A stretch of DNA of 29,097 nucleotides from a virus, in the IMG/VR virus record IMGVR_UViG_3300017748_000081, positions 1-29,097 of that record; one strand, given 5' to 3'. Under the pieces are notes generated by a model. The model was not told the origin of the DNA and did no database searches. It worked only from the letters and a program-made list of their open reading frames with translations. The position numbers and the translations under genes were made by a program. Positions 1 to 29,097 of this stretch are shown here, piece after piece (the stretch's first letter is position 1; the number at the start of each line of letters is the position of its first letter).

Positions 1-378
1 TTTATAAACTATACATTTAGAGAAGAGATGGTTGCAGATGGTGTTGAAAACTGTTTGCAATATATTGATAATTTTAATCCCGAAAAATCTAGAAATCCAT
101 TTGCTTATTTTACACAGATTATTTACTTTGCTTTTCTTAGACGAATACAAAAAGAAAAGAAATATTTGTATACAAAATATAAAGCATCCGAAAATGTAAA
201 TTTATTTGGCCAGACAGCCGAAAAATCTGGAAACGATATACCTTTCGATAATAAAATTAAATATAATGAATGGAGTGAAGAATATATGAATGATTTTATA
301 GAAAACTTTGAAGAGAATAAACGTAAAAAGAAAAGAAAAACTGTTGCACCTTTAGATAAATTTATAGCTGAACAATGA
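1..378 (+). CDS. 55: Late-transcription sigma factor gp55, 5' truncated by window edge
   Basis: The frame is open from base 1 and ends at TGA 376-378, giving the last 125 residues. The stretch around ENCLQYIDNF and PFAYFTQIIYFAFLRRIQK closely matches my memory of T4 gp55, the sigma-70-family protein that directs RNA polymerase to TATAAATA late promoters together with the sliding clamp. T4 gp55 is about 185 aa, so roughly 60 N-terminal residues lie outside the window. The C-terminus is rich in Lys/Arg and ends APLDKFIAEQ; in T4 the gp55 C-terminal end contacts the clamp. An internal ATG at base 28 is not the start, because the homology continues upstream of it. The last four bases overlap gp47 (ATGA). 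Three TATAAATA sites in this window are its likely targets. Confidence 0.9.
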   Translation, partial: FINYTFREEMVADGVENCLQYIDNFNPEKSRNPFAYFTQIIYFAFLRRIQKEKKYLYTKYKASENVNLFGQTAEKSGNDIPFDNKIKYNEWSEEYMNDFIENFEENKRKKKRKTVAPLDKFIAEQ

Positions 379-1436
379 GAATAGCTATCATTAATGACAC
401 CCATTGGGGTGCAAGAAATGATTCTCAGCAATTCTTAGATTATTTCAAAAAGTTTGTAGATAATATATTCTTACCTTACATAGATGAAAACAAGATAGAT
501 ACTGTCATACATCTTGGTGATATCGTAGATAGACGTAAGTATATAAACTATGTCACACTCAGACATCTAAAAGATAATCTTATACAACCATTGTTAGATA
601 GAAAAATAGATTTACATGTTGTCATTGGTAATCACGATGTACCTTACAAGAATACTAATGAGATAAACTCTATGGCAGAATTGTTTGATAAGCATAGTGT
701 AAAGTATTATTCAGAAGCAGAAGTCGTAACATTCGATGGTACTGATATATTATTTTTGCCTTGGATAAACACATCTAATTATGCAAACTCTATGGACATG
801 ATAAAGAATGCAAAAGCACAAATTTGTATGGGACATCTAGAGATAGCAGGTTGTACTCTCATGAGAGGTATCACCTCCGATCATGGTATAAGTATAGATA
901 CTTTCAAACATTTTGATACAGTATTATCTGGCCATTTTCATACAAAATCTACAAGTAATAATGTGCATTATCTTGGCACCCAATATGAACTGACATGGAG
1001 CGACTATCAAGATCCAAAAGGCTTTCATGTATTTGATACAAATACTAGAGAGATAGAGATGGTAAGAAATCCATATCGTATGTTTCATAAAGTATTTTAC
1101 GATGATGTTAATAAAACTTCAGAAGAGATATTGCATAAAGATTACTCTATGTTTGGTAACACATATGTCAAAGTGATTACACAAGAGAAAGAGAACCCAT
1201 ATACATTTGATTTGTTTATGGATAAACTCTATCAAGAAAATCCTATCGCAGTGCAGATTGTAGATGATCACTTGAACTTACATTTAGAAGGTGATGATGA
1301 TCTAGTCAATCAAACTCAAGACACTGTAACTATACTATCTAATTACATTGAGAACATGGAAACGAGTGTACCAAAGAAAAGACTCGACAATCTCATGAGA
1401 ACATTGTATAATGAAGCTTTATATATGGAAGTATAA
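375..1436 (+). CDS. 47: Recombination endonuclease subunit gp47 (Mre11/SbcD-like)
   Basis: This 353-aa protein has the full metallophosphoesterase motif set: D8-x-H10 (NDTHWG), G48-D49, G85-N86-H87-D88, H154 (GHLE) and G186-H187-F188-H189. These ligands bind two Mn ions in Mre11/SbcD nucleases. In T4, gp47 pairs with gp46 to resect double-strand ends, creating 3' tails for UvsX and recombination-dependent replication; it also degrades host DNA. Length is close to T4 gp47 (about 340 aa). The ATG overlaps the gp55 stop (ATGA) and the stop overlaps the gp46 start (TAATG), so translation of the three is probably coupled. Confidence 0.95.
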   Translation: MRIAIINDTHWGARNDSQQFLDYFKKFVDNIFLPYIDENKIDTVIHLGDIVDRRKYINYVTLRHLKDNLIQPLLDRKIDLHVVIGNHDVPYKNTNEINSMAELFDKHSVKYYSEAEVVTFDGTDILFLPWINTSNYANSMDMIKNAKAQICMGHLEIAGCTLMRGITSDHGISIDTFKHFDTVLSGHFHTKSTSNNVHYLGTQYELTWSDYQDPKGFHVFDTNTREIEMVRNPYRMFHKVFYDDVNKTSEEILHKDYSMFGNTYVKVITQEKENPYTFDLFMDKLYQENPIAVQIVDDHLNLHLEGDDDLVNQTQDTVTILSNYIENMETSVPKKRLDNLMRTLYNEALYMEV

Positions 1437-3148
1437 TGATATATTTTGAAAATATTAGATGGAAGAACTTTCTATCAACAGGCAATCAATGGACAGATAT
1501 ACCCTTAGACACTCACTCAAATACAATTATAGTAGGTGAGAACGGTGCTGGTAAGTCAACGATACTTGATGCACTATGTTTTGTACTATTTAATAAACCA
1601 TTTCGTAAAATTAGTAAATCACAAATGTTGAACTCAATCAATATGGGTGGACTAGAAGTCGAAGTGAAATTTAAGATAGGTAAAATGAACTATACCATAC
1701 GTAGAGGTATGAAACCAAATATATTTGAGATACATCAAGATAGCACTTTACTCAATCAACCAGGTTCAGCTAGAGATTATCAGAAGCAACTAGAAGAGAC
1801 TATACTAAAACTAAACTTCAAATCTTTCACACAGATAGTTGTTCTTGGTGCATCTACATTTATACCTTTCATGCAACTGTCCGTGTCGCATAGACGAGAG
1901 GTGATAGAAGATTTATTAGATATTAGTATATTCTCTAACATGGGTAAACTATTGAAAGATAGAGTTGCAGAAAATAAAGAATCTATACGTGACTCAGACT
2001 ATCAGATTGATTTACTTAAAACAAAGATTGATACACAACAATCATATATTCGTAAACTCAAAGAGCAGAATGATGATACGATAGCTACATTTCAAAACTT
2101 GATAGATGGGGCCCAAGATGAAATCAATGACTTAACACAACTATCAAATGGGATTGTAGAGAAGATAGAGTTTCTATCAGAAGATGTTGCACCACTCAAA
2201 GTCAATGAAAATAAGAAAGCAAAACTTATCGACATTCACAACAGAATGCAAAGAAAGATAAAGAATGCAGAAAAGAGAATAGCTTTCTTCACTGATAATG
2301 CAGAGTGTCCTACTTGTTCTCAAGATATCAATGATGATATCCGTGACAGTAAAATATCAGAAACAAATGCTACCATAGTAGAAGTGCAAGCCGGTGAAGG
2401 TGAGTTACAGAAACAATTAGCTGAACTAGATGGTAAAATAAATGATATGTTATCAGCACAACAAGTATTAGTAGGATTACAGACAGAGATTGCTGAAAAT
2501 AATTCTAGTATAAAATCTCTAAACAAATCTATACAGAAAAATCAGAAAGAAATCGAGAAGATAAAAGATACTGGTGTAGATAGTGTTGAGACATATGAAA
2601 AACTTAAACTCTACGAAGATGATAAGAGACTTAATGAACAGAGAAAAGAAGAGTTAGTCAATGATAGAGAACTATTCAGTGTAGCAGTAAACATGCTCAA
2701 AGATGATGGTATCAAAAAGAAAATCATTAAGCAATATGTACCAGTGATGAATAAGCTTATCAACAAATATTTGGCCTCTCTAGATTTCTTTGTATTGTTT
2801 GAACTAGACGAGCAGTTCAATGAAGTTATTAAGAGTAGACACCGTGACGAGTTTTCATATGCATCATTCTCAGAAGGCGAGAAAATGAGAATAGACTTAG
2901 CATTACTATTCACATGGCGTTCTATAGCAAAACTAAAAAACTCTATCAATACAAATCTACTAATACTTGATGAAGTGTTTGATGCATCACTAGATAATAA
3001 TGGTTGTGATGAGTTTCTAAAGCTATTAAATCAGTTAGATAATCAGACAAACGTATTTGTGATATCTCACAAAGGTGATATACTATCAGAGAAGTTTAAG
3101 CATCAGATACGATTTGAGAAATACAAAAACTTTAGTAGAGTTGCTTAA
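1436..3148 (+). CDS. 46: Recombination endonuclease subunit gp46 (Rad50/SbcC-like ATPase)
   Basis: This 570-aa SMC-like ATPase has Walker A GENGAGKST at residues 34-42, a coiled-coil region at about 180-430, a zinc-hook CPTC at 291-294 in the middle of the coil, the ABC signature FSEGEKMR (SEGE at 479-482), and Walker B ending in D512-E513 (LLILDEVFD). A C-terminal D-loop/H-loop follows (NVFVISHK). This is the Rad50 architecture with a short coil, as in T4 gp46 (560 aa). It forms the ATP-driven clamp around DNA that controls the gp47 nuclease. It starts at TAATG on the gp47 stop and ends in a TAATG shared with the methyltransferase gene, so the accessory genes that follow continue the same transcript. 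Confidence 0.95.
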   Translation: MIYFENIRWKNFLSTGNQWTDIPLDTHSNTIIVGENGAGKSTILDALCFVLFNKPFRKISKSQMLNSINMGGLEVEVKFKIGKMNYTIRRGMKPNIFEIHQDSTLLNQPGSARDYQKQLEETILKLNFKSFTQIVVLGASTFIPFMQLSVSHRREVIEDLLDISIFSNMGKLLKDRVAENKESIRDSDYQIDLLKTKIDTQQSYIRKLKEQNDDTIATFQNLIDGAQDEINDLTQLSNGIVEKIEFLSEDVAPLKVNENKKAKLIDIHNRMQRKIKNAEKRIAFFTDNAECPTCSQDINDDIRDSKISETNATIVEVQAGEGELQKQLAELDGKINDMLSAQQVLVGLQTEIAENNSSIKSLNKSIQKNQKEIEKIKDTGVDSVETYEKLKLYEDDKRLNEQRKEELVNDRELFSVAVNMLKDDGIKKKIIKQYVPVMNKLINKYLASLDFFVLFELDEQFNEVIKSRHRDEFSYASFSEGEKMRIDLALLFTWRSIAKLKNSINTNLLILDEVFDASLDNNGCDEFLKLLNQLDNQTNVFVISHKGDILSEKFKHQIRFEKYKNFSRVA

Positions 3149-3696
3149 TGGGTAAGCGAAGTGATTTCGTTAGAAAGGATAGAGACTTCTATGCTACACC
3201 ATATGAAGCAGTTGTACCTTTATTCGAACACTTACCTAAGAAACAATTTGGATTTGCAGAACCTTGTGCTGGTGATGGTGCTTTAGTTAAACATATAGAA
3301 GACTCATCAAATGGTTGGTGTTCTTGGGCCAGTGACTTAGAACCTCAAGTAGATATAGCAGAGAGAGGTATTATACTTACTAGAGATTATAGAGAAGTTA
3401 CTATGTCCGACTTATACGAAGCAGATTACATAATTACTAATCCACCTTGGGATAGAAAAATATTACACGATATGATAGATCGTTTTACCAATTGTAGAAA
3501 GACTTGGTTATTGTTTGATGCAGACTGGATCCACACAAAACAAAGTAAACCATACCAACACTTGATTAAAAAAATAGTAAGTATAGGGCGAGTAAAGTGG
3601 ATTCCAGGAACTAAGTCAGTGGGTAAAGATAATTGTTGTTGGTATTTGTTTGATAGATATTATGATGGAGTTACAAAGTTTTATGGAAAAAAATAA
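3148..3696 (+). CDS. Small SAM-dependent DNA methyltransferase (NPPW type)
   Basis: This 182-aa protein carries a SAM-binding motif I, AEPCAGDGAL, at about residues 37-46, and catalytic motif IV N98-P-P-W101, the (D/N/S)PP(Y/F/W) signature of N6-adenine or N4-cytosine amino-methyltransferases. The N-terminal DFYATP segment before motif I is common in small phage methyltransferases. No target-recognition domain is visible at this length, so specificity cannot be predicted. It starts on the gp46 stop (TAATG). With the glycosyltransferase at 4254 it suggests a DNA-modification cluster for evading host restriction, which is inference. RNA or small-molecule methylation is not excluded by motif alone. 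Confidence 0.8.
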   Translation: MGKRSDFVRKDRDFYATPYEAVVPLFEHLPKKQFGFAEPCAGDGALVKHIEDSSNGWCSWASDLEPQVDIAERGIILTRDYREVTMSDLYEADYIITNPPWDRKILHDMIDRFTNCRKTWLLFDADWIHTKQSKPYQHLIKKIVSIGRVKWIPGTKSVGKDNCCWYLFDRYYDGVTKFYGKK

Positions 3697-3907
3697 GAAA
3701 ATATGGGATATACCTACGATACTAGGTTTCAAAAGACATGTAGTAGAAACTAATCAAAAGTCAGATGATGATGTAGATACACGAGTCAATGTACACACTC
3801 TATATAAACATAGGTGGGTTTGGTATCATATGATATTATGTATACAAATGATCTTGACAAACATACTTCTAGTTGGTATACTAGTGACATTAGCTATAAA
3901 ACTGTAG
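3683..3907 (+). CDS. Unknown small protein with one C-terminal membrane helix
   Basis: About 74 aa from ATG 3683 (MEKNKKIWDI...). In-frame ATGs at 3662 and 3665 and a TTG at 3650 would lengthen it inside the methyltransferase gene. I prefer 3683, which overlaps the upstream stop by 14 bases and has a GGAG (3667-3670) upstream, although the spacing is long. The N-terminal 45 residues are polar (KSDDDVDTR). The C-terminal 30 residues form a clear transmembrane helix (ILTNILLVGILVTLAIKL), so the N-terminus is probably on one membrane face with the helix as anchor. No family is recognised. The 3' half also holds a sigma-70-like promoter for the next two genes. Confidence 0.5.
   Translation: MEKNKKIWDIPTILGFKRHVVETNQKSDDDVDTRVNVHTLYKHRWVWYHMILCIQMILTNILLVGILVTLAIKL
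3854..3882 (+). promoter_or_regulatory. Sigma-70-like promoter for the 3917/4254 gene pair
   Basis: TTGACA at 3854-3859, a 17-bp spacer and TATACT at 3877-3882 match the host-type consensus well. It lies inside the 3' end of the membrane-protein gene and would start RNA near 3889, about 28 bases before ATG 3917. It resembles the TTGACA promoters at intergenic sites elsewhere in the window. Confidence 0.55.
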
Positions 3908-3916
3908 AGAGGTAAT

Positions 3917-4267
3917 ATGACAGATAAAGTAAAAGAAACTACAGAGTATGAAAGTCTTCTTGGAATTCAAGAAAAACCAAATGCAGACTTAACATCTTTT
4001 ATGCCAGAACTTGATGAAACTGTAGTTCAAGAACCTTGGAAAAAGCATTGGAAAGAAATGCCAGAGTACAAACAAGAAGATAAGAAAACATATAAAACTA
4101 TCTATGTACATTTTAGAACTAAAGAAGATTTTGATGAATTTTGTGAAAAGTATTCACAAGTTGATCGTGAAATGAAACCCACTGATAAAACTAAATCAAT
4201 GTGGTATCCAAAACTAGAGATTACTAAAAACTCTCTATTAAGATGGATTGAAGATGACAAATCCTAG
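3917..4267 (+). CDS. Protein with W..MPEY / KSMWYP module (ParB- and methylase-associated type)
   Basis: This 116-aa protein starts at ATG 3917 behind GAGAGG (spacing about 5). The C-terminal two thirds contain WKEMPEY, a YKTIYVHF beta strand, a TKEDFDEF helix and TKSMWYP. I recall this pattern from phage and plasmid proteins in which the same segment accompanies ParB/sulfiredoxin-like or DNA-methylase domains; here it stands alone after a 35-residue acidic N-terminus. Its biochemical role is not known to me. It lies between the methyltransferase and the glycosyltransferase gene, which it overlaps by 14 bases, so a role in DNA modification or DNA binding is plausible but unproven. Confidence 0.65.
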   Translation: MTDKVKETTEYESLLGIQEKPNADLTSFMPELDETVVQEPWKKHWKEMPEYKQEDKKTYKTIYVHFRTKEDFDEFCEKYSQVDREMKPTDKTKSMWYPKLEITKNSLLRWIEDDKS

Positions 4268-5165
4268 ACACCCAGTTTATATTATTTCTAAAACACGACA
4301 TGAGTCTATGAAGACTTCACGTAGTTTAAATCGTATGAGAATACCACATTATATTGCGATAGAACCACAAGACTGGAATAACTACGAGCAAGCACTAAAA
4401 AACTTTGATTTAGATTTAGTAACACTTTTAGAACTTCCCTTTAGTAATCATGGCGATGGCCCTGGTAGAGCAAGAAACTGGTGTTGGGATCATTCGATAT
4501 CTATTGGTGCAGATTATCATTGGGTATTAGATGATAATATAGATGACTTCTATAGACTACATGAAAATATACGTATACGTGTTGAGAGTGGTGTAATATT
4601 CAGAGCCGCAGAAGACTTTGTAGAAAGATATGAAAATGTACCAATCTCTGGTTTTCAATATCGTTTCTTTATAGCCGCTAATCAGAAATATCCACCATTC
4701 GTAGCAAACACAAGAATATACTCTACATTGCTTATCAGAAACGATTGTAAGCACAGGTGGCGAGGTAGATACAATGAAGACACTGATATATGTCTTAGAG
4801 TATTAAAAGATGGTGATTGTACGATTCAGTTCAATGCTTTTATGCAAGGTAAAGCCGCTACACAAACTGTTAAAGGTGGAAATACTGAAGAGTTTTATCA
4901 TGCAGAACACACAGAGAATGAGCAGTTTAAAAAGACTGGTTACAATACTGATGGTACAATCAATAAATCTAAGATGCTGGCAGACTTACACCCAGATGTA
5001 GCTAAGGTAGTTTGGAAGTATGGTAGATGGCATCATTATGTTGACTATGGGCCTTTCAAGAAAAACAAACTTAGATTTAAACCTGGTGTAGAAGAAAGAT
5101 TAACGAGTAAGCCAAATAATTATGGCATGAGATTAATAACAAACTTTGGTGTTGACACTACGTAG
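4254..5165 (+). CDS. Glycosyltransferase of the TET-associated (TAGT) type
   Basis: This 303-aa GT-A-like protein starts at ATG 4254, inside the end of the previous gene; an in-frame TTG at 4248 is less likely. Residues 69-81 read GPGRARNWCWDHS, followed by HWVLDDNI at 89-96, with D93-D94 as the probable metal/nucleotide-sugar motif, and NEDTDICLRVL at 174-184. This combination is what I know from the TET-associated glycosyltransferase family, encoded near TET/JBP dioxygenases in phages and thought to glycosylate oxidised methylated pyrimidines such as 5-hydroxymethylcytosine. No dioxygenase or dCMP hydroxymethylase gene lies in this window, so the acceptor is unknown. Protein or cell-surface glycosylation is an alternative. 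The TTGACA of the next promoter lies in its last codons. Confidence 0.75.
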   Translation: MTNPRHPVYIISKTRHESMKTSRSLNRMRIPHYIAIEPQDWNNYEQALKNFDLDLVTLLELPFSNHGDGPGRARNWCWDHSISIGADYHWVLDDNIDDFYRLHENIRIRVESGVIFRAAEDFVERYENVPISGFQYRFFIAANQKYPPFVANTRIYSTLLIRNDCKHRWRGRYNEDTDICLRVLKDGDCTIQFNAFMQGKAATQTVKGGNTEEFYHAEHTENEQFKKTGYNTDGTINKSKMLADLHPDVAKVVWKYGRWHHYVDYGPFKKNKLRFKPGVEERLTSKPNNYGMRLITNFGVDTT

Positions 5166-5186
5166 AGATTTGTGTTATTATAAATA
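5152..5186 (+). promoter_or_regulatory. Composite early/late promoter upstream of the 419-aa gene
   Basis: TTGACA (5152-5157), an 18-bp spacer and TATTAT (5176-5181) form a sigma-70-like promoter. The -10 runs directly into TATAAATA (5179-5186), an exact T4 late-promoter core. The 13-mer GTTATTATAAATA (5174-5186) recurs exactly at 14309-14321 in front of Hsp20. Early starts would fall near 5188 and late starts near 5193. Confidence 0.65.
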
Positions 5187-5191
5187 AGATG

Positions 5192-5222
5192 TACCGAAAT
5201 ATAGTGATTCTATATTTGGGTA
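5192..5222 (+). other. Stem-loop at the predicted 5' end of the late transcript
   Basis: TACC (5192-5195) and AAATATAG (5197-5204) pair with CTATATTT (5210-5217) and GGTA (5219-5222), leaving one G-G mismatch and the loop TGATT. Only three T's follow, so a terminator is unlikely. A hairpin starting within a base or two of the predicted late start suggests a 5' mRNA stabiliser. The rest of 5223-5286 holds a second, smaller hairpin (TATAAGA 5246-5252 with TCTTATA 5261-5267) and nothing else I recognise. Confidence 0.45.
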
Positions 5223-5286
5223 TTTAACATTAATAAATTAAATCGTATAAGACAAATAAATCTTATAGGATAGAAAGAAGACTAAA

Positions 5287-6546
5287 ATGAATAAACTTCA
5301 TAAGTTTATGTTAAATTCTAACATAATAGAATTTACAAATGATCACCTAGACATTAACACAGATTTTTATAATATAGAAAGAAAACCTGAGTATTTCAGT
5401 TTTGATAATATGGGTTTATCTTATCAAGGAACTCATTTATTTTCTAATAAAAGAATACAAAATGCAATAATACATGATTCAAATAGTCAATTATTTCGAC
5501 AAACAAGAAATTCTAAAATACCAGGAATGAAGCATGATATAAAAGAAAGAGGAATTGATATAAGAGAAAAGCCTTTACAAATTGTTTGTACTAAAGGTGA
5601 AAATATGGAAAACGTAAGAGTCGAACATCTATTTAATGGTAATTCATTTAACGAAGCATTATATGGAGCGGCCCCGAATCTAGAAAATAGAATGTGTGCG
5701 GTTTACTTTAAAAATGCAAATTTTACTTTAGCGAATTTAATTCAAGTTGGAGCTTTTCTTAATACATTAGATTATCAATCTGAACCTCTGAATGATGCAT
5801 CACTTGCAGTTATCTTAAAGAGAATGATGGAAGATGAAGGTTCTGTTTATACACTAAAGCCAAATCCAACTAGTAAAGAACTTTCGAAATGGAAAAAAGA
5901 AGTTGAAAAAGCAGTAGTGTTTATGATGGGTGTAACTGAAGAACAAGTTCAGCAAAGCAAATATACAAAAATAATTGAAGATGTTTTAAATGAAAAGTCA
6001 GTATATATTCCATATATTTCAATAAGTAATGAAAAGCAAGTTGTTGAGCAATTAAGAAAGTTTGGCTATCATGATAATATAGTTAATAGTTATGATGGTG
6101 TTAAATGGGCATCTTATGGTTCAAACTGGAAGGGACTGTTAAGTTCAGATCTGAATTATTATAATGAAGATCCTACTTTTTATAAAGAGGGTGGGACACT
6201 AAAAAGAGTTATTCACTGTGGAAAACCTGACATGAAAAATCCATTATATGATTTTTGTAAAAGACTGGTTAAAGATTGGAAACAAGAATGGGATAAGTTT
6301 GAAGATTTTGTTAAGCCAAACAGATACAATATGGATGTAGAAATAGTCGGTGTATTTCAGCAACTTGATGTCTTAGAAGAAAAAACAGGTTTCAAGAAAG
6401 GCAATATTATGCCATTTTCTGCATTGAAGCATTTTTGGGAAAATAATTATGAAGCTATTCGTGATGGTGATTATTCAAAAATACCAAATCATGGCGATAA
6501 GAAAAAAGTAAAATTATCTAAATTAGAAGAAAAATTTGCGGCATAA
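5287..6546 (+). CDS. Unknown 419-aa protein, possible degenerate ParB-like fold at N-terminus
   Basis: I do not recognise this protein by family. It has no signal peptide or membrane segment and is Lys/Glu/Asn-rich, like a soluble cytoplasmic protein. Around residues 79-150 there is IKERGI..EKPLQIV, a loop, VEHLFNGNSFNEALYG and then CAVYF. This resembles the strand-helix order of ParB/sulfiredoxin-like domains, where the helix normally reads DGxxRxxA; here the usual Arg is Phe. The remaining two thirds contain helical Lys-rich segments (LSKWKKEVEKAV) and an aromatic stretch (YDGVKWASYGSNWKGLL). The gene is isolated, with its own dual promoter upstream and a new promoter after its stop, and no strong Shine-Dalgarno. 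It may be a moron-like insertion. Weakly inferred roles: DNA binding, nuclease or host takeover. Confidence 0.6.
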   Translation: MNKLHKFMLNSNIIEFTNDHLDINTDFYNIERKPEYFSFDNMGLSYQGTHLFSNKRIQNAIIHDSNSQLFRQTRNSKIPGMKHDIKERGIDIREKPLQIVCTKGENMENVRVEHLFNGNSFNEALYGAAPNLENRMCAVYFKNANFTLANLIQVGAFLNTLDYQSEPLNDASLAVILKRMMEDEGSVYTLKPNPTSKELSKWKKEVEKAVVFMMGVTEEQVQQSKYTKIIEDVLNEKSVYIPYISISNEKQVVEQLRKFGYHDNIVNSYDGVKWASYGSNWKGLLSSDLNYYNEDPTFYKEGGTLKRVIHCGKPDMKNPLYDFCKRLVKDWKQEWDKFEDFVKPNRYNMDVEIVGVFQQLDVLEEKTGFKKGNIMPFSALKHFWENNYEAIRDGDYSKIPNHGDKKKVKLSKLEEKFAA

Positions 6547-6559
6547 GAAAGATTAGGGG

Positions 6560-6588
6560 TTGACAACTCTCTCTGGTTATGGTACATT
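6560..6588 (+). promoter_or_regulatory. Sigma-70-like promoter for the HExxH-VWA gene
   Basis: TTGACA (6560-6565), a 17-bp spacer and TACATT (6583-6588); RNA would start near 6595, giving a leader of about 24 bases. A perfect 9-bp inverted repeat, ACTCTCTCT (6566-6574) and AGAGAGAGT (6601-6609), brackets the -10 box and could be an operator. Confidence 0.6.
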
Positions 6589-6618
6589 ATAAGAGTAATT
6601 AGAGAGAGTGATTCGCAA

Positions 6619-8832
6619 ATGACAGTAAATATCCAATCCAAAGAAGTTCTTGCAAGATTGCTTGCTACCGAGAATATTAATGTCGAACATAAAAATGTCG
6701 GTACTGCAAGCTTTGATGTTAAGAATAGAAACTTAGTTCTTCCTTTGTGGGACGATATGCAGAACTTCACATACGATCATCTAGTTGGCCATGAAGTTGG
6801 CCATGCTTTATATACTGATGCTGATATGTGGGGTTCTGCAATTGATAAACACGGCAAGAACTTCAAAGGCTTTTACAATATTGTAGAAGATGCTAGAATA
6901 GAAAAGAAAATTCAAAGAGTATATCCTGGCTTAAAAAGATCTTTCATTCAATCATATAAGAAAATGTTAGCTGATGGTTTTTTTGGCAAGAGTGAAGATG
7001 AGATAAATAATTTCAAGCTAATCGACAGAATCAATGTTTACTTCAAGTGTGGTATGTCTACACCTGTTGATTTTGCTAAAGATGAAAAGAAGTGGTTAGA
7101 TATCATTTCTAAAATAGAAACTCAAGAAGATGCTGAGAAAGTTGCTCTTGAGTTATTTAAGTTAGCACAAGAAGAATTAGAGCAAGAGCAACAGGCTCAA
7201 AAAGAATTAGAAGAGGAGATGGAAGATGGATCCGATGACAACGATTTTGATTATGACGATGGTGACATGGGTGATGACGATTATAGTGACACTGAAGATG
7301 GAGACGATAGTTCTGAAGAATCAGATGAAGAAGGCGAAACTGAAAGTGTTAGCCAATCAGTAAGTGAAACTGAAGATGAATCAGAAGAAACAGAGGTTAC
7401 TGAAGTTCAATCTATCTCTGATGATATTACTTCTGGTTCTGGTACTTCTTTAGATCCTAATGCACCTATCGCAGTTACTGAACAAGCTTTAGAAAATAGT
7501 ATTGAAAAAGAATATAGTCAAGAAACTGATAAAAATATTACCAACATGTACTTAAACTTAAATGCTAAGTACCATGAAGATATTATCTGGGACTACAAAA
7601 AAGTTTTGAGTCTTGCTAAAAGTGATACTCTTGCCGCTGGCACCAAGATGTATAAAGATTTTCAAAGAAATAATAAAAAGACAATCAATTATCTTGTTAA
7701 AGAATTTGAAATGAAGAAGAAAGCGGCCGAGTATAAAAGAGCAACAGTTTCTAAAACTGGTGTTATTGATACACTCAAAATGAACAATCACAAATTTTCT
7801 GATGATATATTCAAGAAAATGACAGTGGTACCTGATGGTAAAAATCATGGCTTAATAATGTTTATTGACTGGAGTGGTTCAATGGCTAGTCAGTTGGGTA
7901 ACACTGTTGATCAGTTAATCAACTTAGTTAGCTTTTGCCGACAAGTTCAGATACCATTTCAAGTTTATGCTTTCAGTGATAATGACAAAGGTAGTGCTAC
8001 GCTTAGAGAGTCTTCAGATATTAGTCAGTTTAAAACTGGTGAAACACTTCATGGTGATCACTACCACTTGCTACAGTTCTTTGATGATAAAATGTCAAGA
8101 ACTGAGTTTCAAAAAATGTGTGCATTAACTCTTGCAGTTGGTAAGTACTGGGAGAATAGATATCGATTTGATCATAGATATGGTTCTTACAATGTTGATT
8201 ACAAACTATGGTTGTCAGGTACACCTTTGAATGATGCAATCATTTCTGCCCACCACTTAGTGGCAAAGTTTAAGAAAGTAAAAAGACTCGATATTGTCAA
8301 TACAGTTTTTCTTACTGATGGTGAGGGTTTCTATCAACACTATAAAAATGATAATGGAAATAGAAGTTACATTGGCTATGGTATCGATACTTTAATTATT
8401 CACAATCCCATCAACAAAAAGCAGTATAGAATTTCTAATGCTAGAAGAGGTGGTTATGGAGTTGATAATAGTGCAGTTACTAGAAACCTTATCAAGTCAT
8501 TAAGAGAGCATACAAATAGTAATGTTATCGGGTTTCATATTTTACCTAATAGAAAGCCTAGTGCAATACAAGCTTTACCAAGATCATTAGACTATTCTCA
8601 GAAAGAGAAAGTATTTGCTGAAATGAAAGCTTACAAGTTTGCAACTATTACAACTAATGGTTACACTAAGCAATTCACAATACTTGGTAATGATTTACAA
8701 ACTTCAAATGGTGCGATAGATGTTTCTGAAACTGCAACTACGGCTCAAATCAGAAACGCTTTCAAGAAAGCAAACAAGGGTAAAAAAGAAAGTAGAGTTA
8801 TGCTTTCAAAATTTATTGATTTAGTAGCTTGA
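6619..8832 (+). CDS. CobT-like protein: N-terminal HExxH metallopeptidase domain, acidic linker, VWA domain
   Basis: This 737-aa protein has three parts. Residues 1-190 hold H58-E-V-G-H62 plus a downstream NIVEDARIE motif (E90, D91), the layout of a gluzincin-type zinc peptidase. Residues about 190-265 are a very acidic Asp/Glu/Ser linker. Residues about 405-720 form a von Willebrand A domain with MIDAS D417-W-S-G-S421, T535 and D567-G568. Similar phage proteins are annotated as peptidase or CobT because cobaltochelatase CobT has a C-terminal VWA domain. The partner AAA+ gene follows directly. MoxR/VWA pairs generally act as ATP-driven chaperones or metal-insertion machines, so maturation or cleavage of a protein target is likelier than cobalamin synthesis. 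The zinc domain predicts proteolysis. The start has a weak GAGAGAG ribosome site. Confidence 0.85.
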   Translation: MTVNIQSKEVLARLLATENINVEHKNVGTASFDVKNRNLVLPLWDDMQNFTYDHLVGHEVGHALYTDADMWGSAIDKHGKNFKGFYNIVEDARIEKKIQRVYPGLKRSFIQSYKKMLADGFFGKSEDEINNFKLIDRINVYFKCGMSTPVDFAKDEKKWLDIISKIETQEDAEKVALELFKLAQEELEQEQQAQKELEEEMEDGSDDNDFDYDDGDMGDDDYSDTEDGDDSSEESDEEGETESVSQSVSETEDESEETEVTEVQSISDDITSGSGTSLDPNAPIAVTEQALENSIEKEYSQETDKNITNMYLNLNAKYHEDIIWDYKKVLSLAKSDTLAAGTKMYKDFQRNNKKTINYLVKEFEMKKKAAEYKRATVSKTGVIDTLKMNNHKFSDDIFKKMTVVPDGKNHGLIMFIDWSGSMASQLGNTVDQLINLVSFCRQVQIPFQVYAFSDNDKGSATLRESSDISQFKTGETLHGDHYHLLQFFDDKMSRTEFQKMCALTLAVGKYWENRYRFDHRYGSYNVDYKLWLSGTPLNDAIISAHHLVAKFKKVKRLDIVNTVFLTDGEGFYQHYKNDNGNRSYIGYGIDTLIIHNPINKKQYRISNARRGGYGVDNSAVTRNLIKSLREHTNSNVIGFHILPNRKPSAIQALPRSLDYSQKEKVFAEMKAYKFATITTNGYTKQFTILGNDLQTSNGAIDVSETATTAQIRNAFKKANKGKKESRVMLSKFIDLVA

Positions 8833-8856
8833 CATTTCTGCCAGTCCTGCTATTAT
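8829..8856 (+). promoter_or_regulatory. Sigma-70-like promoter for the MoxR/CobS-like gene
   Basis: TTGACA (8829-8834) begins in the last codons of the upstream gene; a 16-bp spacer leads to TATTAT (8851-8856), extended as TATTATAATA. RNA would start near 8863, leaving a leader of about 36 bases. The leader contains AGTGATTCG (8866-8874), the same 9-mer as in the leader of the upstream partner gene (6607-6615). Confidence 0.65.
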
Positions 8857-8898
8857 AATAGTGTAAGTGATTCGAATTTTTAATTGAGAGGTTATATT

Positions 8899-10095
8899 AT
8901 GATAAATTCAAAACAACAAGCTTTTGTCGATGCCGCTATTGACAAGTTTGGTACCGATAAAATCACATCGGCCCAAATCAAAGAAGTTCAAGCTATGGGG
9001 TTTCCTAAGCCGAACTTTCTTATTTACGATAAGAACTCTGATGGTTCTTGGACTTATAGAATTGGTAGAGGTTTATACCAGCTACCAGTTTCTGAAATTA
9101 AAACTGCAACTACAGTTGCTCCTACTGAAGTTGTTGAAGATACTACGGCTCAGGCCGCTCTGATGCCTGCTCCTAAAAAATCTTTGACTATGGATCATAA
9201 TGGTTTCACTGAGAATTTGATACCAGCTATCGATCCTCTTTTTGTTCCTTTTGGTAACTTCACCAAAATCAAAAAGATTGTTTCTTCTAGAATGTTTTAT
9301 CCTGTTTATGTTACTGGGTTATCTGGTAATGGTAAAACATTTGGTATTGAGCAAGCTTGCGCCCAAGCCAAAAGAGAAGTTATTCGAATCAACTTCACTA
9401 TCGAAACTGATGAAGATGATTTGATCGGTGGTTTTCGACTTGTCGATGGTGACACCAAGTTCTTCAAAGGCCCTATCATCAATGCGATGGAGAAAGGCGC
9501 CGTTGCTTTGCTTGATGAGTTAGACTTAGCTAACCCAGCCAAAGTAATGTGCTTACAATCAATACTTGAAGGCAAAGGTTACTTCATCAAAAAGACTGGT
9601 GAGTTTATCAAGCCCAAAGATGGTTTCACAGTAGTTGCTACTGCTAACACCAAAGGTAAAGGCTCTGACGATGGCCGATTTATCGGTACCAATGTGATGA
9701 ATGAGGCTTTCTTAGAAAGATTTCCTATCACTGTCGAGCAAGAGTATCCTTCACCAGCTATTGAGAAAAATATTCTCGGTAAAGTTTTCACTGACTTGAA
9801 TATTGTTGACGATGGTTTTGTTGGCAAGCTTGTAGATTGGGCTGACATTATCAGAAAAACTTTTGTTGATGGTGGTGTTGACGAGATTATCTCAACAAGA
9901 AGGCTAGTTCACATAGCAAAAGCTTTCTCAATATTCGATGACAAAATGACAGCCATCGATATGTGCATCAATCGATTTGACGAGGACACCAAGTTATCAT
10001 TTAAAGACTTGTATACCAAAATTGATATAGATGTTTCTTCTGAAACTGAAATACCTAACACTGCCGTTGAGAATGAAGAAGAAATACCATTCTAA
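8899..10095 (+). CDS. MoxR/CobS-like AAA+ ATPase
   Basis: This 398-aa protein starts at ATG 8899 behind GAGAGG (8886-8891, spacing 7); an in-frame TTG at 8884 overlaps that ribosome site and is rejected. Residues 1-60 form a small helical domain (FVDAAIDKFGTDKITSAQI...). The AAA+ core has Walker A G140-LSGNGK-T147, Walker B ALLDELD (D206, E207), sensor-1 N250 (VVATANTKG) and a probable arginine finger R274 (AFLERFPI). This is the MoxR/CobS clade, which works as a hexamer with VWA-domain partners. Marine T4-like phages commonly carry it as cobS. The VWA-peptidase gene lies directly upstream with a matching leader motif, so the two proteins probably form one machine. A terminator hairpin follows 20 bases after the stop. 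Confidence 0.9.
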   Translation: MINSKQQAFVDAAIDKFGTDKITSAQIKEVQAMGFPKPNFLIYDKNSDGSWTYRIGRGLYQLPVSEIKTATTVAPTEVVEDTTAQAALMPAPKKSLTMDHNGFTENLIPAIDPLFVPFGNFTKIKKIVSSRMFYPVYVTGLSGNGKTFGIEQACAQAKREVIRINFTIETDEDDLIGGFRLVDGDTKFFKGPIINAMEKGAVALLDELDLANPAKVMCLQSILEGKGYFIKKTGEFIKPKDGFTVVATANTKGKGSDDGRFIGTNVMNEAFLERFPITVEQEYPSPAIEKNILGKVFTDLNIVDDGFVGKLVDWADIIRKTFVDGGVDEIISTRRLVHIAKAFSIFDDKMTAIDMCINRFDEDTKLSFKDLYTKIDIDVSSETEIPNTAVENEEEIPF

Positions 10096-10114
10096 TAAAA
10101 CTTATATAACCTCG

Positions 10115-10144
10115 AAAGCCTGTCTTGACAAAGATGGGCTTTTT
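10115..10144 (+). terminator. Rho-independent terminator after the AAA+ gene
   Basis: A 12-bp stem pairs AAAGCCTGTCTT (10115-10126) with AAGATGGGCTTT (10131-10142), including two G-T wobbles, around a GACA tetraloop (10127-10130), and runs into TTTTT (10140-10144). The loop and the last stem bases are also the -35 box of the next promoter. Confidence 0.75.
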
Positions 10145-10154
10145 AGTATATAAT
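10125..10154 (+). promoter_or_regulatory. Sigma-70-like promoter embedded in the terminator
   Basis: TTGACA (10125-10130), an 18-bp spacer and a perfect TATAAT (10149-10154). RNA would start near 10161, about 25 bases before the TTG start of the glycosyltransferase gene. The -35 box is the apical loop of the terminator hairpin. Confidence 0.7.
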
Positions 10155-10185
10155 CATAACAATATATTATGAAAAGGAATATAAC

Positions 10186-11073
10186 TTGGAAATACAAATT
10201 GAATTAGCTGATCTACGTAAGAAAAAAATATTCGTAGCTACGCCTATGTACGGTGGACAATGTCATGGTATGTATACTAAATCGAGTTGCGACTTAGCTA
10301 AGATTGCTCAAGCATATGAGATGGACATTAAAATGTTTTATCTCTTCAATGAATCTTTAATTACCAGAGCAAGAAACTATTGTGTAGATGAATTTTTACG
10401 TAGTGATTATACTCATATGATGTTTATAGATTCGGATATAGGATTTGATCCTAACGATGTTTTATCACTAGCTATTCTAGCTGAAGAGGGTAATAGAGAT
10501 ATTGTTTGTGGGCCATATCCTAAAAAGACAATAGCTTGGGAAAAGATAAAGCAAGCAGTAGAGATGGGTTTTGCTAATGAGAATCCTGGCTTATTAGAAA
10601 ACTATGGTGGTGATTATGTTTTTAATCCATTATCTGATGATAAAGAATTAAGATTAGATGAACCTATACCTGTTCTTGAAGGTGGAACTGGGTTTATGAT
10701 GATAACAAAAAATGCTTTTAAAAAATTTGATGAAGCTTATCCAGAATTAAGATATTTTCCAGATCATGTTCGAACTGCACATTTTGATGGTAGTCGTGAT
10801 ATTGGTATGTACTTTCAGGCATTAATAGATCCAGAGTCAAAAAGATATCTTTCAGAAGATTATATGTTTTGTCAGTATATGAGAAAAGCTGGAATTAAAA
10901 CTTATTATTGTCCATGGATGAAATTATCACATACTGGTAGTTATGTTTTTGGTGGTAGTTTACTAGACTTAGCACAACTTGGTGCCTCAGCAACTGCTGA
11001 TCCAGAACAAGTAGCAAAAATGAAAAAGAAAAAGAAAGAAGGTATACAATTGAACTTAGGAGAAGTTAAGTGA
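10186..11073 (+). CDS. GT-A fold glycosyltransferase with DSD motif, TTG start
   Basis: This 295-aa protein looks like a GT-A family glycosyltransferase. It has an N-terminal beta strand KIFVATPMYGG, then TRARNYCVDEF, MMFIDSDIGF with D82-S-D84 as the metal/nucleotide-sugar motif, VLEGGTGFMM and SEDYMFCQ near the C-terminus. The TTG start at 10186 is supported by AAGGA (10174-10178) at a 7-base spacing; a nearby ATG at 10169 is out of frame. The C-terminus is a Lys-rich tail (KMKKKKKEG). Similar proteins are common in marine T4-like phages. Its acceptor is unknown: DNA base, virion protein or host envelope. It heads the transcript leading into the sliding clamp; the next gene starts on its stop codon. 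Confidence 0.75.
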   Translation: MEIQIELADLRKKKIFVATPMYGGQCHGMYTKSSCDLAKIAQAYEMDIKMFYLFNESLITRARNYCVDEFLRSDYTHMMFIDSDIGFDPNDVLSLAILAEEGNRDIVCGPYPKKTIAWEKIKQAVEMGFANENPGLLENYGGDYVFNPLSDDKELRLDEPIPVLEGGTGFMMITKNAFKKFDEAYPELRYFPDHVRTAHFDGSRDIGMYFQALIDPESKRYLSEDYMFCQYMRKAGIKTYYCPWMKLSHTGSYVFGGSLLDLAQLGASATADPEQVAKMKKKKKEGIQLNLGEVK

Positions 11074-11369
11074 GTGAAAAAGTAAACTTTAAATTTGGTG
11101 AAGATAAAATTCTTAAAGAGTTGTACGATTATGTATCTGCAACTTATAAAGGACACTATTCTACAAACCAATTTCAATCGACAGAATTTATAATCGATTG
11201 CGGACATGGCGAAGGTTTTATGCTTGGTAATATAATCAAGTATGCACAGAGATATGGTAAGAAGAATGGTAAGAATAGAGCGGACTTGCTAAAAGTGGCT
11301 CACTATGCTATAATGGCTTTACATATAGATTCAAATCAATCAGGAGAAAATGATGATGCAAATAAGTGA
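11070..11369 (+). CDS. DUF3310-like small protein
   Basis: This 99-aa protein has a GTG start overlapping the upstream stop (GTGA) and a strong AGGAGA (11058-11063) ahead of it. The C-terminal half reads FMLGNIIKYAQRYGKKNG, then DLLKVAHYAIMAL. This fits the conserved GNviKYl.R..K....DLkKa..YL pattern of the DUF3310 family found in many phages, sometimes fused to nucleotide kinases. The N-terminal half (YKGHYSTNQFQSTEFI) has no recognised motif. The function of the family is not established, although its placement next to replication genes is typical. It overlaps the clamp gene by 14 bases. Confidence 0.6.
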   Translation: MSEKVNFKFGEDKILKELYDYVSATYKGHYSTNQFQSTEFIIDCGHGEGFMLGNIIKYAQRYGKKNGKNRADLLKVAHYAIMALHIDSNQSGENDDANK

Positions 11370-12021
11370 TGATACAATTGAAGTACTAAAAAACTTTGGT
11401 ACAATAAACCCCTCCCTATCTTTCAAAGCAGGAAATACTGTCCGTACAGTTTCAGAGCAGAAAAATATTCTTGCCCAGGCAGTGATTGGTGAAACTCTTC
11501 CAATGAACTTTGCAATATATGAACTAAATCAATTCTTAGGTTTAGCTAGTTTATATGAGAAGCCTGATTTTGCTTTTGGTGAAAGAGAAGTAGTACTAAG
11601 TGAAGGTAATAATAGATCAACCTATACATATACTGATCCTTCTATGGTAACTTCTGCACCAGATAAAAATCTAGAATTAGATAGTATAGATGTATCTGTA
11701 AAAGTTAGTGCTGATGATTTAAAGAAAGTTCTAATGGCCGCTAATCAACTAGGTTTACCTGAAGTTGTTGTTCGTGGTGCAGATAGTAAAATATCTTTAG
11801 TAGCAACTGATACAAAAAATCCTACTTCTAATGAACATAGTGTAATTCTTGGTGAAACAAATAATGTTTTCTCAATGGTATTTAAAACTGAGAATTTACA
11901 AAAATTAAGTGTAAGTGATTATAACATAGAGATATCAAAATCTGGTATTGCTCATTTTAAATCAACTGCAAAAAACATTCAATATTGGATAGCGACAGAA
12001 ACAAACTCTACCTTTTCTTAA
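11356..12021 (+). CDS. 45: DNA polymerase sliding clamp gp45
   Basis: This 221-aa protein aligns end to end with T4 gp45 (228 aa), as I recall it: MQISDDTIEVLKNF at the N-terminus, FAIYELNQFLGL in the first domain and YWIATETNSTF at the end. Three ATGs stand in a row (11350, 11353, 11356) behind AGGAG (11342-11346). The third gives the best N-terminal match to T4 and a 9-base spacing, so I chose it. The trimeric ring tethers gp43 polymerase to DNA and also activates late promoters with gp55. The gene lies between the DUF3310-like gene and gp44, in the T4 order 45-44-62-regA. Confidence 0.92.
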   Translation: MQISDDTIEVLKNFGTINPSLSFKAGNTVRTVSEQKNILAQAVIGETLPMNFAIYELNQFLGLASLYEKPDFAFGEREVVLSEGNNRSTYTYTDPSMVTSAPDKNLELDSIDVSVKVSADDLKKVLMAANQLGLPEVVVRGADSKISLVATDTKNPTSNEHSVILGETNNVFSMVFKTENLQKLSVSDYNIEISKSGIAHFKSTAKNIQYWIATETNSTFS

Positions 12022-12048
12022 TATTGAAATTTTATATTATGGTGAATT

Positions 12049-12990
12049 ATGCGAGAAGACTTTTTGTGGGTAGAGAAGTATCGCCCAAAGACAATAAAAG
12101 ATACTATACTAAGTCCTGAGTTAAAAACTTTATTTCAGACTTTCGTTGATAATAAAAATGTACCTAATCTTCTTCTGACTGGTTCTCAAGGCATAGGTAA
12201 GACTACTGTTGCTAAAGCTATGTTAGAAGAATTAGGTGCTGACTATATTGTTATCAATGGTTCTGATGAAGGTAGATTAATAGATACACTCAGAACTAAA
12301 ATTAAAAACTTTGCATCGTCTGTATCTCTAGCAGGTGGACGTAAGTATGTAATCTTAGATGAAGCAGATTATTGTAATGCAGAAACAGTTCAACCTGCAC
12401 TCAGAAACTTCATGGAAGAGTTTAGTAAGAACTGTGGTTTTATAATGACATGTAACTTTGTCAATAAGATTATACAACCACTTCATAGTCGTTGTTCAGT
12501 TATAGAGTTTAAGATAGCAAACAAAGATAAGCCCAGTATGGCTAAAGAATTGTATGCTAGAATTTTAAATATTCTCAAACAAGAAAATGTTAGCTTTGAA
12601 GAAAAAGTAATTCAACAAGTTCTCGGAAAACATTTTCCTGATAATCGTAGAATACTAAATGAGTTGCAAAGATATTCTGCAACTGGCCATATTGATAGTG
12701 GTATACTTGCTAATCTATCCGAGACAAGTATCAAAGATTTAATGCAACTATTAAAAGATAAAGAGTTCACAACAATTCGTAAATGGGTTGGTAAGAATAT
12801 TGATGGTGATGTTGCACCGATGTTTCGAAAAATATATGATACAATAAATCAATATGCAAAACCAAGTAGTCTACCTCAGATTGTTGTTACGCTTGCCGAC
12901 TATCAATACAAGTCTGCTTTTGTAGCTGATCAAGAAGTTAACTTTATGGCATTTCTTACAGAGTTAATGGTAGATACAGAATGGCAGTAA
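12049..12990 (+). CDS. 44: Clamp loader ATPase subunit gp44
   Basis: This 313-aa AAA+ protein of the RFC small-subunit type has Walker A GSQGIGKTT (residues 45-53), Walker B VILDEADY (D104-E105), and the S147-R148-C149 motif whose arginine acts on the neighbouring subunit's ATP. The C-terminal part is the helical collar. T4 gp44 is 319 aa; four copies plus one gp62 load gp45 onto primer-template junctions. A short GGTGA precedes ATG 12049, 27 bases after the clamp gene. The gene overlaps gp62 by 10 bases, as expected for proteins made in fixed ratio by coupled translation. Confidence 0.95.
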   Translation: MREDFLWVEKYRPKTIKDTILSPELKTLFQTFVDNKNVPNLLLTGSQGIGKTTVAKAMLEELGADYIVINGSDEGRLIDTLRTKIKNFASSVSLAGGRKYVILDEADYCNAETVQPALRNFMEEFSKNCGFIMTCNFVNKIIQPLHSRCSVIEFKIANKDKPSMAKELYARILNILKQENVSFEEKVIQQVLGKHFPDNRRILNELQRYSATGHIDSGILANLSETSIKDLMQLLKDKEFTTIRKWVGKNIDGDVAPMFRKIYDTINQYAKPSSLPQIVVTLADYQYKSAFVADQEVNFMAFLTELMVDTEWQ

Positions 12991-13382
12991 AGAAAACAAA
13001 TCCATTTGACTATATTAGTGCTATCAATACTTCTAAGAAAAACCTCATGCGAGGTAGTAATAACGATACAATAGCAGAAAAAGAATATAGTCCATTTCTA
13101 ACTAATCGTGCATTATCTTATTTCAGTGATACGATAGGTTATGCCAATGAACTTAACCTAAGACACCATGCTGACAATCTTTTACAATTTGAGTATTTAC
13201 TAAATATTGTCAGGCCTAAGAAAAGATTTTCTAAGTGGGTGAAAAAAGAAAATGATAGAGACTTGTCTCTTGTGAAAGAGTATTATGGATATAGCAATGC
13301 AAAGGCAATTCAAGTTCTATCAATTCTTACACCAGATCAGATTAAATTTATCAAGGGTAAATTAGAAAAAGGTGGAGTATGA
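12981..13382 (+). CDS. 62: Clamp loader small subunit gp62
   Basis: This 133-aa protein lies between gp44 and regA, where gp62 sits in T4-like phages. It starts NPFDYISAINTSKKNLM, and gp62 proteins commonly begin with a similar FD.i.aIn..K..ll pattern; position adds strongly to the call. It is shorter than T4 gp62 (187 aa), consistent with the compact forms in marine relatives. It has no ATPase motif, as expected, because gp62 is the non-catalytic wedge of the gp44/62 pentamer. Both ends overlap neighbours (10 bases with gp44; ATGA with regA). Confidence 0.85.
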   Translation: MAVKKTNPFDYISAINTSKKNLMRGSNNDTIAEKEYSPFLTNRALSYFSDTIGYANELNLRHHADNLLQFEYLLNIVRPKKRFSKWVKKENDRDLSLVKEYYGYSNAKAIQVLSILTPDQIKFIKGKLEKGGV

Positions 13383-13774
13383 TTGATTTAGATAGTTTAG
13401 TAGAAGTTACACTGAAAGAAGATGAAGACTTTCTCAAGATAAGAGAAACTCTTACACGTATAGGTGTAGCAAGTAGAAAAGATAAAACTTTATTTCAAAG
13501 TTGCCATATTCTTCACAAGCAATCTCGGTACTATATCTGCCACTTCAAGGAGCTTTTCTCTATGGATGGAAAGCCGAGTAACTTTACAGAAGATGATATG
13601 GGAAGAAGAAATACAATAGCTAATCTTTTAGCTGAGTGGGGTTTAGTAAAACTAGTTAGTGAAGATAAGTCAAAAGATCCAGTAGCACCATTATCTCAAA
13701 TAAAAGTGCTACCTCATAAAGAAAAAGATGGATGGACTTTATCTGCAAAATATAACATAGGAAAGAAAAGATAA
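13379..13774 (+). CDS. regA: Translational repressor RegA
   Basis: This 131-aa protein matches T4 RegA (122 aa) closely: LKEDEDFLKIRETLTRIG, KDKTLFQSCHILHK and YYICHFKELFSMDGK all have direct counterparts, as does the LLAEWGLVKLV helix. In T4, RegA binds AU-rich translation-initiation regions of early mRNAs (including 44, 45 and rIIB) and lowers their synthesis. The gene is coupled to gp62 (ATGA) and to the MazG-like gene (TAATG). The gp43 gene, which in T4 directly follows regA, has here been moved 9 kb downstream. Confidence 0.93.
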   Translation: MIDLDSLVEVTLKEDEDFLKIRETLTRIGVASRKDKTLFQSCHILHKQSRYYICHFKELFSMDGKPSNFTEDDMGRRNTIANLLAEWGLVKLVSEDKSKDPVAPLSQIKVLPHKEKDGWTLSAKYNIGKKR

Positions 13775-14286
13775 TGGGAAGGCGAGGACCAATGAGATAC
13801 ATTACTAACTTTGATAAAGTAGTAGACTTCATGAGAGCATTTAAACAGAATGTAGCAGATAAACCTACTATGTTAGATGAAAAGACTTTACAACTTAGAC
13901 TAGAACTCATAGAAGAAGAACTAAGAGAACTTTATCTTGGTGTTGAAAGAAAGAACATAATAGAAGTTGCTGATGCTCTTACTGATTTGCTCTATGTTGT
14001 TTATGGTATGGGAGCGGCTATGGGTATAGAACTAGACTATTGTTTTGCTGAAGTTCATAGTAGTAATATGTCTAAATTGGGTGAAGATGGCAAACCGATA
14101 TATCGTGAAGACGGAAAAGTATTAAAAGGCCCTAACTATAAACCACCTAATCTTTATGATTGTGTACATCATGAAGAAGTATTAGAAAAGCTAAAGAAGA
14201 TAGAAGCTAATTCATATAATACTGATAGAGAGCAAGTTCAACAGTTAAGTTTATTTGATGAGGACTCTGCCGTTACAGGCAAGTGA
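13774..14286 (+). CDS. MazG-like nucleotide pyrophosphohydrolase
   Basis: This 170-aa protein has the metal-binding EExxE motif (residues 48-52 in LIEEELREL) and the matching DxxxD (D67, D71 in VADALTDLLYV) of the all-alpha NTP-pyrophosphatase (MazG/PRA-PH) superfamily. It probably hydrolyses nucleoside triphosphates to monophosphates, which in phages may clean up abnormal dNTPs or affect the host alarmone response. After residue 95 an extension (SNMSKLGEDGKPIYREDGKV...) is typical of phage members of this group. Two starts are possible: ATG 13774 on the regA stop with AGGAAA upstream (spacing 9), or ATG 13792. Both keep the domain complete. Confidence 0.8.
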   Translation: MGRRGPMRYITNFDKVVDFMRAFKQNVADKPTMLDEKTLQLRLELIEEELRELYLGVERKNIIEVADALTDLLYVVYGMGAAMGIELDYCFAEVHSSNMSKLGEDGKPIYREDGKVLKGPNYKPPNLYDCVHHEEVLEKLKKIEANSYNTDREQVQQLSLFDEDSAVTGK

Positions 14287-14287
14287 C

Positions 14288-14321
14288 TTGACAAAAGCAT
14301 AAATTTTTGTTATTATAAATA
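14288..14321 (+). promoter_or_regulatory. Composite early/late promoter upstream of Hsp20
   Basis: TTGACA (14288-14293), a 17-bp spacer and TATTAT (14311-14316), overlapping the exact late core TATAAATA (14314-14321). The 13-mer at 14309-14321 is identical to that at 5174-5186. Starts would fall near 14323 (sigma-70) or 14328 (gp55). Confidence 0.7.
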
Positions 14322-14326
14322 CAGTT

Positions 14327-14351
14327 GAAGTACGCCTATTAAGGGTGCTTC
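14327..14351 (+). other. Hairpin at the 5' end of the Hsp20 leader
   Basis: GAAG (14327-14330) pairs with CTTC (14348-14351), a two-base bulge TA follows, and CGCC (14333-14336) pairs with GGTG (14344-14347) with one G-T wobble around a 7-base loop. Downstream is TTAATTTTAAT, a poor U-tract. A stabiliser or weak attenuator is more likely than a strong terminator. Confidence 0.4.
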
Positions 14352-14389
14352 TTAATTTTAATATTCTAGCTTAATAAAGGAGAATAGCA

Positions 14390-14818
14390 ATGAATAACCT
14401 TACCACATTTGACATTAATAAATTCACGCCCTACGCCGTAGGTTTCGATAGAGTATTTGATCATCTTATGAATCATACTCATAATATGGCCACATCAACT
14501 GGATTTCCTCCATACAATATAGTCAAACATGACGAATATGAGTTCTCAATTGAGATGGCGTTAGCGGGATTCTCAAAAGAGGATATCGAAGTCGTTGTAG
14601 AAGACGGCACTATTACAGTTAAATCAGTATTCGATGATAAAGTCGAAAATGCTGAAGTACTTCATAGAGGTATCTCGCAGAAAAAATTTACACGTAAATT
14701 TACCATTGCTGACGATATCGAAGTAAAAGGCGCTGAACTCAAAAACGGATTGTTAGAAATCTCATTAGAGAGAATTGTACCAGAGCATAAAAAGCCTAAG
14801 ACTATTAAAATCAAATAA
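14390..14818 (+). CDS. Small heat-shock protein Hsp20 (alpha-crystallin domain)
   Basis: This 142-aa protein has a short N-terminal arm (FDRVFDHLMNH), an alpha-crystallin beta sandwich from about residue 43 (YNIVKHDEYEFSIEMALAGF, KEDIEVVVEDGTITV) and the conserved A-x-L-x-x-G-x-L signature as AELKNGLLEI. The tail ends KTIKIK, an I-x-I-like anchor for oligomers. Such IbpA-like ATP-independent holdases are common in marine T4-like phages, where they may protect folding virion proteins. The ribosome site AAAGGAGAA precedes ATG 14390 closely. A composite early/late promoter suggests it is made throughout infection. A terminator follows 27 bases after the stop. Confidence 0.92.
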   Translation: MNNLTTFDINKFTPYAVGFDRVFDHLMNHTHNMATSTGFPPYNIVKHDEYEFSIEMALAGFSKEDIEVVVEDGTITVKSVFDDKVENAEVLHRGISQKKFTRKFTIADDIEVKGAELKNGLLEISLERIVPEHKKPKTIKIK

Positions 14819-14841
14819 TACTTATTAGTCTTTTTTGCAAT

Positions 14842-14849
14842 TATAAATA
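14842..14849 (+). promoter_or_regulatory. T4-type late promoter for the lysozyme/fibre operon
   Basis: Exact TATAAATA. RNA would start near 14855-14857, about 40 bases before the lysozyme ATG. Its last five bases are also the first bases of the terminator stem, so late RNA would lack most of the left arm and escape termination. Confidence 0.7.
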
Positions 14850-14883
14850 AGGGTAGAACTAAAAATTCTACCCTTATTTTTTT
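14845..14883 (+). terminator. Rho-independent terminator after Hsp20
   Basis: A perfect 14-bp stem pairs AAATAAGGGTAGAA (14845-14858) with TTCTACCCTTATTT (14866-14879) around a 7-base loop (CTAAAAA), followed by an unbroken run of seven T's ending at 14883. It is the strongest terminator in the window. Confidence 0.9.
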
Positions 14884-14896
14884 AGGAGATGTTAAA

Positions 14897-15463
14897 ATGT
14901 TTGGACTATTCAAAAAGGTAGGTTTAAAAAAATCAAAGAAAGGCGAGATTATGGCTAATTCGAATTACAATGCATGTTTGGAAATAATATTACATCATGA
15001 AGGTGGTTATGTAAATCACCCAAAAGATCCTGGTGGAGAGACTAACCTCGGTGTTACTAAAAGAGTATATGAAGAGTGGGGTGGTAAGAAATCTATGAAA
15101 AATCTTACAGTTGATGATGTTGCGCCAATATACGAAAAAAACTATTGGGGCCGTTGTAAATGTGATGATATACCAAATGGTTTGGACTTATGTGTTTTTG
15201 ATTTTGGAGTAAATGCTGGTACAGGAAGATCTGCAAAGTATTTACAAAATGTCGTTGGAGCTACTGCTGACGGAGCAATAGGTAAAAATACAATCAAAAA
15301 AGTTAATGAATATGTTGAAGAACATGGTATAGAATATGCGATTAAAAAGTTTCAAGCGAAGAGACAAGGTTATTATGAAAGACTAAAAACATTTGAGACA
15401 TTCGGTAGGGGTTGGACTAGAAGAGTTACCGAAACAACGGAATCAGCTTTAAAGATGATCTAA
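14897..15463 (+). CDS. GH108-type lysozyme / peptidoglycan hydrolase
   Basis: This 188-aa protein matches glycoside hydrolase family 108. The catalytic motif is HHEGGYVNHPKDPGGETN with E35 as probable general acid, followed by LGVTKRVYEEW, FDFGVNAGTGRSAKYLQ, and a C-terminal PG_binding_3-like part (VGATADGAIG, then FQAKRQGYYERL). It would cleave host peptidoglycan. A strong AGGAG (14884-14888, spacing 8) supports ATG 14897, which gives an 18-residue basic leader (FGLFKKVGLKKSKKGEI) with no signal peptide. A second ATG at 14951, with AGGCGAG upstream, would give the bare domain. It is the first gene of the late operon and immediately precedes the fibre genes, so it could serve in lysis or as a virion-borne hydrolase. 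Confidence 0.88.
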   Translation: MFGLFKKVGLKKSKKGEIMANSNYNACLEIILHHEGGYVNHPKDPGGETNLGVTKRVYEEWGGKKSMKNLTVDDVAPIYEKNYWGRCKCDDIPNGLDLCVFDFGVNAGTGRSAKYLQNVVGATADGAIGKNTIKKVNEYVEEHGIEYAIKKFQAKRQGYYERLKTFETFGRGWTRRVTETTESALKMI

Positions 15464-15464
15464 A

Positions 15465-18400
15465 ATGGTTTACAGAAACAAAACATTTGCAAATAGTGTA
15501 GTTGTTGGTTTAAGTTCTGGAAAAGTTGAGTTAGCCGCTGATAGTGGAGATTTACTAATTAAATCTGGTGGCTCAACAGCAACAGTTCGTCCAGGACTAG
15601 GCATAGTAGAACAACAACCAGTTGTAATTATAGCTAACAAGGCGGCGTTGCCTTTGCCTCCTACAGGCATCACTAACGGAGCTTTATATTATACTACAGC
15701 ATCCAGTGAACTGTTTATGAAATCAGGAGGTGGTTGGTACAGAGTATCTATGGTAAATACAAGTCCATCAATAACTCTGAACAAAACTACGGCATCTATC
15801 ACTACATCTACTTTAACTTTAGATGTAAACTATACAACAGTAGAACCAGAAGGTACACCAGTCACTATTGCTTTAGCTAATTCAGGTATTGCTGATACAA
15901 ATGTAGCTACAATTACTCATACAACTGCAAACAATAATATACGAGTAGTGTTTGATGGTTCTACAGATTTATCAGATGCAACAATCACTGCAACTGTTAC
16001 AGATGGTGTAAATACGGGTGTAGGAACAATTACATTTAGTACTGCATATGCAGTGAAAGATTCAAGAAATACTCTTGTATTATTAAAAGCTAATTCAGAG
16101 GGTGGAGATAATTATACGTTCAGTGATCAATCTGATAGTAATCATACTATTACACCTACAGGATATGCCAGAACATCATCATTTAGTCCTTATCGTCCCA
16201 ACGGATATGCACAACACATAAACGGAGGTAGATATATTGATATAGCCGCCTCTTCTGATTTTTCTTTCTCAGGACAGTGGAGTGTAGAGTTTTGGTTCTG
16301 GGGAGATGAACAGCAATCTAGTTCAGGAACATCAGGTTGGCATGATGTGTTTCAAATTGGTAGTTCATACATGGAAATAAACAACGATGGGTATTGTGCA
16401 ACTGGCTCTAATATGTTTGGTTCTGTAGGTAGTAGTGTGAGTGGAGAAACACACCCAATACTCTGGAATCGTTGGAATCATATAGCATATACTAGAGATG
16501 GTAGTAATGTTGTACGTCACTATGTAAACGGAAGATACACAAACAAAGCTACAGTAACAGGAAGTGCTGGCTCATCTTCTAATGCACCTCGACTAGGTTT
16601 GTATACTAGTGAGGCGGCAGAGTGTTTCTTATATGATGTTAGAATATCAAATACAGCAAGATACACTAGTGAGTATGGTTTTGATTTACCCACTGCACCT
16701 TTTGAGAGTGACTCAAATACTATGGCTTTAGTTTGTACAGGTAGTATGCTAAAAGATTATGGGCCTAATAGTCATGCTGTTACTACGAATACTAGTGGTA
16801 CTGGTAAACAAATAGGACACACACCTTTTGATAGGGGTGCATATGATGTAAGCAAACATGGTAACTCAGCAATCATTACAAATGCACGTTCATCATCTTA
16901 CGTAAAGCTACCTCGCTCTGCTGATTTGTATGACTGGAATCCTTCAAGTAATCATTTTACATTAGAGTTTTGGTTATATAGTAGAGCATTTAGAGTAGGC
17001 TCGCCTAATAATTCACCTTGTGTATTTTCTCATGCAACCGGTTCAGATAATACTTTCTATTGGGGTTTTGGTACAAACACAAGTGGTAATCTATATTTTT
17101 ATTACTATAATGGTTCTGCTCAAACTATTACCGCCTCGACAACTATGTATACAAATCAGTGGTATCATTGTGCTTTTTATAAAGACAACTCTGGAAATAT
17201 AAAGATTTATTTGAATGGTGTTCAAGATGCAAGCACAACTGTTTCTGGAACACCTCAGACTAGTTCTAGCACTGACGTATGGATAGGAAGAGCCCAAAAT
17301 AATACAGTTGGTAATTTTAACATAGCTGATGTTAGAATTGTAAAAGGTGAAGCAGTTTATACTGGAGCATTCACACCACCAACTGGCCCACTCACAAAGA
17401 CTGGTGGCACGTATTCATCAACAACAAATGTCAACACAGGTATCACTGCATCAAATACTAAACTACTTCTAAACTTTCCTGCTGGTATAGAAGATTTAGG
17501 GCAATGTTCTGAACAGGTAGAATTTTATCAGTCAGATAGTACAGATGTAGAAGGTGATACAGGTGTAGTAAAATATGGTGGAAAGCCCACAATAAAAACT
17601 GATTTTAGTGCTGGTTTTACTTCTATACATACACCTCTTTTTGAATTGTATAACTCACCATGGACAATTGAGATGTGGGTACGTCTGACTCAAAGTGGAC
17701 AAGCAAGTATATTTTTTGATTCTGATGCAGGTACTTATGGTGGTAATCTTTCTGCAAGAATAGATTATGCAGATAGTAGTAGGATATTTTATACAGATTT
17801 AGGACTTTCAGCCAGTTACGCCTATACGAATAGTGAGATTGTATTTTTAAATACTTGGAATCATTTAGTCTTTCAGCAAAATCCTAGAAATATGAAAGAC
17901 AGTGAAAATGGCATATTAACAATATGGGCAAATGGTACAGTATTAGGTAGTATGAATGCACTTGACAAATATGCAAGTGCAACTGCTGATACTGCCACAT
18001 GGAATGCTTTAAGACTTCTAGGCGCACAAGGGCCAGGAGGAGGATATTCTGCATTTACAGGTAACTCACAAGATATTCGAGTTTCGTCTGGAGCAAGATA
18101 TCCATTTATGCCTGTAAATCAAACTCTCACAACAACTAACTCAGCAAGAACAGGTGTTACAGCAACTGGATCTAATACAAAACTTCTTGCATTCACTACA
18201 ACCACAACCACAACAGATGTAACAACTAATCATACAATAACATCTCAAGGTGATCCTACTGGTGTCAGTTGGGGTCCTGTAGCTGGTATGAAATCTGTTT
18301 ACTTAGATGGTACTGGAGATTATTTTACAATTCCTAATCATGCAGATTTTAATTTCGGTACAGGTGCCTATACAATAGAGTTTTGGATTAATACAAGACA

Positions 18401-18806
18401 AACTTACGCTTGGATTTTCTACAACGCTAACAGTAACACAGGTGTTAGAATATCTATAGGTAATGAAGCCTCCTCTAGTCCTGGACAAATATTCTTAAAT
18501 GAACAAGTAAGTAATAATAGTAGTAATTATTATTCTCATTGTAGAATAGATGATGGTTCTTGGCATCATGTAGCATTTTGTAGAGATGGTGTATCAAGAA
18601 GAGTATTTGTAGATGGTAAATTAGAACATAAAAACGCACTTACAAATAGAGATTTAGCATCTGGTACTGTAGGACACATAGGAAGAAAACAAGGCCTTGC
18701 TGATGCTACTCAGTTTAAAGGATACATTTCTAATTTTAGATGGATTAAAGGACAAGCCTTGTATGCAGAAACATTTACCCCTCCTTCTGCATTACTTACA
18801 GGTTAA
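15465..18806 (+). CDS. Giant LamG-repeat tail fibre / adhesin-like structural protein A
   Basis: This 1113-aa protein is built of modules. Residues 1-100 are a phage head module (VGLSSGKVELAADSGDLLI, YYTTASSELFMKSGGGWYRV). Residues about 101-200 are an Ig/cadherin-like domain (EPEGTPVTIALANSG). Four LamG/concanavalin-A-like domains follow at about 202-414, 415-645, 665-885 and 903-1113. Each repeats the SVEFWFWG/TLEFWLYS type strand, W.H.A..RD, a YVNG turn and a closing DVRIS..ARYTSEY or Y...F.PP motif. Such domains bind glycans or proteins, so it is probably a receptor-binding fibre or decoration protein; no chaperone or coiled-coil trimer motif is seen. There is only one base between the lysozyme stop and this ATG, and no clear ribosome site, which suggests coupled translation. 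A paralogue follows. Confidence 0.85.
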   Translation: MVYRNKTFANSVVVGLSSGKVELAADSGDLLIKSGGSTATVRPGLGIVEQQPVVIIANKAALPLPPTGITNGALYYTTASSELFMKSGGGWYRVSMVNTSPSITLNKTTASITTSTLTLDVNYTTVEPEGTPVTIALANSGIADTNVATITHTTANNNIRVVFDGSTDLSDATITATVTDGVNTGVGTITFSTAYAVKDSRNTLVLLKANSEGGDNYTFSDQSDSNHTITPTGYARTSSFSPYRPNGYAQHINGGRYIDIAASSDFSFSGQWSVEFWFWGDEQQSSSGTSGWHDVFQIGSSYMEINNDGYCATGSNMFGSVGSSVSGETHPILWNRWNHIAYTRDGSNVVRHYVNGRYTNKATVTGSAGSSSNAPRLGLYTSEAAECFLYDVRISNTARYTSEYGFDLPTAPFESDSNTMALVCTGSMLKDYGPNSHAVTTNTSGTGKQIGHTPFDRGAYDVSKHGNSAIITNARSSSYVKLPRSADLYDWNPSSNHFTLEFWLYSRAFRVGSPNNSPCVFSHATGSDNTFYWGFGTNTSGNLYFYYYNGSAQTITASTTMYTNQWYHCAFYKDNSGNIKIYLNGVQDASTTVSGTPQTSSSTDVWIGRAQNNTVGNFNIADVRIVKGEAVYTGAFTPPTGPLTKTGGTYSSTTNVNTGITASNTKLLLNFPAGIEDLGQCSEQVEFYQSDSTDVEGDTGVVKYGGKPTIKTDFSAGFTSIHTPLFELYNSPWTIEMWVRLTQSGQASIFFDSDAGTYGGNLSARIDYADSSRIFYTDLGLSASYAYTNSEIVFLNTWNHLVFQQNPRNMKDSENGILTIWANGTVLGSMNALDKYASATADTATWNALRLLGAQGPGGGYSAFTGNSQDIRVSSGARYPFMPVNQTLTTTNSARTGVTATGSNTKLLAFTTTTTTTDVTTNHTITSQGDPTGVSWGPVAGMKSVYLDGTGDYFTIPNHADFNFGTGAYTIEFWINTRQTYAWIFYNANSNTGVRISIGNEASSSPGQIFLNEQVSNNSSNYYSHCRIDDGSWHHVAFCRDGVSRRVFVDGKLEHKNALTNRDLASGTVGHIGRKQGLADATQFKGYISNFRWIKGQALYAETFTPPSALLTG

Positions 18807-18832
18807 CTAAATAGATATAAAAGAGAGTAATT

Positions 18833-21800
18833 ATGGTACAAAAATTATCTTACACAGCGAATAGTATTACACTAGGAACAGGCACAAGTAAAGTTGTTTT
18901 AGGTGCAGATAGTGGTAATCTAATTGTAAAAGATTCACAAGCAAATACATCTATAATAGAACCAGGACTTGGCATACAAGGTGCAGGTGCTGTTACAACT
19001 TATGCAAACTCTTCAGTGTTACCATTTTCGCCTATATCTCCAGCAGGCAGTTTAGCATATGCAACAGCAACTGGTACATTGTATATGTCTAATGGTTCTG
19101 GTTGGTATAAAATATCATTGATTAATACTGCGCCGTCAATTACTTTATCATCAACAGCGGCTAATCCAACTCTTGATGGTTTGACTTTAGATTTTACATA
19201 TACAGTAAATGAACCTGAAGGTACACCAGTAACTATTACTCTAGCTAACTCAGGTATTGCTACTACAGGTAATGTTGCGGTAACACATACAACAAGTAAT
19301 AATCATCTTCGTTTAGTATTTGATGGTACTACAGAGTATTCAGGAGATGCTACAGTAACATTAACTGTAACTGATGGTGTTAATACTGGAACAGGAACTA
19401 TAACAATTGACACTAACTACATATCAACAGTTAACAATTCAGCCAGAGCAGGTACTCTTTTAGTTGGTAATTATGTTGCTAACCAAGTTACAAATTGGGA
19501 TAGAGATGTTAAAGACGATGGCTCATCACCTTGGACGGCATCTCAAACAAAATTTGGTAAATACACATATACGGCAACACAAAATAATACTATTGACAAA
19601 AACCGTCCTAGAGAAGGTATTATGAGACTTGCTACTTCTCCTTATCAACCAAAAGGAACTTCTTACAGTTTTAGTACTTACTATAAGGGAAGAATAATGG
19701 TAAGGAATAAAGATACCACTTCCTTAGTTATGCCACAGTCAGGTAGTTGGACATTAGAAGGTTGGGCTGAACAAATGCAGTTTGGACAAGCTGGTAGTAA
19801 TTATAGTTCTGCTTCTGTGGCTTGGAATGCGATTATTGCCACAGAAAATTACGATGTTACTGGTGGTGGTATGGCTCTAGTTTTCAATGCTACGAGTAAA
19901 AAAATAGATCTTAGAGTTTCATCAGGTACATCAGATTCAGTTTTGATAGCTGGAAGTAATAAAATTACAAGAACAAATGTAACTAATAATTATAGTGGAT
20001 ATGCATTTGGAGCAACAACCACTGGTTGGGTTCATTGGGCTATTGTTAACAATAGTGGTACAATAACTTTGTATACGAACGGAAGATCAGAAGGTAGTGC
20101 TTCACAACCTTATGATTTCAATACTACTACTGGAGATTTAATGATTGGTTGTTCTAAGTATTATGCTGTAGGTAGTGGTAATGATGACATGTGTATCTTA
20201 CCTGGATATATAGCTGATGTTAGACTTGATAAAAGTGCTGTCTACACTTCTGAATTTGCTCCACCTAAAACTCATTTAGAACCTCTTTCAAATACTAAAT
20301 TTCATTTGCCATCTGCCCACAATAGAATAGCTGACAGAAGTACTATAGGACATCGTGTCGAAGGTTGGAGTACACAAAGTTGGGCAAATCATTTGTATGG
20401 AGCGACCCCAGTTGACGGATCACCTTATGATCATATAGCTTATGATCCAGCAGTACATGGTGGTAGCTACATGATAAACGGAAACAATGACGAAGCTATT
20501 ATACAATTTAATTCAACAGAAAGTTTTGCTGGAGATTTTTCAGTATCTTTTTGGTATATGCCAATAAACTTAAATGGTTTAGGAGAGTATGGCTATTTTA
20601 TTGGAATGGGATCAAATGGAAATGTAATTGGACTTGGAACTTATAAATCGAGTAGTACTTATTATTACAAAACAGCGTTAGCTGGTTCTACCATAAATCA
20701 TTCCAGTGGTTTTAATAATGGTTCTACAGAATCTGGCGGAAAACAGAATATGAAAGGTTGGCAATATGTTTGTATACAAAGAAGTAGTGGTTCAGTAACA
20801 TTTCATATTAATGGTGATCTACTAAGAACATCATCAAATAGTGATACTTTAAATGTTTCAAATTTGAGATGGGGAGGTAATGCTCAATCTACACAGTATA
20901 ATTATCTAAACGACATGTTAATTCTTTCAGATTTACATATTTTAAATGGATCAACTTTATCATCTACAGCACCGCCCACAGAACTAAGAGCAACTGGAAG
21001 TGCTATTCATCATTTAAAATGTAATGATATGGCATATTACAATACAGGAACAGGAGATATAAGCTTCTACTATAATCCTGATTATGCTATGAGATATAGT
21101 GGCACTGGAGCTGGACTAATTCAAACAGTTAATGATAGTCCTCCTGGATATAGTTTACATTCCATTGACTTTCCTGGAAGTGGTAATGGTGGGCAAGAGA
21201 ATTATGCCGGCGGACTTAGACTTAAAGGTCCTCAAAATCATAGATTTATGACAGATGCTTGGGGTGGAGAATCAGAGAAAAAAGGTGCTTTTACTGTTGC
21301 TTTTTGGTTTAAAGCTGGTGATGTTTCTGGAACACAAAGTTTGTACTACAACGGAACTACTGGAACTGATTCTCAAGATTGTGCCCTTCAAGTATATTTA
21401 AGTGGTAGTACATTAACTACTAAAGTTTGGAAAGAAGATAATTCCCTAGAGGGTACTATAACAAAATCTAGCATATCAGCAGATACTTGGTATTATGTCT
21501 CAGTTACTTTTAGTAATTTAGGTGCTGTTACTATGCATGTTGATGGAGTTCTACAAGGACGATTTAATCAGACAAGAGCTTTAAATAGTAATAGAAATTT
21601 TCCACTTCGTAACAATTATGTTTTTCTAGGAAGTAGAGCTAACAATAGTACTTCTAGTATGACTGAGGAATATAATGGACAGCTTACAGATGTCTTTCAA
21701 ATATGTCAGGCATATTATCCACAAAATATAGTTCCAACTGTTAGTTCTAAATCAAACTCTCAGTCACATGAAACTACTACAGCTTCAAATACTAAGTTGA

Positions 21801-22465
21801 TAGCCGCCAGTGGAAGTACTGTAACTACAGAAGGAACAGGAGATGGCACTCATACTATTTCTGCAATAGGTAGTCCAACAGTATCTAATTTTGCACCTCA
21901 AAGAGCGCCTGCTGGTTGGAAGTCAATATACTTTGATGGTACTAACGATGGACTTAGCGTGTCTGCACATGCTGACTGGCAAATGGGTTCGAGTGATGAT
22001 TTTTGTATTGAGTTTTGGTATTGGGCTGAAGACTGGCAGGGTTCAGGACACACTACTTTCTTTAACGTAGGAAATGGTTTTGGTTCTGCCGATTTCAAAA
22101 TATATAGAAACAGTGATCAAACGATTAAATTATGGAATGGTACTGCTAATGTGTTACAAACAAATACAGGAACTGTGGATCAAATAGATTCAGATTGGCC
22201 CTCCGTATATGCTTGGAATCATATCGCTCTTACTAGAAAAAGTGGAAAAGTTCTTCTATGGTATAATGGTTCGCCTTCACAAGTAGGAGACATAACAGGT
22301 AATACTGACGTTCTTAATGGTGGAACAGGAAACGTATTATACATCGGACAAGCTATCAATGGTACTCAGAGATTTAAAGGATATCTATCACAGTTTAGAT
22401 GGGTTAAAGGTGATTGTGTGTATGAAGAAAATTATACAAAACCAAGTAAGTCTCTTTTCTCATAG
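18833..22465 (+). CDS. Giant LamG-repeat tail fibre / adhesin-like structural protein B (paralogue of A)
   Basis: This 1210-aa protein has the same order as its neighbour: a head module (residues 1-100; VVLGADSGNLIVKDSQANTS, LYMSNGSGWYKI), an Ig/cadherin-like domain (NEPEGTPVTITLANSG), and four LamG/concanavalin-A-like domains at about 201-486, 487-724, 725-984 and 985-1210. The head and Ig-like parts are clearly homologous to protein A and similar at DNA level near 15842-15893 and 19208-19260. The LamG parts have diverged, and domains 1 and 3 are longer. It starts at ATG 18833 behind AGAGAG, 26 bases after protein A. Host-surface glycan binding is inferred. The two may form hetero-oligomers or serve alternative receptors. 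Confidence 0.85.
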   Translation: MVQKLSYTANSITLGTGTSKVVLGADSGNLIVKDSQANTSIIEPGLGIQGAGAVTTYANSSVLPFSPISPAGSLAYATATGTLYMSNGSGWYKISLINTAPSITLSSTAANPTLDGLTLDFTYTVNEPEGTPVTITLANSGIATTGNVAVTHTTSNNHLRLVFDGTTEYSGDATVTLTVTDGVNTGTGTITIDTNYISTVNNSARAGTLLVGNYVANQVTNWDRDVKDDGSSPWTASQTKFGKYTYTATQNNTIDKNRPREGIMRLATSPYQPKGTSYSFSTYYKGRIMVRNKDTTSLVMPQSGSWTLEGWAEQMQFGQAGSNYSSASVAWNAIIATENYDVTGGGMALVFNATSKKIDLRVSSGTSDSVLIAGSNKITRTNVTNNYSGYAFGATTTGWVHWAIVNNSGTITLYTNGRSEGSASQPYDFNTTTGDLMIGCSKYYAVGSGNDDMCILPGYIADVRLDKSAVYTSEFAPPKTHLEPLSNTKFHLPSAHNRIADRSTIGHRVEGWSTQSWANHLYGATPVDGSPYDHIAYDPAVHGGSYMINGNNDEAIIQFNSTESFAGDFSVSFWYMPINLNGLGEYGYFIGMGSNGNVIGLGTYKSSSTYYYKTALAGSTINHSSGFNNGSTESGGKQNMKGWQYVCIQRSSGSVTFHINGDLLRTSSNSDTLNVSNLRWGGNAQSTQYNYLNDMLILSDLHILNGSTLSSTAPPTELRATGSAIHHLKCNDMAYYNTGTGDISFYYNPDYAMRYSGTGAGLIQTVNDSPPGYSLHSIDFPGSGNGGQENYAGGLRLKGPQNHRFMTDAWGGESEKKGAFTVAFWFKAGDVSGTQSLYYNGTTGTDSQDCALQVYLSGSTLTTKVWKEDNSLEGTITKSSISADTWYYVSVTFSNLGAVTMHVDGVLQGRFNQTRALNSNRNFPLRNNYVFLGSRANNSTSSMTEEYNGQLTDVFQICQAYYPQNIVPTVSSKSNSQSHETTTASNTKLIAASGSTVTTEGTGDGTHTISAIGSPTVSNFAPQRAPAGWKSIYFDGTNDGLSVSAHADWQMGSSDDFCIEFWYWAEDWQGSGHTTFFNVGNGFGSADFKIYRNSDQTIKLWNGTANVLQTNTGTVDQIDSDWPSVYAWNHIALTRKSGKVLLWYNGSPSQVGDITGNTDVLNGGTGNVLYIGQAINGTQRFKGYLSQFRWVKGDCVYEENYTKPSKSLFS

Positions 22466-22473
22466 GAGTTAAC

Positions 22474-22728
22474 ATGCAAATAGGTAACGTAACTAATCAA
22501 TATATTAATACTTATGTTAATGATGGTACACAAGTTGCTAATCAAGAGTATGTTAGAAAACAAGAAAGAGTACAAGAGTATAATCAAGCACAGTGGCAAA
22601 GAGAACAGCAAAAGAGAATGTATCAGTGGATGGCATACATAATGATGATGCAGTTTTTCGCAAAGAATAACATGTGGAATCTATTAAACGATATGAGAAT
22701 ACAAAGAACATTGGATATAATGGCATGA
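22474..22728 (+). CDS. Unknown Gln-rich 84-aa protein
   Basis: ATG 22474 is supported by AGGAG (22464-22468, spacing 5). The first 25 residues contain NVTNQYINTYVNDG. Residues 26-50 are Gln/Arg/Glu-rich and likely helical (KQERVQEYNQAQWQREQQK). The rest is Met/Trp/Phe-rich (WMAYIMMMQFFAKNNMWNLL), a hydrophobic or amphipathic helix that could sit in a membrane or mediate assembly. No family is recognised. Its position at the end of the fibre operon suggests a virion accessory, a fibre-assembly factor or a lysis helper; none of these is proven. Its stop overlaps a tiny membrane-protein gene (ATGA). Confidence 0.65.
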   Translation: MQIGNVTNQYINTYVNDGTQVANQEYVRKQERVQEYNQAQWQREQQKRMYQWMAYIMMMQFFAKNNMWNLLNDMRIQRTLDIMA

Positions 22729-22808
22729 ACAAAGAAGCATTTCTCACACATTTCGCTATGCTAGTTATAGGTATAGTTACTGGTTACGCAATATATAATT
22801 ATCTGTAA
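22725..22808 (+). CDS. 27-aa single-helix membrane microprotein
   Basis: A very short open frame runs from ATG 22725 to TAA 22808: MNKEAFLTHFAMLVIGIVTG followed by YAIYNYL. After eight polar residues there is one uninterrupted transmembrane segment. The ATGA overlap with the upstream gene is the same coupling used by many pairs here, and the stop lies two bases before the gp43 promoter, so the frame fills the gap exactly. It may be a holin-like or envelope-modifying peptide of the late operon; the function is not known. Chance occurrence is possible at this length. Confidence 0.5.
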   Translation: MNKEAFLTHFAMLVIGIVTGYAIYNYL

Positions 22809-22810
22809 GC

Positions 22811-22839
22811 TTGACATATAGCATACAATCTGTTATTAT
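22811..22839 (+). promoter_or_regulatory. Sigma-70-like promoter of the gp43 operon
   Basis: TTGACA (22811-22816), a 17-bp spacer and TATTAT (22834-22839). Only six bases separate the -10 box from the gp43 ATG (22846), so RNA starting at the usual distance would be leaderless. Confidence 0.7.
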
Positions 22840-22845
22840 GATCTT

Positions 22846-25311
22846 ATGAGATTCTATACAAACGCTTTTGTTCGTGGCAGTTACGTGTATGTTCGTGGCC
22901 ACGACTTCGGTAAAAGATTTTATGATAAGATTTTTTACAAACCAACTCTCTACGAACCAAGTAGAGAAAAAACAAAATTCACAACAATAGATGGCCATTC
23001 AGTCAAACCCAAAAAGTTTGATAGTATAAGTCAGTGTAAAGATTATATCAAAAAATACGAAGATGTAACTGGCTTTACATTTTATGGTTCTACACTTCAT
23101 GCATACACATATCTAAATGAAAGATATGGTAATGACTATGATATGGAAAAGATACGTATCGCTAATATAGATATCGAAGTTGGTTCTGAAGATGGCTTTC
23201 CAGAACCAGAACAAGCTAATCAGCCTATCACTGCTATCACTATCAAGATGAAAAATAAATTGTATGTCATGGGTATAAACAATTACCAAAATGATAGAGA
23301 TGATGTGTATTATATAAATTGTAAATCTGAACATAATCTAGTCGATGTATTTCTCAAGACATGGAAGAAACTTGATCCAGATATTGTTACTGGTTGGAAT
23401 ATTCGTTTCTTTGATATACCTTATCTTGTAAATAGAATTACGAAAATATTTGGTGAATATAAAGCAGAGCAACTATCACCTTGGGGTTTCATACGAGAAA
23501 GAAAAATTCAACAGTTGCAGAGAACTTTACAATCTTATGAATTATATGGTGTAGCACAGTTAGATTACATTGAACTCTATAAGAAGTTTACATACTCAGC
23601 ACAAGAAAGTTATAGACTAGATCATATTGCAAATGTAGAAGTTGGTGAAAAGAAATTAGATTATTCTGAGTTTGCTAATCTACACCAATTGTATAAATTA
23701 GATTATCAAAAGTTTATTGACTATAACATACGAGATGTTGAACTAGTCGAAAGAATAGAAGATAAGATGAAACTTATCGAAATGGCCATGGCACTTGCTT
23801 ATGATGCGAAAGTCAATTATGAAGATGTGTACACTCAAGTTCGCATGTGGGATGTATTAATACATAACTACCTTCTTGATAAAAGAATGGTTATACCTCA
23901 GAAAAAAGTCAAGAGAAAAAACGAAGCATATGAGGGTGCTTATGTAAAAGATCCACAAGTTGGTTTACATAAGTGGGTTATGTCTTTTGATTTGAACTCA
24001 TTGTATCCACATTTAATCATGCAATATAATATATCACCAGACACTTTGATTAATGGTTCTATCAGAGATATATCTATTGAAGATGTTGTCAATAAAAATG
24101 TAACTACACCAAAAGATAAAGTTCTTGCCGCAAATGGCCAATATTTCAGAAAAGATAAGAAAGGCTTTCTTACTGAAATGATGCAATCGATGTATGAAGA
24201 TAGAGTTATCTACAAAAAGAAAATGATACAGGCTCAGAAAGATTTACAAAAGACAAAATCAAAAGAGTTGGAAAAAGATATATCAAAGTATTCTAATATG
24301 CAATTGGCAAAGAAAGTCCAGTTGAACTCTGCTTATGGTGCATTGGGTAATCAATACTTTAGATTTTATGACATAAGACAAGCGTTAGCTATAACTAAGT
24401 CTGGCCAACTCTCTATCAAGTGGATAGAAGCACGTATCAACGAATATTTGAACAAATTACTAAGTACAGATAATCAAGATTATGTGATTGCATCTGACAC
24501 AGATTCGCTATACATTACATTTGAGAAAATGATAGATAAATTTAAACCTAATAATCCAATAGAGTTTTTAGACAAAGTTGCTCAAACTAAGATAGAACCA
24601 TTCATAGATAAAAGTTATCAAGAACTTGCAGATATAATGAATGCATATGATCAAAAGATGTTTATGAAAAGAGAAGCTATCGCTGACAAAGCTATATGGA
24701 CAGCCAAGAAAAGATATATGCTTAATGTATATGATAATGAAGGTGTAAGATATACAGAACCTAAACTAAAGATGATGGGTATAGAAGCTATCAAATCTAG
24801 TACCCCACAAGCTTGTAGAAATAGTATTAAGAAAGCTATCAATCTAATTATGTCAGAAGAAGAGAAAACAGTTCAAGACTATATTGCAAGTTTTAAGAAA
24901 GAGTTTTTCAATTTACCTTTCGAAGAAGTAGCTTTTCCTAGAGGTGTTTCTGAGTTAAATAAATACGACAGTGGTGAAAGAGATAAACTTCAACTTGTAA
25001 AGTCTACTCCTATACATGTTAGAGGTGCATTGGTATTCAACCACTTAGTAAGACAAAACAAATTAGAAAAGAAATATCAAACAATCAAAGATGGCGAAAA
25101 GATAAAGTTTTGTTACATGAAAGAACCTAATGTTATGAAACAAAATGTATTATCTATTATCAATGTATTACCTAAAGAATTTGATATTGATACTTTTATA
25201 GATTATGAAATGCAATTTAACAAATCGTTCCTTGAACCCTTAGAATTAATTTTAGAAAAAATTGGTTGGGCATCAGAGAAACGTGCAACACTGGAGGACT
25301 TTTTTTCATGA
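22846..25311 (+). CDS. 43: Family B DNA polymerase gp43
   Basis: This 821-aa polymerase has a 3'-5' exonuclease domain and a polymerase domain. Exo motifs are NIDIEVGS (D109, E111), DIVTGWNIRFFDIPYL and NIRDVELV. Polymerase motif A is SFDLNSLYP with D382, motif B is KKVQLNSAYGALGN near 489-502, and motif C is D551-T-D553-S. It is somewhat shorter than T4 gp43 (898 aa). The first residues (MRFYTNAFV) line up with the N-terminus of T4 gp43, so ATG 22846 is the true start even though no ribosome site stands before it and the promoter's -10 box ends six bases upstream. The stop overlaps the next gene (ATGA). Confidence 0.95.
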   Translation: MRFYTNAFVRGSYVYVRGHDFGKRFYDKIFYKPTLYEPSREKTKFTTIDGHSVKPKKFDSISQCKDYIKKYEDVTGFTFYGSTLHAYTYLNERYGNDYDMEKIRIANIDIEVGSEDGFPEPEQANQPITAITIKMKNKLYVMGINNYQNDRDDVYYINCKSEHNLVDVFLKTWKKLDPDIVTGWNIRFFDIPYLVNRITKIFGEYKAEQLSPWGFIRERKIQQLQRTLQSYELYGVAQLDYIELYKKFTYSAQESYRLDHIANVEVGEKKLDYSEFANLHQLYKLDYQKFIDYNIRDVELVERIEDKMKLIEMAMALAYDAKVNYEDVYTQVRMWDVLIHNYLLDKRMVIPQKKVKRKNEAYEGAYVKDPQVGLHKWVMSFDLNSLYPHLIMQYNISPDTLINGSIRDISIEDVVNKNVTTPKDKVLAANGQYFRKDKKGFLTEMMQSMYEDRVIYKKKMIQAQKDLQKTKSKELEKDISKYSNMQLAKKVQLNSAYGALGNQYFRFYDIRQALAITKSGQLSIKWIEARINEYLNKLLSTDNQDYVIASDTDSLYITFEKMIDKFKPNNPIEFLDKVAQTKIEPFIDKSYQELADIMNAYDQKMFMKREAIADKAIWTAKKRYMLNVYDNEGVRYTEPKLKMMGIEAIKSSTPQACRNSIKKAINLIMSEEEKTVQDYIASFKKEFFNLPFEEVAFPRGVSELNKYDSGERDKLQLVKSTPIHVRGALVFNHLVRQNKLEKKYQTIKDGEKIKFCYMKEPNVMKQNVLSIINVLPKEFDIDTFIDYEMQFNKSFLEPLELILEKIGWASEKRATLEDFFS

Positions 25312-25577
25312 GTGATTTAGATTTTGATTTTGGCTTTACAGCCGTTACAGAACAAGAATTAGAAGTAGTACAACTAGCCCAAGATGAAGCAGTGCTTAAT
25401 AAATCTGGACTTGACAAAACACAAGAAAAATGCGATACTCTATATAACATGATTAAACCTTTGTTAAATAATCTTGCGAAGAATCCAGAGAAAGATTATA
25501 TTCATTGGCCAGGTAAACTAAGAAGTAAAAAGATAGAAGAATTTTCTGATAAACTAGATGAGGTATATAATAAATGA
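25308..25577 (+). CDS. Conserved small acidic protein between gp43 and UvsX
   Basis: This 89-aa protein starts at ATG 25308, overlapping the gp43 stop (ATGA), with GGAGGA about 12 bases upstream. An in-frame TTG at 25266 is rejected. It begins SDLDFDFGFTAVTE, an acidic aromatic start, and ends in a helical domain with IKPLLNNLAKNPEKDYIHWP and a KKIEEFSDKLDEVY helix. I recall similar proteins at this same gp43-UvsX junction in cyanophages and other marine T4-like phages, where they are listed as conserved hypothetical. The position suggests a replication or recombination accessory factor. The stop overlaps UvsX (ATGA). Confidence 0.75.
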   Translation: MSDLDFDFGFTAVTEQELEVVQLAQDEAVLNKSGLDKTQEKCDTLYNMIKPLLNNLAKNPEKDYIHWPGKLRSKKIEEFSDKLDEVYNK

Positions 25578-26626
25578 ATAGTTTTTTAAGTAATGTAATA
25601 AAGGGTATCGACAACACTAATATATTAGCTGATGGTGGTAACTCTTCTGAATTTACTGGTACAATAGATACTGGTTCTTATATTATGAATGCAGTACTTA
25701 GTGGTAGTTTGTATGGTGGTGTTCCTAATAATAAAATAACCGCATTTGCCGGTGAGTCAGCAACTGGGAAAACCTTTTTCGTTCTAGGCGTTATCAAACA
25801 ATTTTTAGAAGATAATGAAACTGGTGGTGTTATCTATTTTGATACAGAGGCCGCAGTAACAAAAGATATGATGTCTTCTAGAGGCATCGATGTATCAAGA
25901 GTATCTATTGCAGAACCAGAGTCTATCGAAGACTTTCGTACAAGTGCAGTAAAGATGCTAACAAACTATATGGAACATAAAGATGCTCCACCAATGATGA
26001 TGGTACTTGACTCATTAGGACAACTATCGTCAGCAAAAGAATTAGAAGATGTCGAGTCTGGTAAACCAGCAAGAGACATGACAAAAGCACAATTGCTACG
26101 TGGTACCTTTAGAGTGTTATCTCTGAAACTTGCAAAAGCAAAAGTACCTCTTCTTGTTACTAATCATGTGTACGATGTGGTTGGTGCATACATACCTATG
26201 AAAGAAATGTCTGGTGGTGCTGGACTAAAGTATGCATCATCATCTATCGCAATGCTATCTAAGAAAAAAGATAAAGATGGCACTGATGTAATTGGTAACA
26301 TAGTAAAAGTACAAATGGCTAAATCTAGATTTACTCAAGAGAATAAAAGAGTAGAAGTAAAACTATCTTACTCAACTGGACTAGATAGATATTATGGACT
26401 ATTAGATTTAGCAGAGAAGTATGAAATCATCAAGAAAGTTTCAACGAGATATGAAATGCCTGATGGTACAAAAGTTTTTGGTAAAACTATCAATCAAGAT
26501 CCTGAGAAGTATTTTACTGAAGACATAATGACAAAACTAGAAGAAGTAGCAAAGAAGGAGTTTCTCTATGGCGAACCTACCAATGAACTTTCAGTTGACG
26601 AGGGGACAGAAGACAGCCTACATTGA
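25574..26626 (+). CDS. uvsX: UvsX RecA-like recombinase
   Basis: This 350-aa RecA-family protein has Walker A G60-ESATGK-T67, Walker B MMMVLDSLG (D146) and the DNA-binding loop region around 200-215 (MKEMSGGAGLKYASSS). UvsX forms filaments on single-stranded DNA made by gp46/47 and primes recombination-dependent replication. T4 UvsX is about 391 aa. The acidic C-terminal tail (LSVDEGTEDSLH) matches the acidic tail typical of RecA proteins. Its last 59 bases also encode the N-terminus of the next protein in another frame. Confidence 0.95.
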   Translation: MNSFLSNVIKGIDNTNILADGGNSSEFTGTIDTGSYIMNAVLSGSLYGGVPNNKITAFAGESATGKTFFVLGVIKQFLEDNETGGVIYFDTEAAVTKDMMSSRGIDVSRVSIAEPESIEDFRTSAVKMLTNYMEHKDAPPMMMVLDSLGQLSSAKELEDVESGKPARDMTKAQLLRGTFRVLSLKLAKAKVPLLVTNHVYDVVGAYIPMKEMSGGAGLKYASSSIAMLSKKKDKDGTDVIGNIVKVQMAKSRFTQENKRVEVKLSYSTGLDRYYGLLDLAEKYEIIKKVSTRYEMPDGTKVFGKTINQDPEKYFTEDIMTKLEEVAKKEFLYGEPTNELSVDEGTEDSLH

Positions 26627-26765
26627 GGGTGATAAAGTATATTGGCAACACTGGTGTATGTGGGAAGATGATGTTGTTAATTTAGAATATCCTACTCGTT
26701 GTGGTTGTGGTGATTTAATTGATGAAGAAGATGTTGATATAATAAGAAAGATGCATAATGGCTAA
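26568..26765 (+). CDS. Unknown 65-aa Trp/Cys-rich protein overlapping uvsX
   Basis: ATG 26568 has AAGGAG at 26555-26560 (spacing 7), one of the best ribosome sites in the window, although it lies inside uvsX; this decides for a 59-base overlap. The protein has an aromatic centre (VYWQHWCMWEDD) and a CGCGD motif with one more Cys and one His upstream, which could bind a metal. No family is recognised. The next gene starts inside its last codons (ATG 26758). Confidence 0.6.
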   Translation: MANLPMNFQLTRGQKTAYIEGDKVYWQHWCMWEDDVVNLEYPTRCGCGDLIDEEDVDIIRKMHNG

Positions 26766-26916
26766 AGATACTGATAGATTGATTTTTTTAATGGAAGAAA
26801 TAAGTATATTAGAAAAGAAACTTCAACCTCATGATACTGGACATATACACACTGCGATAAGTGTATTGAAAGATAGAGTTCAAGAAGTCAAAGAACAAAT
26901 TGATGGGAGTAAATAA
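26758..26916 (+). CDS. Unknown 52-aa coiled-coil-like protein
   Basis: ATG 26758 to TAA 26916 gives 52 residues: MAKDTDRLIFLMEEISILEK, a short turn (PHDTGHIH), then TAISVLKDRVQEVKEQI. Two charged amphipathic helices joined by a turn suggest a helical hairpin or coiled coil. It overlaps the preceding gene by 8 bases and shares TAATG with the next, fitting the coupled pattern of this cluster. Function unknown. Confidence 0.55.
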   Translation: MAKDTDRLIFLMEEISILEKKLQPHDTGHIHTAISVLKDRVQEVKEQIDGSK

Positions 26917-27068
26917 TGGCACGTAAAGCAAGAGGATTTAGTATAGCAGTTCACGAACCAACAAAAGTGAAAACTTCTATCGGTAATGGTATGTTATCTC
27001 TAACCAAAATGAACAAACATAAAAGAAGAGGGTTCAAAAAGTATAGAGGCCAAGGTAAAAAAAGATGA
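26916..27068 (+). CDS. Unknown 50-aa highly basic protein
   Basis: ATG 26916 (on the previous TAA) to TGA 27068 gives 50 residues, about a third Lys or Arg, with a C-terminal MNKHKRRGFKKYRGQG patch. I recall similar Lys/Arg-rich microproteins ending in YRGQG in marine T4-like phages. The composition suggests nucleic-acid binding, but no fold is recognised. GGGAG precedes the start (26906-26910, spacing 5). It lies between uvsX and gp41, among replication genes. Confidence 0.6.
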   Translation: MARKARGFSIAVHEPTKVKTSIGNGMLSLTKMNKHKRRGFKKYRGQGKKR

Positions 27069-27382
27069 GAAATATTGGCGATGATATAATTATACCTAAT
27101 TATCATACTATAGAAAAACATGATAAAATGTTTCACAGTGATCAAGATTGTGTGGTTTTAGATGATGAGCCTTACGAAGGTGTGATTATACAATATGATG
27201 TTGTTCAAGCTTATGAAGAAAAAGATGAGAATGGTGACAATATAGGTAAGTTTAGTTTTAATTTTATTATATGTGAAAATCCTAATAAATTGGATTTAGC
27301 AACTGTAGAATTTAAAACTATTCTAGGAGATATATTACAAAAACTTTTAAAGGAACATTTAGAACGTGCAGAACAGGATTGA
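27065..27382 (+). CDS. Unknown 105-aa protein upstream of gp41
   Basis: The start ATG 27065 overlaps the preceding stop (ATGA). The protein is acidic with probable beta strands (EGVIIQYDVVQAYE, FSFNFIICEN) and a C-terminal helix (FKTILGDILQKLLKEHLER). No motif is recognised. The last 17 bases overlap the GTG start of gp41. Its position in the uvsX-gp41 gap suggests an early replication-associated protein, but that is guilt by association only. Confidence 0.6.
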   Translation: MRNIGDDIIIPNYHTIEKHDKMFHSDQDCVVLDDEPYEGVIIQYDVVQAYEEKDENGDNIGKFSFNFIICENPNKLDLATVEFKTILGDILQKLLKEHLERAEQD

Positions 27383-28769
27383 ACTAGTAGTACTTAAAAA
27401 TCTTCTTAATGAAGAAGATTATGCAAGAAGAACTCTGCCTTATCTCAAGGCAGAATATTTTTCAGAAACAAATGAGAAATCAATTTATCAAGAGATAGAT
27501 AAATATTTGTCACAATACAATGCATTGCCAACAAAAGAAGCATTGTTAATTGAACTTGATAATAATTCATCTATAACAGATGAAAGCTTCAGTAAATGTT
27601 CTAGTATAGTATCTGAACTCAACTCAGATCCAGATACAGACAAAGAATGGTTAATAGAAAAAACTGAAAAGTTTTGCCAAGAAAAGGCTATTTACAATGC
27701 AATTATGGAATCAATATCTATTATCGATGGTAAAGATAAACAAGACAAAGGAAGTATACCAGAACTTCTCTCTGATGCTCTGTCTATTTCCTTTGATCCT
27801 TCTATTGGGCACGACTTTATTGATGATAGTGATAGTCGTTGGGATTTTTATCACCGTGTTGAAGAACGTATTCCTTTCGATTTGGATTACCTTAATAAAA
27901 TTACCAAAGGTGGTTTACCTAAAAAGTCGCTCAATATTATACTCGCTGGTACGGGCGTTGGTAAATCGTTAGCAATGTGCCATATGGCTTCAGCTAATTT
28001 GCTTGAAGGTAAAAATGTTCTGTATATTACTATGGAAATGGCAGAAGAAAAAATCGCAGAGAGAATAGATGCTAACTTACTTAATGTTTCTCTAGAAGAA
28101 TTAATAGATTTACCAAAACAGATGTATGATAAAAAGATTGATAGGGTAAAAGGTAAAACTAGTGGTAAATTAATTGTAAAAGAATATCCTACTGCCTCTG
28201 CTCATGTAGGGCATTTTAGACATCTTCTAAATGAACTTAGATTAAAGAGGCAGTTTATGCCAGATATCATCTATATTGACTATTTAAATATTTGTATGTC
28301 TCATAGAATAAAGACTGGTTCAAATGTAAACTCATATACTTTGATAAAATCTATAGCAGAAGAACTTAGAGGCCTTGCAGTAGAAAAAAATCTTCCTATA
28401 TTATCTGCAACACAAACTACAAGAAGTGGTTTTACCAATTCAGATTTAGGCTTAGAAGATACTTCTGAATCTTTTGGTTTACCTGCAACTGCTGATTTTA
28501 TGTTTGCTCTTATATCTACTGAAGAACTTGAAGATTTAAATCAGATAATGGTGAAACAACTCAAGAACAGATATAATGATCCTACCCTATATAAAAGATT
28601 TGTTCTTGGTGTTGATAGGGCTAAGATGCGACTCTACGATGTAGAGCAATCTGCACAAGGTGATGTCCTTGATGGGCCAGTATTTGATAATACTCAATTC
28701 GGTGAAAGAGTAGAAGAAGAAGTTAAAATTAAAAAAGGTAAAAAAGACTTTACGGGATTAAAAGTATGA
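27366..28769 (+). CDS. 41: Replicative DNA helicase gp41 (DnaB-like)
   Basis: This 467-aa DnaB/RecA-fold helicase has a helical N-terminal domain (about 1-130) and a C-terminal ATPase domain with Walker A G195-TGVGK-S201, LYITMEMAEEKIAERIDANL, and a Walker B DIIYIDYLNI. Nearly every segment has a match in T4 gp41 (475 aa), including LSISFDPSIGHDFIDD and SESFGLPATADFM. It unwinds the lagging strand as a hexamer and drives branch migration with UvsX. The start is GTG 27366, with AAGGA 11 bases upstream; the T4 alignment supports it and no ATG fits. It overlaps both neighbours. Confidence 0.95.
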   Translation: MQNRIELVVLKNLLNEEDYARRTLPYLKAEYFSETNEKSIYQEIDKYLSQYNALPTKEALLIELDNNSSITDESFSKCSSIVSELNSDPDTDKEWLIEKTEKFCQEKAIYNAIMESISIIDGKDKQDKGSIPELLSDALSISFDPSIGHDFIDDSDSRWDFYHRVEERIPFDLDYLNKITKGGLPKKSLNIILAGTGVGKSLAMCHMASANLLEGKNVLYITMEMAEEKIAERIDANLLNVSLEELIDLPKQMYDKKIDRVKGKTSGKLIVKEYPTASAHVGHFRHLLNELRLKRQFMPDIIYIDYLNICMSHRIKTGSNVNSYTLIKSIAEELRGLAVEKNLPILSATQTTRSGFTNSDLGLEDTSESFGLPATADFMFALISTEELEDLNQIMVKQLKNRYNDPTLYKRFVLGVDRAKMRLYDVEQSAQGDVLDGPVFDNTQFGERVEEEVKIKKGKKDFTGLKV

Positions 28770-28969
28770 GATGGTTTAGAAAAAAGAATAAACAGTATAT
28801 TAGTAAAAGACATAAAGGCATATACTATGTCTATGATACTAAGACAAATCAGAAAGTCTGGAAATCTGAAAGTAAAGAACAAAACGAATCACTTATTGAT
28901 AGACTCAATTGTGGTTATGGATTCAATGGGAAAATACCTAGCTTTTTCAATAACTTACAAGAGGGTTGA
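28766..28969 (+). CDS. Unknown 67-aa basic protein after gp41
   Basis: The start overlaps the gp41 stop (ATGA). The protein has a basic N-terminus (RWFRKKNKQYISKRHKG), a short beta segment (IYYVYDTKTNQKVWKS) and an ending with GYGFNGKIPSFF. No family is recognised. It is the last gene of the gp43-gp41 transcript; the next promoter's -35 box lies in its final codons. Confidence 0.6.
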   Translation: MRWFRKKNKQYISKRHKGIYYVYDTKTNQKVWKSESKEQNESLIDRLNCGYGFNGKIPSFFNNLQEG

Positions 28970-28993
28970 CTTTTTATTCTAACCTGCTATTAT
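28966..28993 (+). promoter_or_regulatory. Sigma-70-like promoter immediately before the last gene
   Basis: TTGACT (28966-28971), a 16-bp spacer and TATTAT (28988-28993, extended TATTATAAT). Exactly six bases lie between the -10 box and ATG 29000, the same distance as at gp43, and no ribosome site is present. Confidence 0.6.
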
Positions 28994-28999
28994 AATAGT

Positions 29000-29097
29000 A
29001 TGTTAGTTACTTATTTCAATTCAAATAAAGCAGAAAGAGCCTTGATTGACAAAGCCCTTATCTTTGCTAAAGAGCAACTTCTACCTAAAGTTAGAAA
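29000..29097 (+). CDS. Start of an unidentified gene, cut by the right edge
   Basis: An open frame from ATG 29000 runs to the end of the window (32 full codons) and begins MLVTYFNSNKAERALIDKAL, continuing IFAKEQLLPKVR. It is a short amphipathic, Lys-rich start with no diagnostic motif. It has its own TTGACT/TATTAT promoter six bases upstream and no Shine-Dalgarno, so translation may start at the first base of the RNA. The family cannot be named from this fragment. Confidence 0.55.
   Translation, partial: MLVTYFNSNKAERALIDKALIFAKEQLLPKVR

Follow-up and report, generated by a model that had tools for sequence, protein, structure and literature searches.

A candidate MoxR-VWA remodelling machine with an intact zinc-protease motif in a T4-like phage, and its relationship to CobS and CobT

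Two adjacent phage genes that resemble those of the cobaltochelatase subunits CobT and CobS raise the question of whether they serve vitamin synthesis or the remodelling of proteins. Among sequenced marine phages, hundreds carry such genes, which are commonly classed as auxiliary metabolic genes for vitamin B12. The published readings of these pairs are opposite, one being a metallopeptidase-VWA/MoxR chaperone (PMC7824862) and the other a CobST that hijacks the CobN of the host, with "peptidase" regarded as a misannotation (PMC8651126). In this study, we analyzed one pair of a marine T4-like phage in the window, the whole 29,097-nucleotide stretch of IMG/VR record IMGVR_UViG_3300017748_000081, where all features described below lie on the plus strand. 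We favor, at a probability of roughly 55%, a phage MoxR-VWA remodelling machine of the early or middle stage with a probably active zinc protease. Neither element is entirely new: the pair is already known as a typical feature of pelagiphages and T4-like cyanophages, and both the architecture and the idea of an ATPase working with a metallopeptidase-VWA protein were published in 2021 for jumbo phages (PMC7824862).

The first gene (6619..8832, start ATG) encodes P0001, a 737-aa zincin-VWA protein of the CobT superfamily, which is matched over residues 4-737 by the phrog_459 "peptidase" profile (E 8.9e-187). Its N-terminal domain (residues 1-200, 6619..7218) carries HEVGH at residues 58-62 (6790..6804), with H58 and H62 as putative zinc ligands and E59 as the putative catalytic residue, and NIVEDA at residues 87-92 (6877..6894), where E90 is the putative third ligand. 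An acidic linker (residues about 201-285, 7219..7473), predicted to be mostly disordered (AlphaFold pLDDT <50 at residues 203-275), leads towards a VWA domain placed by AlphaFold and Foldseek at residues about 410-645 (7846..8553). The MIDAS of this domain consists of DWSGS (residues 417-421, 7867..7881) completed by T535 (8221-8223) and D567 (8317-8319), and 97-98 of 98 nonredundant relatives share each of D417, S419, S421, T535, D567 and G568. The initial annotation had given the same open reading frame, motif positions, linker and complete MIDAS, all of which we recovered. Pfam is of little help with this family, as the scan of P0001 returned no real domain match and that of 66 family members only scattered weak ones (CobT in two, DUF2201_N in one and PolyVal metallopeptidase in one).

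The zinc site is strongly conserved. H58, E59, H62, E90 and D91 are intact together in 97 of the 98 nonredundant T4-like relatives, a sample partly biased by its search patterns since one of the two patterns of the viral scan included the N87-E90-D91 stretch and one of the two used in the genome scan was HEVGHAL; this bias touches neither HExxH as observed at the viral loci nor the two zinc motifs of the phage isolates recovered with tblastn. The sole exception is a contig that begins after the N-terminal domain. Across several phage lineages the zinc motif is intact in 24 of 26 proteins, the other two being that of ICP2, with HExxH kept and the third-ligand site changed, and that of phage nickie, with the site lost. 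Since nickie retains the pair all the same, proteolysis is not always needed. A chance occurrence of HExxH is ruled out by this conservation. In the AlphaFold model (pLDDT 92.2 for the domain) HExxH and E90 lie on two helices, and the first 14 solved-structure matches in Foldseek are all zincins, with modest E-values (0.03-0.5) and low TM-scores. The top matches are the minigluzincins selecase, jannalysin and abylysin, which differ from P0001 in being small, free-standing archaeal proteases (TM 0.23-0.33 by query and up to 0.55 by target). Thus, the domain is predicted to have a gluzincin-like fold, the point on which the zinc-peptidase assignment of the initial annotation was staked, and, judging from its conserved site, the protease is probably active. 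PF13203 (DUF2201_N, putative metallopeptidase) proteins were considered as a cellular counterpart and dropped, as the alphaproteobacteria yielded a single match below the cut-off.

The second gene (8899..10095) encodes P0002, a CobS/MoxR-type AAA+ ATPase matched by the phrog_249 CobS profile (E 9e-118). ATG 8899 is its best start, giving 398 aa, whereas the mechanical open reading frame runs from TTG 8884 and gives 403 aa. A comparison of 91 CobS-like sequences places Walker A at GLSGNGKT (residues 140-147, 9316..9339) and Walker B at LLDELD (residues 204-209, 9508..9525); G140, G143, G145, K146, D206, E207, the sensor-1 N250 and the putative arginine finger R274 (9718..9720) are invariant, which bears out the earlier statement that all catalytic motifs are present. 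Among single-domain proteins of solved structure, CobS, NorQ and CbbQ are its closest relatives. The VWA domain of P0001 is closest to those of MoxR partners, with its top Foldseek matches in the NorD VWA of NorQD complexes (E 1.3e-5). An AAA+ protein with intact Walker and arginine-finger motifs thus stands beside a VWA protein with a full MIDAS, the arrangement that defines a MoxR-VWA pair. Similarity to the NorQ-NorD and CbbQ-CbbO activators is distant when compared pairwise. We know of no zincin domain reported for the NorD and CbbO partners.

The two genes travel together. Of 101 loci, 78 have a CobS-like gene, in each case downstream of the VWA gene, and most of the remaining loci are truncated; seven of the 101 count against the machine, as they have at least 3 kb of downstream sequence and yet no CobS gene was seen on the contig, or it would lie beyond reach. 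Record tallies, compared as totals and not as single records, are identical for the two genes (365 Synechococcus, 61 Cyanophage and 24 Prochlorococcus), so that, by these totals, genomes with a close relative of the ATPase do not lack the VWA protein, a lack that would have counted against a two-part machine. Next to the CobS-like ATPase of the Staphylococcus Kayvirus, the adjoining open reading frames lack HExxH and a canonical MIDAS, and distant ATPase relatives can therefore be without this partner. Families and gene order in the window are those of the phrog_459 and phrog_249 CobS pairs of T4-like cyanophages (Kyanoviridae) and pelagimyophages, as is the place between gp46 and gp45, and the difference is one of sequence divergence only, the VWA proteins being 33-39% identical along their full length. 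In every lineage viewed, the neighbors of the pair are replication genes.

Sigma-70-like promoters, which like the late-type class below are assigned by consensus match only, precede both the VWA gene (TTGACA-17-TACATT, 6560..6588) and the ATPase gene (TTGACA...TATTATAAT, 8829..8859). The initial annotation took these promoters and a shared leader 9-mer as signs of common timing. The 9-mer is real: AGTGATTCG lies 3 nt upstream of the VWA start codon (6607..6615) and again before the ATPase gene (8866..8874), occurs three times in the window against 0.11 expected, recurs ahead of both genes in relatives whose proteins are about 63% identical, and reaches seven copies in a 146-kb relative against none for a reversed-pattern control. 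TTGACA, however, also occurs in the majority of the remaining intergenic gaps in the window, which rules it out as a special tie between the two genes, and the sigma-70-like leader is also common to small open reading frames. The 146-kb relative has a late-type TATAAATA ahead of the genes interpreted as those of the tail sheath, the capsid and the tail tube.

How, then, do these proteins relate to CobS and CobT? Searching the PDB with the T4-like P0001 profile did not find CobT directly and the hhalign comparison with cellular CobT was weak, so the homology was chained through SSU5-like phage proteins: the T4-like profile matches phage clade 2 at E 1.8e-16, and clade 2 matches cellular CobT at E 1.3e-47, both the N-domain and the VWA domain being shared. 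The strong match of SSU5 to the Pfam CobT model may mean that SSU5 itself went into that model, and we therefore relied on CRP-810, which passes both Pfam CobT cut-offs. By these profile comparisons P0001 and P0002 are genuine homologues of CobT and CobS. A first search for CobT in the phylum of a Chloroflexi bin found none. At the columns where phage proteins have HEVAH, all 12 aligned cellular CobTs have lost the zinc motif (A/S-x-x-x-R/K). When the catalytic columns are left out of the tree, the cellular CobTs form one clade (100/100) beside an intact-site phage protein (92/83), and with a root outside CobT two losses suffice for the zinc-site data. We tentatively suggest, at a little under even odds, that the CobT of the cellular cobaltochelatase is a pseudo-protease whose N-domain derives from an active zincin-VWA co-chaperone like those that phages carry to this day and whose zinc site was lost on recruitment to B12 synthesis. 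This notion of a site-dead cellular relative of the phage protein is the freshest idea here, and, if it holds, the phage pair would represent the machine in a form that is still active.

In the other published reading, cobalt would be inserted by the phage subunits together with a ChlH-like subunit or the CobN of the host, and the additional cobalamin would serve nucleotide synthesis (PMC8651126). True homology to a pair arranged likewise in the aerobic cobaltochelatase CobNST favors this, as do the CobN-type proteins present in both cyanobacterial genomes tested. The phage pair nevertheless departs from CobNST in keeping the zinc site lost by cellular CobT and in falling far below the equivalog cut-offs (10.2 bits for P0001 against 759 for CobT, TIGR01651; 81.3 bits for P0002 against 558.6 for CobS, TIGR01650), and CobN is missing from the window and from 14 pair-carrying phage genomes and long contigs (10 phages and four long contigs). 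The pair is also carried by phages of SAR11 and of enterobacteria, hosts that, to our knowledge, lack CobN. We consider cobalt insertion unlikely. The charge that the CobS/CobT name misleads is thus half right, as the implied function is doubtful while the ancestry is not. Because the zinc site lost by cellular CobT is intact, an early device for remodelling or cutting proteins is likelier than a vitamin-making enzyme.

The initial annotation envisaged an ATP-gated maturation or proteolysis device and leaned towards the virion, where ring and VWA adaptor would remodel structural proteins and the zincin would trim them. This was also proposed for group 2.2 jumbo phages, in which MoxR is paired with a metallopeptidase-VWA protein, with a precedent cited in Acidianus two-tailed virus (PMC7824862); the architecture and gene pairing described there match those found here, the likeness being one of description, and the domain make-up is compatible. 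Of this proposal, the predicted zincin, the MoxR-partner-like VWA domain and the joint travel of the genes are supported. The virion part does not fare as well, as all lineages viewed have the pair within the replication module and its promoters look early and are not of the TATAAATA type found before structural genes, and we regard it as improbable. The zincin domain may instead hold metal or a partner without cutting, leaving a pure MoxR-VWA chaperone. Cellular CobT and nickie keep the domain without the site, and PDB entry 21vu, which holds a CobS fragment with the CobT N-domain, hints that this domain docks on the ATPase. Against it, E59, the general base, is dispensable for metal binding, yet every complete T4-like member retains it alongside the ligands, which makes a non-cutting domain a minority prospect.

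In the remodelling machine that we favor, P0002 would form the AAA+ ring and P0001 would be its partner, docking through the VWA domain and MIDAS as in NorQ-NorD and CobS-CobT. The zincin domain, tethered by the acidic linker, would bind zinc through H58, H62 and E90 and cut the protein remodelled by the ring. Both proteins would be produced early or midway through infection and act on a host or replication-phase protein, a role that would be neither cobalt insertion nor chiefly one in the virion.

If the intact zinc site does mark a protease driven by ATP, then a phage gene widely quoted as "metabolic" has been misread, and a common, uncharacterized step of cyanophage and pelagiphage infection would become testable by single-residue mutants. 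It would also offer a simple account of the origin of the CobT N-terminal domain.

The pair is already known, since it has been reported from several kinds of phage. Iyer et al. (2021) described MoxR with a metallopeptidase-VWA protein from jumbo phages, for which they suggested a role in assembling the virion, with proteolysis (PMC7824862), Liu et al. (2021) named the pair CobST in tailed viruses (PMC8651126), cobS is a core gene in cyanophage surveys (PMC3037559), and cobS and cobT were reported from pelagimyophages (PMC7029224). By reading of translations, this 29-kb IMG/VR virus fragment appears to be the part of a T4-like marine myovirus genome that holds the replication module (gp47, gp46, gp45, gp44, polymerase gp43, UvsX and gp41); Pfam matches add a clamp-loader A subunit and Hsp20, and the closest matches of the gp43 product are in Synechococcus phages (52% identity). 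Here gp46 and gp45 flank the pair, and replication genes adjoin it in every lineage examined: most T4-likes have gp46/gp45 there, DLP6 has gp43-UvsX-gp41, SSU5 and nickie have DNA ligase with DNA polymerase, Cyrano and the Rhizobium phages have polymerase, and ICP2 has primase. A T4-like pair also occurs inside a bacterial assembly, on a 188-kb contig of Nonlabens xiamenensis (L112), perhaps from a resident or co-assembled phage. Elsewhere in the window, an ORF at 4248-5165 matches the TET-associated glycosyltransferase family PF20691 (E 8e-43), which suggests hypermodified phage DNA, and two adjacent large proteins within the replication module (15465-18806 and 18833-22465), with four Laminin_G_3 domains apiece, are probably virion surface or fibre proteins.

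P0001, the zincin-VWA protein (6619-8832, 737 aa), reads as the initial annotation described it, with HEVGH at residues 58-62, NIVEDA at 87-92, an acidic linker and a VWA domain. All of H58, E59, H62, E90 and D91 are present in 97 of 98 relatives (nonredundant at under 85% identity), the exception being a contig missing the N-terminal region, and 97-98 of the 98 retain the MIDAS residues. Some loci were found by patterns containing portions of these motifs; the support free of that bias comes from HExxH for the viral contigs and from both motifs for the isolated phages that tblastn recovered. P0002 (8899-10095, 398 aa), an AAA_5/CbbQ_C ATPase, has Walker A, Walker B, sensor 1 and a putative arginine finger kept in 91 sequences. 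Among its single-domain relatives of solved structure, CobS is the closest, followed by NorQ and CbbQ. Staphylococcus phage 676Z carries a distant CobS-like ATPase (L165, 5707-6825), beside which no HExxH or canonical MIDAS neighbour was found. The expected zinc-peptidase-like fold is borne out in prediction: the AlphaFold2 model of the N-domain (82-sequence alignment; mean pLDDT 92.2, pTM 0.87) places HExxH and E90/D91 on two helices, 49-65 and 80-101 respectively, and its top 14 solved-structure matches are all zincins (selecase, jannalysin, abylysin, PprI/IrrE and ArdC), with modest E-values (0.03-0.5) and probabilities of 0.94-1.0 for the first eight. Predicted viral structures also contain this domain, in phage proteins that bear the name CobT or VWA, some of them from haloarchaeal viruses and Gordonia phages. 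At full length, the model (pLDDT 80 with a disordered linker) matches the NorQ-bound NorD VWA (E 1.3e-5) as well as the MIDAS domain of MDN1. Sequence- and fold-level claims on the pair are well supported.

Direct alignment of the T4-like family with cellular CobT gives only a weak match (E 0.001, 21% probability). The link is firm through phage proteins like those of Salmonella phage SSU5, Rhizobium phages and Roseobacter phage CRP-810, a clade that matches the T4-like N-domain at E 1.8e-16 and cellular CobT at E 1.3e-47 over the VWA part; the CRP-810 protein exceeds the Pfam cut-offs of both CobT domains. In a joint alignment, 25 of the 26 phage proteins have HExxH and 24 have the full set with E90-D91 (ICP2 has VDH in place of ED), whereas HExxH is lost at the same columns in all 12 cellular CobT proteins. 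SSU5 reads RGFLDHEVAH where CobT reads RGxxDAxALR, and the solved CobT chains 9uka_G and 21vu_H have RGLGDSMALR there. In a tree computed without the catalytic columns, cellular CobT is one clade (100/100) beside CRP-810 (92/83), and the zinc-site states need two changes; its root is not known, and the phages GMA3 and ICP2 sit on long branches. Cellular CobT as a site-dead relative of the phage zincin-VWA protein was not found in the literature searched, and priority is not certain because most subscription journals lay outside that search.

Liu et al. (2021) considered the peptidase annotation of the cyanophage gene a mistake and proposed that the phage pair hijacks host CobN (PMC8651126). 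The pair falls far below the curated CobS/CobT equivalog thresholds, and no CobN turned up in searches of the window, four 146-156-kb viral contigs and ten sequenced pair-carrying phages. Both cyanobacterial genomes tested contain CobN-type proteins, so some hosts can provide CobN; SAR11 and enterobacterial hosts are not known to have it, which makes it unlikely that hijacking is what the family as a whole does. The Caulobacter vibrioides control genome has a PF06213 (CobT) match and no PF02514 (CobN) match; therefore, cellular CobT may occur without CobN.

TTGACA promoters do precede both genes, as first annotated, but also most transcription units of the window, and are not special to the pair. 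The shared leader 9-mer, AGTGATTCG (6607-6615 and 8866-8874), is a real shared element, kept ahead of both genes in relatives at ~63% protein identity. It occurs seven times in a 146-kb relative of L008 (L166-L172), where the readable copies elsewhere than the pair follow similar TTGAC promoters and precede small ORFs of unknown function. It is part of a longer promoter-leader (TTGAC, a spacer, often TGCTAT..TAATA.TGTA, then AGTGATTCG), and the pair and several of these ORFs likely form a small phage regulon. In 120 kb of the 146-kb relative, the T4-type late promoter TATAAATA instead precedes ORFs read as tail sheath, major capsid, tail tube and fibre. From this difference in leaders, the pair seems to be expressed in the early or middle phase rather than late.

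Of the mechanisms considered, the likeliest is a MoxR-type ring that would work with a VWA adaptor carrying a probably active zincin domain, and whose early target would be a protein of the host or of the replication phase; the activity, the complex and the substrate are what we infer. The CobT-like protein of Pseudomonas phage nickie (L158, 3010-5094) has lost the zinc site, with SEISK for HExxH, and retains the VWA domain and CobS neighbour despite this loss. Nickie is a natural test of the need for proteolysis.
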